DNA of 51,364 nt from Anaerolineae bacterium (lineage in GTDB: Bacteria > Chloroflexota > Anaerolineae > Aggregatilineales > Phototrophicaceae): NCBI GenBank assembly GCA_023382675.1, contig JAHDWN010000016.1, positions 85,753 to 137,116 of the forward strand. The letters are read 5' to 3'. A model generated the notes under the pieces. That model did not search any database. It saw only the letters and a list, made by a program, of their open reading frames with translations, and was not told the origin of the DNA. The number at the start of each line of letters is the position of its first letter. Positions within the stretch are counted from its first letter, which is position 1. The translations under genes were made by a program, and so were the position numbers. Positions 1-51,364 of the stretch are shown here, in pieces.

Positions 1-1263
1 TTCCTGGCGCTGATGATCAGCCGCAATTACCCGGCGGCGACCGAATTCGGCGCGCAAGCTCTGGCCCGCCTGAGCGACGATTACCCGCAGTGGCGGCTGA
101 TGGCGACGTGGGTGCTCTCCGAGGCGCAGAAACGCGATGGCAATCTGCCCCGCGCGATCACGACGCTTGAGGAGGCCGAGCGCCAGGGCTTGATGAGCGT
201 CAGCGGCTTCTTCGGCCTGCTGGTGCAGATCTCGCTCGTCTCGTGCCTGTATTTTCACGGCCAGCGCGCGGCAGCGATCCAGCGCTGCGAGGCCATGATC
301 GCGCGCCTGTGTGATGACGCGCACGGCCAGCCGTCACCGCTGGCCGGGATCGCCTACACGTGGCTGGGGCGGCTGCATTACGAGGCGAACGACTTCGCGC
401 GGGCACAGGCGGCCTTCGAGACGGGCCAGCGCGTGAGCGAGCGGGTCGAATTGGATATGTACACGATGTTCGGGCTGGCGTATGGCGCACTGCTCCAGCA
501 CGCGCGCGGCGAAACGGAGGCCGCGCTCGACTCGCTGCGGCGTGCGCACCAACTGGCGCTGCAAACCAACCTCGCCGATGCCGCCTGGTTCCCGGCCTGG
601 GAGGCGAACATCCGCCTGCAGAACGGTGAGATCGCGGCGGCTGAAGCCTGGGCGCGCAGTGAGGCATTGAGCAGTGACGAGCCGCCGGCTTACATGCGCC
701 TGGAAGCGCAGCTTGCCTACGCTCGCCTGCTGATCGCGCAAGAGGCATACGACGAAGCTGACGGCTGGCTGGCGCAATTAGAAGCCTACGCCCGCGCCGG
801 TGAACACCTGCGCCCACTGATGACGATCCACGTGCTCAAGGCACTGGCGGCGCAGGCACGCGGGCAGCGCCAGGCGGCGGTCGATCATCTGGCGCAGGCA
901 GTCACACTGGCCGCGCCGGAGCAGTACGCGCGCGTGATCCTGGACGAGGATCGCGCGGTGAGGACGCTGCTGCCCTACGTGCGCCAGGCCGCGCCGCGCT
1001 TCGTCGATGGGCTGCTCAACAGCGCGCGCGTAATGGATGCGCCGCCGCTGCCGGACGGTCTGCTCGATGCGCTGAGCGAGCGCGAGCACGAAATCTTGCA
1101 GTTGATCGCCGATGGGCTGACGAACGCCGACATCGGCGAGCGGCTGTTCATCGCTGTGAGCACGGTCAAGCGGCACATCAATCACATCTACGACAAGCTC
1201 GACGTGGAAACGCGGACGCAGGCCGTCGCCAAGGCGCGCGCGCTGGGGCTGGTCGATGGGTGA
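1..1263 (+). CDS. MalT-like LuxR-family transcriptional regulator, C-terminal part (5' truncated by window)
   Basis: The reading frame is open at base 1, so the gene starts before the window. The visible ~420 residues are an alpha-helical, alanine- and leucine-rich TPR-like array (to about residue 345) followed by a LuxR-type helix-turn-helix (about residues 355-420). The HTH begins LSEREHEILQLIADGLTN and continues with IGERLFIAVSTVKRHINHIY, the classic recognition-helix region. Large MalT/LAL regulators have an N-terminal STAND ATPase, then a TPR sensor, then this HTH; the ATPase would lie upstream and cannot be seen. It probably activates nearby genes in response to a ligand, which the sequence does not reveal. 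The family call is secure; the target is unknown. Confidence 0.9.
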   Translation, partial: FLALMISRNYPAATEFGAQALARLSDDYPQWRLMATWVLSEAQKRDGNLPRAITTLEEAERQGLMSVSGFFGLLVQISLVSCLYFHGQRAAAIQRCEAMIARLCDDAHGQPSPLAGIAYTWLGRLHYEANDFARAQAAFETGQRVSERVELDMYTMFGLAYGALLQHARGETEAALDSLRRAHQLALQTNLADAAWFPAWEANIRLQNGEIAAAEAWARSEALSSDEPPAYMRLEAQLAYARLLIAQEAYDEADGWLAQLEAYARAGEHLRPLMTIHVLKALAAQARGQRQAAVDHLAQAVTLAAPEQYARVILDEDRAVRTLLPYVRQAAPRFVDGLLNSARVMDAPPLPDGLLDALSEREHEILQLIADGLTNADIGERLFIAVSTVKRHINHIYDKLDVETRTQAVAKARALGLVDG

Positions 1264-1330
1264 GGGCGCGGCACCGCTTCCCCCCTACACCGATTTGGAT
1301 GTTGCTGCGAATCTTCTTTGATTGGCGAGA

Positions 1331-1780
1331 CTACAGCCCAAGCTGTCCCTTCAGATCATCGAGAAACGACTGTTCTTCAGGGTTGATCTTCTGGCCGGTG
1401 CCGAACACGCCGCCACCTGCCGCGCCCGCCATCTTCTGCGCGACGTCGTAAATGAAGCCCTTCACCGGCGCGGCTTCCTCGCCAGCATCGGCGAGCACGT
1501 TGTCCAGGCCGCCGACCATGTTCATGACATTACCGAGGTCGAGGTTGTCCAGGTCGAGGCTGCCGAGCAGATTCTTGCCCGCGTCGCCCGTCAGCGCGCC
1601 GAGCAAGCCTTCCATCAGGCTGTTGCCTTTGAACTGATCCGCCGCGCCAGAGAGTACACTGGCGAGCGCGCCGCCTTCACGCAGTTTGCCCCAAAAGCCG
1701 GATTCGCCCGACTTCATGACGCCGCCGATCACGTTGATGATGATGGGCAGGAGCGATTGTACGATCTTCTGCACGTCCAT
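1331..1780 (-). CDS. Hypothetical small glycine-rich protein
   Basis: This is a 149-residue protein with an AGGAAG ribosome-binding site about 7 bases before the ATG. The N-terminus (MDVQKIVQSLLPIIINVIGG) is a hydrophobic or amphipathic helix. The middle has Asn/Leu/Gly-rich short repeats around DLDNLDLGNVMNMVGGLDN, and the C-terminus is charged. There is no signal peptidase site and no catalytic motif. The length, a proper RBS and low codon bias against alternatives make it a likely real gene, whereas the overlapping + strand frame is a shadow. The composition suggests a soluble helical or self-associating protein; I do not recognise the family. It is convergent with the LuxR-type gene. Confidence 0.65.
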   Translation of the reverse strand: MDVQKIVQSLLPIIINVIGGVMKSGESGFWGKLREGGALASVLSGAADQFKGNSLMEGLLGALTGDAGKNLLGSLDLDNLDLGNVMNMVGGLDNVLADAGEEAAPVKGFIYDVAQKMAGAAGGGVFGTGQKINPEEQSFLDDLKGQLGL

Positions 1781-1906
1781 GGTTTGTCTTCCTATGACAC
1801 TCCAAGTCGCAAATTTCGATCCGCATTACATTATACCGAGCGATTTAATGGATTGCGAATATCAGGTTACGACTCGACATGCCGTTCGCAGACTGTCGCC
1901 AGTGCC

Positions 1907-2031
1907 AGGTGCAATTTCAGGGTGCTGTGGTTGAATGTGTCCCCTCGCCATCGCGATGGCGAGGGGGCGAACCGCAGGTTCAGGGGTAGGGATAAAGGAC
2001 GACTCAAGCGATTTACTCTGGGACCGCACTA
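1907..2031 (+). repeat. R1 palindromic repeat, copy a
   Basis: About 125 bp. The left end is GTGCAATTTCAGGG, then TTGAATGTGTCCCC, a palindromic centre CCATCGCGATGG, then GAACCGCAGGTTCAGGGG and CTCAAGCGATTTACTCTGG. The right end is GCACTA, the inverse of the TAGTGC tip seen in other copies. Five relatives lie near 8.9, 24.6, 30.0, 33.0 and 39.7 kb. The final CTA of this copy is the TAG stop codon of the PPOX gene that follows on the minus strand. Confidence 0.85.
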
Positions 2032-2469
2032 AGTGGGCGATTGCCAGCGCCGGACATTGGGCTGGCCATCCTTGTAGATGTTCATGAAGGCGAACTCGAC
2101 CGTGAACGTGAACAGAATGTAGTGATCGTCCGGCCCATAGGAGGCCGCCCGCACCGCCTGCTCACGGATGTGTGGATCGGTGTTCAGCGTCGCGTGGCCA
2201 CGGACGTAGAATTCACCGCCGCCGCCGCTCGAATCGTCCACGGAGCAGTGCAGGGTGTAGCGTGGATCACGCTGTAGATCTTTTCCCTTGGGCGAAGTCG
2301 GCTCCATGAACAGCCACAACTGCTCGCCGAGGATCGGCGTCACCGGGTGTACACGCGGGCTGCCATCCGCGCGCACGGTGCCGAGATAAGCGACGCCGCT
2401 GGTGAAGCGCGCCTGACCAAAGGCCGCCAACTCCGGCGCTTGCTGTGAGAATTCGTGCCAACTGGTCAT
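2029..2469 (-). CDS. Pyridoxamine 5'-phosphate oxidase-family (PPOX/FDOR fold) protein
   Basis: 146 residues from the ATG at 2469, which has AGGAGA just upstream and overlaps the stop of the sigma factor gene (ATGA), implying translational coupling. The motifs ARFTSGVAYLGTVRADGSPR, HPVTPIL and KGKDLQRDPRYTLH are typical of small split-barrel flavin or F420-binding proteins of the PNPOx-like superfamily. The substrate is unknown; the family covers FMN, heme and F420 users. As the last gene of a DGPF-sigma factor operon it is a plausible regulon member. The stop codon is supplied by the end of an R1 repeat, so the original C-terminus may have been changed. Confidence 0.85.
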   Translation of the reverse strand: MTSWHEFSQQAPELAAFGQARFTSGVAYLGTVRADGSPRVHPVTPILGEQLWLFMEPTSPKGKDLQRDPRYTLHCSVDDSSGGGGEFYVRGHATLNTDPHIREQAVRAASYGPDDHYILFTFTVEFAFMNIYKDGQPNVRRWQSPT

Positions 2470-3707
2470 GATGTCTCCTCTTGCATCTCGTTCAGCCGCC
2501 GCAGGAGATAAGCGCGTTCGGCGCTGTTGCCACACAAGGCGATGGCGCGCGCATAGGCATCGGCGGCAGCCTCGCGCTGATTCGTGCGCCGCAGCAGATC
2601 GGCGCGGGCGACGTGATAGGGGTAAAAGCTGTCGGCCTGGCCTTCAAGGCGCAGGAGCAGATCCAGCCCGGCCTGCGCGCCCTGCGCCATGGCGACCGCG
2701 ACCGCGCGATTGACCTCGACCACCACCGAGGGCGTCATCTGTGCCAGCGTGTTGTAGAGCAGCACGATCTGCGGCCAGTCGGTTCCTTCCGCCGTGGGCA
2801 CGTCAGCGTGCAGCGCGCTGATGGCCGCCTGCACCTGGTACGGCCCCGGCGCATAGAGGGCGAGCGCTTCGTCCAGGATCGCCGTGCCCTCGTCGATCTT
2901 GGCTCGATTCCAGCGTGTGCGATCCTGCTCGTCGAGCAGCACGAGCTGCCCCGCCGCATCCAGGCGCGTCTCGCGGCGCGAATCGTGCAGCAGCATCAGC
3001 GCCAGCAGGCCGCGCGCCTCGGCGCTCTCCGGCAGCAGCGCGACCAACACGCGGCAGAGCCGGATCGCCTCGCCGCACAGGTCACCACGTGTCAGCGCCT
3101 CGCCGTCGGTCGCGACGTAGCCCTCGTTGAAGATCAGGTAGATGACCGCCAGCAGCGCATCGAGGCGTTCCGGCAGCTTATCCGCCGGCGGCACGCGGTA
3201 AGGGATGCCCGCATTGCGGATCTTCTTGCGCGCCCGCGCCAGCCGCTGCGCCATCGTCGCCACCGGGACGAGGAACGCCCGCGCGATCTCCGGCGTCGAG
3301 AGGCCGCCGAGGGTGTGCAGCGTCAGCGCGACCTGTGCCTCCAGCGCCAGCGCCGGGTGGCAGCAGGTGAACATCAGCTTGAGGCGGTCGTCGGGCAGCG
3401 CGGCGTCCATCGTGTCTTCGTTCTCATCTTCCGTGTCGGGCAGGTCGAGCAGGGCCGTCTTGCGCTCATGCGTGGCGGCGCGGCGCAGGCGGTCGATGGC
3501 GCGGTGTTTGGCGACGGTCAGCAGCCAGGCCGCCGGGTTGCGCGGCACGCCGTCGATCTCCCAGCGTTCCAGCGCATTGACGAGCGCATCCTGCAGCGCA
3601 TCCTCCGCCAGCGAGAAATCGCCAAGCTGGCTGATGAGCGCCGCCAGAACACGCCCGTGCTCCGCGCGGAAGGTCGCTTCGATCTGGGTCTTCGCCGCCA
3701 TGCGCAT
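2466..3707 (-). CDS. ECF-family RNA polymerase sigma factor, ECF42-like with C-terminal TPR extension
   Basis: 413 residues from the ATG at 3707, with a GGCGG site upstream; a second ATG lies two codons on. The sigma-2 region spans about residues 10-80 (LISQLGDFSLAEDALQDALV, then NPAAWLLTVAKHRAIDRLRR). The sigma-4 region spans about 115-175 (LTLHTLGGLSTPEIARAFLV). The remaining ~220 residues are a helical TPR-like extension ending RAYLLRRLNEMQEE. ECF42 sigma factors are known for exactly this long C-terminal domain and for a neighbouring DGPF (YCII-like) gene, which lies 13 bases upstream here. No anti-sigma gene is present, so the C-terminal domain or the DGPF partner probably controls activity. 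ECF42 is an identification by architecture and context. Confidence 0.9.
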   Translation of the reverse strand: MRMAAKTQIEATFRAEHGRVLAALISQLGDFSLAEDALQDALVNALERWEIDGVPRNPAAWLLTVAKHRAIDRLRRAATHERKTALLDLPDTEDENEDTMDAALPDDRLKLMFTCCHPALALEAQVALTLHTLGGLSTPEIARAFLVPVATMAQRLARARKKIRNAGIPYRVPPADKLPERLDALLAVIYLIFNEGYVATDGEALTRGDLCGEAIRLCRVLVALLPESAEARGLLALMLLHDSRRETRLDAAGQLVLLDEQDRTRWNRAKIDEGTAILDEALALYAPGPYQVQAAISALHADVPTAEGTDWPQIVLLYNTLAQMTPSVVVEVNRAVAVAMAQGAQAGLDLLLRLEGQADSFYPYHVARADLLRRTNQREAAADAYARAIALCGNSAERAYLLRRLNEMQEETS

Positions 3708-3720
3708 TCCGCCGCCTTCG

Positions 3721-4068
3721 TTATCCTTCCGACCACAACGGGCGGATCTCAACCGACCCGTATTTGGCGTGGGGGATCTTCTCCGCCCAGCGAATCGCGT
3801 CGTCCAGGTCGGCGCATTCGAAGATGGCGAAACCGCCGAGCTGCTCGTGCGTTTCGGCGAACGGGCCATCGGTCGTCAGCGTCTTGTCGTCCCGGATGCG
3901 CACGGTCGTCGCGTTGGTCGTGGGCAGCAGCCCGTTGGTCGTAATCAGCGCACCAGAGGCGTTCGCTTCCTTGAGGAAGCCGTACCACACGGAGGCGATC
4001 GCCTCACCCTGTTCCTGGACTTCCGCCGCGGCGGCTTCACTGGCGTAAAACAGCAGCATGTACTTCAT
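3721..4068 (-). CDS. YCII-related / DGPF-domain protein
   Basis: 115 residues with the hallmark TTDGPFAETHEQLGGF and the start MKYMLLFYASE. An AAGGAG site sits 9 bases before the ATG. DGPF proteins are small ferredoxin-like-fold proteins commonly encoded next to ECF42 sigma factors. They are thought to be sensors or targets of the sigma factor, and their chemistry is not established. The gene leads a three-gene operon with the sigma factor (13-base gap) and a PPOX-fold protein (4-base overlap). Confidence 0.93.
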   Translation of the reverse strand: MKYMLLFYASEAAAAEVQEQGEAIASVWYGFLKEANASGALITTNGLLPTTNATTVRIRDDKTLTTDGPFAETHEQLGGFAIFECADLDDAIRWAEKIPHAKYGSVEIRPLWSEG

Positions 4069-4224
4069 GATCGTGTGCTCCTTGTGTGTCGATTATCGGC
4101 CATTTTTGCCGTTCTATACAAACGGCGAATGAGGAGAGGTCAGGATGACAGGCGGGTTGGGGGTTCTCATCTGTTGCTCATAAATGGTGATGCGAGAGGC
4201 GTGTTCGATTTGGACGTACGCAGG

Positions 4225-4295
4225 CAATTTGCGGGGGCGGCCCGCCGGGTCGCCCAGGGCAGGAGGGCAAGCCACCGGCTTGTCCCTACAACAAC
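4225..4295. repeat. R4 palindromic repeat, copy a
   Basis: Contains GGGCAAGCC-ACC-GGCTTGTCCC followed by TACAACAACG, preceded by GTCGCCCAGGGCAGG. A second copy with the same GGGCAAGCC/GGCTTGCCC palindrome and TACAATAACG tail lies at 43995-44035. It sits in the ~560-base spacer between the sigma factor operon and the metallohydrolase gene, which otherwise holds only the oxidoreductase remnant below. Confidence 0.6.
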
Positions 4296-4338
4296 GTGGG
4301 TATATGTGGTGCTTTCATGAAAGCGCCTAGTGTATACC

Positions 4339-4449
4339 TTAGATCCCAACTCGTGCCAGGCGGAAGGTGTCGATGCCGTGCGGCGTCGCGCCGTCGAGAA
4401 CGAGATCGACCAGGATGCTGCCGATCTCGTGGAGGTCGAAGTTCGGCAT
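4339..4449 (-). pseudogene. Possible C-terminal remnant of a FAD-dependent (DAO/sarcosine oxidase-like) oxidoreductase
   Basis: A 36-codon frame reads MPNFDLHEIGSILVDLVLDG, then ATPHGIDTFRLARVGI and stop. This resembles the conserved end of DAO-family oxidases, where a Gly-x-x-[hydrophobic]-Ala-Asp-Leu-[hydrophobic]-[hydrophobic]-Asp-Gly-Thr segment is followed by Phe-x-x-x-Arg-Phe. Upstream in the same frame there is no extended homology before a stop. It is therefore more likely a leftover of a decayed gene than a functional small protein. The identification rests on a short motif. Confidence 0.35.
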
Positions 4450-4586
4450 GGTGTGACTCCGCAAGCTCGTTGACCAACGCGATCGGCTCGTGCAGGATCG
4501 CCGGTCGGCCAGCCATTAGAGCGTAGGCAGGCGGATCGTGCAGTTGAACAGGATGGAGGCTCACCCTCGCATTTTCTGGAACGCGC

Positions 4587-4592
4587 TATACT
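4587..4592 (+). promoter_or_regulatory. Possible -10 element (TATACT) of the metallohydrolase gene
   Basis: TATACT lies 39 bases before the likely ATG at 4632. No convincing -35 hexamer is visible 16-18 bases upstream, so support is partial. Confidence 0.35.
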
Positions 4593-4631
4593 CACGCGAA
4601 ATAGTGTCATTTATTGGAGAAAGCGGGCAAT

Positions 4632-7100
4632 ATGTCCGGCTACACACCCCTTGACATCAGCCGCTGGTCGAATGTGAATACCAGCATCGAAACAGGGCAG
4701 CTCGGCCCACAAACACTACGTGGTCTACCCTTCAACATCCATCCCATTCACTTTGGCGCTAGCAGCAGCCAGACGATTGAGATACCCATTCAGTCCTCAG
4801 CGCGCTGGGTCATCATCGCGCATAGTCTGTTCGATTCCCGTGTGATCGAGGGTGAGCCCCCAGGGCAGATCGTCGCGCGCTATCGATTCAGCTTTTCTGA
4901 CGTAGAGCCGGTTGTGGTGCCGGTTCGCGAACGCTTTGAAATCGCCTTTGTCCCCCAGGAGTGGCGGCTGCAGTACTGGGGGCAGTCTCCGTTCCTGGCC
5001 GTACCCGATCGGTTCGATAGCCTGATGCCGCGTGACGCCGGTCCGTGGGCGCAAACCGGCTCGCGGCAGTCAGAAGTGAACCAGGCAGCGCCGGAGCGCT
5101 TCTTCCTCTGGGCGTGGGAAAATCCACACCCGGATCGAGCGCTGGATTGCCTGAGCATCGAACCACTTGGGCGCGGTTTCCAGGTGGGCGGGGTGACGCT
5201 CAGTACGCTGGCGGAGAATCCATTTGGGCGCGAACCCCGCCAGCCCGTCAGGATCACGCTCAACGATATGGAGCAGGGCGATCAGCCGTTCAACCTGTCG
5301 GTCGAAGTCGATCGCGGGGTGGCGACCTATCCCTATCCGCTGCCGCGCCAGGATGAAGAATCGTTCCTGAGCGACTCGTTTCGGGGCTGGGGGCAGGAAT
5401 ACTCCAACCGCAACAGTCCGGCCTACGTCGAAATCGCCGCGCTGCCATCTGCCACGGTGCGGCTGAAGGCCGGGGAGGATGAGATCAGCCGGGTAAACTG
5501 GGGGGAGGTGCTGGAACAGGGGCGTGCGCAAACCCCGGCAGCCCGCATCGAAGTCGTCGAGCGGGGCAGGAATTGGGTGCATATCACGGTCGTGGACGAC
5601 GAAACGGGGCAGCCTGTGCCCTGCCGGGTTCACTTTCGCTCACCCGAGGGCATCCCCTACCAACCACACGGCCATCACGACCACCTGCTGTCTGACCAGG
5701 GGACGTGGCACATTGACGTGGGCGGCGATCTGCGCCTGGGACACATCACCTATGCCTACATCGACGGCAAATGCCAGGGCTGGCTGCCGCGCGGCGACGT
5801 ACTGGTCGATGTGGCGCGCGGGTTCGAATACGAGCCGCTGCGGGCGCGAGTCCAGATTGAGCCAGGCCAGCGAGATCTGATGCTGCGGCTCAAACGTTGG
5901 CGCAACCTGAACGCCGAACGCTGGTTCAGTGGCGATACGCACGTCCACTTCCTTTCGACAAGCGGCGCGCACCTCGAGGCGCAGGGCGAAGATCTTAACG
6001 TTGTCAATCTGCTGCAATCGCAGTGGGGACACCTGTTCACGAACACCGAGGATTTCGTGGGTCGGCCCGTGCCCACGCCTGATGGGCGCACCATTGTCTA
6101 TGCCAGCCAGGAGAACCGGCAGCACCTTCTGGGACACCTGACCCTGCTTGGCCTCAAACAGCCGGTCATGCCCTGGTGCTCGGACGGCCCTGACGAAGCA
6201 GAACTGGGCGGCGCGTTGGAAATTACGCTCTCCCATTGGGCGGATGCCTGCCATGTTCAGGGTGGAACGGTCGTCATCCCCCACATGCCGCTGCCCAACG
6301 GCGAAACGGCAGCGCTGATCGCGACCGGGCGGACTGACGCGGTCGAAATGCTCGTACACGCGCCTTATTTTCACAACGAATACTACCGCTACCTGAACGG
6401 TGGCTATCGGCTGCCGCTGGTGGGTGGCACGGACAAGATGACGGCGGATGTCCCAGTGGGTTTGTATCGCACTTACGTCCACATCCCTCCAGACGAGGAA
6501 TTCAACTACGAGAACTGGTGCAGACATCTGCGCCTGGGGCGAACGTTCTTGAGCGCGGGCCCGATCTTGCGTTTCACGGTCAATGGTGCTCAGATTGGCG
6601 ACACGCTGCGTCTGCCCGGCAACGGCGGCACCGTTGAAGTTCAGGCCGAGGCACACAGCATCTTTCCGATTCACAGCTTGCAGATCGTCCAGGAAGGGCA
6701 GGTCGTCGCCTCAACTGAAGAGCCACACGGAGCGGAACGGCTGTCTCTGAAAGCCCAACTTACGCTGGATCATCACACCTGGCTGGCGGCGCGGGCGGGC
6801 GGCCCTGGCTACGATCAGGCCGTGCCACACTTCGACGGCTTCTTCCGGCGGGGTATCATGGCGCACACGTCGCCGATCTACGTGGCGGTCGGGGGCGAGT
6901 GGTGGATGTCCAGCCCGGAGACCTCGCAGTACATGCTCACGCTGCTGCACGGCGGGCTGGAATACATTCGCCAGCGCGCGACGCTGCATACGCATGGCAC
7001 CGTCACCCACCATCATGGGGACGACGATCATCAGGCGTACCTGGAACGGCCATTTCACGAGGCGATTGAAGCTGTGCACCGGCATTCACATCATCCGTGA
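4632..7100 (+). CDS. CehA/McbA-family metallohydrolase-like protein with PHP-type motif and His-rich tail
   Basis: 822 residues from the ATG at 4632; an in-frame TTG at 4614 is an alternative. The first ~430 residues look like beta-sandwich or carboxypeptidase-regulatory-type modules (VDDETGQPVPCRVHFRSPEG, about 325-345). The hydrolase part begins at GDTHVHF (about residue 434), the metal-binding GDTHxH motif of CehA/McbA PHP-like phosphoesterases, and continues with VVIPHMP (about 548) and GGTDKM (about 598). The last ~40 residues carry many His and Asp (THGTVTHHHGDDDHQ). No signal peptide is seen, so it is probably cytoplasmic. The substrate is unknown: known relatives act on carbamates or nucleotides. 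It is monocistronic and convergent with the next gene. Confidence 0.8.
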   Translation: MSGYTPLDISRWSNVNTSIETGQLGPQTLRGLPFNIHPIHFGASSSQTIEIPIQSSARWVIIAHSLFDSRVIEGEPPGQIVARYRFSFSDVEPVVVPVRERFEIAFVPQEWRLQYWGQSPFLAVPDRFDSLMPRDAGPWAQTGSRQSEVNQAAPERFFLWAWENPHPDRALDCLSIEPLGRGFQVGGVTLSTLAENPFGREPRQPVRITLNDMEQGDQPFNLSVEVDRGVATYPYPLPRQDEESFLSDSFRGWGQEYSNRNSPAYVEIAALPSATVRLKAGEDEISRVNWGEVLEQGRAQTPAARIEVVERGRNWVHITVVDDETGQPVPCRVHFRSPEGIPYQPHGHHDHLLSDQGTWHIDVGGDLRLGHITYAYIDGKCQGWLPRGDVLVDVARGFEYEPLRARVQIEPGQRDLMLRLKRWRNLNAERWFSGDTHVHFLSTSGAHLEAQGEDLNVVNLLQSQWGHLFTNTEDFVGRPVPTPDGRTIVYASQENRQHLLGHLTLLGLKQPVMPWCSDGPDEAELGGALEITLSHWADACHVQGGTVVIPHMPLPNGETAALIATGRTDAVEMLVHAPYFHNEYYRYLNGGYRLPLVGGTDKMTADVPVGLYRTYVHIPPDEEFNYENWCRHLRLGRTFLSAGPILRFTVNGAQIGDTLRLPGNGGTVEVQAEAHSIFPIHSLQIVQEGQVVASTEEPHGAERLSLKAQLTLDHHTWLAARAGGPGYDQAVPHFDGFFRRGIMAHTSPIYVAVGGEWWMSSPETSQYMLTLLHGGLEYIRQRATLHTHGTVTHHHGDDDHQAYLERPFHEAIEAVHRHSHHP

Positions 7101-7188
7101 CAGCTTTCCGGACAGCGTGTGAAAACCTCATATGAATTACTCGTTACGGCGTCGCACAAGCAAGCCTCGGCGTAAACGAGCCGGTCTA

Positions 7189-7728
7189 TCACTGCCCAAT
7201 CGGTGTCGGCAGGCCGTCCATGCTCGTCCGGTTGTGCTCTTGCTGGTAGGCAGCCGCATCGACGGTCGCGCAGAATTTGCGGAGTGCGTCGCGTTCACCC
7301 TCGTATTCGTAACGCGGCACGCCGAAGCCGCACGACGTTTGCACGCGGTCGATGTCCGCCGCGATGATCTGGCGCGCACCGTGATAGATCGTGAAGTGTG
7401 CGCTGACGTCATCCCAGGCTGGTGTGCCGGGCAGTATCGTTTGCCCATGCCCGAACAGGCGCAGGATCTCCGGGCTGCCGCTGAAGGCACAGAACATAAA
7501 CGTAATGCGCCCGTTCTCCAGCACGTGCGCGCTCGTCTCGTTGGCGCTGCCGGTCATATCGAGGTAGGCGACGCGATGCGGCGATAAGACGCGGAAGGTA
7601 TCCATGCCCTTGGGCGACACGTTGATATGCCCATCGGCGGACAGCGGCGCGGTGGCGACGAAGAACATCTGCTGCGCTGCGATGAAACTGCGAAGGTCGT
7701 CGGTGATGGCGTCGTAGATTTCGCCCAT
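7189..7728 (-). CDS. Pyridoxamine 5'-phosphate oxidase-family protein
   Basis: 179 residues, with GGAGA 7 bases before the ATG. The N-terminal split-barrel motifs FIAAQQMFFVATAPLSADGH and NVSPKGMDTFRVL, then YLDMTGSANETSAHVLENGR, are typical of the PPOX-fold group that acts as flavin-dependent oxidoreductases. The C-terminus has QTSCGFGVPRYEYEGER, a conserved segment of this subfamily. A soluble enzyme of unknown substrate. It is not a recent duplicate of the PPOX genes near 2.2 and 25 kb, because the conserved motifs differ. Confidence 0.88.
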   Translation of the reverse strand: MGEIYDAITDDLRSFIAAQQMFFVATAPLSADGHINVSPKGMDTFRVLSPHRVAYLDMTGSANETSAHVLENGRITFMFCAFSGSPEILRLFGHGQTILPGTPAWDDVSAHFTIYHGARQIIAADIDRVQTSCGFGVPRYEYEGERDALRKFCATVDAAAYQQEHNRTSMDGLPTPIGQ

Positions 7729-7865
7729 GCGTGTCTCTCCAATGTCCGAGGCTACATGACGGGTAGCTCGCTGCCAAGAAGGACAGCAATTCTACCGTCG
7801 AAAGCGCACGCGGCACACGCATTGGACAGTACCAATCCCGGCACGGCCAGACGCCATCCACCACC

Positions 7866-8102
7866 TCACTCCACACGCACCACTGCCAGCAGCGGCAGCG
7901 CCAGGTCACGCAGCCGGGCGATCAGCCCATAGAGCGCGGCCTGGTCGGCGACCCGGCCTTGCAGGATCGTGCTGCCGTCGGCGCAGGCGGTGATGCTCAT
8001 GCCGTCGAAACTGGCGGCCCACTGCCGCGCATCCAGGCGCGCGGCCACGCGGATCTGGTAGATCGCGCCCGTGTCGTCGGGCAGTGGGGCGTGCGCGCTC
8101 AT
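7866..8102 (-). CDS. Conserved-looking small hypothetical protein
   Basis: 78 residues: MSAHAPLPDDTGAIYQIRVA, then a beta-alpha-beta pattern ending IARLRDLALPLLAVVRVE. The ATG overlaps the TGA of the upstream acyltransferase gene (ATGA), so the two are translationally coupled. The fold pattern suggests a small ligand-binding or regulatory domain, but no family motif is recognised. A role linked to phospholipid acylation is possible from context only. Confidence 0.7.
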   Translation of the reverse strand: MSAHAPLPDDTGAIYQIRVAARLDARQWAASFDGMSITACADGSTILQGRVADQAALYGLIARLRDLALPLLAVVRVE

Positions 8103-8806
8103 GACCGCTGAAATTGCAGTCGCCGCGCGAAGCTGTATGGCTTGCGCTGTGGACGCCGCGCCAGGCGCTGCTCGCTCTCCCAGGCGAGCATGGTAATGTT
8201 CTGCATGATCTGTGTCGCCACCCGGTTGACAAAGGCGCGGTCTTCAGCATCGCCGTGGAAGACCATCGGCTTGCCCACCGTGATATAGTACGGCCCGCGC
8301 CGGTACCAGCGGATCAGCTCCGGCTCGCCATCGACCGTCGTCTCGATCATACGGATGCGCGAGCGGTCGAGATGAATGCCGACCGGGATCACCGGCGCGC
8401 CGGTCGCCAGCGCCAGCCGTGCCACGCCCGTGCGCGGCTCCTTCAGACCGTTGGCCGGGCTGATGCCGCCTTCGGGAAAGATCGTCACCGTTCGCCCCTG
8501 TTCCAGCTTGCGCATGGCCGCCGAGAGCGCCGCGATGCCGTTGCCCGGCACGACGCGGATGTGCCCTGCCGCGCTCAGATACTGCCCCAGCACCGGCACA
8601 CGAAAGACCGTGTCGTGAATCAGGATCGTCATCGGCTCGTCGAGCAGCCGGGTGATCAAGAACGGATCAGTGGTCGTCGGGTGATTCGGGGCGATGATCT
8701 TCGCGCCGGATGGTACAATCGCGTGCCGGTCGATGTCGAGCTTGTAATTGGCCGCCGCCAGCGCGCCGACCAGCCGCCGCCCGCTCCTGTAGAATGTGTC
8801 GCGCAT
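8099..8806 (-). CDS. 1-acyl-sn-glycerol-3-phosphate acyltransferase (PlsC/LPLAT family)
   Basis: 235 residues, with AAGGAG 8 bases before the ATG. The catalytic box NHPTTTD (residues 41-47) matches the H(X4)D motif, and FPEGGIS (about 110-116) matches the glycerophosphate-binding FPEG block. IPVGI forms a later conserved strand. The enzyme transfers an acyl group to lysophosphatidic acid at the inner face of the membrane to make phosphatidic acid. There is no long N-terminal membrane helix, as in short PlsC forms. It is co-transcribed with the downstream 78-residue protein. Confidence 0.9.
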   Translation of the reverse strand: MRDTFYRSGRRLVGALAAANYKLDIDRHAIVPSGAKIIAPNHPTTTDPFLITRLLDEPMTILIHDTVFRVPVLGQYLSAAGHIRVVPGNGIAALSAAMRKLEQGRTVTIFPEGGISPANGLKEPRTGVARLALATGAPVIPVGIHLDRSRIRMIETTVDGEPELIRWYRRGPYYITVGKPMVFHGDAEDRAFVNRVATQIMQNITMLAWESEQRLARRPQRKPYSFARRLQFQRS

Positions 8807-8834
8807 GACTCGTTGCTCCTTATGCTGCGATCTC

Positions 8835-8973
8835 GTACATGTTCAGCGCAAGCAACTTGAATTGCACTTTCATCCTCACCCCTGAACCTCACGGTTCTTC
8901 CTCTCCCCATCGCGATGGGGAGGGGATTGAGAGGAGGGGACACATTCAATTGCATTGCCCGGAAATTGCACTA
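8835..8973 (-). repeat. R1 palindromic repeat, copy b
   Basis: Minus-strand orientation. On the + strand it reads GCAAGCAACTTGAATTGCAC, then CCCTGAACCTCACGGTT, CCCCATCGCGATGGGGAGGG, GGACACATTCAATTG, and ends TTGCACTA at 8973. It fills most of the ~340-base spacer between the acyltransferase and SDR genes. Confidence 0.85.
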
Positions 8974-9081
8974 TCAATGATCACAGCATCGCACACGTGA
9001 GCCGGCGCGGTCATGCACCGTAGGGTGTATTCAGGGGGTGTATTGGCCTCACCCTGCCGATCCAGCAGGCGCTGATCTGCA

Positions 9082-9087
9082 TATAAT
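9082..9087 (+). promoter_or_regulatory. Possible -10 element (TATAAT) of the SDR gene
   Basis: A perfect TATAAT hexamer lies 57 bases upstream of the chosen GTG start, downstream of repeat R1-b. No strong -35 element is seen at the expected spacing. Confidence 0.4.
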
Positions 9088-9143
9088 GATCTTGGTGCGG
9101 CGAATTCATCTGGTTGAAAAATCAAGACAACGGAGGCAATCTC

Positions 9144-9989
9144 GTGGGAACGTTTGACACATCCGACGTTGACCTGTCCGGCCAGATTGCCATTGTCACA
9201 GGCGGGGGGCGCGGCCTTGGGCGCGCGATGGCGCTGGCACTGGCGGCTGCCCAGGCGAAGGTCGCGGTGGTCGCGCGTAACCAGGCGGAGCTTGCGCAGA
9301 CGGTCGATCTGATCCGGCAGGCTGGCGGGCATGGCCTTGGGCTTCAGGCGGATGTCACCGACCCGCAGGCGGTGGCGGCCATGGTCGATGCTGTCGAGGC
9401 GCAGCTCGGCCCGGTCGATATTCTGGTCAATAGCGCGGGCGTCCCCGGCGTGCCCAGCCCGATCTGGACGGCCAATCTGGACGAATGGCGGCGTGCGCTC
9501 GACGTGAATGTCTACGGCGTCGTGGCCTGTACCGTGTCCGTCATGCGGCGGATGGTCGAGCGGCACCGCGGGCGCATCATCAATATTGCCAGCGGCGCGG
9601 CCCTCGCACCCATTCCCAACGGCAGCGCCTACTGCGTGTCCAAGGCCGCCCTCGCGCGCCTGACGGAGTGTGTCGCTGTCGATGGGCGGGAGCATAGCGT
9701 CGTGGCCTTTGCGATCAACCCTGGTTCGGTGCGCACTGCCATGACCGACTATCTGATCGAATCTGAAGCAGGCCGGACCTATCTGCCCTGGTACCGCGAG
9801 TTCATTCTCGGCGGTGGCGATGTCCCCGCCGAACTCTCGGCCAACCTGGTGGTGCTGCTCGCGTCCGGCAGGGCGGACAGCTTATCGGGGCGCTTCATCG
9901 AAGTGACGGACGATCTCGACCAGTTGATTGCTCAGGCAGAGCAGATCGTGCGCGACGATCTGCACACGCTGCGGCTGCGCAAGGTCTAG
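9144..9989 (+). CDS. Short-chain dehydrogenase/reductase (SDR) family oxidoreductase
   Basis: 281 residues from the GTG at 9144, chosen because GGAGG lies 7 bases upstream; a TTG at 9114 is possible but has no RBS. The Rossmann NAD(P)-binding motif TGGGRGLG is at about 19-26 and NSAG follows at the end of strand 4. The catalytic triad is Ser150, Tyr163 and Lys167 (YCVSK). A classical SDR of about 250 residues with a ~30-residue C-terminal extension (LDQLIAQAEQIVRDDLHTLR). The substrate cannot be told. It appears monocistronic. Confidence 0.93.
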   Translation: MGTFDTSDVDLSGQIAIVTGGGRGLGRAMALALAAAQAKVAVVARNQAELAQTVDLIRQAGGHGLGLQADVTDPQAVAAMVDAVEAQLGPVDILVNSAGVPGVPSPIWTANLDEWRRALDVNVYGVVACTVSVMRRMVERHRGRIINIASGAALAPIPNGSAYCVSKAALARLTECVAVDGREHSVVAFAINPGSVRTAMTDYLIESEAGRTYLPWYREFILGGGDVPAELSANLVVLLASGRADSLSGRFIEVTDDLDQLIAQAEQIVRDDLHTLRLRKV

Positions 9990-10081
9990 CCGCAGCTCGT
10001 CATCCAGCGTCGCGACAGGCACGGCCCGTCCGAGCCGGACACCCTGGTTAAAATCGAAGCATTGGTAGTTGTGAGGTGAAT

Positions 10082-10687
10082 ATGGGAGCTTATCAGCGGG
10101 TCGTGATCAAGCGCATTCACGATAGCCGTGATTTGGACGACTTACGGGACAGCTTGCAGGCACTTGTCGGCCAGATGTGTTGGCGCGTGCGCGTCAGTGC
10201 TAGCGACGAAGTGGTTCTGGAAATCGGCGACCACGCGCCTGATCCGCTGCCGGAGGGACTCGGCAGCATCCCCGGATACTGGACGATAGGGACTCGTGGC
10301 AGTGACTGGGTTTTGAGCCGACAGGACGTGATCGTGGCTCAGCTTCAGCAAATTCTCGAACACGACTTCCGGGATTCTGTCGCCATTACCGCCGAACACA
10401 TGAAGACCATCACCGGTTTGCGCATCGTGGCGGTCGACATCGCCTATCCCGACCTGGCGCTGACCCTTGGCTTTGAGCACGATGTCGCGCTGCGGATCGC
10501 GGCCAACCATGATGAAGACGACTATGGCGTCTCGGATTGGGAGGTTTTCATGCCCGATGGAACCCTGCTGGATGTCGGGCCGGGCATGAAGTGGAGAACG
10601 GTGGCAGCGTCGCGCCAGGGTGCGCCTGCGCACATGGACGCTGATGCGCAGGATGACGACACGGCTGAGAACCCGGCGCATTCATGA
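10082..10687 (+). CDS. Hypothetical protein
   Basis: 201 residues from the ATG at 10082, with GAGGTG immediately upstream; a GTG two codons earlier is an alternative. The first ~60 residues form a mixed alpha/beta domain (MCWRVRVSASDEVVLEIGDH). The C-terminal part has beta strands typical of small immunity or DUF-type proteins (LTLGFEHDVALRI, then DWEVFMPDGTLLDVGPG) and ends in an acidic tail (DADAQDDDTAE). There is no signal peptide or membrane helix. It lies just before the TIR cassette region. I do not recognise the family. Confidence 0.75.
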   Translation: MGAYQRVVIKRIHDSRDLDDLRDSLQALVGQMCWRVRVSASDEVVLEIGDHAPDPLPEGLGSIPGYWTIGTRGSDWVLSRQDVIVAQLQQILEHDFRDSVAITAEHMKTITGLRIVAVDIAYPDLALTLGFEHDVALRIAANHDEDDYGVSDWEVFMPDGTLLDVGPGMKWRTVAASRQGAPAHMDADAQDDDTAENPAHS

Positions 10688-10766
10688 AATACATACCCAT
10701 GATGACGTATGGGTCTGGCGTCGCCAAGCCCAGGGCAATCCGCCGGATTGCACCTACCGTCCCCGT

Positions 10767-10841
10767 CATCCCGGCAGCCGCCGGAGCTGCACGGCGACGA
10801 CGCCGAACGCTGCGATGGTTAAGCCGATGCCTGCTTCATGG
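10767..10841 (-). pseudogene. C-terminal fragment of an EamA-type transporter gene (left duplication flanking TIR gene 1)
   Basis: Read on the minus strand this encodes EAGIGLTIAAFGVVAVQLRR, then LPG and its own TGA stop. The intact EamA gene at 11897-12826 encodes QAGIGFTIAAFGVVAVQLRR, LPG in its C-terminus. At DNA level 10769-10835 and 11933-11999 match at about 62 of 67 positions in the same orientation, including an unbroken stretch of more than 25 bases. The fragment has no upstream coding region, so it is a remnant and not a gene. Confidence 0.85.
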
Positions 10842-10849
10842 TAATTCGG

Positions 10850-10879
10850 TTCAACCATTTCACTAAATCACAGTATTAT
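10850..10879 (+). promoter_or_regulatory. Promoter-like sequence of TIR gene 1
   Basis: TTCAAC (10850-10855) and TATTAT (10874-10879) are separated by 18 bases. It lies just inside the left EamA duplication and 67 bases before the ATG, so the TIR gene probably has its own promoter. Confidence 0.45.
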
Positions 10880-10945
10880 GAAACAGCAGGTCACTCCGCC
10901 TCTCACTGACGCCTGGCTTGTTCAGCGTAGGACGAAGGAGGTGCT

Positions 10946-11869
10946 ATGACACGCATTTTCATCAGTTACAGCCGTACAGATCGACCTTTTGTCGATGAGT
11001 TCGTACCACTGCTGCGCAGGGTCTATGCGGATGCCGTTGTCTGGTTTGATGAGGCCATTCCGGGTGGGCACCAATGGTGGCAAGTGATCGTCAATGAAAT
11101 TACTCGCTGCGATCTGTTCATCTTTTTGCTCTCCAACGAGTCGCTTGGCTCCCCCTATTGCCAGGAGGAATTCCGCCACGCACTGCGCTTGCACAAACCT
11201 TTCTTGCCTGTGACCGTTCGCTCCAAGACGCAAATTGACGACAAAGTGCCAGATGACCTGCGCGGCGTGCTGCGACAAACCCAGTATGTCGATTTGTCCG
11301 GCGGCCTCAAGGATTATCAGGCCACGGCCGCGCTCTATGCCGCGCTCAACAGTTTGCTGCGAGAGATCCCTCCAGCCGCGCCGGCTTCAGTTTACGCGCA
11401 GCCGGTACGTGAACCGTCTCCGCCTGCACGCCCGCTCCAGCGACCGCCGTCCAAACGATCGCTGCCTGCATGGGTCCTGCTCCTCGCGCTCGTGCTGATC
11501 GGTGCGTGCGTTCTGGTGACGGCGCTTGCAGTCTTCCCAGATATCCTCGGGGAAATCGGCGCGAACCCACCCACGCGAGGCCCAACCGCCACCACTGGTA
11601 TTGTGGGTGGATTCGAAGGCTATGTCGCAGATAGTGGGCATGGGCTCGGCATCCCCGGCGTGCGGATCACGTTTGAGGCTGAGGACGGTAGCTACACAGA
11701 TGTGGTCGTCGCCGATGATAGGGGTGTTTATCAGATTGATCTGCCTGTGGGTCGTTACCGTGTCACAGCCACTCACGAGGACTACGAGACCTACTCAACA
11801 GGCACGGGCTTTTTCGTCGTCCGGGACTCAAGCATTCAGCATGGCGACATCACTATGGTGCACAAATAG
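10946..11869 (+). CDS. TIR-domain membrane protein with C-terminal carboxypeptidase-regulatory-like domain
   Basis: 307 residues, with a strong AAGGAGG site 5 bases before the ATG. The TIR domain covers about 1-135: IFISYSRTDRPFVDEF, then VWFDEAIPGGHQWW, LFIFLLSNESLG and YCQEEF. Glu75 occupies the place of the catalytic Glu in NAD-cleaving TIR domains. A Pro/Arg-rich linker (about 140-172) leads to one membrane helix (about 174-196). A Thr/Pro linker then leads to a beta-sandwich of the CarboxypepD_reg type (about 222-307; GYVADSGHGLGIPGVRITFE). The predicted topology is TIR inside and sandwich outside. A role in signalling or phage defence is inferred from the fold only. The gene lies between two copies of the EamA 3' end. 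Confidence 0.9.
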   Translation: MTRIFISYSRTDRPFVDEFVPLLRRVYADAVVWFDEAIPGGHQWWQVIVNEITRCDLFIFLLSNESLGSPYCQEEFRHALRLHKPFLPVTVRSKTQIDDKVPDDLRGVLRQTQYVDLSGGLKDYQATAALYAALNSLLREIPPAAPASVYAQPVREPSPPARPLQRPPSKRSLPAWVLLLALVLIGACVLVTALAVFPDILGEIGANPPTRGPTATTGIVGGFEGYVADSGHGLGIPGVRITFEAEDGSYTDVVVADDRGVYQIDLPVGRYRVTATHEDYETYSTGTGFFVVRDSSIQHGDITMVHK

Positions 11870-11896
11870 GAGCCTGCGGCTGTGAGCATTGTGTCA

Positions 11897-12826
11897 TCAC
11901 TTTGTCCTCGCGCCGTGTAATCGCCCTCTGCGTCCCGGCAGCCGCCGGAGCTGCACGGCCACGACACCGAACGCCGCGATGGTGAAGCCGATGCCCGCCT
12001 GCGTGCTGAAGCCCTCGCCCAGGAACAGCCAGGCCAGCAGCGGGATCTGCGCCAGCATCAGGTTGTTGATCAGGCTGCTCTCCATGGCGGTCAGCACGCG
12101 CAGCGAGCGATTCCAGAGCACGAAGGCGAAGGCGGTGTTGACGACCGCCATCCAGACGATCAACACCCAGGTCGTCGGCTGCAACTGGGGCAGGCCATAG
12201 AGCGCCATTGAGACGCCCAGCAGGATCGCCGCGCCGATGCCCATGCTGATGGTCGTGATCGCCAGCGGCGACAAGCGGCCCGCGCGGTTGAGCGCCCGCC
12301 CGAAGATCGACGAGACAGCGTTCGAGAGCATCCCGACCAGCACGATCAGGATGCCCAACTGTTCTGACGCTGGAAGGGCGAACGGGTAATAATAGATGCC
12401 GACGCCGCCCAGGTAGATCGCCACGCCGACCCACTGCAAGCCGGTGGGGCGTTCGCCCAGGAAGCGCATCCCCAGGCCGATGATGACCACCGTCGTGACG
12501 CTCAAGAGCAGGTTGACGCTGATCGCCGGGAGCAGGCTCAGGCCGATGAACTGCGATGCCATCGTCACCGCATAGTAGAGCAGCCCCAGCAGGAGCAGCC
12601 GGATGCCGTCCACACGGGTCATGCCGCGCACCTTGTGCTGCTCGCCGCGCGCCAGGAAGACGACCAGCACACAGGCGAAGGCCAGCCCGTAGCGCAGCGC
12701 GACAAAGGATAATGGCGTGATGTTGTCGCGCAGCCCGATTTTGATCAGCACAAAGGAAGACGACCAGAGGAACGTGACGAGCACAGCTTCGGCGATGGCG
12801 CGCGCACGCGGGGAGAATGAGGACAT
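11897..12826 (-). CDS. EamA/DMT-family transporter, probably guanidine- or metabolite-responsive exporter
   Basis: 309 residues from the ATG at 12826, with GGAGG 9 bases upstream. About ten hydrophobic helices form two EamA repeats (EAVLVTFLWSSSFVLIKIGL in the first, LSPLAITTISMGIGAAILLG in the second). The family exports small metabolites across the inner membrane. The 5' leader contains a probable ykkC-type aptamer, and guanidine-I riboswitches commonly control small exporters, so guanidine or a related cation is a candidate substrate. The last residues after LRRLPG (RRGRLHGARTK) are charged. The end of this gene is duplicated at 10.77 kb. Confidence 0.92.
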   Translation of the reverse strand: MSSFSPRARAIAEAVLVTFLWSSSFVLIKIGLRDNITPLSFVALRYGLAFACVLVVFLARGEQHKVRGMTRVDGIRLLLLGLLYYAVTMASQFIGLSLLPAISVNLLLSVTTVVIIGLGMRFLGERPTGLQWVGVAIYLGGVGIYYYPFALPASEQLGILIVLVGMLSNAVSSIFGRALNRAGRLSPLAITTISMGIGAAILLGVSMALYGLPQLQPTTWVLIVWMAVVNTAFAFVLWNRSLRVLTAMESSLINNLMLAQIPLLAWLFLGEGFSTQAGIGFTIAAFGVVAVQLRRLPGRRGRLHGARTK

Positions 12827-12852
12827 TACGGAGCACCTCCAGTATAGATAGG

Positions 12853-12869
12853 CATGCGAAAATCGCATG
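12853..12869 (-). promoter_or_regulatory. Hairpin between aptamer and start of EamA gene
   Basis: On the minus strand CATGCGA-TTT-TCGCATG forms a perfect 7-bp stem with a 3-base loop, between the putative aptamer and the GGAGG ribosome-binding site. There is no following U tract, so if it is the expression platform it more likely acts on translation or pairs with an upstream strand than as a simple terminator. Confidence 0.45.
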
Positions 12870-12870
12870 A

Positions 12871-12985
12871 ACCTACCCCCTCTGGCGTTTTCGTCCTCAA
12901 GGTGCGAGCCGTCGCAGCGGCCTTCTGTGGCGCTCGGTCCGGGCGCGGCATTCACACCGCCGGAACCCTAGCCACCCTTCAGTTC
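12871..12985 (-). ncRNA. Probable ykkC-family (guanidine-I type) riboswitch
   Basis: The minus-strand leader of the EamA gene contains GGCTAGGGTTCCGG, then about 20 bases on GGACCGAGCGCCACAG, and 3' of that a GAGGACGAAAACGCCAGAGG block. These correspond in order to the conserved ykkC elements CUAGGGUUCCG, GGUCCGAGNG and GGGACAAAAGCCCGGGAG. The first two blocks match well; the last is shifted in composition and the intervening ACGG lies farther away than usual. The exact ligand subtype (guanidine, ppGpp, PRPP or nucleotide) cannot be set by eye. The downstream EamA exporter favours guanidine-I. Confidence 0.65.
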
Positions 12986-13039
12986 ATAGCGCCAGTCTAG
13001 CGCATTGCGGGGGGGCGTGTCAAAACAAGTGCATTGGTG

Positions 13040-13110
13040 TCACTTTCCCGCCGGGGAATGAAATCCCCCGCCAAAGTAGTCACTCCCTGCGTGGAGACAC
13101 ATACTTCATG
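13040..13110. repeat. R5 double-hairpin repeat, copy a
   Basis: Contains CGCCGGGGAATGAAATCCCC followed by CTCCCTGCGTGGAGAC. Read on the minus strand its order of blocks (CTCC-GCAGGGAG, then GGGGGATTTCATTCCCC, then GGCG) matches the copy at 43262-43330. It lies between the EamA riboswitch and TIR gene 2. Confidence 0.6.
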
Positions 13111-13200
13111 ATTCCTGACAAAGTCCGTGGAGAGATTCACTAGCGCGTTCCGTGTCGCGGGCATGCCACAGAAACCGATTGCACCCGTCCTCTCGGTGAG

Positions 13201-13230
13201 TTGCTGTTCCTGACGTATGAATATTATACT
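13201..13230 (+). promoter_or_regulatory. Promoter-like sequence of TIR gene 2
   Basis: TTGCTG (13201-13206) and TATACT (13225-13230) have an 18-base spacer. It overlaps the earliest possible TTG codon of the open frame, which argues for the later start at 13282. Confidence 0.55.
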
Positions 13231-13281
13231 AGGCTTTCGCCCCAATATCGGAAACCTGAAAAGAGTGGGAGTTGTGGCAAG

Positions 13282-14529
13282 TTGAATGCGGAATATGATG
13301 TGTTCCTCAGTTATAGCCGAACGGACGCATCGATGATGCGCCAAATACGGGATTCTCTGGAGCAAGACGACATTAAGGTCTGGACAGATGAACATCTCGA
13401 TTTGGATACGGCGCAATGGCAGAAAGAGATTGAATACGCGATTCTACACTCTTCTTGCCTCGTTGTTCTGCTTTCTCCCAGCGCCAAAGACTCAGACTGG
13501 GTCGGTAGGGAAATTTCCTATGCACAAGAACACAACCGGCAGATTATTCCTGTATTGATAAGCGGAGACGCAAAGACGGCTGTTCCACTTGCGCTCATTT
13601 CACATCAACGGCTTACATTCCATCAGTTGGCTTACACATCGGCACTCGAAAAGCTTACAGATTCGATATCTGGAGTTCTGGGACGTGAAACGCCATCTAT
13701 GATCCGAAAGCGAGAAGAAGAAAAGCGCGTTAACGACCTTGCTACCACTATTGTCAGGCTTGAGAAAGATCGTGAAGAGCAAGAGAAACGTATACAGGCC
13801 GAGGCGGAACGGCGAGCGAGAGACATTCTTCAAAAAGAAAGGGAAAATTCGGCGCAACGCACGGAGAAAACTCGGCGCTTCACAGCACCGATATTGAAGT
13901 TGTTACGCCAATTGATCTTTGTTCCCATCAGTCCTTTTGTGTTTTACACCGCCCCGTTTCGATTTCGCGAACAGGATCATCCTCGCACTGTCGCAGTGGT
14001 CACACTTGTACTGATCTTCGGATCGCTTTCGTTTCTCTATGCCGAAGACGCCATATTTGTAAGTGCTGGTAGAACAGTGCAAGATATTCTGGGATTCACG
14101 CCTGGACAAACAGAGGTCGGCTTTGTATTCATTTTCATTCCATTCGTTGTTTTACTTTGGTACTCATTTTCGACCGTGTACTCGCTTGCCGCAACGACTG
14201 AAACTAAAGAAGCAGTGACGGCATCGTTTGCTATTTCATTCGGATGCGCTATTGGAGCAGGTGTAGCGTACGCTCTCCAGCAGTATTCACTGAGTTTTCT
14301 TTCAAAAGTCACGTCAGGGCTGGTGGCAGGAATTCTGATTTTTGGAGCAGCCTATGTGGTTTCTTACTACTTTACTTTCATATATGTCCTCGGTGTCAAA
14401 AAGAAAATGGATTACCACAGGTACGTTCACTTGAGAAGTCTGCTTAACGTCCTCATTCTGATTGGGTTGATTGTGCTGGCTGTATGGTTGTTTGGCATGG
14501 ATGGGTGGATACACATTGTCAATGTCTGA
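13282..14529 (+). CDS. TIR-domain protein with coiled coil and multi-pass membrane domain
   Basis: 415 residues if started at the TTG at 13282 (MNAEYDVFLSYSRTD, the canonical TIR start); the frame is open back to 13201, where the promoter lies. The TIR domain spans about 1-130 with VWTDEHLDLDTAQW, LVVLLSPSAKDSDWV and Glu78 in WVGRE as the presumed catalytic residue. A charged coiled coil follows (about 155-212; KREEEKRVNDLATTIVRLEK). Then about five to six hydrophobic segments run to the C-terminus (VVTLVLIFGSLSFLYA, FVFIFIPFVVLLWYS). Base composition is clearly more AT-rich than the neighbours, suggesting recent acquisition. Function is inferred only: a membrane-tethered TIR effector or sensor. 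Confidence 0.88.
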   Translation: MNAEYDVFLSYSRTDASMMRQIRDSLEQDDIKVWTDEHLDLDTAQWQKEIEYAILHSSCLVVLLSPSAKDSDWVGREISYAQEHNRQIIPVLISGDAKTAVPLALISHQRLTFHQLAYTSALEKLTDSISGVLGRETPSMIRKREEEKRVNDLATTIVRLEKDREEQEKRIQAEAERRARDILQKERENSAQRTEKTRRFTAPILKLLRQLIFVPISPFVFYTAPFRFREQDHPRTVAVVTLVLIFGSLSFLYAEDAIFVSAGRTVQDILGFTPGQTEVGFVFIFIPFVVLLWYSFSTVYSLAATTETKEAVTASFAISFGCAIGAGVAYALQQYSLSFLSKVTSGLVAGILIFGAAYVVSYYFTFIYVLGVKKKMDYHRYVHLRSLLNVLILIGLIVLAVWLFGMDGWIHIVNV

Positions 14530-14632
14530 GAAAAGATGCAAAACGATTGACCACTCCATGACGCTGCCGCCGCTGCTATGTTATCATTGGCGTAAGGCAG
14601 AAACACGGACGGATGGAGTCAATCAGCCCTTG

Positions 14633-14839
14633 ATGCAGCTTGCCTACGATCAAGATGCGGATGTCCTGTATATTTCCGTTGGTGAGCCGCGCAAGGCGAT
14701 CGCGCGCGAAATCGGCGACGACGTGCTGCTGCGCGTTGATGCAGAGACGGGCGAGATTATCGGCGTGACCGTGATCAACCTGTCAACGCGCACGTCGCTC
14801 GCAGACCTCCCGCTCACGCTCACACTGGCAGAGGCATAA
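14633..14839 (+). CDS. DUF2283 domain-containing small protein
   Basis: 68 residues: MQLAYDQDADVLYISVGEPR, then DDVLLRVDAETGEIIGVTVI. This is the DUF2283 signature (Y-D-x-x-A-D-[VAL]-L-Y-[IV] and D-x-x-G-x-I-[IV]-G). These small proteins are widespread, often next to toxin-antitoxin or unknown genes, and have no settled function. The stop lies 7 bases before the RecD2 start, so they are probably co-transcribed. The RBS is weak (GGAG about 16 bases away). Confidence 0.85.
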   Translation: MQLAYDQDADVLYISVGEPRKAIAREIGDDVLLRVDAETGEIIGVTVINLSTRTSLADLPLTLTLAEA

Positions 14840-14846
14840 GCACCCC

Positions 14847-17063
14847 GTGCAAACATCGTTCTTCAGCAGCGAGGCGCTGACCGGCGTCGTCGAGCGCATC
14901 ACGTTCTACAACGAAGAGAACGGCTACACTGTCGTCAAAATCACGCCGGACAAGCGCGTGCCGGATGCTGAAGCGCGCGATGGCACGGTCGCCGTCGTCG
15001 GCGTCATGCCGGAGCTGGCGGCGGGCGAGTCGGTGCGCTTCACCGGCTACTGGATCGACGACGCGAAGTATGGCCGCCAGTTCCGCGCCGAAACCTGCAC
15101 GCCGATTGTGCCGACGACCGAGGCAGGCATCATGGCTTATCTCGCCAGCGGCATCGTCAGCGGCATCGGCCCGAAGACTGCCGAGCGCATTGTCGACCAT
15201 TTCGGCGCAAAGACGCTCGACGTCCTCGATAACGAGCCGGATCGGCTGCATGAAGTGCCGGGGCTGAAGACCGAACTCGCCAACAAGCTCGGCAAGGCCT
15301 GGGTCGAGAACCAGTCCGTGCGCCAGACGATGATCTTCTTGCAGGGCTACGGCGTCAGCGCCAAGATGGCGACGCGCATCTACAAGCACTACGGCTTCAA
15401 CACGAGCAAGATCGTTCAGGATAACCCGTACACGCTGGCCGACGAGGTCTACGGCATCGGCTTCATCCGCGCTGACGAGATCGCGCGGCGCATGGACGTG
15501 CAGGTGGACGATCCGAATCGACTGCGCGCCGGGCTGGTCTACGCGCTCAACCAACTGGCGCGTGACGGCCACGTCTACGCCCCGCGCGCCGAACTGATCA
15601 CGACGGCGGCGGAACTGCTGCGTGTCGAAGGCACGGCTAACGTCGAAGCGCGCCTCGACGAGCAGATTCTGCGCGGCGAGCTGATCGCTGACAGCAGCGT
15701 CATCCCTGATGGGACGGCCATCTACCTGCCCGAATACTACGAGGCGGAGATCGGCGCGGTCGAGCACCTGCGCGCGCTGCGGGCAACCGACTCGGCGATC
15801 ATGAAGACCGCCGCCAAGACCGATTGGGCTGATCTGCTGGCGCGGCTCGCCAAGGAGAGCGACGTTTCATTGACACCGCAGCAGCAGGGGGCGGTGCGCG
15901 CCGCCCTTGAAGGCAAAGTCTCGGTGCTCACCGGCGGCCCCGGCACCGGCAAGACGACGGCGCTGCGTATGGTCATCGAGGCGCTGCGTGAACTCGATCA
16001 CAGCTTCGCGCTGGCCTCACCGACCGGGCGCGCCGCCAAACGCCTGAGCGAAGCCACCGGCCAGCCCGCCATGACGATTCACCGCCTGCTCGGCTACATC
16101 CCCGGCGAAGGTTTCGAATACGACGAAGACAACCCGCTGCGCGTCGAGATGCTAATCGTCGATGAAGCCTCGATGATCGACCTGCTGCTGCTGCATGATC
16201 TGCTGCGCGCGCTCAAGCCCGAAGCGCATTTGCTGCTCGTCGGCGATGTCGATCAGCTTCCAAGCGTCGGCGCGGGCAACGTCCTGCGCGACATCATCGA
16301 CAGCGACATCGCCCACGTCACGCGCCTGGACGCGATCTTCCGCCAGAGCGAGGACAGCCACATCGTCCTCAACGCGCATCGCATCAACCACGGCCAGATG
16401 CCCGTGACGGACAACAAGAGCAGCGATTTCTACTTCTTCGGCGAGGAAGATCCGGCGCTGGCAGCGGAACTGCTGCTTGATGTCGTCACCAACCGCCTGC
16501 CTTCAAAGTTCGGCGTCGATCCGCTCAACGACGTGCAGGTGATCGCGCCGATGTATCGCGGCGTGATCGGCGTCCACGCGCTCAACGAGCAGCTTCAGCA
16601 GCGGCTCAACGGCAGCCGGCGCATGGCCGAAAAGCAGCTCGGCGGCAAGCTGTTCCGCGTCGGCGATAAAGTCATGCAGACGCGCAACAACTACGAGAAA
16701 GATGTCTTCAACGGGGACATTGGCCGCATTTACGGCCTGAATCTGGACGACAACGAGGTCGAGGTCGTCATCGACGGGCGCTACATCTACTATGACTTCT
16801 TAGAGGCGGCAGAGGAATTGATCCTCGCTTACTGTATCAGCACGCACCGCAGCCAGGGCAGCGAGTACCCGGTCGTCGTCATGCCGATCATGACGCAGCA
16901 CTACATGATGCTTCAGCGCAACCTGCTCTACACCGCCGTCACGCGCGCCCGGCAGTTGGTCGTGCTCGTCGGCAGCCGCCGCGCCGTTCACATGGCTGTC
17001 CACAACAACAAGGTCGCCGCGCGCTACAGCGGGCTGGAACGGCGGTTAGCCAATAGCCGATAG
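14847..17063 (+). CDS. recD2: RecD2-like ATP-dependent 5'-3' DNA helicase
   Basis: 738 residues, GTG start. An N-terminal OB-like domain (about 1-90) is followed by helix-hairpin-helix modules (SGIVSGIGPKTAERIVDHFG, HEVPGLKTELANKL), diagnostic of the RecD2 subclass. Walker A is GGPGTGKTT (about 363-371), Walker B is VDEASM (about 438-443), and GDVDQLPSVGAGNVL follows. The SF1B C-terminal block is STHRSQGSEYPVVVMP with TAVTRARQLVVLVG. RecD2 acts outside RecBCD in DNA repair and replication-fork processing. The length is normal (~720-740). Confidence 0.95.
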   Translation: MQTSFFSSEALTGVVERITFYNEENGYTVVKITPDKRVPDAEARDGTVAVVGVMPELAAGESVRFTGYWIDDAKYGRQFRAETCTPIVPTTEAGIMAYLASGIVSGIGPKTAERIVDHFGAKTLDVLDNEPDRLHEVPGLKTELANKLGKAWVENQSVRQTMIFLQGYGVSAKMATRIYKHYGFNTSKIVQDNPYTLADEVYGIGFIRADEIARRMDVQVDDPNRLRAGLVYALNQLARDGHVYAPRAELITTAAELLRVEGTANVEARLDEQILRGELIADSSVIPDGTAIYLPEYYEAEIGAVEHLRALRATDSAIMKTAAKTDWADLLARLAKESDVSLTPQQQGAVRAALEGKVSVLTGGPGTGKTTALRMVIEALRELDHSFALASPTGRAAKRLSEATGQPAMTIHRLLGYIPGEGFEYDEDNPLRVEMLIVDEASMIDLLLLHDLLRALKPEAHLLLVGDVDQLPSVGAGNVLRDIIDSDIAHVTRLDAIFRQSEDSHIVLNAHRINHGQMPVTDNKSSDFYFFGEEDPALAAELLLDVVTNRLPSKFGVDPLNDVQVIAPMYRGVIGVHALNEQLQQRLNGSRRMAEKQLGGKLFRVGDKVMQTRNNYEKDVFNGDIGRIYGLNLDDNEVEVVIDGRYIYYDFLEAAEELILAYCISTHRSQGSEYPVVVMPIMTQHYMMLQRNLLYTAVTRARQLVVLVGSRRAVHMAVHNNKVAARYSGLERRLANSR

Positions 17064-17110
17064 CTCAAAGCAAATTAGCGCATGAGCAGATTGGCGAATT
17101 AGCTCGAATG
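17064..17110. repeat. R3 repeat (TAATTCGC/AATCTGCT type), copy a
   Basis: The reverse complement reads CTAATTCGCCAATCTGCTC, ATGCGCTAATTTGCTTTG. A near-identical run, CTAATTCGCTAATCTGCT, AATGCGCCAACTTGCTCAC, occurs at 28117-28153. It occupies the 74-base spacer between the convergent recD2 and livF genes, where no terminator was recognised. Confidence 0.6.
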
Positions 17111-17137
17111 CCAATACCTACAAGCCGACCGCCAATC

Positions 17138-17872
17138 CTATTCCATGCCGAGGTATTTCTTCTGGACTTCAGGATTCTGTTTGAGCGCGGCGGCGCTGTC
17201 GGCAAGCACGATCTCGCCGGTCTGGAGCACGTAGCCGCGATGCGCGACCTCCAGCGCCAAGAGCGCGTTCTGTTCGACCAGCAGCACGGTCATGCCCTCT
17301 TTGTTGATGCGCTCGATGGTGTCGAAGACCGTCTCGACCAGCACCGGCGCGAGGCCCATCGACGGCTCGTCGAGCAGCAGCAGGCGCGGGCGTGCCATCA
17401 GCGCGCGGGCGGTGGCGAGCATCTGCTGTTCGCCGCCGCTCAACGTCCCGGCAACCTGGAGACGACGTTCACGCAGGCGCGGGAACAGGTCGTAGGCTTT
17501 TTCGAGATCCTCGCGGATGCCGTCTTTGTCGTTGCGATAGTACGCGCCCATCTCCAGGTTTTCTTCGACCGTCAGCTTGGCGAAGACGCCGCGCCCTTCC
17601 GGCACCATCGCCACACCCTGCGCGGGCAGATTGTTGGCCGGGGTGTGGGTGATATCTTTGCCCTCGAACATGATCGTGCCTTCGCGCGGGTGCATCAGGC
17701 TGGTGATCGCGCGCAGGGTGGTCGTCTTACCCGCGCCGTTCGAGCCGATCAGCGTCACGATCTCGCCCTGTTCGACGTGGAACGTCAGCCCTTTGAGCGC
17801 GTGGATGTTGCCGTAGTAGGCGTGGATGTTGTTGACTTCCAGAAGTGCCATGCTTGTCTGCCGTTCGATCAC
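17138..17872 (-). CDS. livF: Branched-chain amino acid/amide ABC transporter ATP-binding protein LivF
   Basis: 244 residues from a GTG at 17872 that overlaps the livG stop and has GAGAAG 5 bases upstream; an ATG at 17851 (MALLEVNN) is the alternative. Walker A is GSNGAGKTT, the signature is LSGGEQQ and Walker B is LLLLDEPSMGL. MVPEGRGVF is a LivF hallmark. It pairs with LivG to power import through the LivH-LivM pore. Last gene of the liv operon. Confidence 0.95.
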   Translation of the reverse strand: MIERQTSMALLEVNNIHAYYGNIHALKGLTFHVEQGEIVTLIGSNGAGKTTTLRAITSLMHPREGTIMFEGKDITHTPANNLPAQGVAMVPEGRGVFAKLTVEENLEMGAYYRNDKDGIREDLEKAYDLFPRLRERRLQVAGTLSGGEQQMLATARALMARPRLLLLDEPSMGLAPVLVETVFDTIERINKEGMTVLLVEQNALLALEVAHRGYVLQTGEIVLADSAAALKQNPEVQKKYLGME

Positions 17873-18690
17873 GAAATCTTCTCAAGATGCGCCGCCGCGC
17901 CGCGCCCCAGGTACGCCTCGATCACGCGCGGATTGCTCTGAATCTCTGCCGGTAAGCCTTCGGCGATTTTGGTGCCGAAATCGAGCACGGTGATGTGCTC
18001 GGAAATCGTCATGACGACGCGCATGTCGTGCTCGATCAAGACGATGGTGATGCCTAACTCGTCACGCAGGCGGCGGATGAACTGGGTTGTCTGCGCCGTC
18101 TCGACCGGGTTCATCCCGGCGGTCGGCTCATCCAGCAGCAGCAGCGTCGGCCTGCTGCCGAGTGCGCGCCCGATTTCCAGGCGGCGCTGGTCGCCGTAGG
18201 ACAGGTTGCGCGCGAGCGAGTCGCCTTTGCCCGCCAGGCCGACGAACTTGAGCAGCTCGTTGGCGCGCTTTTCGCTCTCCGCGTCTTCGCGGCGCGTCGC
18301 TTGCGTGCCCAGGATCGCGCCGATCCAACCGGCTTTCAGGTGCGGCTCCTGGCCGACCATGATGTTCTCGATGGCGGTCATATTGCTGAACAGGCGGATG
18401 TTCTGGAACGTCCGCGCGATGCCCAGCCGCGTGATCTGATCCGGCGATTTGCCGTTCAGACGCGTGCCATCGAAGATGATGTCGCCGCTGTCGATCTGGT
18501 AGAAGCCGGTGATGCAGTTGAAGAAGGTCGTCTTGCCCGCGCCGTTCGGGCCGATGATGCTGGCAATCGAGCCGCGCGGGATGAAGAAGTCCAGGCTATC
18601 GACGGCAGTCAAACCGCCAAAGCGTTTCGTCATGGCATCGGACGAAAGGATGGCGTCTTGTTTGCGGGCAGCGTAAGCGTCTGCGCTCAT
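17869..18690 (-). CDS. livG: Branched-chain amino acid/amide ABC transporter ATP-binding protein LivG
   Basis: 273 residues. Walker A is GPNGAGKTT, the signature is LSYGDQRRLEI (the Y-for-G variant usual in LivG) and Walker B is LLLLDEPTAGMNP. The start ATLTRFGGLTAVD-type region appears here as MTKRFGGLTAVDSL, and the C-terminus has a LivG-type extension (NPRVIEAYLGRG). It follows livM by 24 bases and overlaps livF by 4. Confidence 0.95.
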   Translation of the reverse strand: MSADAYAARKQDAILSSDAMTKRFGGLTAVDSLDFFIPRGSIASIIGPNGAGKTTFFNCITGFYQIDSGDIIFDGTRLNGKSPDQITRLGIARTFQNIRLFSNMTAIENIMVGQEPHLKAGWIGAILGTQATRREDAESEKRANELLKFVGLAGKGDSLARNLSYGDQRRLEIGRALGSRPTLLLLDEPTAGMNPVETAQTTQFIRRLRDELGITIVLIEHDMRVVMTISEHITVLDFGTKIAEGLPAEIQSNPRVIEAYLGRGAAAHLEKIS

Positions 18691-18714
18691 GATGGAGTGT
18701 CCTTTCTGCGCGGC

Positions 18715-20442
18715 TCAGTCGCCGGCCGCGGGTTGAGTCACGCCGCTTGTGGCGGGCGCAGGCTCTGGCGGGTTCTCGGCGGCAAGCTCGCGCTGGCGCA
18801 CCTTCGACGGGATCAGGCCTTCGGGTCGGTTAAGCATCATGATGATCAAGAGTGCACCGTAGATCAGCCAGCGGAATTCCGAAAACTCGCGCAGCAGTTC
18901 AGGCATCCCGACGAGCGCAATCGCGCCGAGGACGATACCAGGGTTGCTGCCCATGCCGCCGAGGATGATCAGGCTGAGCACGTTGATCGAGACGAAGACG
19001 GTGAAACTGTTCGGGAAGACGGTGCCGACTTTGGCGGCGAAGATCGCGCCCGCCACACCGCCGGTCGCCGCGCTGACAGTGAAGGCCAGCAGCTTGGCGC
19101 GGGCCGTGTCGATGCCCATGGCTGCAGCCACGTCTTCGTCCTCGCGGACCGCCATCCAGGTGCGGCCAATCCGTGAGTTGTTCAGGCGGATGGAGACGAA
19201 CAGCGTGACGATGCACGCAGCGAGAACGATGTAGTAGAGCTGTTCCGGGTTGACCAGTTCGGTGCCGAAAAAGTTCGGCTTGGGGATGAACAGGACGCCC
19301 TGCGCGCCACCGATGACCGGGCGCAGCCAGTCGGAGATCGCCAGTGTGCCGATGATTTCGCCGAAGCCGAGCGTCGCGATTGCCAGGTAGTCGCCCCGCA
19401 TCTTAAGTATGGGAAGTGCCAGGATGAAGCCGGTGATCATGGCCGCGATGAGGGCGATGGGGATGACCACCCAGAAGCTCATCTGGCCGCCGGTCAGGCC
19501 GAGCGCGCCGGTCGAGGTCAGGACGGCGGCGACGTAGGCCCCGACGGCGTAGTTGGTGACGTAGCCGAGGTCCAGCAGACCGGCGAGGCCGATGGCGATG
19601 TTCAAGCCCAGGCCCATCATGACGTAAATGCCGACGGTCACGATGATGTCACTGAGGGCGCGCCCGACAATCCACGGCAGGGCCAGCAGCGCAACCAGGA
19701 AGATCAGCAGGCCAATGCGCTGCACCACCGTTCGCTGCGGCGCTGGCATGGCGTTGTAGCTCCTGGTGACGGCGTTTCGGCGCACTTCCCAGAAGTAGCT
19801 GCCGACGAAGCCGAGCACGAACAGGATAATCGCAGGCGTCAGGCGCAGGGACGTGCGCCGGTAGATCGTATCCAATGTCTCACGCGGGACGAGCTGCTGC
19901 AAGATCTGGCGCACGGTTTCGCCGAACATGCCGATCAGCAGCACGAGCGCCCCGGCGAACATCAGCGCGCCACGCAGTTTCTTCGGCAGCAGCGTCAGCA
20001 CCCCGCCGACGCCTGCCGAGACGATCAGCACGCCCAGCAGCGCCAACGTACCGGTGAGCAGATCAGCGCGATTATCGAACGTCACCATATCCACCCAGTC
20101 GCGGTTGACATTGACGAGCACGTCGCGCACGTTCTCGATGTTGGCGTTAATGAAGAGCATGATCAGTGTCGGCACAGCCGTCACGGCCCCGGCGACGAGC
20201 GCGCTCGCCATGACGATGACCGGCGCTGCGCCGGACTTCTGGGCGCGCCGGGCAGCCATCCAGCCGCCGATGAGCGCGGGGAAGAAGATCAGGATTTGCC
20301 CCAGCGTGACGACTTCATAGATGACTTCGCGTTCCTGGAAGGCCGCGAACATGCCGATGACGCCGAGATAAAGCAGCACCACACCCATAATCAGGCCGGT
20401 TTCGATGGCGCTGCGCCAGACGGATTTCTTGTCTCTTTCCAT
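18715..20442 (-). CDS. livM: Branched-chain amino acid/amide ABC transporter permease LivM, with extended N-terminus
   Basis: 575 residues from the ATG at 20442, which has AGGGTG upstream; a GTG 9 bases earlier is possible. The C-terminal ~330 residues are a standard LivM permease (GLAGLLDLGYVTNYAVGAYV, MRGDYLAIATLGFGEI, LNNSRIGRTWMAVREDEDVA). The first ~220 residues add about five to six hydrophobic helices absent from ordinary LivM (usually ~320-420 residues). The function of the extra part is unknown. The C-terminal tail is Pro/Ala-rich. Located between livH and livG. Confidence 0.93.
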   Translation of the reverse strand: MERDKKSVWRSAIETGLIMGVVLLYLGVIGMFAAFQEREVIYEVVTLGQILIFFPALIGGWMAARRAQKSGAAPVIVMASALVAGAVTAVPTLIMLFINANIENVRDVLVNVNRDWVDMVTFDNRADLLTGTLALLGVLIVSAGVGGVLTLLPKKLRGALMFAGALVLLIGMFGETVRQILQQLVPRETLDTIYRRTSLRLTPAIILFVLGFVGSYFWEVRRNAVTRSYNAMPAPQRTVVQRIGLLIFLVALLALPWIVGRALSDIIVTVGIYVMMGLGLNIAIGLAGLLDLGYVTNYAVGAYVAAVLTSTGALGLTGGQMSFWVVIPIALIAAMITGFILALPILKMRGDYLAIATLGFGEIIGTLAISDWLRPVIGGAQGVLFIPKPNFFGTELVNPEQLYYIVLAACIVTLFVSIRLNNSRIGRTWMAVREDEDVAAAMGIDTARAKLLAFTVSAATGGVAGAIFAAKVGTVFPNSFTVFVSINVLSLIILGGMGSNPGIVLGAIALVGMPELLREFSEFRWLIYGALLIIMMLNRPEGLIPSKVRQRELAAENPPEPAPATSGVTQPAAGD

Positions 20443-20452
20443 GATCGTCACC

Positions 20453-21535
20453 CTACGCTTTCTTCTCGGTCAGGCGTTCACCGAGCAAGCCCTGCGGGCG
20501 GAAGATCAACACGAGCACGAGCATCGTAAACGCGATGACATCCTTAAGCTGGTTCGAGCCGGGGATGCCCAGGCCATTGAAGACCAGATTGGGGCCGACG
20601 GCCTCGATCACGCCCAGGAACAGGCCGCCGAGCATTGCGCCACGGATGTTGCCGATGCCGCCGAGCACCGCCGCCGTGAACGCCTTGATGCCCGGCACGA
20701 AACCCATGAAGAAGTTGACGCCCTGGGGGCGAAACAGACCGTTGATGACGCCCGCTGCGCCGGCCAGCGCGCCGCCGATGGCGAAGGTGAACATGATAAT
20801 CTGGTCGATATCGATGCCCATCAGCCGTGAGACTTCTTTGTTTTCCGAAACGGCGCGCATCGCTTTGCCGAGCTTGGTACGTTCGACCAGCCAGTAGAGA
20901 CCAGCCATGAGCAGCAGCGCGGCGATGAAGACCACGGGTTGCACGATGGGGATGCTGATCGAGCCAATTTCTAGCGACCCGGTCAGCGCCTGGACGGCGG
21001 GGTATGATCGGAACTGTGACCCGAAGAGTCCACGGAACGTATATTGCAGGAAGAACGACGCACCAATCGCGGTAATCAAGGGTACCAGGCGGGGCGCGCC
21101 GCGCAGCGGGCGATAGGCGAGGCGTTCCAGCAGCAGCGCCACGGACATCGACACCAGGCCGGCGAAGATTATCAAGATGATGATGGCGAGCAGCGGTTGC
21201 GCATCGAGGAAGCCGGAACGAGCGAAGGCTTGTGCCAGGAAGACAGTGGTCAATGCTCCGGACATGAAGACTTCGCCGTGGGCGAAATTGATCATAAGCA
21301 GGATGCCGTAGACCAGCGTGTAGCCGAGCGCGATCAAGGCGTAGATGCTGCCCTGTGCCAGACCGGCGACAAACAGGCTAACCCACTGTTCAAACGTGAA
21401 GCGCCCGGAGAGCAGCGTGTTTGCCGACCCGACGATCACCAGCAGGATGATGATAACACGGAGCGCGTTGATGATGAAATCAACCCACGAGAAATCTTGA
21501 AAGCGGCCTCTGCGTGTGACGGGTACTGATGCCAT
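20453..21535 (-). CDS. livH: Branched-chain amino acid/amide ABC transporter permease LivH
   Basis: 360 residues from the ATG at 21535 (MASVPVTRRGRF); an upstream start at 21580 is less likely. Standard LivH motifs are GLAQGSIYALIALGYTLVYG, INFAHGEVFM and GMRAVSENKEVSRLMGID-type (here KAMRAVSENKEVSRLMGIDI). It has about eight membrane helices. It is slightly longer than usual (~290-300) because of an N-terminal helix before the core. With LivM it forms the transmembrane pore. Confidence 0.94.
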   Translation of the reverse strand: MASVPVTRRGRFQDFSWVDFIINALRVIIILLVIVGSANTLLSGRFTFEQWVSLFVAGLAQGSIYALIALGYTLVYGILLMINFAHGEVFMSGALTTVFLAQAFARSGFLDAQPLLAIIILIIFAGLVSMSVALLLERLAYRPLRGAPRLVPLITAIGASFFLQYTFRGLFGSQFRSYPAVQALTGSLEIGSISIPIVQPVVFIAALLLMAGLYWLVERTKLGKAMRAVSENKEVSRLMGIDIDQIIMFTFAIGGALAGAAGVINGLFRPQGVNFFMGFVPGIKAFTAAVLGGIGNIRGAMLGGLFLGVIEAVGPNLVFNGLGIPGSNQLKDVIAFTMLVLVLIFRPQGLLGERLTEKKA

Positions 21536-21759
21536 AGCCGAATAACCAAACCTAATGTCGTGTGATACGACAGCCGACAAAATAACCGACTTAATCCTTG
21601 ATCAGGTAAACAGCGTACTGGGGTTGCCTCGTATTGGGCGCTGCGGACTTCCGACTTTGAACACCCCCGACATCAGTATCACTGACGGCGCTGTCCCCTT
21701 CGTGGCAAAGTCGTCTCACAATAATACCGTAATGTTTTATGAAAACTTTCGATCTAAGG

Positions 21760-21790
21760 GATGAGCCAGAACAGAGCGTCCTGGCTCATC
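21760..21790 (-). promoter_or_regulatory. Stem-loop between livK and livH
   Basis: GATGAGCCAG and CTGGCTCATC form a perfect 10-bp stem around an 11-base loop, 31 bases after the livK stop and about 225 bases before livH. No U tract follows on the minus strand. It probably stabilises the livK message or causes partial termination, giving more binding protein than permease, as in other Liv operons. The rest of the 285-base spacer shows nothing else. Confidence 0.6.
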
Positions 21791-21820
21791 GCAAACGACT
21801 ATTTCAAACTGGCTCCGAAA

Positions 21821-23089
21821 TTAGCCCTCCGGTGCCATCATCTCGGTCATGCCGGGCAACCAGACGACGGGCGGCGGCCAGTTGCCGTCCAATTCTGCCT
21901 GGGTGACTTCAAAGACGGCCAACGCCTCACCGGTGGCGCAGTCGCCGGTCTCATTGCAGGTGAGTGTGCCGGTCAAACCAGCATAGTCGGTCAGATCTGA
22001 GATCGCATCACGCAGCGCCTGGCGACCAATGCTGATCGTGCCATCGTCCGCGACGACTCCTACCTGCTCGATGGCGTTCAACAGGATGTTGGTCGCGTCA
22101 AAGGCATGGGCGTGGAAGCCGCTCGGCGGCACGCCACCGATAACCTCATCCCAGCGCTGCAGGAAGGTGTCGTAGGTTTCACTCTCGGCGACGTAGGGGC
22201 CAGACAGGAACACGCCGACAGCCGCCGGGCCAGTATTCTCGGGGAACGTATCGACGAATGTGCCGTCGGCACTCATCAACGCGACGTCTTCCAGGCCGGG
22301 GGTATCCGCCGACTGGGCTGTGAAGAAGTCTGATTCTGGCTCAAAGTACGGATAGTAGATGATGTCCGCGCCTGACGCAGCAATTTCGGTCAGGATGGCG
22401 CTCATGTCGGTATCGCCGACGTTGACCGCGCCCTGGAAGACAACTTCGCCGCCGAGTTCGGTGAAGGTATCGGCCATGACTGCCTGGAGGCTTTCCGCGT
22501 AGGGGCTGCCGTCGTGGACGGTCGCCAGCTTGGTTTTGCCCAGAATGTTATAGGCAAATTCCGCCGCAATCGCGCCCTGGAACAGGTCGTTATGCGCGGT
22601 GCGATAGTAGCCCGGCTGCCAGACGCCACCCTTGTCCGCGTCGGCTTCGGTCAGACGCGGGGCGGTATTGGAGGGCGAAATCATGAGCATTCCGGCTTCG
22701 CTGATGATGGGCAGGGCGGCGACCGCTTCACTGGAGCAGTTGCTGCCGATGATGCCGAGTACCTGCGGGTTCGCCGCGATACGCTGGCCGGCTGCCTGGC
22801 CGCCTTCTGCGGAGCAGAGGCTGTCTTCGCCGATCAACTCGATGTCGTGACCGAGGAGCTCGCCCCCACGATCGTCAATGGCGACTTCGATAGCGCCGAG
22901 GGAATCTTCGCCAAGGCTCGCCGTACCGCCCGAAATCGTGAGCATGTAAGCGATGGTGATCGGATCATCGGGGCCGATTTCGACACAGCCGATAGCGTCA
23001 GTGCAGTCTTGCGCGGCGACCGGCATTACCGCTACGCCCAAGACGGCGACGATGGCGAGTACGAACAAAACAACTAGCAAACGTTTCAT
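21821..23089 (-). CDS. livK: Branched-chain amino acid/amide ABC transporter substrate-binding protein (LivK/BraC type)
   Basis: 422 residues, with AGGAGG 8 bases before the ATG. The signal peptide is residues 1-26 (MKRLLVVLFVLAIVAVLGVA, cleavage after VAAQ or nearby). The mature protein has the type I periplasmic-binding fold: ITIAYMLTISGGTASLGEDS, GIIGSNCSSEAVAALPI, FRTAHNDLFQG-type segment (here YYRTAHNDLFQG) and TDMSAILTEI. CTDAIGC and TLTCNETGDC contain cysteines that may form disulfides. The ligand could be a branched-chain amino acid, urea or an amide. First gene of the liv operon. Confidence 0.95.
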   Translation of the reverse strand: MKRLLVVLFVLAIVAVLGVAVMPVAAQDCTDAIGCVEIGPDDPITIAYMLTISGGTASLGEDSLGAIEVAIDDRGGELLGHDIELIGEDSLCSAEGGQAAGQRIAANPQVLGIIGSNCSSEAVAALPIISEAGMLMISPSNTAPRLTEADADKGGVWQPGYYRTAHNDLFQGAIAAEFAYNILGKTKLATVHDGSPYAESLQAVMADTFTELGGEVVFQGAVNVGDTDMSAILTEIAASGADIIYYPYFEPESDFFTAQSADTPGLEDVALMSADGTFVDTFPENTGPAAVGVFLSGPYVAESETYDTFLQRWDEVIGGVPPSGFHAHAFDATNILLNAIEQVGVVADDGTISIGRQALRDAISDLTDYAGLTGTLTCNETGDCATGEALAVFEVTQAELDGNWPPPVVWLPGMTEMMAPEG

Positions 23090-23424
23090 AACCTATGCCT
23101 CCTAAAAGCGTAGCACATGCAGCAGACCGACGGGGGTTCTACCCTCGGAATTGCGCGCAAAAAGCGCGTTACCCACTTTTGGGCGATGGGATGTCTAATT
23201 CTATAGAGGCATTTTTAGAGATGCAAATTTTGGTCAGCATGTTTTTGCAGGCGTCAAGTACCATGCGAGACATTGTCTGATTAGGGGGAGTCTTGTGACG
23301 TTTAGCAGTGATGCGATATGACCCTAGTCTCGGAGTGCGATGTTATGCTGATCGTAAGCTCGCATTCTGGCTCTTGTGTAAGGATGCGCTGTTCTGGCTC
23401 TTTTGAGCGTTAGGTAGGTGAGAC
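23090..23424. promoter_or_regulatory. Divergent intergenic region between livK and the baeRF-like gene
   Basis: 335 bases. On the minus strand TTTGCA, 16 bases, then TATAGA near 23200-23225 is a possible livK promoter. On the + strand an 11-base direct repeat, TTCTGGCTCTT, occurs at 23365-23375 and 23392-23402, about 27 bases apart, just before the baeRF-like gene; it may be an operator. No repeat-family element is present here. Confidence 0.35.
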
Positions 23425-24567
23425 ATGCAGACGATCATTGAAAAGCATATTGATGCGCTGACACCGGAGCGTCTGGCAAAGCTTGTGAATGTTCAGGGCG
23501 CTCCGGCGCTGTCGTTATATATGCCGGCGGGTCGCAGTGGCGATGACAGCCGGCAGAACCCCATACGTTACAAAAACCTGTGCAAGCGCGCGGCAGAAAT
23601 GTTGGCGACTGCTCGGACACAGGACAATGCAGTCGGTCCGCTGCTGGCGCAGTTGGATGCGCTCGGCGAAGATGACCCGCGCTATTGGGAGCATCAAAGC
23701 GATGGCCTGGCCGTTTTTGTGACCGCAGATTTCTTTGAAGCTTTGCGCCTACCGCTCAGCTTTGCCGAGGACGTGCGTGTGGGCACGTCGTTCGACGTGC
23801 TGCCGCTCTTGCCCGCCCTGCGCCTGAATACCCATTTCGCTTTGCTCAACCTGGACTTGAACGACGTATGTTTGTATGCAGGCAGTGCGCTCACGTGGCA
23901 AAGTCTGGAACTGGCCGAGATTCCGCACACCATTCGCGAATATCGGGGCACGGTCGAACGGGAGCGCCAACTGCGGATGCACAGCGTCGGTGGTGACGGC
24001 GGCTCTGGCGTCGTTTTCCACGGCCACGGCGGGGCAGATGATCAGACGCATAAGCACGACACACGCGAGTTTTTCCGCCTGCTGGATGCGGCGGTGTGCA
24101 AGGCCATCACAGCGGAGCATCTGCCGTTGGTGCTGGCGGGAACTCCGGCCAATCGCAGCCTTTACCGCGAAGTCAGCCGCTATCCGCATTTGATGGGCGC
24201 GGGTATTGAGATCGACCCGGCGGCGGACGACGCGCAATCGCTCCAGCTTCGGTCGCTGCCCATCGCCAGGGCGATTGCCGAGTCCGAGATGCAGGCCGCG
24301 CTGTCTCGCTTGAATGTGTCCGCCCGGCGCGTGACGGGTATCGAAGCGGTACTGCCCGCCGCGCATATGGGGCGGGTGGATACGCTGTTCGTGCCGGAGG
24401 ATGCGCGCATCCCTGGACGCTTTGATGCGGAGGCGCAGATCGTCGCCTGCGATGACAATTCAGATGTGGATCTGCTCAACCAGGCGGTGTTTTACACGCT
24501 GGCGCACGGCGGGAAGCTTTACAGCGTCGCGGCGAGCGCATCACCGGCGGCGCTGCTGCGCTATTGA
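23425..24567 (+). CDS. baeRF-family (bacterial archaeo-eukaryotic release factor-like) protein
   Basis: 380 residues, with GGTGAG just before the ATG. The pattern is typical of baeRF proteins: PALSLYMPAGRSGDDSRQNP, a helical section, DGLAVFVTADFFEALRLP, then TEHLPLVLAGTPANRSLYRE-type (here AEHLPLVLAGTPANRSLYRE) and a C-terminal GGKLYSVAA strand. HTHKHDTREFF-like charged loop appears as DQTHKHDTREFFRLL. The family resembles eRF1/Pelota and is proposed to act in ribosome rescue or stress; no experimental role is assumed. Monocistronic. Confidence 0.8.
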   Translation: MQTIIEKHIDALTPERLAKLVNVQGAPALSLYMPAGRSGDDSRQNPIRYKNLCKRAAEMLATARTQDNAVGPLLAQLDALGEDDPRYWEHQSDGLAVFVTADFFEALRLPLSFAEDVRVGTSFDVLPLLPALRLNTHFALLNLDLNDVCLYAGSALTWQSLELAEIPHTIREYRGTVERERQLRMHSVGGDGGSGVVFHGHGGADDQTHKHDTREFFRLLDAAVCKAITAEHLPLVLAGTPANRSLYREVSRYPHLMGAGIEIDPAADDAQSLQLRSLPIARAIAESEMQAALSRLNVSARRVTGIEAVLPAAHMGRVDTLFVPEDARIPGRFDAEAQIVACDDNSDVDLLNQAVFYTLAHGGKLYSVAASASPAALLRY

Positions 24568-24580
24568 GCGCTGAACGGGT

Positions 24581-24721
24581 TAAGTGAACTTTCAGAGCAA
24601 GCAACTTGAATTGTGCCATCGTCCCCACCCCTGAACCTGCGGTTCGTCCCCTCCCCATCGCGATGGGGAGGGGATTAAGAGGTGGGGATACACGCAATCA
24701 CATCGGTTTGAGATTGCACTA
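24581..24721 (-). repeat. R1 palindromic repeat, copy c
   Basis: Minus-strand orientation. + strand blocks: AAGTGAACTTTCAGAG, CAACTTGAATTGTGCC, CCCCTGAACCTGCGGTTC, CCCCATCGCGATGGGGAGGG, and TTGCACTA at the right end. The last CTA (24719-24721) is the TAG stop of the PPOX gene on the minus strand. It fills the spacer after the baeRF-like gene. Confidence 0.88.
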
Positions 24722-25216
24722 AGTCCGATCATCGAATGTCCAGCGAGTCGCGGTCTTCGGGAAGTTGTGCTCCTGCCAGGTCAGGGCGGTGTGCGGGGTG
24801 AAGACCCAGAAGCCGGCGCCGTCGGGCGAGTCCTCGGTCGGGTTCAGGCCATATTTGGCGGCGTAGGCTTCGCCGAAGCGGCGCTGTTGGTTGGCATCCT
24901 TCAGCGCTGCGACGTGGCCTTCGATGATGACGACGTCGTCGCCGCTTTCGAGGTGCATGACGACGTTAGCGTTATGGCGAAAGTTGCGCGCCTTGCGTGA
25001 CTCGGCACCGGTGCCGAACACGAGCACGCCATTCATCCAGATGCCCCAGACGGGCGCGGCATGGGGGGCGCCGTCCGCGCCCGCCGTGCTGATCCAGTAG
25101 TTGCGCGCCTTCGTCAACTGCTCGACGGCCCAGTCCCATGCCATCAGGCCGTCGGGCGTGGTCGAGATGCCGTAATCTTTCATTTTCGGGCGGCTGGGGC
25201 GCGGGGTGGTGGGCAT
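24719..25216 (-). CDS. Pyridoxamine 5'-phosphate oxidase-family / deazaflavin-type protein
   Basis: 165 residues from the ATG at 25216, with GGAG 6 bases upstream. Motifs include ARNYWISTAGADGAPHAAPV, WGIWMNGVLVFGTG and SRKARNFRHNANVVMHLESG, typical of small split-barrel proteins close to the F420/FMN-binding PPOX group. The C-terminus is PHTALTWQEHNFPKTATRW. The stop codon lies in the tip of repeat R1-c, as for the PPOX gene at 2.0 kb. Substrate unknown. Confidence 0.88.
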   Translation of the reverse strand: MPTTPRPSRPKMKDYGISTTPDGLMAWDWAVEQLTKARNYWISTAGADGAPHAAPVWGIWMNGVLVFGTGAESRKARNFRHNANVVMHLESGDDVVIIEGHVAALKDANQQRRFGEAYAAKYGLNPTEDSPDGAGFWVFTPHTALTWQEHNFPKTATRWTFDDRT

Positions 25217-25234
25217 GGGAGACTCCTTGGGGTT

Positions 25235-25495
25235 CTGAGTTCTGGGTTCATAGTACACGGTTCATGGTGCGGAAGAGTTGGTACTCGGTACCTGGTACTG
25301 GGTACTCAGTTCAAATTCGGGTGCGCAGTCCACGGTGCCAGGCGCAAATTCGCAAAGTCGCCTCTGCGGTTTCCGATCATTCTCTTTGTGACTTTGAGGC
25401 ATTGCGGTTCAAATCCCTTGTATTCCGGATTCCATTTGTGTCCTCTGCGCCTCTGTGATTCCCGCTCTTCGCCCTCTTGATGACGGATAGCGCAC
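25235..25495. repeat. Degenerate GTACTCAGTTCTGGG-type repeat tract plus CCTCTGTG-type repeat
   Basis: A run of short imperfect units (GTTCTGAGTTCTGGGTTC, GGTACTCGGTACC, GGTACTGGGTACTCAGTTC) is followed at about 25440-25490 by GTCCTCTGCGCCTCTGTG and GATTCCCGCTCTTCGCC. The same two modules recur together at 26636-27020. No coding potential is evident in this 438-base spacer. Confidence 0.65.
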
Positions 25496-25654
25496 AGCGT
25501 GTGAAAGCGTGGACAGAACTGGCCGCCGATGCGCAGTCTGCCTCAGTTCGCTTGCACAAAGATCTCCAAGCCAAGTACTGGCAAAAAAGCCTTGTTGGAT
25601 GTTTAGGACGCGATTGATTTCAAAACTCATTACCCATCACTCGGCACCCATCAC

Positions 25655-26506
25655 TTATAGAGCTTCCACTTCAAGAAACAGGCTCAACGACGCGATCAGG
25701 CTCTCAGCGCTGGCAGCGACCTTCCGCGCCGTGTCATCCCGCGCGATCAGATATGGCATCTCCGGGTCATCAGGGCGCACGTCGACCGTCACTTTGGTCG
25801 CCCAGCGCGGAAGGTCAAGGATCAAACAGCCGAGATCGGGACTGACGAGGGCGCGGACGCTCATGTAATCGTAGTGCGCGCTCAAGATGTCAATGGCCGT
25901 CTCGATCAGGGGCTGGTTGCGCGTTTTTTCCTGAAGCTGCCAGTGGTTGACCGCGCGCAGATATTGGCACTGATCGCGTAACCCCTCCCAACCGCCGAAT
26001 TGGGAGGGAAGATCAAAGTGAATGTGGACAGTTGCAGCTGTCTCCCAATGGAAGGTATAGCCAAACTCACCCCAGGGATAGCTGTAAATCCAGTAGTCCA
26101 ACTGCGCGATCTCATCGGGCGAGAGCCATTGGTCTTCATTCAGCAGCACCGGCGGTTCGACCTGATGGGGTGGGCCAAATTGGGCGTATAACCAGTGTTT
26201 GATGTGCTGGCTCCAGACCACCAGGGCGTGCAGATTGTCTTCCCACGCTGTCCCGCCGATGGCGGGTGCAAAGTAGATGCCACTGATGTAGCGCTGGTAG
26301 AAGGCTAAGCGCGCCTCGACTTGAAAATTCAGGAAATTCAACCGGGGCAGATAGACGTGCGCGGCTGGCATAATGTCTTGATTCACCAACTGCCGTTCGA
26401 GAGCAGGATAGTGAGCTTCGATCTCGGCATATTTCATGCGCGGATGAAAGGTGAACCGGTCGATGGTCACGAAGCCTGTTTCTTGATCGATGCGTACTGC
26501 TTCCAT
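25655..26506 (-). CDS. Hypothetical protein
   Basis: 283 residues from the ATG at 26506, which has AAGGA 7 bases upstream; an earlier ATG at 26524 overlaps that site. The sequence is rich in aromatic residues and His (HYPALERQLVNQDIMPAAHV, YWIYSYPWGEFGYTFHWETA) and ends in a beta-rich region (ILDLPRWATKVTVDVRPDDP). There is no signal peptide or membrane segment. The pattern resembles neither an enzyme nor a transporter I know. It stands alone between two repeat tracts. Confidence 0.75.
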   Translation of the reverse strand: MEAVRIDQETGFVTIDRFTFHPRMKYAEIEAHYPALERQLVNQDIMPAAHVYLPRLNFLNFQVEARLAFYQRYISGIYFAPAIGGTAWEDNLHALVVWSQHIKHWLYAQFGPPHQVEPPVLLNEDQWLSPDEIAQLDYWIYSYPWGEFGYTFHWETAATVHIHFDLPSQFGGWEGLRDQCQYLRAVNHWQLQEKTRNQPLIETAIDILSAHYDYMSVRALVSPDLGCLILDLPRWATKVTVDVRPDDPEMPYLIARDDTARKVAASAESLIASLSLFLEVEAL

Positions 26507-26635
26507 TACGGATTCCTTCACCATACATCAATACAAGCATACCCGTCTCTTGCGTCCAGAAGCGTAGACATGTTTGAACATGGTTAGATTGGCGTCTATT
26601 TTCTCAAGCCAGCGAGGGTAAGCGGCGCGGGAAGA

Positions 26636-26772
26636 GGGTGCTCAGTGCTCGGTACTCAGTTCTGGGTTCTGAGTTCTGGGTACTGGGTTCAAATACGGGT
26701 GCTCGATACTCGGTGCTCAGTAAGGGTGGTTCACGGCTTACGGTGCGGGAAGATAGTACTCGGTACTCATGG
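26636..26772. repeat. Degenerate GGTACTCAGTTCTGGG-type repeat tract
   Basis: Imperfect tandem units: GTGCTCAGTGCTCGGTACTC, AGTTCTGGGTTCTGAG, GGTGCTCGATACTCGGTGC, ending AGTACTCGGTACTCATGG. Related tracts lie at 25235-25330 and 26908-26985. Confidence 0.7.
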
Positions 26773-26816
26773 AAGAGAGAAATCGGATTGATAGGTTCAA
26801 TACTTTGCCGGGCTGT

Positions 26817-26885
26817 TCTTCCAGCGCCTTGAGTGCGCTTGATTTTGCCTAGCCGACGGGTTGACCCGTCGGCGACCACAAGCAC
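26817..26885 (+). repeat. R2 palindromic repeat, copy a
   Basis: GCGCTTGATTTTGCCTAGCC followed by the palindrome GCCGACGGGTTGACCCGTCG and a GCGACCACAAGCAC tail. Related copies: 39150-39212 (inverted) and 39305-39366 (same orientation, centre GACCGATTGATCGGTC). Confidence 0.7.
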
Positions 26886-26907
26886 ATTTCATATCAATCT
26901 GGATTCG

Positions 26908-27020
26908 TTTCTGCATCAGTTCTGGGTTCGAATGCGGGTGCTCGGTGCGGGAACGTAGTACTCGGTACTCAATTCTGGGTTCTCTGCGTCTCTGTGGTTT
27001 CCGATCTTCCGCGTCTCTTG
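26908..27020. repeat. Degenerate repeat tract ending in CTCTGCGTCTCTGTGG repeat
   Basis: Units CAGTTCTGGGTTCGAATGCG, GGTGCTCGGTGCGGGAAC and AGTACTCGGTACTCAATTC run into TTCTCTGCGTCTCTGTGG and CCGATCTTCCGCGTCTCTTG. The second module is the counterpart of 25440-25490. A third, inverted relative (ACCACAGAGACACGGAGGGC) is at 28033-28066. Confidence 0.65.
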
Positions 27021-27050
27021 AAGATGGATGCGCGCAAATTGTTACGGCGG

Positions 27051-27962
27051 TCAGGCGCTGGCGACAAGTTCAAGCAGGCGCGCGGCGAGGGCAACTTCGG
27101 TGCCTGCGAGGCCAGTGCTGACGAACAGGCTGATGCCGCCGCGCTGTGGTCGTTCGATCTTGCCCGCCACCACGTCCGCGAGCTCGTGGAGCAGGATGCC
27201 CGTGTCTTGCAGGATCGTGCCGTCGGGGTAGCTGCGCATCTGTTCCGGGCTGTCGGTGACAATCCAGCCCGCGCGCCGGACGACCTCCTCATCGATTTCG
27301 CGGTTGCTGCGCCCGCGCGTGCCGAGCGTCGAGACATGCGCGTCGGGCGCGAGCCATTCACCCAGGATCAGCGGGTGCTTGCTCGTGGTCGCGCTGACAA
27401 CCAGTGCTGCGTCGCGCACCGCCGTCTCGACATCATCGACCGGCGCAATCTTGAGATCCGGCCACTGCGCCTGGGCTTTCTCACAGAAGGCGGCGCGGTG
27501 CTCAGGCGTGCGGCTGTGGACGCGCACCTCTGCCAGTGGGCGGACGGCCATGATCGCCTGGAGTTGTGTCCACGCCTGCCGCCCCGTGCCGATCAGCGCG
27601 AGGCTGGTCGCCTCCGGGGGAGTCATGTGCTTGATCGCCGTGCCGCCGATGGCCCCCGTGCGCAGCGCGCCGAGCGCACCGCCGGTGATGATGCCCTTGA
27701 GCGCGGCGGTCTGCCGATCCCAGACGACGACGACCTGATCATCGTGATCGAACGTGCCGCGCACGTAGACGCGGAAGCCGATCCCCTGTGGAACCGCGCC
27801 GGCGGTGAAAGTCATGCGGCCTTCGGGGAAGGGCATCTCCCAGCGCGGCGCACCCGACGTGTCACCGTTGGCGCGTGCTCGGAAGACGGACTCCATGACG
27901 GCGACGGCTTCGGCAGGCGAAAGAAATTGGTGTACGTCATCGTCGGTCAGGATGAGTGGCAT
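27051..27962 (-). CDS. Ornithine cyclodeaminase/alanine dehydrogenase (mu-crystallin) family protein
   Basis: 303 residues from the ATG at 27962 (MPLILTDDDVHQFLSPAEAV). An N-terminal dimerisation and substrate domain is followed by a Rossmann domain with GTGRQA (around LALIGTGRQAWTQLQAI), then VVSATTSKHPLI, the usual NAD-binding block of this family. DDHDDQ-type catalytic details cannot be assigned. The family includes ornithine cyclodeaminase, alanine dehydrogenase and ketimine reductases, so the exact substrate is open. The longer upstream frame has no RBS. Monocistronic. Confidence 0.9.
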   Translation of the reverse strand: MPLILTDDDVHQFLSPAEAVAVMESVFRARANGDTSGAPRWEMPFPEGRMTFTAGAVPQGIGFRVYVRGTFDHDDQVVVVWDRQTAALKGIITGGALGALRTGAIGGTAIKHMTPPEATSLALIGTGRQAWTQLQAIMAVRPLAEVRVHSRTPEHRAAFCEKAQAQWPDLKIAPVDDVETAVRDAALVVSATTSKHPLILGEWLAPDAHVSTLGTRGRSNREIDEEVVRRAGWIVTDSPEQMRSYPDGTILQDTGILLHELADVVAGKIERPQRGGISLFVSTGLAGTEVALAARLLELVASA

Positions 27963-28032
27963 CGCGGCTGCTCCTGAATCGCTTGTATGGGAGGGGGATG
28001 ATACCGCAAAGATATGGGGAGGCCGAAGAAAG

Positions 28033-28153
28033 AAGACTTGTACCACAGAGACACGGAGGGCACAGGGGAGGATTGGCAGTTGGCTTTTGGCTAAAGGCTG
28101 TCGGCCAAAAGCTTCCGGGCTAATTCGCTAATCTGCTAATGCGCCAACTTGCT
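28033..28153. repeat. CCACAGAGACAC repeat and R3 repeat, copy b
   Basis: ACCACAGAGACACGGAGGGC (28035-28054) is the inverse of the CTCTGCGTCTCTGTGG modules near 25.4 and 27.0 kb. It is followed by AAAGGCTGTCGGCCAAAAGC and then the R3 run CTAATTCGCTAATCTGCT, AATGCGCCAACTTGCTCAC, which pairs with the copy at 17064-17110. This occupies most of the 271-base spacer before the EamA gene. Confidence 0.6.
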
Positions 28154-28233
28154 CACCCTCTCCCTGGTAGCGCGCGCGATTCTGCGTTCCAATTAGCCGT
28201 TGTGCGCGGGACGGACACAGACAGCAGGCATCC

Positions 28234-29103
28234 ATGACCTCACGACAACTCGGCATTCTCTACGGCCTGCTGGCGGCAGCGATCTGGGGCGGCATGTACG
28301 TCGTTTCCGACGTGGTGCTCCAGGTGATCCCGCCGTTCACACTGCTGACGATCCGGCTGATCCTCGGCGCACTGGTGCTGGCGCTGATCCTGTCGGTGCG
28401 CAGGCCGCCCGGCCCGCCGCGCAATCTGCGTGCGCTGCTGGGCGTCGGGCTGCTCGGCTTCGGCGTGAGCGTCGGCTTGCAGTTCGTCGGCACGGATCTG
28501 TCGACGGCGGTCAATGGCGCGTTGATCACGAGCGCTGCGCCCGCGTTCATCCTCGTCTTTGCGGCGCTGCTGCTGCGCGAGCCAATGACGCCACGGCGCA
28601 TTTTCGCCGTCGCGCTGGCGAGCATCGGCGTGCTGCTGATCGTTGATCTGTCGCAGGCGGATTTCAGCAGCGATCTGTTCGTGGGCAATGCGGCGCTGGC
28701 GGGCGCGGCACTGACGTGGGGGCTGTACTCGGTGCTGGTGCGGCATGTGAGCGCGACGACCGATACGCTGGTTGTGACGCTGGTCGCTTTTTGCGGCGGT
28801 TTGCTGCTGACGATCCCGCTGGCGCTGATCGAGCTGCCATCACGGCCTATCGGCGACATCGATCTGCCGGTCGTGCTCGGCATCCTCTATCTGGGCGTCG
28901 TCTCGACGGCGGGCGCGATGTGGCTGTGGAACCGCGCCTTCGCCCTGGTCGATGCGGGCACGGCCTCGCTGACGTTCTTCGCTCAGCCGGTCGTCGGTGC
29001 GCTGCTGGGGGCGCTGCTGCTGGGACAGACGCTGACGGGCGCGGCGGTCGTCGGCGGGCTGCTGATCGCGGCGGGGGTGCTGCTGGCGATGCGGCGCGGG
29101 TGA
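28234..29103 (+). CDS. EamA/DMT-family transporter
   Basis: 289 residues with ten hydrophobic segments in two EamA repeats (AIWGGMYVVSDVVLQVIPPF in the first; AALAGAALTWGLYSVLVRHV in the second). VSTAGAMWLWNRAFALVDAG and GALLGALLLGQTLTGAAVVG are typical end-of-repeat motifs. A drug/metabolite exporter of unknown substrate. Unlike the EamA gene at 12 kb, it has no recognised riboswitch in its leader. Followed after 77 bases by a glycosyltransferase gene with its own promoter. Confidence 0.92.
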   Translation: MTSRQLGILYGLLAAAIWGGMYVVSDVVLQVIPPFTLLTIRLILGALVLALILSVRRPPGPPRNLRALLGVGLLGFGVSVGLQFVGTDLSTAVNGALITSAAPAFILVFAALLLREPMTPRRIFAVALASIGVLLIVDLSQADFSSDLFVGNAALAGAALTWGLYSVLVRHVSATTDTLVVTLVAFCGGLLLTIPLALIELPSRPIGDIDLPVVLGILYLGVVSTAGAMWLWNRAFALVDAGTASLTFFAQPVVGALLGALLLGQTLTGAAVVGGLLIAAGVLLAMRRG

Positions 29104-29120
29104 GGGGCGGTCAGGCCGGG

Positions 29121-29150
29121 TTGACACGCTTTTTGGCGCGATGCTATACT
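29121..29150 (+). promoter_or_regulatory. Strong sigma70-type promoter of the glycosyltransferase operon
   Basis: TTGACA (29121-29126), 18 bases, TATACT (29145-29150). Transcription would start near 29157, about 25 bases before the ATG at 29181. This is one of the best promoter matches in the window. Confidence 0.75.
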
Positions 29151-29180
29151 GCCGTGTCATCGCTGGAGACCCTTGACGAC

Positions 29181-30887
29181 ATGCTGATCGAGCGCACCGC
29201 CCGGACGGATCGCAGCCTGCGTCAGCGCCCGCTGATCGCTTGCCTGTCTAGCGCGGTGGCGGCGCTGCTGGCACTGCATCTGCTCGGCCTACAAGCCTCT
29301 GCCATCCCCACAGCCATCGAATTGACGCGCGGCGAGGCATCGGTTGCCTTCTATGGCGACCGCGATCGGCTGCTCGTGCCGGGAAGCTGCGTCGGCGTGC
29401 GCTGGCAGGTGGACGGCATCCGCGAGGTCTACCTGGATGGTGTAGGCGTGGTCGGCAGCGGGACACGCGAGAGTTGCACGCCCGGCGCGCCAACGCTCGG
29501 CGTCGTCTTTAGCGATGGCGTCCGCGAAGACTATGCACTGCAAGTGACGCGCCTGTATGATGATCCCGCGGTCGCACTCGAACTGCTGGCGCTCGCTTTC
29601 CTGGTGAGCATCGCGGCGCTGCTGCTGTTCGGCGCGCCGGGGCTGATCGTCGTGCTGACCATCGTTGTGTTCGCGCCGATGCTGCGGCTGTATGCCAACA
29701 CGGGCGGCGATTACATCACGCATCAGTTCTTTGCCCATCAGGCGCTCGAAACCGGCCAGTTCAGCGCGCTGCCGCCGCACTTCATCTTCCACGCCTTCAT
29801 CATCGGGCTGGCGCAGCTAACCGGCCTCGACCTGGAGAATGCCAGCTTCTGGATCGTGTTGGCAGCGCAGGTCATGACCGGGCTGGGTGTGTATGCGCTG
29901 CTGCGGATGCTTGTGCGCCGCAGCAGTAGCCGCCCGGGCGAATTCATCCCCACCCCACAATCCCGTCCCCATCGCGATTGGGAGGGGACGAACCGCAGGT
30001 TCAGGGGAGGGGATGCGAATCAGTCAACTTACTCTGAATCGCTGCCATTACAAGCAGGTGTCGCACTGCTGACGGTCGGGCTGCTGATCGTCGCCTCGCT
30101 GGTCGTCTTCAACCCGTGGTTTCCGGCGGCGTTCCGGCCACTGCTCGCCCCGCCGAACACCTATCACAGCCCGACGATGGTCTTCTCGCGTGCGTTTTCG
30201 CTCTGGCTATTCGTGGCGCTGATGGCTGCGTTGGCGCGTCGGGATGCGCCGGGCGGACGCTGGCTCGCGAGCCTCGGCGTGATCGCGCTCCTGACGGTCG
30301 TCGGCACGCTGTCCAAGCCGAACTACACGCTGGCGCTCGCGCCGGTCAGCGCGCTCGTGATCGGCTATGGCGTGTTGCGACGGGAGGCCGTGTCACGGCT
30401 GGCGCTGCTGGCGGGCGTGCTCATCCCAGCGGCGCTCGTCCTGATCGGCCAGTACATTTTTCTGTACGGGCCGGATGCGCAGTCGAGCGTCTACGGCCAG
30501 CAGGCGTCGATTACCATCGCGCCGTTCGCGCTGACCGAGGCGTATGGCCTGCCGGTCTGGTGGCTGCCGCTTGAGCTGGTGCTGTCGGCGCACTTCCCGG
30601 CGGCGGTCTATGTGCTCTTCCCGGACGCGCGGCGTGATTTCACCTTCAACGTGGCCTGGCTGGCCTTCGGCGTCGCCGTCGTGACCTCGCTGCTGCTGAT
30701 CGAGCGCCCGCGCGTGACCGAGGCCAATCTCACCTGGGGCAATCAGATAACGCTGTTCATCCTGTTCGCGGTCGCCGCCGGGGTCTGGCTGCGCCATGCA
30801 CGCGGGTTGAATGGACGATGGCTGCTGGCCGGGGGCATCCTGGCTGCGCACGTGCTGGCCGGGTTGACGTGGATGCTGGCGCCATGA
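29181..30887 (+). CDS. GT-C-type membrane glycosyltransferase/DUF2142-like membrane protein with in-frame repeat insertion
   Basis: 568 residues from the ATG at 29181. One N-terminal membrane helix (about 20-45) is followed by a ~100-residue beta-rich extracytoplasmic part (SVAFYGDRDRLLVPGSCVGV) and then about ten more helices. GGDYITHQFFAHQALETGQF and NPWFPAAFRPLLAPPNTYHS are loops typical of large GT-C-like proteins that use lipid-linked sugars at the outer face of the membrane. Residues about 249-290 (including PHRDWEGTNRRFRGGD) are encoded by an R1 repeat and are unlike the surrounding protein. It overlaps the next gene by 4 bases (ATGA). Confidence 0.8.
   Translation: MLIERTARTDRSLRQRPLIACLSSAVAALLALHLLGLQASAIPTAIELTRGEASVAFYGDRDRLLVPGSCVGVRWQVDGIREVYLDGVGVVGSGTRESCTPGAPTLGVVFSDGVREDYALQVTRLYDDPAVALELLALAFLVSIAALLLFGAPGLIVVLTIVVFAPMLRLYANTGGDYITHQFFAHQALETGQFSALPPHFIFHAFIIGLAQLTGLDLENASFWIVLAAQVMTGLGVYALLRMLVRRSSSRPGEFIPTPQSRPHRDWEGTNRRFRGGDANQSTYSESLPLQAGVALLTVGLLIVASLVVFNPWFPAAFRPLLAPPNTYHSPTMVFSRAFSLWLFVALMAALARRDAPGGRWLASLGVIALLTVVGTLSKPNYTLALAPVSALVIGYGVLRREAVSRLALLAGVLIPAALVLIGQYIFLYGPDAQSSVYGQQASITIAPFALTEAYGLPVWWLPLELVLSAHFPAAVYVLFPDARRDFTFNVAWLAFGVAVVTSLLLIERPRVTEANLTWGNQITLFILFAVAAGVWLRHARGLNGRWLLAGGILAAHVLAGLTWMLAP
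29925..30049 (+). repeat. R1 palindromic repeat, copy d, inside a glycosyltransferase gene
   Basis: + strand orientation: GGGCGAATTCATCCCCACC, GTCCCCATCGCGATTGGGAG, GACGAACCGCAGGTTCAGGG, CAACTTACTCTGA. The core is certain; the ends are set by comparison and may shift by ~10 bases. The reading frame stays open right through, adding about 40 residues rich in Arg, Pro and Gly between two membrane helices. Confidence 0.8.
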
Positions 30888-32839
30888 CACGTCCATCACT
30901 CCTACAGACACTGCGGCAGTGGGTGACGCGCCACGGATTCTGGCTGCTGCTGATCGGCATCGTCATTCTGGGCGCGCTGCCACGGCTGGCGAGCTACGAT
31001 TTCAGCCTGCCCTACGTCGATTACCCGGACGAGCCAGCCTACTACAACGGCGCGCGCGCGCTGCGCGGCCTGATCATCGACAGCGATGGCTACTTCGAGG
31101 GCGTGCCGCCCGGCTATCTATGGCTGAACGCGGCGGTGCAGGTCGCGCTCGAACCGCTCGGCCTGACGGAATTGGCGCAGCTTCTGCCGCTGATGCGCCT
31201 GCTCAGCATCGCGACTAATCTGCTCGTGATTGTCTTGATCGCGGACACGGCGCGGCTGGCCTTCCCCGGCAGGGCAGGGATGGCGGCGGGGCTGCTGGCC
31301 GGGCTGGCCTGGGCGATTGCGCCGCACGTGATCGCCGCCGGGGTGCTGGCGCTGCCCGATCCGTGGCTGATCCTGGGTACGGCGGTCGCGCTGTGGGCGG
31401 CTGCCCGCGCCATCGTCGCGCCGGAGCACAATCGCGCCTACGCGCTGATCTCGACCATCGCCGGGCTGATCGCCGTCATCTTCAAGTATCCCGCCGTGCC
31501 CGCGCTCATCCCCGGCGTGCTGGCGGCGCTGATCGACCTGCGGCGCGAGCGCAGGCGGGCGCTGGCGACACTGGCGATCCAGATCGGGCTGATCGCGGCG
31601 GTGGCGGGCTGGCTGATCTTTGGCTATGGCATCGCCTTCCAGCGCGAGGGCGCGATCGTACGCGACAGCGGGCTGGCGAACATGCTCGACCCGGCGCGCA
31701 TCTGGCACAACCTGACGCAGACGTTCTTGCCGCTCGATCTGGCAGCGGTGGCGGTGCTGGTCGTCCTCGGCGGCGCGGCCTGGTGGGCGGCCAAGACGCG
31801 CGCGCGCCTGCTGGTTCTGCTCGTCAGCCTGACGCTCGTGATCAGCGTGCCCTGGCTGACGGCGGCCTACAGCAGCGTGAGCGGCGAAAAGCTGCGCTAC
31901 CTCCTGCCGGGGGCGCTGGCCTTCTACATCCTGGCGGGCGTCGCCGTCGAGCAGATCGCGCTGGCAATCCCGGCGCGCTGGGCGGCCCTGCGCGCGTTAA
32001 TCCCGCTCGGCGCGGCGCTGCTGCTGTTCGTGCCGGTCTGGGGCGAGACGACCCGGCTGGTGGCGGACTACGAGCGCCCGGACAGCCGCGTGCTGCTGCA
32101 TCGCTGGTTCGACGAGAGTCTTGAGCCGGGCGACATCGTACTCACGCGCGAGACCGAGAAGGTCTTCAACCCGGATTGGGGCGGGATGCGCCTGCGCGAT
32201 GGGCACTGGGTCAACTGGTGGATCGCGGACAATCTGCGTGAGCGCTCCCTGGCTGAGTGGCGGGCGGATGGCTACGAGTACGCGGTCATCCCGTCTGATA
32301 CGTGGCGGGCATGGACGGCGACCGACGACGGCAGCGCTTATCTGGATGAGATGCTGTATCTGCGCCGCTTTGCCGATCCGGGCACGCGCGGGCCGGCGCT
32401 GGTCGTCTACCGGCTGACGCGCCCGGCGCACGATCTCGCCGTGCGCTTCGGCGACCGCATCACCTTGATCGGCTACGACGGCGACGCGGACGCGGCGGCA
32501 GCGGGCGTGAGCCTGACCTATCGCTTCTACTGGCGCGCTGAGGCGACGCCGATCACCAATTACTCGCTGTTCTTGCACTTGACGGCGGAGAGCAGCGCCG
32601 AACCGGTCGTCCAGGCCGACGGCGCGCCGGGCGCGCCTGATCGCCCGACTCTGACGTGGGACGCACCCGACGAGACGCTCGTCAGCCAGTCGTTTACGAT
32701 CACACTGCCAGAGACGCTGCCGCCAGGGCGCTATACGCTGCGCCTGGGATTGTACGACTACGCGACCGGCGCGCGGCTGCCCGTGGCTGGCGACCCGGCG
32801 CAGGACGCCTATCCCCTGGCGACATTCGACATCCGCTGA
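30884..32839 (+). CDS. GT-C family membrane glycosyltransferase (PMT/ArnT-like) with C-terminal beta domain
   Basis: 651 residues, ATG overlapping the previous stop. About eleven to twelve membrane helices follow a short cytoplasmic start. The first periplasmic loop carries VDYPDEPAYYNGARALRG, the acidic DE-x-x-[YW] loop of PMT/ArnT-type enzymes. After the last helix (about residue 400) is a soluble domain (YERPDSRVLLHRWFDESLEP) and then a beta-sandwich (PPGRYTLRLGLYDYATGARL), common in Chloroflexota GT-C proteins. It transfers a sugar from a polyprenyl donor to an unknown acceptor. Operon partner of the preceding gene. Confidence 0.88.
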   Translation: MTRPSLLQTLRQWVTRHGFWLLLIGIVILGALPRLASYDFSLPYVDYPDEPAYYNGARALRGLIIDSDGYFEGVPPGYLWLNAAVQVALEPLGLTELAQLLPLMRLLSIATNLLVIVLIADTARLAFPGRAGMAAGLLAGLAWAIAPHVIAAGVLALPDPWLILGTAVALWAAARAIVAPEHNRAYALISTIAGLIAVIFKYPAVPALIPGVLAALIDLRRERRRALATLAIQIGLIAAVAGWLIFGYGIAFQREGAIVRDSGLANMLDPARIWHNLTQTFLPLDLAAVAVLVVLGGAAWWAAKTRARLLVLLVSLTLVISVPWLTAAYSSVSGEKLRYLLPGALAFYILAGVAVEQIALAIPARWAALRALIPLGAALLLFVPVWGETTRLVADYERPDSRVLLHRWFDESLEPGDIVLTRETEKVFNPDWGGMRLRDGHWVNWWIADNLRERSLAEWRADGYEYAVIPSDTWRAWTATDDGSAYLDEMLYLRRFADPGTRGPALVVYRLTRPAHDLAVRFGDRITLIGYDGDADAAAAGVSLTYRFYWRAEATPITNYSLFLHLTAESSAEPVVQADGAPGAPDRPTLTWDAPDETLVSQSFTITLPETLPPGRYTLRLGLYDYATGARLPVAGDPAQDAYPLATFDIR

Positions 32840-32939
32840 GACGCGGCGTAGAGCAAGCGTCAGGCAGCGATCCAGAACCTGCGCGCGGAATTGGTGTATT
32901 CTGATCTAGATAACGAATCGATTCCCAGAGATGGACTCA

Positions 32940-33074
32940 TTGCCGCCTCAGAGTAGATAGCTTGAGTCGTCTTTTATCCCCACTCCTGAACCTGTGGTTC
33001 GTCCCCTCCTCATCGCGATGGGGAGGGGATTGAGGGGAGGGGACACATTTAACCATAGCCGTGGATTTGCACTA
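32940..33074 (-). repeat. R1 palindromic repeat, copy e
   Basis: Minus-strand orientation. + strand blocks: CTCAGAGTAGATAGCTTGAG, CTCCTGAACCTGTGGTTCG, CCTCATCGCGATGGGGAGGG, GGACACATTTAACC and TTGCACTA. The last A (33074) is the first base of the ATG of the L,D-transpeptidase gene, so the repeat makes up the whole translation leader and no ribosome-binding site is seen. Confidence 0.85.
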
Positions 33075-34258
33075 TGCACGACCGCAGACAACCGCCGCCC
33101 CCGGCGCGACCCTTGCCCCACCGACCGCAGCCGCGAACGCGCAAGCGTACCTCGTGGCGTCCCTGGCTGCTGATGGGCGGCGCGCTGACGTTTGGCAGTG
33201 TGCTGGCGCTGGCGGCATTGGCGTTCGTCGCTCTGCTGCTGATGGCGACGCCGGATCGCGTCGCTGCCGGGGTGACGGTCGCCGGGCAGAACATCGGCGG
33301 CAGCAGCCAGCGCGAGGCTGAGACGCTGATCGCGGATCTGGCCGCGCGCCCGGTTGCGCTGGTTGATGGCGTGCGCCAATGGCAGGTGACGCCGGGCGAG
33401 TTCGGCATCCGCGTCGATGTCGATGGCACACTGGCGGATGCGCTCGACGCCGCGCCGGGCAGCCCGGTCGCGCTGCGCGTCGCCATTGACCTGAGCCAGA
33501 CGCAGACGACGCTCGTCAACCTCAGCCCGGAGATCAACATCCCGCCGGAAACCGAGCCGGAAGCGCGCGACGGCTGGGTGATGGAGATCCCGGTCATGCT
33601 CGACCGCCTGTGGCGTGACGCGCCGGGCGAACTGGCCGACGCCGCCGTCGAACTGAGCATGATGGCCGTCGAGCCGCCGCGCCCGCTCGCCAGCAACGGC
33701 TACAGCGGCGAGCCGGTCACGCACGTCGTCGAAGCGGGGCAGGAGCTGGGGCTGATCGCGAAGCAGTACAACGTCTCGATCAGCGACATTGTGCAGATGA
33801 ATGACCTCGCCGACCCGGATCTGCTCTTCATCGGCCAGGAGCTGCTGATCCCGGCGGCGGGCATCTACGCGCCGACCGACGAGACCGCGCCGCCCGCGCC
33901 GAGCGCCACAGGCCGCTCGATCCTCGTTTCGACCGGCGACCAGCGCATCTATGCTTACGAAAACGGCAAGCTGGTGCATTCGCATCTGGTCTCGACCGGG
34001 CGGTCAGAGACGCCGACGGTGCTCGGCGATTACCAGATCTACGTCAAATACACGGCGGACGACATGACGGGGCCGGATTACTTCCTGCCGCAGGTGCCGT
34101 TCACGATGTACTTCTACCAGGGCTATGCCATCCACGGCACGTACTGGCACAACGCGTTCGGCAGACCGATGAGCCACGGCTGCGTCAACCTGCCGGTCGA
34201 CGAGGCGCAGTGGTTCTTCGACTTCGCCGAGGTCGGCACGCTCGTGCGGGTGGTGTAG
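33074..34258 (+). CDS. Membrane-anchored L,D-transpeptidase (YkuD) with LysM domain
   Basis: 394 residues. A Pro/Arg-rich cytoplasmic start (1-26) leads to one membrane helix (about 30-57). The exported part has a YoaR/VanW-type peptidoglycan-binding-4-like domain (about 65-180; GVTVAGQNIGGSSQREAETL), a LysM motif (about 215-262; THVVEAGQELGLIAKQYNVS) and a YkuD domain (275-394). The catalytic motif is HGTYWHN...SHGCVNL with Cys370 as nucleophile. It cross-links peptidoglycan by 3-3 bonds or attaches proteins. The start lies in the end of repeat R1-e and lacks an RBS, so expression may be weak or the true start may be downstream. Confidence 0.93.
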   Translation: MHDRRQPPPPARPLPHRPQPRTRKRTSWRPWLLMGGALTFGSVLALAALAFVALLLMATPDRVAAGVTVAGQNIGGSSQREAETLIADLAARPVALVDGVRQWQVTPGEFGIRVDVDGTLADALDAAPGSPVALRVAIDLSQTQTTLVNLSPEINIPPETEPEARDGWVMEIPVMLDRLWRDAPGELADAAVELSMMAVEPPRPLASNGYSGEPVTHVVEAGQELGLIAKQYNVSISDIVQMNDLADPDLLFIGQELLIPAAGIYAPTDETAPPAPSATGRSILVSTGDQRIYAYENGKLVHSHLVSTGRSETPTVLGDYQIYVKYTADDMTGPDYFLPQVPFTMYFYQGYAIHGTYWHNAFGRPMSHGCVNLPVDEAQWFFDFAEVGTLVRVV

Positions 34259-34356
34259 GGGCGGTTGGCCGTTAGCCTGTAGCCGTTATCGGGACGAAGG
34301 CGGCACCTCACTCCATCTCTGCGCTGGAGAGGGTGCGGCGCGCACTGCTGCACTTG

Positions 34357-35916
34357 CTACGGCGGAGTGATCTCATAGATATTGTTGCCAGAGACCGTGG
34401 CGATCAACCTCAATTCACCGAATGATTCTCCGAACACACTCCTCGGGGGCGATACACTTTCGGGCATAACCACGTAGCGAAAGCGACCCTCCTGCAAGAG
34501 CTGCGGCAATGCTGCGTAGGGCTCATTGTGAAGCGCGTAGTTAATCAATGAGATTTCATACTGCGGGAACAAGGCGTGCTTGAAAAAGACGTTATTCAAT
34601 ATTCGGGGCTCCCACGCCAGGAAATATGCTTCAGGCGACTGCGCAAGCTCTGCCTCCATGAAGTTGATCAGTTCAGCCGGATAGGCGTGGCTGGCGTCGA
34701 CATGATAGTGCTTGCTATACAGAAGCATGTCATTAACCGAGAGGGCGAGCGCATAGATGATGGCGATCAGGCAGCTCAGCGCCGCAACGCGTGGACGCTG
34801 CACGAAAGCCTGAAGCGGACGGCTGATCATCAGGCTTCTGACGACGAACAGACTGCCTATGATCATCGATTCGGTCATGTAGTGGATGGCAGACCCCACT
34901 TTCAGCCCGCTGATCAAGTTGACGCCCGTCGTGATGACAAAGGCCCAACACAAGAACGGGAGGATCGGATCGCCAAAAAAGGCACGGCGATCTGGTTGCG
35001 TGCGCAGCATCAGGGCGAGCGCAGCCAGCGGTAACACGAACAAGGGTAGAAACCAGGTGAAATAGATCGAGTAGATCGTCACCACGGCTCTCTGAAAGTC
35101 GGTGCCATTATCAATCCCGCCGATGACGTTGGCGAAGAAGAAGTTCCCGTCTCCGGGGATGAGTGAGTAGTAGTTACGCCAGATGGCGGATGTGAGGAAC
35201 AAGGCGAGGGCGGCTCCCGCTGCCAGCCAGATGAGTTCCACGTAGCGGCGTCTGAAACCGGCGAAGACCAGGACGATGCCGAGGAACAGGGCGAAGTTCT
35301 GCTTCGTCAGCGCCGCCAGAAAGCCGCAAACGCCGGTAGCGAATAGGGTCAGCCGATCGCGGCGAGCATCCAAGCCGCGAGATGCGCGCCACAAGTGCCA
35401 ACTGTACAGATAGACCGTGCTCAAGCCCAGGCAGGTTGCCAGCGCATCCGGGCGGAGCAGGATGTTCCAGGGGATCGGCAGGATTAGCGCCAGGGTCAGG
35501 ATGAACGCTGCCAGAAGCAAGCCCGTTCCGAAGGTGCGCAGCAGAGCGAAGGTCGAGAGCGCCATGGCGACGGCAAAGACCAGGCTGAGGCCGCGCCCCA
35601 CCTGGTAGATTGCGACGACATCGACGCCGGGAACGAGGCCGAGCGCCCGACTGAGGTCGATGACGATGATGTAGTACAGGGGCGTGTACTGCGTGATGGC
35701 GAACGACGGCACTGTCGGGTCGGGGTAGAGGCTGTCCTCGCTCAGGGTGGCTTGAATGGTATAGGCGACATTCGGCTCGACGCCACGAATATTCGGGGCA
35801 GCGCTGGACGCCAACAGCCCGCAGCGCACCAGCGCAAAGGCGATCAGCAATGTGAAAACAACGAGCAGGATGCGTTTGACGTAGGCGTTGCGTAGGAAAT
35901 CTCGACTTGTGGTCAC
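34357..35916 (-). CDS. Multi-pass membrane glycosyltransferase-like protein (GT-C/GT39-like)
   Basis: 519 residues from the GTG at 35916; an ATG at 36006 would overlap the upstream GT2 gene by 65 bases, so it is less likely. About eleven membrane helices follow YVKRILLVVFTLLIAFALVR. Loops such as FAITQYTPLYYIIVIDLSRA and LLRPDALATCLGLSTVYLYS resemble large polyprenyl-dependent glycosyltransferases. A short soluble C-terminal domain is present (EGRFRYVVMPESVSPPRSVF). Last gene of a methyltransferase-GT2-GT-C operon; acceptor unknown. Confidence 0.82.
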   Translation of the reverse strand: MTTSRDFLRNAYVKRILLVVFTLLIAFALVRCGLLASSAAPNIRGVEPNVAYTIQATLSEDSLYPDPTVPSFAITQYTPLYYIIVIDLSRALGLVPGVDVVAIYQVGRGLSLVFAVAMALSTFALLRTFGTGLLLAAFILTLALILPIPWNILLRPDALATCLGLSTVYLYSWHLWRASRGLDARRDRLTLFATGVCGFLAALTKQNFALFLGIVLVFAGFRRRYVELIWLAAGAALALFLTSAIWRNYYSLIPGDGNFFFANVIGGIDNGTDFQRAVVTIYSIYFTWFLPLFVLPLAALALMLRTQPDRRAFFGDPILPFLCWAFVITTGVNLISGLKVGSAIHYMTESMIIGSLFVVRSLMISRPLQAFVQRPRVAALSCLIAIIYALALSVNDMLLYSKHYHVDASHAYPAELINFMEAELAQSPEAYFLAWEPRILNNVFFKHALFPQYEISLINYALHNEPYAALPQLLQEGRFRYVVMPESVSPPRSVFGESFGELRLIATVSGNNIYEITPP

Positions 35917-35941
35917 AACGGAATCGTCCGAATTGTGCGGT

Positions 35942-36940
35942 TCAAGTGACGCTACGTTTGATAGCGTGGCTTGAATGAATATTGACCTCTTGCTGACTGT
36001 CGACATAGATGAGCGCGTCGCGCGCTGGGATCATGGGTGACGTTGACCGGCGATGGAGCACGACAAACACCACGCCCATCGAAACCATAATCATCTGGAC
36101 GACGAAGATCACGAGCAATCCGATGGTGAAAGTGGCCCAACCAGGAATGGCAAGATCGGTGAAGTAACGCAAGACCACAACGATGCCAATTCCCAAAAGT
36201 GACATGCCAAGCATACCCAGAGACAAGATCAGGAATCGGGCTGCGACCACTTCGGTATAGAGCGATATTGCACTCAGACCGTGAATCAAGAGACTCGTGA
36301 AGTTCATGTGAGATCGCCCGGCATAACGGACGCAGCGATTGGTATCGATCTTCTCGAGTGGCACGCGAGAGTGCGCCAAAGTCGCCGCCAAATGATTCCA
36401 TAATCCTGGATGGTAAACGAGCATTCTCAGATATTTCGATGGGATGAGGCAGTAGTTGCCAAAATCAATAATGCGACCGGTCAGAAGCTTGAAAAGTTGT
36501 TTGTAAAGTTGATAAAAGACGCGAAACGTTATGGTTTCGCGCCGGTGCCGGCGCGACGCAACCACTATCGCATCGTTACTGTTCGCACGATCAATCAGGC
36601 GGAAGATATCTTCCGGGCAGTCTTCGCCATCGCCATCCATCACCACCACATAATCATAATCTTTGTGCTGAGAAAGCATGACAAGGCCGACGGCGATCGC
36701 ACGTTGGTGACCAAGGTTATTCACCAGGCGAGTCTTGTAGACGGCGTGCACATGCGACAGATTCAGTTCCGGCACATGGTCAGGAATCGAGTGATCGTCG
36801 ATTACGTGGATGTCGATGCGAAGGTCACGAGGTTCCAGCAGGGAGTCGATCTCGGCGCAAAGGCTTTCAAAGGCCGCCCAATCATTCAAGATAGGTATGA
36901 GTATGGCGCAGCTGCTGATCGGCTTCTGCATGGTGACCAT
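35942..36940 (-). CDS. Family 2 glycosyltransferase with C-terminal membrane helices (DPM1/GtrB-like)
   Basis: 332 residues from the ATG at 36940, one base after the upstream stop codon (TGAAATG). The GT-A fold has CAILIPILNDWAAFESLC, VIDDHSIPDH, and the metal-binding VVMDGDGEDCPEDI. Two C-terminal membrane helices (ARFLILSLGMLGMSLLGIGI and ATFTIGLLVIFVVQMIMVSM) fit the GtrB/DPM1 type that makes polyprenyl-phosphate sugars as donors for GT-C enzymes. The next gene is such an enzyme. Confidence 0.92.
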   Translation of the reverse strand: MVTMQKPISSCAILIPILNDWAAFESLCAEIDSLLEPRDLRIDIHVIDDHSIPDHVPELNLSHVHAVYKTRLVNNLGHQRAIAVGLVMLSQHKDYDYVVVMDGDGEDCPEDIFRLIDRANSNDAIVVASRRHRRETITFRVFYQLYKQLFKLLTGRIIDFGNYCLIPSKYLRMLVYHPGLWNHLAATLAHSRVPLEKIDTNRCVRYAGRSHMNFTSLLIHGLSAISLYTEVVAARFLILSLGMLGMSLLGIGIVVVLRYFTDLAIPGWATFTIGLLVIFVVQMIMVSMGVVFVVLHRRSTSPMIPARDALIYVDSQQEVNIHSSHAIKRSVT

Positions 36941-36941
36941 T

Positions 36942-37655
36942 TCAGGTAATCCGTTGCCATACGCAGATAACTGATCTGCCAAAGGGATGCCCCAACAACG
37001 GATCGATGCGGCGAGACACCGGTACTAAGAATCGATCCCAGAGTAAGATCTGGTTCAAACTGGGCTTGGTTGACCGCAGCAGGACAAGGTTCGCCAATGA
37101 TGTGAGCATACCGATTGAGTCTAGATAGAACGAGGCCACGAGTTTGCAGTCGTGAGGAGTCAGCGCTTGCAGTGTGGATTTTGTATAGCGGCGATAGTGA
37201 CCGATAGCCTTATCAAAAGGTGTATACAGGGATTGAAAAGCCGGGCTTAAGACGATGAGATGGCCTTCCGCCTCCAACTGCTGGGATGCTCGCATAACCT
37301 CTTCAGAGTCGCATTCAATGTGTTCAAGTACGTCAATGTAGACAATCGTGTCGAACAAATCTGATGCTTCAAGGTCGAAAATCGTCGCATTGCGGACTTC
37401 GCACGTTGTCGGCAGGTCACCCGACCGGCGCCTGAGTTCAAGCTCTTTCGCCAGATTGCTATCTGGCTCAAGGGCAACCCATCGATCTTGCTGATCGCTC
37501 AATAGGACACGTGTGGTTCCGCCTATGCCTGCACCAACTTCGAGTACATTGCGACCCATGTACTTTTGTATCTTGTCCCGCCAATAGCTCTTCCAATTCA
37601 ATGCATGTTGAAATACTTCGAGTTCATCGCCCACATAATTGAAGTCCGAAGCCAT
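36942..37655 (-). CDS. Class I SAM-dependent methyltransferase
   Basis: 237 residues. The SAM-binding motif is NVLEVGAGIGGTTRVLL (about 36-52), then WVALEPDSN (motif II), NATIFDLE, and DTIVYIDVLEHIECDSEEVM. The C-terminus has a hydrophobic segment (FYLDSIGMLTSLANLVLL). It is of the type found in cell-surface polysaccharide clusters; the acceptor is unknown. First gene of the operon with GT2 and GT-C genes. No clear ribosome-binding site precedes the ATG. Confidence 0.92.
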   Translation of the reverse strand: MASDFNYVGDELEVFQHALNWKSYWRDKIQKYMGRNVLEVGAGIGGTTRVLLSDQQDRWVALEPDSNLAKELELRRRSGDLPTTCEVRNATIFDLEASDLFDTIVYIDVLEHIECDSEEVMRASQQLEAEGHLIVLSPAFQSLYTPFDKAIGHYRRYTKSTLQALTPHDCKLVASFYLDSIGMLTSLANLVLLRSTKPSLNQILLWDRFLVPVSRRIDPLLGHPFGRSVICVWQRIT

Positions 37656-37774
37656 CGAGGGGAACCTGTCACCATGCCCGTGTCGCTAAAAGTCTAGCAC
37701 GATTCCGGAGGACACATATAGTGTGGAGCCGTAAAATGGGACAGACCGAAATCCACTCAGCGATTGAGTAGCTG

Positions 37775-37810
37775 AAAAAACTCTCGTCGTCCAAGTCACT
37801 GTTCGAGAGT
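37775..37810 (-). terminator. Rho-independent terminator after the second L,D-transpeptidase gene
   Basis: On the minus strand ACTCTCG, a 17-base loop, CGAGAGT, then TTTTTT. It lies about 90 bases after the stop at 37901 and before the methyltransferase operon. The other bases of this 245-base spacer hold no recognisable feature. Confidence 0.6.
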
Positions 37811-37900
37811 GTCACAACGTTGACGAACCGGCTCACACTCTGTGCCGCGTTGGGTGCGAACTTTGCATAGGCGGCACAGAGTCCATCTTCGGCGCAGTGC

Positions 37901-39007
37901 TCACAACCCCGTGGCGGTGACGCCGTATTCGCCGGAGCTGTAGACGTAGACGTAGTTGACGACGCTCTCATCGCGGTAGTCGTGGCCGTCGAGGAACCAG
38001 TTGAACAGCCAGCGCGCATCGCTGATGCTCAGGTTGACGCAGCCGTGGCTGCGGCGGTAGCCGAAGTAATCGTGCCAGTACGTCCCGTGCAGGCTGATGC
38101 CGCCGTCGAAGTACATAACCCAGGGCACGCTCTGGAGCGCGTAGGCATCCGGCGCGCCGGTCGCGCCCGCCATGCGATCCCGTGGCAGCCGCGCCCAGAC
38201 CTCGAAAATGCCCTCGTTGGTCGAGAAGTCGGGCAGCCCGCTGGCGATCAGCGTCGCGTAGACGGGCCGGTCATCCTCGTAGGCGACCAGTGTCTGCTCG
38301 TAGAGATCGACCGCCACCCAGCGCCCGCTGACGCCCTCAGGCCGCTCGGTCGGCTGGACTTTGGCGACGAACGTCTGCTTGACCCACTGGTTCGGGCCGA
38401 TCATGTACCAGCGCCAGCCCTCGTCGTCATAGGCGGTGGCGAAGATGTTGACGCGCTCGTAGCGATGCAGCCAGCGCCCGGTCGCGGTCGATGCCGGGCC
38501 GCCGGGATATTCTGAGACGAACACGCGGCTGAGATCGAGAATCCAGGCGAAGGGATATTCGAGGTCGGTCGTCAACTGGACGCCGTTGAAGATCGACGGC
38601 TCGACGTAGGTGGCGCGCTCGCGCTGCACCCAGTGGCCGTCCTCGATTTGCAGCCAGCCATCCACGCTCAGATCGATGGCGCGGACGAAGTTGAAGCCCG
38701 CCGGGATTTCGCTGACGACATTGCCGCCAGGGCCATCGAACAGGGGCAGCGCGTCCGGCCCGACCTTCCAGAACGAGTACTCGCTCAGCGTGTAGCGATC
38801 CTGCTCGATGTCGATCAGCGTCGGGCGCGGGAACGCCTCGATCATGGCGAGGCAGGCATCGCTGAGGGTGCTGCTCTCGCCAGCGCCGGCACACACTTCC
38901 GGGTTGTAGACGCGCGGGATGGACACGCGGTCGGTTTGCGCGGCGGCGGGTGCGGCCAGGATGCTGGTGGCGATCAGCACGGTGATGAGCGAGAAGAGTC
39001 GTTTCAT
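37901..39007 (-). CDS. Secreted L,D-transpeptidase (YkuD domain)
   Basis: 368 residues from the ATG at 39007. The signal peptide is residues 1-23 (MKRLFSLITVLIATSILAAP, AAAQ cleavage region). About 200 residues without a known fold (SH3-like beta modules: FNFVRAIDLSVDGWLQIEDG) precede the YkuD domain. The catalytic motif is HGTYWHDYFG...SHGCVNL with the Cys nucleophile. The YkuD core is related to the enzyme at 33.1 kb but the N-terminal half is different. It cross-links or modifies peptidoglycan outside the membrane. Confidence 0.93.
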   Translation of the reverse strand: MKRLFSLITVLIATSILAAPAAAQTDRVSIPRVYNPEVCAGAGESSTLSDACLAMIEAFPRPTLIDIEQDRYTLSEYSFWKVGPDALPLFDGPGGNVVSEIPAGFNFVRAIDLSVDGWLQIEDGHWVQRERATYVEPSIFNGVQLTTDLEYPFAWILDLSRVFVSEYPGGPASTATGRWLHRYERVNIFATAYDDEGWRWYMIGPNQWVKQTFVAKVQPTERPEGVSGRWVAVDLYEQTLVAYEDDRPVYATLIASGLPDFSTNEGIFEVWARLPRDRMAGATGAPDAYALQSVPWVMYFDGGISLHGTYWHDYFGYRRSHGCVNLSISDARWLFNWFLDGHDYRDESVVNYVYVYSSGEYGVTATGL

Positions 39008-39149
39008 CGTGGTTGTCGGGTTCCGTTGTGCCTGTCGATCTGCGCGAAATCTTAGCAGAGCATACGGATCAGACAAGGGTGAGCGGCTGCGGCGTGGGGC
39101 TGGCGGTGGTTGCGTGAGGCTGTCGATCATCTGGACGGTGGTGCCGGTG

Positions 39150-39366
39150 GGTTGCCCGCCGACGGGTCAACCCGTCGGCTGACGGATATCAAGCACGCTA
39201 AAGGTGCTGTGGGACGTCTCAACATCTATCATGTACGTCAAAGTTGCCTTGAGTATGCATGATTGGATCTAGGCAGGCGTATTCTGCAGTCGTCCTTTTC
39301 TAGCCGCTTTAGCAGGCTTGATTTTGCCTGGGCGACCGATTGATCGGTCGGCGGCGCTTGTGCGAT
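39150..39366. repeat. Two R2 palindromic repeats, copies b (inverted) and c
   Basis: Copy b (39150-39212): GCCGACGGGTCAACCCGTCG then TATCAAGCACGCTAAAGGTG. Copy c (39305-39366): CTTTAGCAGGCTTGATTTTG then GCGACCGATTGATCGGTC. The two face away from each other across about 90 bases of unremarkable sequence. They fill the 397-base spacer upstream of the second L,D-transpeptidase gene. Confidence 0.7.
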
Positions 39367-39404
39367 TCAATCGCCCATCTGCCGTGCATTATTCGATGCG
39401 TTCG

Positions 39405-39608
39405 CTAGAACAATCCGCGCAGGAGCAGCAGCCCGCCGAAGATCATGACCGGCACGCCCAGGATCGCGCCGACGACCGTCAGCGTGAGCGCCATGCCCGT
39501 GACCAGCAGCAGCACGCCGATGACGATCGCCAGCAAGCGCCCGGTGATCTCCATGATGGCGCTGAACAAGCTCCAGATCAGGCGGAAGGGGAAGGTCAGG
39601 ATAGCCAT
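39405..39608 (-). CDS. Small membrane protein with two hydrophobic helices
   Basis: 67 residues: MAILTFPFRLIWSLFSAIME then two hydrophobic helices (LLAIVIGVLLLVTGMALTLT and GAILGVPVMIFGGLLLLRGL). A GAGG site lies 9 bases before the ATG. It resembles small conserved inner-membrane proteins of unknown function. The longer 39367-39615 frame on the same strand is a shadow. Not in an evident operon. Confidence 0.7.
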   Translation of the reverse strand: MAILTFPFRLIWSLFSAIMEITGRLLAIVIGVLLLVTGMALTLTVVGAILGVPVMIFGGLLLLRGLF

Positions 39609-39632
39609 GCGTCACTCCTCGGCTGTGCGCAC

Positions 39633-39774
39633 TACTGCAATCTCAGGGCGCTACGATTGAATGCGTCCCCTCCCCTTTATCCCCTCCTCATCGCAATGGG
39701 GAGGGGAAGAACCGTAAGGTTCAGGGGTGGGGATGAAGGCACAATTCAAGTGATTTACCCTGAAGGCGCGCGTA
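39633..39774 (+). repeat. R1 palindromic repeat, copy f
   Basis: + strand orientation: TGCAATCTCAGGG, GATTGAATGCGTCCCCTCCC, CCTCATCGCAATGGGGAGG, AGAACCGTAAGGTTCAGGGG, GGCACAATTCAAGTGATTTA, CCCTGA. The inner ends TCAGGG and CCCTGA are perfect inverted repeats in this copy. Confidence 0.88.
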
Positions 39775-39821
39775 GTCTTTCTTCCGGGTATACGCAGGAG
39801 CGCGCAGGGGAGTTGCAGGGC

Positions 39822-39858
39822 AAACAAAAACCGGAACACCGTTTGTCCGGTTCCGGTT
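39822..39858 (-). terminator. Rho-independent terminator after the sugar ABC operon
   Basis: On the minus strand AACCGGAA, a 14-base loop, TTCCGGTT, then TTTGTTTG. It lies about 105 bases after the stop of the substrate-binding protein gene. Confidence 0.7.
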
Positions 39859-39962
39859 TCTGTGTCCAAGAATCAGGCTTCGGCCCAGCGGTCTGTCACA
39901 ACGCGCCGGGCCGAATCATCACAGACTGTGTCCATGGCCGGTAAGGCGTGGACGTAATTTGC

Positions 39963-40949
39963 TTAGCGAATTCCCTGTTCGATCAGCGGCGCGATCAGAT
40001 CGACATTTCCCGTGTTGACCGTGCCGACACCGGTATCGAAATGCATACCCGGATAATAGAAATTCTTGGTCAACCAGCACTGTAGCACCGGGTAGTAACC
40101 CTGGAGGTACAGGGCCTGGTCGAAGCTGGCAGTGATCCAGCCGTCCTTGATGGCCTGGACGATCTCGGGACCGAGGTCGATGCCGCCAACGACGATTTCG
40201 CCGGGCTGTTTACCAGCCTGCTCCAACACCGTCGGCAGAATCCCGGTGATCTGACCATGCTGCGTACCAATCGCTTTCAGGTTGGGATGGGCTTCCATGT
40301 AGGCCGTCAGGATCGGGATTGCCAGCGACGCCTCGCTGTCCACTTCCTGGGACACGTCGAGCTGTTCGACAACTAGCCCAGCTTCCGTGAGCGCGTCAAA
40401 CACGCCCTGCGAGCTGCGGCTGCGCAGCTCCTGGTGCCAGATGTCATAGACCAGCGCCTCGTCACCAGGCTGCAATCCGCCTGCCGCCACCATCGCCTCG
40501 CCGGTCAAATGGCCGCCGGCATACAGGTCAGCGCCCGCATAGCCGAAGCCCTGATCCCTGAATCTGGCCTGGATATTCGGCATCGGGTTGTTACCGCTGG
40601 TAACAATGATGCCCGCGTTGACCGCTTCCTCAACCAGCGGCATCATCGCTTCTTCACCAGGATGGCCCATGATTTCGATACAATCGGGCTGCGCGGCGAT
40701 CGCCTGCCTGAACGCTTCGATCATCTTCTGCTGGTCCCAGCTCGAATACTGCTCAACCAGTTCGATTCCCAGCGCTTCCGCTGCGGCCTGCGCGCCGCTC
40801 GTCCGTGCCGCCACCGAGGCAATGCCGGGGTCGCCGCCCATCTGCATGTACATGACAATCGTGTCATCCTGGGCGCTGATCACTGTCAGGCCGAGCACGA
40901 CGAAAACAATCACCATCAAGAGAACCATCATCAATGCACGGAGCTTCAT
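39963..40949 (-). CDS. Sugar-type ABC transporter substrate-binding protein (Peripla_BP_4)
   Basis: 328 residues from the ATG at 40949, with AGGAG 6 bases upstream. The signal peptide is residues 1-26 (MKLRALMMVLLMVIVFVVLG, then TVISAQ). The mature protein has the ribose-binding-like fold: AAEALGIELVEQYSSWDQQK, IMGHPGEEAMMPLVEEAVNA, AGADLYAGGHLTGEAM, and VVGGIDLGPEIVQAIKDGW. The ligand could be a pentose, autoinducer-2 or another small polyol. It is the last gene of the transporter operon, 125 bases after the permease, perhaps with extra internal expression. Confidence 0.93.
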   Translation of the reverse strand: MKLRALMMVLLMVIVFVVLGLTVISAQDDTIVMYMQMGGDPGIASVAARTSGAQAAAEALGIELVEQYSSWDQQKMIEAFRQAIAAQPDCIEIMGHPGEEAMMPLVEEAVNAGIIVTSGNNPMPNIQARFRDQGFGYAGADLYAGGHLTGEAMVAAGGLQPGDEALVYDIWHQELRSRSSQGVFDALTEAGLVVEQLDVSQEVDSEASLAIPILTAYMEAHPNLKAIGTQHGQITGILPTVLEQAGKQPGEIVVGGIDLGPEIVQAIKDGWITASFDQALYLQGYYPVLQCWLTKNFYYPGMHFDTGVGTVNTGNVDLIAPLIEQGIR

Positions 40950-41074
40950 TTTTTTCTCCTTTTCTTGGTGAAACCTAGGTCTATTTGAAGCTTGGCGGAT
41001 ACCGATATGTTCGTGTATGGCGATAACCATCCTCCCTTCTGTAATAAGTTGTCCTCAGCCCTGATGAGGCGCTG

Positions 41075-42196
41075 TTATTTCAGCACCTCGTCGGGTTTCT
41101 CCATCGTCATGTGGGCGGGTATCGAACGTTGTTCACGCGTACTCCAGTGACGGAACCGTTCGGAAAGCGCAGCCAGGCGTCCCTCGCCCATGATGGCGTT
41201 GAGTACCACAACACCGGCCATCACCGCCCCTTCGACCACACGCACCCAATAGCCGCTGATGGTTGTGGCGACGACACCTGCTTCCAGCGAGCCGATGATG
41301 TACATCCCGAAATAAGTGCCCACGATCGAACCGGCGCCACCGGCAATCGAAGTCCCGCCGACAAAGACGCCCGCCATCACCGGCAACAGGTAATTCCCCT
41401 GCGTTGGATAAAAGACGCCGATATCAAGCGTGAGCAGAATCCCCGCAATCGCCGCCATCACCCCTTGCAGCGTGAAAAGCTGGACACGTGTCCTCTCAAC
41501 ATTGATGCCCATAACACGGGCCACGTCTGCGTTGTCGCCAATGAACGAGACAGCTTCGCCAAATGTGTGCCGGTTCAGGATGAACCACATCAAGACCGCC
41601 AGCGCCGTTGCCCACAGGGCCTGGACGGGCAGCCCGGGGAAGTTTTGTCCGCCAATCACCTGGCCTCTGAATAACCGGCCCACAAGAAGTTCGTGCAGGA
41701 AGTGGTCTTTAATGCCCACGAGCGCTACTTGCAGACCGCCCGCCAGCAGGATTGTGATACCATACCAGAAAAACTGTGCCGCCAGGGTTGCCATGATCGA
41801 CGGCACGCCGAGCCTGGCCACCAGAATGCCGTTCGTATACCCGACCAGAGCGCCCGCCGCCAGCGCCACGACGATACCTACATAGGGCCCCCAGATCGGG
41901 TCCAGGTTCCGGTAGCTCCAGGCCAGTGCCAGGCCAGACAGCGCGACCACAGCCGGAAAGCTCAGGTCGATTTCTCCCGCGGTGATGACCAGCGTGAGGC
42001 CCAGCCCGCAGATCAGCATCGGCGGTATGGTCTCGAAGAACGACATGTAGATGCCTGGTTTCAAGAATACGGTTGGGGCCGTGATCATAAATGCGACAAA
42101 CACGACGACCAGGACCAGGGCGATTGGCAGACCTTCGACCTTACTGAGAGATGCAGTTAGCGAACGGAGGCGATTTGTGCTGCTTTGAGTGGTCAT
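41075..42196 (-). CDS. Sugar-type ABC transporter permease (RbsC-like)
   Basis: 373 residues, ATG overlapping the stop of the ATPase gene (ATGA). About ten hydrophobic segments of the BPD_transp_2 family: LTLVITAGEIDLSFPAVVAL, NGILVARLGVPSIMATLAAQ, FIGDNADVARVMGINVERTR and GGTSIAGGAGSIVGTYFGMY. These are standard RbsC/XylH blocks. Forms a homodimeric pore with the ATPase encoded just upstream. Confidence 0.94.
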   Translation of the reverse strand: MTTQSSTNRLRSLTASLSKVEGLPIALVLVVVFVAFMITAPTVFLKPGIYMSFFETIPPMLICGLGLTLVITAGEIDLSFPAVVALSGLALAWSYRNLDPIWGPYVGIVVALAAGALVGYTNGILVARLGVPSIMATLAAQFFWYGITILLAGGLQVALVGIKDHFLHELLVGRLFRGQVIGGQNFPGLPVQALWATALAVLMWFILNRHTFGEAVSFIGDNADVARVMGINVERTRVQLFTLQGVMAAIAGILLTLDIGVFYPTQGNYLLPVMAGVFVGGTSIAGGAGSIVGTYFGMYIIGSLEAGVVATTISGYWVRVVEGAVMAGVVVLNAIMGEGRLAALSERFRHWSTREQRSIPAHMTMEKPDEVLK

Positions 42197-42978
42197 TCTT
42201 GTTTGTCCTTCAGACCATGAGCATAGCCAAGCAAGAACTCATCCAATTCTTTCAGAGTTACGTCGCTTCTGCGGATGTTTCCTACAACCTCACCACGATC
42301 GACAATGACAAAGCGGTCGGCGACTTCATACACATCGTGGATGGCGTGGGAGATATAGACGCAGGCTTTGCCACCCTCTTTGATCTTGTGGACGAAGCTG
42401 ATCACCTTCTGCACCTCCTTGAGGGAGAGCGCCACGGTTGGCTCGTCCAGGACGATCAGCTCGGCCTCAAAGTGCATTGCCCTGCCAATCGCAATCCCCT
42501 GCCGTTCCCCGCCGGAAAGCTTGCTCACCTTCGAATCGACGGTAATGCCCCGGCCACGAAAGCCAATCGTATTCAACATGATCTCGTTAGCGAGTTCTTT
42601 TTCCTTCTTCACGTCGATGAAACCAAAGCGGCGGGTAATCTGGCGTCCAACGAAGAAATTCCGCCACAGCGCCTGCTTCTCGCCGAGAGATTTGTCCTGG
42701 TAAACCGTCTCGATGCCGTACTCGTGCGCCTTCCTGACGCTGTAAGTGGAGAGATCGACTTTGCGCCCGGCGATATACAGCTCGCCGCTGCTTGGCCGGT
42801 AGACGCCGGTCAGGATCTTGACGATGGTCGATTTTCCCGCGCCGTTATCGCCGATGAGGCCCACGATTTCATTGCGACCAACCTGGATGTTGATGTTGCG
42901 CAGCGCGGCGACCGGTCCGAAGTACTTCTCGATGTTGACCATTTGCAGCGCGAATTCATGCGGACGGTGCTCAGTCAC
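42193..42978 (-). CDS. Sugar-type ABC transporter ATP-binding protein, single-domain
   Basis: 261 residues from the GTG at 42978, chosen because AAGGAGA lies 6 bases upstream; longer starts lack an RBS. Walker A is GDNGAGKST, the signature is LSGGERQ, Walker B is LIVLDEPTVAL and the switch His is in YISHAIHDVYEVADR. It has one ABC domain, unlike RbsA/XylG where two are fused, so it probably works as a dimer (as in XylFGH variants and the FrcA type). Operon order: ATPase, permease, binding protein. Confidence 0.93.
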   Translation of the reverse strand: MTEHRPHEFALQMVNIEKYFGPVAALRNINIQVGRNEIVGLIGDNGAGKSTIVKILTGVYRPSSGELYIAGRKVDLSTYSVRKAHEYGIETVYQDKSLGEKQALWRNFFVGRQITRRFGFIDVKKEKELANEIMLNTIGFRGRGITVDSKVSKLSGGERQGIAIGRAMHFEAELIVLDEPTVALSLKEVQKVISFVHKIKEGGKACVYISHAIHDVYEVADRFVIVDRGEVVGNIRRSDVTLKELDEFLLGYAHGLKDKQE

Positions 42979-43261
42979 GACAAGTCTCCTTGCAGTAGAC
43001 ATGCGGCACAGTACGCCAGCGCCGCTGAGGGCAAAAGTGTGCATAGAGTGGAATCGAATGAGAGGCAGGCGGACGGTTGCTGGGTCCAGTAAACCGATGG
43101 AACGACAAAGATATGCAGTTCATGTCTAATATTTCCAAACGATATTGTAGTTTCTGCGAAGTATAACGCATCTCGTCAGGGAGGGGGGCAGTATTTCTCA
43201 GTCATGATAGGTGTATTCGGATTCTGGGCATGGCCCGCCCATGAAATGGGGCGGGCAACAA

Positions 43262-43330
43262 ATGCGCCTCCGCAGGAGGCGCACGTCTAGACGGGACGGG
43301 GAATTACATTCCCCGGCGACGAAATGGCAC
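43262..43330. repeat. R5 double-hairpin repeat, copy b
   Basis: CGCCTCCGCAGGAGGCGCAC, then CTAGACGGGACGGGGAATTA, CATTCCCCGGCGAC. The first part folds CCTCC/GGAGG and the second GGGGAAT/ATTCCCC. It matches the copy at 13040-13110. The surrounding ~590-base spacer between the transporter and SWIM genes shows no other clear feature besides the -10 element below. Confidence 0.6.
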
Positions 43331-43525
43331 ATTTGCCCCCATTTCCGAATGCGCCCGTCATGCTCCGTGTATAACCGATGCAAATCCAGTGCGACGCGGC
43401 AGTACACTGCCTGATTTGACGCTGCAACTGCACGTTGCACTCTGCGTACAAAACCCCGCCATTTCTTCCGTGTTTTCAGCCCCCAAATATGTGGGTAGTG
43501 CCTTTTGCTATTAGAACAAATATGC

Positions 43526-43531
43526 TATAAT
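43526..43531 (+). promoter_or_regulatory. Possible -10 element (TATAAT) of the SWIM gene
   Basis: A perfect TATAAT hexamer preceded by TTGCTA at 43505-43510 (spacer only 15 bases). AGAACAAATATGC between them contains a half-site like the AGAAC of LexA boxes, but no inverted partner, so damage control is speculative. Confidence 0.4.
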
Positions 43532-43572
43532 ATGAGGTGTAGGAAGCATGATTGATGGAGCTTTGACGCGCT

Positions 43573-43959
43573 ATGAAACCGGCGAACCTCAAATCACTAC
43601 AGAACCGCAGCCGCGCGCTGACTGTCCGCCGAGTCACGCGCGATACCTACGCGGTCGCCAGCAAATCGCAGCCGAATCTCCAGCACATCGTCACGGTGTC
43701 GCTAGGGCGCGACGGCGCGATCCACGGGCGCTGCACCTGCCCATGGTCACATCACGGCGGCTTTGGCTGTGTCCACGTGATGGCGGTGCTGCATCACCTC
43801 GCTGCGCGCAAGCGGCGGCGCATCAGCTTCTGGCCGACGCGGGAAGAGGCCGAGCGCCAGCACAAACGGGTGCTGCGACTGGTGGGCAACAAAGACGACG
43901 CGATCTACATCACCAGCCGCCCGGCACGCAGGAAGAAACAATTGCCCATGGCGGCCTGA
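43573..43959 (+). CDS. SWIM zinc-finger domain protein
   Basis: 128 residues. The zinc motif is CTCPWSHHGGFGCVHVMAVL, which fits the C-x-C-x(n)-C-x-H pattern of SWIM domains (Cys-Thr-Cys ... Cys-Val-His). Basic residues before and after it (KRRRISFWPTREEAERQHKR, RPARRKKQ) suggest DNA or RNA binding. SWIM domains occur in helicases, transposases and MEKK-type proteins, but this is a free-standing small protein. No partner gene is adjacent. Function unknown. Confidence 0.85.
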   Translation: MKPANLKSLQNRSRALTVRRVTRDTYAVASKSQPNLQHIVTVSLGRDGAIHGRCTCPWSHHGGFGCVHVMAVLHHLAARKRRRISFWPTREEAERQHKRVLRLVGNKDDAIYITSRPARRKKQLPMAA

Positions 43960-43994
43960 GATGCGGGCGCGAGTGGACGTGAGCGACCCATGGG

Positions 43995-44036
43995 ATCACC
44001 CAGGGCAAGCCATCGGCTTGCCCCTACAATAACGCC
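43995..44036. repeat. R4 palindromic repeat, copy b
   Basis: CACCCAGGGCAAGCCATCGG, CTTGCCCCTACAATAACG: stem GGGCAAGCC/GGCTTGCCC. It matches the copy at 4225-4295 and lies between convergent genes. Confidence 0.6.
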
Positions 44037-44062
44037 ATTCGTTCTCGCCACGTTCAGGTGTT

Positions 44063-45112
44063 CTAGGCCGTAAGCTGCCGCGCGTTGGTGGACTGCTGGG
44101 GTGAGAGCTGGCCGCTCCGCCCCAGTTTTTTGACGCGCTGGCGTGAGCGCAACCAGGCAGCGGGGCCTTCGATTTCCGCGCCGATGTACAACCGCAACAG
44201 CCACCAGTAGTCGCTGTTTTGCCCGCGCAGCATCCGCGCCAGTTCGCGCACAGTTTCGAGCGTGCGCCAGGCGGGCAGCCGGACGAACAGCTGCCACAGG
44301 CCGCGCCAATCGCCATCGTTGAGGAAGATCTCGATCTCGTAGGCAATCATGCCCTTGGTGTGATTGTGCAGTTGGTGGCGTAGAGACTCCCAATTGCTGC
44401 GGTGCTTGTGCCAGACCCAGACCGACGGCTCATAATAGATTGTGTAGCCCGCACGCAGGATGCGATAGAACATGTAGGTGTCATCCGCTGTGCCGGTCGG
44501 CGAACCCGCGCCCAACACCTCGTTGAACAAGCCGACGCGCGGGTCGACAAACACTTCGCGGCGGCAGGCCCAGTTCGCGCCGACGCCGGTGTAGTGGGCG
44601 GGCACGGAGCGCAGGCGAAAGGACCGGAACCAGTCCGTGTCAAAGTTGACCGGATCATGGCCGCGCCCAAGCGGATTGTATTTTTTAAACACTTTCTCGG
44701 CGTCAGTCTCAAGCTTGTGTGGGATCACATTGCCCGTGATGACGCAGACTTCGGGGTCGTCAAACTGCGCCATCACACTGTTGATGAAGCCAGGCGGCGT
44801 GATCACGTCGTCATCAATGGCGATCAGGATGCTGCCGCTGGCGGCGAGAATGGCCGCATTGCGCGCATAAGAGATGCCCGTGCGCGGTTCTTCTACCAGG
44901 ATCACGTCCGGGAACTCGGCGACGACGGCGGCGGTTTGCCCGGACTCCGGATGATTATCGGCGATCACGATTTCGACCGGCACCTGCGTGATTTGTTGGG
45001 TGAGGCTTTCAAGACATTCGCGTAAGTCATCTGGCCGGTCGTGGGTGGGGATGATGATCGATGCGCCTGCCGCAGGATGGACGGTCAGATGTGAAGGATC
45101 AGTAAATCCCAT
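44063..45112 (-). CDS. Family 2 glycosyltransferase
   Basis: 349 residues from the ATG at 45112 (MGFTDPSHLTV). The GT-A fold has ASIIIPTHDRPDDLRECLES, IVIADNHPES, AIDDDVITPPGFI (metal-binding DDD), and GTADDTYMFYRILRAGYTIY containing the catalytic-base ED-like motif (ADD). WHKHRSN follows. The C-terminal third is helical without clear membrane spans, so it is probably cytosolic or peripheral. Sugar and acceptor unknown. No operon partner. Confidence 0.92.
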   Translation of the reverse strand: MGFTDPSHLTVHPAAGASIIIPTHDRPDDLRECLESLTQQITQVPVEIVIADNHPESGQTAAVVAEFPDVILVEEPRTGISYARNAAILAASGSILIAIDDDVITPPGFINSVMAQFDDPEVCVITGNVIPHKLETDAEKVFKKYNPLGRGHDPVNFDTDWFRSFRLRSVPAHYTGVGANWACRREVFVDPRVGLFNEVLGAGSPTGTADDTYMFYRILRAGYTIYYEPSVWVWHKHRSNWESLRHQLHNHTKGMIAYEIEIFLNDGDWRGLWQLFVRLPAWRTLETVRELARMLRGQNSDYWWLLRLYIGAEIEGPAAWLRSRQRVKKLGRSGQLSPQQSTNARQLTA

Positions 45113-45241
45113 GCGCTTCTTCTCGTGTGCTATTGCTCTTACAGCATACATTACACGAGCCTCATTTGTCCATGGAATCTTATGGATTTGTACGGCTGCG
45201 TTGGGCGTTGCGCAGCGCCACAATCGCGGGCGCGATAACCC

Positions 45242-46159
45242 TCACGTGCCGGCCATAAAGGCTTCGGCTTGAGCACGTGTCGGGATGCCGCGCCGCCCAC
45301 CGAGCTTAGTCGCCTTGAGCGCGGCAACCGCGGACGCCAGGCGCACGCGCGCCGGAAGATCCAGCCCCCAGACCAGCCCGGCAGCATATGCCCCGTGAAA
45401 GACATCGCCGCAGCCGGTCGTATCGACGGCCTGCACCGTGAACGCGGGTTGATGCCCTGGCTCGCCGGTGCCATCCAGATACCAACTGCCCTGAATGCCG
45501 CAGGTGATGACGACCACCGCCCGATCCTCGCGCCAGAAGGCTCGCGCCGCCGCCGCCGGGTCGGTTTCGCCGAGCACCCGCGCCGCATAGCCCGACGAGA
45601 CGATCAGATGATCCGGCAGCGCCAGCAGTTCGGCATCGGTGCGCCGTTCCACGTCGCCGACGACAGCCACCCCGGCGGCGCGCGCCGTTTCCATCGCCCG
45701 GATCGTCGCCGTCGGGTCGGTGCTCACGTCATCGATCATGAGCACGCGTGCCGCCCGAACGGCAGCCAGCAGGGCCGAGTCAGCGGTTGGCGGCACGTGC
45801 CCCGCCGTCGTGTACAGAATCGTCCGGCTGCCCGTGCCCTGCTCGACGATGATGAAGGCGTGGATCGGGCGCGCGTCCGGGTGGCGCGCGATCAGCGACG
45901 TGTCCACACCCTCGCGTTCGAAGTCGGCGATCACCCAGCGCGAGAGATCGTCATCGCCGAGCACGTCGACATAGGCTGTTGATACGCCCAGACGCGCTGC
46001 GGCGACCGATGCGGTCGCGACCAGGCCGCCGCCATGCCGATCCGTCGCCAGCACTTCCTGCTTGCTATCCGCCAGTGGATAGTGATCCACGATCAGCAGT
46101 TCATCAACTGTCGCAGCGCCGATGCCGATGATGTCCCAACGGGTGTGTGTCTCGTTCAT
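45242..46159 (-). CDS. PfkB-family carbohydrate kinase
   Basis: 305 residues from the ATG at 46159, overlapping the deaminase stop (ATGA); a TTG two codons earlier is weaker. IIGIGAATVDELLIVDHYPL and GGGLVATASVAAARLG are the N-terminal PfkB blocks; DTTGCGDVFHGAYAAGLV is signature 2 with the anion hole and catalytic Asp. The substrate is not fixed by the motifs: ribokinase, fructokinase, 2-keto-3-deoxygluconate, adenosine and similar. Its operon with an aldolase suggests it phosphorylates a sugar later cleaved by that aldolase. Confidence 0.93.
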   Translation of the reverse strand: MNETHTRWDIIGIGAATVDELLIVDHYPLADSKQEVLATDRHGGGLVATASVAAARLGVSTAYVDVLGDDDLSRWVIADFEREGVDTSLIARHPDARPIHAFIIVEQGTGSRTILYTTAGHVPPTADSALLAAVRAARVLMIDDVSTDPTATIRAMETARAAGVAVVGDVERRTDAELLALPDHLIVSSGYAARVLGETDPAAAARAFWREDRAVVVITCGIQGSWYLDGTGEPGHQPAFTVQAVDTTGCGDVFHGAYAAGLVWGLDLPARVRLASAVAALKATKLGGRRGIPTRAQAEAFMAGT

Positions 46160-46617
46160 CGCCAATACGCCAGGTGTACAGCGACTGCCTCATCTTCCAG
46201 CACCGGGCCGATGACTTCGACCGCCCGTGCGCCGCGTGCGAAGACCTCCCGGCTTGGCAGATTCAGCCCGCCACCGCCGACGATCGCCTTCAGGCGTTTC
46301 TCCGAGCAGGCGTAGACCATGCGCCCGATGCCCGACCAGTAGATCGCGCCCGCGCACATCGCGCACGGCTCGGTGCTGGTGTAAAGCGTGCAGTCAGCGA
46401 GGAATTCCGCCGAGTAGGCCGCGCCCGCCAGCCGCACGAGATTGGTCTCAGCATGGCCGGTTGGGTCGCTCTCGGTGAAGATCGTGTTTTCGGCGCGCAG
46501 GATGACCGCGCCCTCTTTGACCAGCACCGCCCCGAACGGCTCGTTGCCATGATCGACGGCGGCCTGCGCGAGGGCGATTGCTTCACGGATAAAGGGATAA
46601 TGGATGTCGTCCGCCAT
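46156..46617 (-). CDS. Nucleoside/guanine deaminase-like (CDA-fold) zinc enzyme
   Basis: 153 residues. The zinc site is GHAETNLV (His and catalytic Glu) plus EPCAMCAGAI (two Cys), the classic CDA-superfamily pair. NEPFGAVLVKEGAVILRAEN is conserved in guanine deaminases and tRNA adenosine deaminases. A trailing segment (GGGGLNLPSREVFARGARAV) is closer to GuaD-like than TadA. It sits between the aldolase and PfkB genes (12-base gap before, 4-base overlap after), so the three are one operon. Confidence 0.9.
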   Translation of the reverse strand: MADDIHYPFIREAIALAQAAVDHGNEPFGAVLVKEGAVILRAENTIFTESDPTGHAETNLVRLAGAAYSAEFLADCTLYTSTEPCAMCAGAIYWSGIGRMVYACSEKRLKAIVGGGGLNLPSREVFARGARAVEVIGPVLEDEAVAVHLAYWR

Positions 46618-46628
46618 CGGCTAACGCC

Positions 46629-47417
46629 CTACCTTCCCGCGAGCGCGTCGTCGGCGCTTTTGCCATCGTGGATGACGGCCTTGTAAGCGCGTACTGCGCC
46701 GGTGATGTCCTCGCTGCCCCAGACATTGCGCCCGACCGTGCCGCCGCGCACGCCGGCATTGCAGGCTTCGCGCAGCACATTGAGCGCGTCGCGCATGGTG
46801 GCCGTCTTCGGGCCGCCCGCCGCCACGACCGGCACCGGGCAGTCGGCGACGATCTGCGCATGCGCGACCGGATCGCCACAGTATGGGACTTTGACGATGT
46901 CCGCGCCGACCTCGACGATGCAGCGCACCGCCCAGGCGATGTCCTCCGGGCTGAAGATGATATTGTTGTCCTTATCGCGTGGATAGACGTGGCAGATGAT
47001 CGGCATGCCGTGGCGCTCGCCCTCGCGGACGTAGTCGGCCACGTTGCTCAGGTAATAGGCCTCGGTCTTGCCGTGAACGTAGGCAACGACCGCTGTCGCG
47101 TCCGCGCCCATCATCAGCGTTTCCTCGACAGTCGCGAAGTTTTCGTGCGCGCTGTCATCCGGGCGCACGCCGCTGCTCTGGATAATGAGCGGCTTTTTCC
47201 CGGCGTATTTATGCCAGAGCGCGCGGGCGACGCCTTTGTGCATGGTCACGGCATCCGGCTCGCCCGCCATGACCGCTTCAAGCGTCTTTTCGATCTGGCG
47301 CAGGCCCTGGGGCAGGCCGATGTTGTAGCCGGTGAAGTGATCGACGGCAACCGAGCACAGATTGCCGGACGGATGCGCGAAGATGCGATTGAGACGGATT
47401 TGTTTACCAAGAGACAT
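46629..47417 (-). CDS. Class I aldolase of the FbaB/LsrF/DeoC-type (beta/alpha)8 family
   Basis: 262 residues from the ATG at 47417 (MSLGKQIRLNRIFAHPSGNL). CSVAVDHFTGYNIGLPQGLR, VTMHKGVARALW, ADIVKVPYCGD (Schiff-base Lys) and VVAAGGPKT are the family's usual strands. Members include fructose-bisphosphate aldolase class IA, LsrF and ADH synthase; the exact substrate is unknown. First gene of the aldolase-deaminase-PfkB operon. Its start and leader are duplicated near 50.65 kb. Confidence 0.92.
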   Translation of the reverse strand: MSLGKQIRLNRIFAHPSGNLCSVAVDHFTGYNIGLPQGLRQIEKTLEAVMAGEPDAVTMHKGVARALWHKYAGKKPLIIQSSGVRPDDSAHENFATVEETLMMGADATAVVAYVHGKTEAYYLSNVADYVREGERHGMPIICHVYPRDKDNNIIFSPEDIAWAVRCIVEVGADIVKVPYCGDPVAHAQIVADCPVPVVAAGGPKTATMRDALNVLREACNAGVRGGTVGRNVWGSEDITGAVRAYKAVIHDGKSADDALAGR

Positions 47418-47562
47418 GATGGAGAGATGCCTTTTGTGTGTGGTGCAGTACCGATGTGACGCCGATTGTAGCGCAGGTTGCGGCGAGCGGGTGTTGCCAG
47501 TATCACGACGATGATGTCGTAATCCGTTCCACAAGCCCCAGCACAAGGCTGTGTATCCCCGA

Positions 47563-47591
47563 TTGCCTACCAAAATTGCTCACGGTATAGT
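47563..47591 (+). promoter_or_regulatory. Promoter-like sequence of the TIR-WD40 gene
   Basis: TTGCCT (47563-47568), 17 bases, TATAGT (47586-47591), about 40 bases before the start codon. Confidence 0.55.
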
Positions 47592-47630
47592 GTACACAAC
47601 ACAACCCAAGACAGAGTCGTATGGGTGATG

Positions 47631-50618
47631 ATGTCTAACTACGATGTATTCATCTCTTATTCCCGCCTTGATGACGAAGCACAGTTCGTTACAGATGTCA
47701 AAGCCGCTCTGGAGCATGCTGGACTGACTGGCTGGATGGATACCGTTGCCATGCGCACCAGCCAGGAATGGTGGACGCAGATCTGCACGAACATCGAACG
47801 CTCGGATAACTTTCTGCTCATCATAAGTGAGAACTCGCTCGCTTCCGAATGGTGTCAGAAAGAGATCGCCCATGCGCTTGGGTACGGCAAACGCATCGTC
47901 CCATTTCAGATCGAGCAACTTGACGACCGGCGCGTCAAAGGTAGTTGGGTGGATCAGCCCTGGGAGCAGATCGCACGCGCCAACTGGAAACCGCTCACCG
48001 AGATCCAGTGGATCAAGCAGTACATCGAGACGGGCAACCTGGACGCAACACTGGCACGTATTATTGATGATGCACAAACCGATCTGGATCACATCAAGGC
48101 GCATACACAACTGTTGCTGCAAGCGCAGGCATGGCAAGCCATGGGACGGAGCCCTGGTGCGCTCATCAGTGGCGACGCGCTTGCGGCGGCAGAGTCATGG
48201 TTAGCGCAGTGGGACACACTGCCCAGCGATGAACGCAAACAGCCTAACCCGACGGATGCTCAGCGCGCTTTCCTGACGGAATGCCGAAAAGCAGAGGATG
48301 AGGCAACTCGACTGAAGGTCGAGCAGGAGACACGCACATGCGCGCTGGAAGCACAAGCACGGCGTGCGGCTGCCGAAAACGCGCGACTTGAACAGCGCAC
48401 ACACCGCTTTCGTGTCACAGCGATCATCGCAGCGCTTGTCGGCGCACTTGCTGTAGTCAGCACGGGTGTCGCCTTTCAGCAGGGCAACGAAGCGAGAGAC
48501 GCCGAGGCAACTGCTAATTCCGCGCTGATGGCAGTGACGCCCACACTGAATGCCATCGCGACACAGGTCCAGGCCGGCGAAGCGCGCATTCGCTCGCTTG
48601 ATTGGGCATCGGAGGCGGTTGGGTTGGTCAACGATCCAATAGGCAATCCCGAACTTGCAACCTTGCTTAGCATCGTCGCACTGAGGACAACCTACACCGA
48701 GCAGGCGGACTTCGCGCTCGTGCGTGCAGCTTCCGTGCTCCACACGCGCGGTCTACTGCACGGGCACACAGGCGAGGTGCAAACTGCGACTTACAGCCCA
48801 GACGGGCGCTTCATCGTCACTGCGAGCGACGATGGCACCGCACGCATCTGGGATGCTGATTCTGGCACCGAACTAAGAATCTTGCGTGGACATGAAGGTT
48901 GGGTGCGTAGTGCGACATACAGCCCGGATGGGCACTACATTGTCACTACGGGTTACGACGGCACTGCACGTATCTGGGATGCAGAGACTGCCACTGAACT
49001 CCGCATCTTTCGCGGGCATGACGGCATTGTAAACAACGCCGACTTCAGCCCAGATGGACATCTTATCGTAACTGCGGGGCGCGACGGTACGGCCCGTATC
49101 TGGAATGCAGAAAATGAGGATGAGATACTCGTTCTGGCAGGACATGAAGAGTACGTAGAAAGCGCGGCCTTCAGCCCTGACGGGCGCTTCGTTGTCACTG
49201 CGGGAAGTGATGGTACGGCACGTATCTGGAATGCAGAAAATGGGGATGAGATACTCGTTCTGGCAGGACATGAAGAGTACGTAGAAAGCGCAGCCTTCAG
49301 CCCTGACGGGCGCTTCGTTGTCACTGCCAGCGGCGACAGCACCGCCCGCATCTGGGATTCCCAAACGGGCATCGAAATTCGAACCCTTCGCGGACATACA
49401 TTTGCCATAAACAGTGCTGCCTTCAGCTCTGACGGACGGTTCGTAGTTACTGCCAGTTTTGACCGGACAGCGCGCATCTGGGACGTAGATACCGGTAATG
49501 AGGTCCGTATCTTGCGCGGGCACGACGATACAGTATTTGGCGCAACATTTAGCCCTGATGGGCGCTTCATCGTCACGGCGAGTTGGGATGGCACTGCGCG
49601 CATTTGGGACGCCTACACAGACAACGTACGACGCGACCTGCACGACCATGAGGATGGTATTATGGGTGCGGATTACAATCCCGACGGACACCTTATTGTT
49701 ACGGCTGGTCGAGACGGTACTGGACGCATCTGGAACGCAGAGACTGGTGATGAAGTCCTCATCTTGCGCGGGCATGAGACCACTCTGTCAAGTGCGGCCT
49801 TTAGTCCAGACGGGCGGTTCGTCGTCACTGCTAGTTATGACCGCACTGCGCGCATTTGGGACGCCAACACCGGCGATGAAGTTCGCATCCTGGAAGGCCA
49901 CGTATATAGCGCCGCCTACAGCCCGGATGGACGCCTTGTCGTCACCTCGGACGATGATGGCACCGCACGTATCTGGGACGCTGATACTGGTTCCGAACGC
50001 GTTGTTCTCGAGGTGCCCGCGGGTGGGATAGGCAGCGCCGTATTCAGTCCAGACGGGCGGTTCGTCATCACTGCTAGTTATGATCGCACTGCACGCATTT
50101 GGGATGTCGCAACCGGCAATGAAGTCCGTGTCTTGAGCGGGCATGAGGATGGCGTCAGGGACGCGGACTTCAGTCCGGATGGACGCTTTGTCGTCACCGC
50201 TAGCGGTGACCATACAGCGCGCATTTGGGATGTCACAACCGGCAATGAACTCCACGTCTTGAGTGGGCATGAAGGCCCGATAAACAGTGCAGCATTCAGC
50301 CCTGACGGGCGCTTTGTCGTTACCGCCAGCGAAGACGGCACAACACGTATTTGGGATGCCAACACTGGCAGCGAAAGCCGTATTTGGGGAGGGCATGATG
50401 GAGTGGCAACTAGCGCAGTATTCAGCCCGGATGGACGTTTCGTTATCACAACAAATTGGAATGGTGGCGCCTATGTCTGGGACGCAACCGTAGACGACTC
50501 AATCGCACATGCCTGCACCCAGCTATACCGCGACTTCACCGATTACGAACGGACTCGTTATGGCATCTCAATGGGACCAACATGTCCGCAGTTCGCAGAG
50601 GAAACAGGTGACTCGTAA
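47631..50618 (+). CDS. TIR-domain membrane protein with 14 WD40 repeats
   Basis: 995 residues from the ATG at 47631; ATG 47628 and GTG 47625 are equally possible. The TIR domain covers about 1-125 (YDVFISYSRLDDEAQFVTDV, WMDTVAMRTSQEWW, WCQKE with presumed catalytic Glu78). A helical linker (about 130-255) has GALISGDALAAAESWLAQWD, like the stretch between STAND ATPases and WD40 propellers, but no ATPase is present. One membrane helix (about 262-284) is followed by 14 WD40 units of ~42 residues (375-962), each ending in TARIWD. Fourteen units suit two seven-bladed propellers. Units 4 and 5 are a recent duplication. The gene lies between two copies of the aldolase 5' end. Confidence 0.92.
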   Translation: MSNYDVFISYSRLDDEAQFVTDVKAALEHAGLTGWMDTVAMRTSQEWWTQICTNIERSDNFLLIISENSLASEWCQKEIAHALGYGKRIVPFQIEQLDDRRVKGSWVDQPWEQIARANWKPLTEIQWIKQYIETGNLDATLARIIDDAQTDLDHIKAHTQLLLQAQAWQAMGRSPGALISGDALAAAESWLAQWDTLPSDERKQPNPTDAQRAFLTECRKAEDEATRLKVEQETRTCALEAQARRAAAENARLEQRTHRFRVTAIIAALVGALAVVSTGVAFQQGNEARDAEATANSALMAVTPTLNAIATQVQAGEARIRSLDWASEAVGLVNDPIGNPELATLLSIVALRTTYTEQADFALVRAASVLHTRGLLHGHTGEVQTATYSPDGRFIVTASDDGTARIWDADSGTELRILRGHEGWVRSATYSPDGHYIVTTGYDGTARIWDAETATELRIFRGHDGIVNNADFSPDGHLIVTAGRDGTARIWNAENEDEILVLAGHEEYVESAAFSPDGRFVVTAGSDGTARIWNAENGDEILVLAGHEEYVESAAFSPDGRFVVTASGDSTARIWDSQTGIEIRTLRGHTFAINSAAFSSDGRFVVTASFDRTARIWDVDTGNEVRILRGHDDTVFGATFSPDGRFIVTASWDGTARIWDAYTDNVRRDLHDHEDGIMGADYNPDGHLIVTAGRDGTGRIWNAETGDEVLILRGHETTLSSAAFSPDGRFVVTASYDRTARIWDANTGDEVRILEGHVYSAAYSPDGRLVVTSDDDGTARIWDADTGSERVVLEVPAGGIGSAVFSPDGRFVITASYDRTARIWDVATGNEVRVLSGHEDGVRDADFSPDGRFVVTASGDHTARIWDVTTGNELHVLSGHEGPINSAAFSPDGRFVVTASEDGTTRIWDANTGSESRIWGGHDGVATSAVFSPDGRFVITTNWNGGAYVWDATVDDSIAHACTQLYRDFTDYERTRYGISMGPTCPQFAEETGDS
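49095..49325 (+). repeat. Recent 126-bp internal tandem duplication in the WD40 region
   Basis: The segment from CGTATCTGGAATGCAGAAAA at 49095 recurs at 49221, exactly 126 bases (42 codons) later. About 107 bases match with two differences (GAGGAT/GGGGAT and GCGGCC/GCAGCC). Other WD40 units are much more diverged, so this blade was copied recently. Confidence 0.9.
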
Positions 50619-50639
50619 TGGTGCGTCTAGCGCCTCAAT

Positions 50640-50735
50640 GCCCGAAACGTTGCGACGAACTTGTTTTCCAAGAGAAATGATCTTGAGCAGCCTTGCGTGT
50701 AATGCAGTGCCACTGCGGCCCAGATTGTAGCTCAG
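50640..50735 (-). pseudogene. Fragment of an aldolase-type gene start and leader (right duplication flanking the TIR-WD40 gene)
   Basis: Minus strand: CTACAATCTGGGCCGCAGTG, GCACTGCATTACACGCAAGG, then ATT TCT CTT GGA AAA CAA, encoding ISLGKQVRRNV. The intact aldolase leader and start at 47380-47475 read CTACAATCGGCGTCACATCG, GTACTGCACCACACACAAAA, then ATG TCT CTT GGT AAA CAA, encoding MSLGKQIRLNRI. Similarity runs over about 90 bases in the same orientation. The start codon is changed to ATT and the frame does not continue as an aldolase, so it is a remnant. Confidence 0.8.
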
Positions 50736-50771
50736 AGTCAGATGGCAAGGCGATCTGAGCCGCGCCCCTTA

Positions 50772-51260
50772 CTACGCATCGATCTCGTCGAAATACGTCC
50801 AACCCGACACGTCCGGCGGCTCGACACCCAACCCGGTCATGATTGCTTTGATCTGTTCGCGGTGCTCGGTGGCGTGGTTGATGGCCTGGGTGAGCAGGAT
50901 CGTCTTCGGCACATCGCGGGGCGCGCCCTCCCAATCAATGCTCACGGTGTCGGCATGCTGCACTTTGAGTGCCCACTCGATCAGGCCGCTGCCGGAGAAC
51001 TGCAACGATGCCTTTACTTCTTCCAGGGCCAGCGGCGGCGCATCTGCCGGGCGGCTGTAGCGCTGACCGGTGCTGAGCCGCGACAAATACGAGCGCTCGG
51101 CATTGGCGATGTGCTGCAAGATGTTACGGATTGATCCATACGCCCCGATAGCCGTGGACTCCAGTTGCGCGTTGGTTAGCGCTGCGCAGTGGTCGAGCAG
51201 GCGCAGATTCGCCCACAGGTTGTGGCTGAACAGCGTGGTCAGTGTGTCGGTCGGTTGCAT
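50772..51260 (-). CDS. DinB-family (four-helix bundle) protein
   Basis: 162 residues from the ATG at 51260, with GGAGG 5 bases upstream. The DinB/YfiT fold shows TLTTLFSHNLWANLRLLDHC, SIRNILQHIANAERSYLSRL and QAINHATEHREQIKAIMTGL: His residues in H-I-x-x-A-E and the N-H-x-x-E-H-R-x-Q motif bind a divalent metal. Members include thiol transferases (maleylpyruvate isomerase-like) and proteins of unknown role. Its leader holds TACAAT as a possible -10. Nothing else is seen from 51261 to the end. Confidence 0.93.
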   Translation of the reverse strand: MQPTDTLTTLFSHNLWANLRLLDHCAALTNAQLESTAIGAYGSIRNILQHIANAERSYLSRLSTGQRYSRPADAPPLALEEVKASLQFSGSGLIEWALKVQHADTVSIDWEGAPRDVPKTILLTQAINHATEHREQIKAIMTGLGVEPPDVSGWTYFDEIDA

Positions 51261-51364
51261 ATGTGCCTCCATATTGAATGAACCCTTATGAACTATTGTA
51301 ACCTTTGACAATATTGATTGAAAGTAAGTCGGTATGATTCACCTGGCCGTGAAATGGGGTTCAT

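Follow-up and report, generated by a model that had tools for sequence, protein, structure and literature searches.

How single defence-type genes arrive in chromosomes without a transposase or an integrase is, to our knowledge, still largely open. The question is raised by a locus of an Anaerolineae bacterium (contig JAHDWN010000016.1, positions 85,753 to 137,116; this whole stretch of 51,364 nucleotides is hereafter called the window), where a gene encoding a TIR-domain protein (TIR gene 1) lies between two copies of the 3' end of an EamA transporter gene. Which event placed the TIR gene there, and which of the two copies is the older one, can be addressed by comparing the copies with each other, with a related genome, and with similar loci elsewhere.

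A TIR gene flanked by duplicated EamA 3' ends

The two copies are found in the same orientation and are alike at 61 of 66 positions, the left copy being located 1164 bases downstream of the right copy in the sense of EamA (Table 1). The repeat had been described in the initial annotation with about 62 identities over 67 bases; the repeat itself is confirmed, and the count is corrected to 61 of 66 (or 61 of 67 if a 67th position is included). It is the longest direct repeat found between window positions 8000 and 16000, where it forms a single family (77 nt at 87% identity, with a core of 66 nt at 92%, and a start-to-start distance of 1164), the next direct family reaching just 34 nt at 74%. 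All five differences between the copies fall in third codon positions. As previously noted, only one of them alters a residue (Phe to Leu), and the other four are silent. The ending LRRLPG-TGA, also given in the annotation, applies to the orphan copy but not to the living EamA gene, which runs for 11 more codons (RRGRLHGARTK) to a stop at 11897.

The duplicated end is not a dispersed repeat. In a pool of 2.55 Mb drawn from three congeners (the genome of the window, G000; Anaerolineae bacterium SJ143, G002; and G013), a search with either copy retrieves only the two copies themselves and the single EamA end of SJ143 (E <= 1e-6). An EamA protein search of the window's own genome returned four matches, namely the true gene, the fragment encoded by the orphan copy (26 residues), and two paralogs of only 24-27% identity. 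A longer EamA remnant around the left copy, which the annotation had considered as evidence against an insertion, was not found by this search.

TIR gene 1 is convergent with EamA and is the sole sizeable gene with a family match between the two copies. Its TIR domain scores well above the curated cut-off (80.5 bits for PF13676, versus 28), and weak PADLOC matches to ThsB (best 8.1e-5) accompany it; the gene is a putative immune-type (defence-type) TIR gene. The annotation had assigned to the segment only this gene and its promoter; the former holds, but a consensus scan found no sigma-70-like site for TIR gene 1 (0 found, versus 0.7 expected in shuffles), and an own promoter is thus unproven. 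In agreement with the annotation, Pfam searches turned up no recombinase, either in the segment flanked by the copies or in six proteins tested nearby, and no homing endonuclease ORF in that segment. No relatives of the TIR protein were confirmed in viral contigs. The genome as a whole (6.4 Mb) contains 64 TIR_2 matches, some of them close together, and 27 Uma2 matches.

Table 1. Features of the EamA locus (positions in the window), followed by the loci at which a gene end is duplicated around inserted genes.
Feature	Position or locus	Strand	Remarks
Palindromic flank beside left copy	10717..10758	-	similar to post-EamA flank of MAG SJ143 (local alignment)
Left (orphan) copy of EamA 3' end	10769..10834	-	...VVAVQLRRLPG then TGA; 61/66 identical to right copy
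Inserted segment, about 1.1 kb	10835..11932	.	no match in SJ143 (G002) between EamA and the acyltransferase gene
TIR gene 1: TIR_2 domain, membrane-crossing stretch (by eye), carboxypeptidase-regulatory-like domain	10946..11869	+	PF13676 1.9e-22, PF13620 6.9e-10
EamA transporter gene, intact, 309 aa	11897..12826	-	PF00892 4.1e-34; 85% identical to SJ143 orthologue
Right copy, within living EamA gene	11933..11998	-	pairwise alignment with left copy
TIR gene 2, on opposite side of EamA	13201..14529	+	PF13676 4.1e-22; other short ORFs there in SJ143
3' end: EamA / TIR gene 1	window
3' end: Eco57I-type methylase, array of short ends around 181-residue ORF and TIR genes	L057
3' end: resolvase (by eye) / TIR gene of 1655 residues	L070
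3' end: MutS (by eye) / Uma2 (putative restriction endonuclease) gene	L081
3' end: adenine deaminase (by eye) / 554-residue gene	L149		below-cut-off ORC-CDC6-like match
3' end: Fur-like regulator (by eye) / two ORFs without family	L203
3' end: ABC permease (by eye) / RibD_C protein	L214
5' end: mreC (by eye) / GNAT	L079
5' end: dnaE (by eye) / DUF433 gene and second short ORF	L191
5' end: 560-residue ORF / 551-residue ORF	L196
5' end: glycosyltransferase-like start (by eye) / three imuA-imuB-dnaE2-like genes (by eye)	L051 8399-14207		direct repeats of about 184 bases

A single-copy site without the TIR gene

In a protein search of 41 genomes, a close EamA orthologue outside the window's own genome was found in one genome only, that of SJ143 (JADLAY010000006.1; 85% identity), the next matches being at 51-52%. 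The block formed by recD2 (named by eye), EamA, and an acyltransferase gene is collinear between the window and SJ143. No TIR gene separates EamA from the acyltransferase gene in SJ143, and both window copies match its single EamA end; the SJ143 EamA also has a longer tail. The comparison with relatives proposed in the annotation, for which one relative was available, thus gives a TIR-free site with one EamA end, and supports the proposal of an insertion at the EamA 3' end that rebuilt this end.

The flanks allow the two copies to be told apart. The outer flank of the left copy resembles the palindromic flank that follows EamA in SJ143 (only 1 of 1000 base shuffles scored as high), whereas the flank of the right copy matches it no better than chance (593 of 1000 shuffles were as good). 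Thus, from these alignments, the left copy appears to mark the old junction, with TIR gene 1 and the right copy inside it. Within the pool, the window version of the palindromic flank matches itself alone, and the SJ143 version has two further partial matches. The DNA match to SJ143 is absent on the TIR gene 2 side of EamA, and that side is variable too. Sliding identity between the two EamA genes shows no clear mosaic break (77-95 identities per window of 100, with 84 in the last one). SJ143, at 15% divergence, is the only relative in which the EamA site can be recognized, so that the event is undatable and its donor unseen.

Duplicated gene ends at other loci

The pool comprises two sets. 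The TIR-chosen set (1.353 Mb) contains 53 stretches of G000 (0.80 Mb, with 63 of the 64 TIR_2 matches), 20 G013 stretches adjacent to TIR matches (0.30 Mb, with 32 such matches; one of these stretches is only 3 kb, next to a TIR match), and 15 stretches of SJ143 (0.25 Mb including the 20-kb EamA locus; 23 TIR matches). It includes the SJ143 EamA locus (L022), which was not TIR-chosen, and two small overlaps (C19 and C43 of G000). The comparison set (0.4 Mb per genome, 1.2 Mb in total) was taken regardless of TIR genes and is not free of them. We listed direct repeats of at least 40 bases lying 150-10000 bases apart, predicted genes as a greedy longest-ORF list, and classed loci by eye. Pairs in which both copies overlap one predicted gene were dropped, which reduced the 0, 1, 3, and 19 pairs found in four sets to 0, 1, 1, and 8 listed; two other repeat listings gave 22 and 13 rows.

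At 11 loci, including the window and classed by eye, a gene end of 52-186 bp is duplicated around inserted genes; seven are 3' ends and four are 5' ends (Table 1). The TIR-chosen set, which amounts to 53% of all sequence examined, contains ten of the 11, as against one in the remaining 1.2 Mb (P = 0.01, or 0.017 without the window). Six rows from a dense repeat cluster in G013_C1, part of the comparison set, were left uncounted, and counting them would weaken this contrast. The association with TIR genes is modest, and the link may be to variable regions instead, because the inserted gene is often not a TIR gene. The cluster in question (386-396 kb of G013_C1; about 1386000-1396000 in G013 C1) is made of mutually similar repeats and short ORFs, with one pair 99% identical.

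Other listed repeats were examined and not counted. They comprised pairs of paralogs (in L049, L210 773 nt, L212, L224 twice, the two Uma2 genes of L081, G000_C6, the one listed in G002_C34, and the first of G013_C1), internal repeats (L096), a palindromic repeat on either side of a gene (L205, with a similar copy in L201), a unit common to L054 and L220, and short or unclear cases (L055, L087, L210 49 nt, and L219). In L063, kept as partial and also uncounted, a TIR gene lies between copies of a stretch located about 115 bases before the gene end.

Two of these loci can be followed further. MutS has one copy of its end in SJ143, the only locus used among 15 retrieved. The alignment of the orphan to SJ143 extends, weakly, about 16 bases beyond the stop, while that of the living end does not. 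Sliding identity of MutS (134-146 identities per window of 150, the last window being lowest at 132) shows no clear break. The MutS locus also has two Uma2 genes (L081 5085-5774 and 14194-14883; 690 nt, 86% identity) with about 110 common upstream bases, one of which lies between the duplicated MutS ends; the shared block may represent the extent of a moving unit. The second locus is the methylase array (L057 5429-8350), in which a methylase-type 3' end is present four times. Between successive copies lie a short stretch, an ORF of 181 residues, and a TIR gene of 402 residues, and the series ends beside another TIR gene, in an arrangement that resembles a cassette array. The living methylase gene and the first orphan are 81% identical over 186 bases, and the short orphans are 89-95% identical to one another over 66-80 bases (six pairs). 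The living end thus differs more from the first orphan than the short orphans do among themselves, as expected if a foreign end arrived last.

Taken at this level, the similar layout around other genes, in the window's own genome and in two relatives, suggests that recombination can slot genes in at the ends of others, a second copy of the end being left behind.

Silent and residue-changing differences

Under duplication of a single allele followed by decay of the orphan, residue-changing differences should account for at least about 53-67% of all differences between the copies. Their share is lower for the adenine deaminase pair (2 of 11, P = 0.005), for the resolvase pair (4 of 14, P = 0.021), and for the methylase and its first orphan (9 of 36, P = 2.6e-7). 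At EamA (1 of 5, P = 0.15) the deviation is not significant, and decay is not rejected for MutS (2 of 3), the Fur-like regulator (3 of 6), the ABC permease (6 of 12), or three pairs of array orphans (0 of 1, 1 of 3, and 5 of 5). Three of the ten pairs therefore reject plain duplication and decay at 0.05, and after correction for ten tests the methylase pair alone does so. The first methylase orphan (a 133-residue ORF) could instead be the remnant of a second, paralogous methylase gene, and the resolvase orphan could likewise derive from a second, paralogous gene. Which adenine deaminase end is native is left undecided by the relatives: among 13 read, 11 had a usable end, five of them nearer the gene's end, five nearer the orphan, and one tied.

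With SJ143 as outgroup, four of the five EamA differences fall on the left branch, all in third codon positions, and the right copy has one change. This is compatible with the annotated view of the left copy as the former coding end of a donor allele, although at P = 0.15 it is not proof; the third-position changes lean towards two alleles. The silent divergence between the copies, significant at three loci, suggests that the incoming DNA in some cases supplied a gene end of its own, as would result from homology-guided capture.

Probable origin of the insertion

We consider it probable that TIR gene 1 entered at the EamA 3' end in an insertion that duplicated a long part of the target, and that the incoming DNA, which carried its own gene end, was anchored by homology and recombined illegitimately. 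DNA in which the TIR gene was joined to a homologous EamA 3' end would have entered the cell, probably from a related strain, and would have been anchored in EamA by homologous recombination. Its far end would then have been joined illegitimately about 66 bases inside the end of the resident gene. The right copy would have stayed as the end of the living gene, and the left copy would have been displaced by 1.1 kb while still lying beside the old downstream flank. Such a process would need no recombinase. Moreover, only duplications spanning the whole gene end spare the target gene, which would explain why the survivors are found at gene ends, both 3' and 5'. The repeat, the single-copy SJ143 site, the similar outer flank, the recurrence at other loci, and the mainly silent differences at three of these are direct observations; which way the event ran, where the DNA came from, and how it was anchored and joined are inferred. 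The lack of a clear mosaic break relative to SJ143, in EamA as in MutS, counts against this reading, as do the non-significant silent excess at EamA itself and the possible paralogous source of the methylase and resolvase orphans.

The main rival is a true target duplication, in which a staggered break or capture doubled about 66 bp of one resident allele around the TIR gene and the orphan then decayed. It predicts the same anatomy, and seven of the ten pairs, EamA included, do not reject it. The two residue changes of the MutS orphan and the loss of about 40 bases from the ABC permease orphan are what decay predicts, and with SJ143 as outgroup the left EamA copy has four changes against one in the right copy. 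The third-position location of all five EamA differences argues against it, however, and the adenine deaminase, resolvase, and methylase pairs reject it. We therefore favour homology-anchored entry from a relative, and regard plain duplication as possible but rather unlikely.

It is less likely that the segment is a non-autonomous integrative element using the EamA 3' end as its attachment site and mobilized in trans by a site-specific recombinase. The anatomy would fit an integrated element that provides a replacement 3' end, and several orphan ends are of similar length, but no recombinase was found among the six neighbouring proteins tested and the duplicated ends are locus-specific (no similarity between loci at E <= 1e-6, a threshold too coarse for short cores). 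In addition, 5' ends are duplicated as well. The same three observations speak against the dedicated site-specific cassette that had been proposed for this locus. Improbable to a similar degree is the idea of unrecognised mobile cassettes in Anaerolineae, in which genes would travel joined to a replacement end of their target neighbour and pile up in arrays, moved by host-encoded machinery that acts on gene ends, much as integron cassettes do but without attC sites. The cargo would then include TIR genes, Uma2, a weakly ATPase-like gene, and a toxin-antitoxin-like pair (by eye).

An EamA tandem duplication that subsequently lost its second copy, with the TIR gene taking its place, would account for a left copy that looks once coding. 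This is very unlikely, as no EamA sequence beyond the 66 bp was found around the left copy, and as the similar patterns at unrelated genes, together with the array of short ends, would need many such histories. Finally, the layout matches that of diversity-generating retroelements, which have a variable repeat at the 3' end of a gene and an orphan copy nearby, but a left copy acting as template is scarcely credible, as the five differences include three with A in the left copy and none with A in the right one, and as the genome's only RVT_1 match, a retron-like RT-TIR protein, is encoded on a different contig. This is a fused reverse transcriptase-TIR protein of 493 residues (L047 7879-9360, G000 C27), whose best PADLOC match is RT-TIR_XII (2.1e-136).

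Relation to known systems

Insertion with long target duplication was reportedly described by Nobusato in 2000, as later papers have it. It was recognized by comparing Helicobacter pylori strains, often involves restriction-modification genes and variable duplication lengths, and was proposed as a distinct mode of gene mobility (PMC1643837, PMC3031569). Similarly, the duplications reported here are direct and of variable length (66 bp in the window; 52-186 bp over the 11 loci), and an empty single-copy site exists in SJ143 for both EamA and MutS. The differences lie in the cargo (TIR and other genes), in the host group (Anaerolineae), in the involvement of both 3' and 5' ends, and in the allele-like nature of the copies in three cases. 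The window locus is best filed as a variant of this process with a TIR gene as probable cargo and a mechanism that we infer, because the inserted gene (TIR_2 plus CarboxypepD_reg) is not of the restriction-modification kind.

Homology-facilitated illegitimate recombination has been proposed for T6SS immunity arrays of Vibrio, in a paper that also cites orphan 3' ends of Rhs genes (PMC5361080). In those arrays, a newcomer is likewise anchored by homology at one end and older ends are pushed downstream into strings of orphans. There, however, the incoming effector-immunity module takes the place of the effector, or of a domain of it, and the immunity gene is kept, whereas in the present case the newcomer is unrelated to the target gene, which remains whole. 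In fungal mitochondrial atp6, atp9, cox2, and nad3, the C-terminal end is duplicated beyond an inserted endonuclease ORF (PMC3630166). As in the EamA locus, the inserted ORF lies between two versions of the C-terminal end that are more alike in protein than in DNA. The fungal ORF is an endonuclease, unlike TIR gene 1, although the MutS case does carry Uma2, a putative restriction endonuclease.

Phages and genomic islands integrate at the 3' ends of protein genes such as icd, which thereby receive another 3' end that differs at silent sites. Such elements carry an integrase and reuse one site; neither was seen here, in the Pfam search of the inserted gene and six neighbouring proteins and in the comparison of loci at E <= 1e-6. 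A literature search returned no defence genes at duplicated 3' ends; we do not claim that the pattern is unpublished in Anaerolineae.

If duplications of gene ends are a common footprint of gene arrival, they would make it possible to orient insertions, would reveal the empty-site allele, and would allow a genome-wide count of arrivals.
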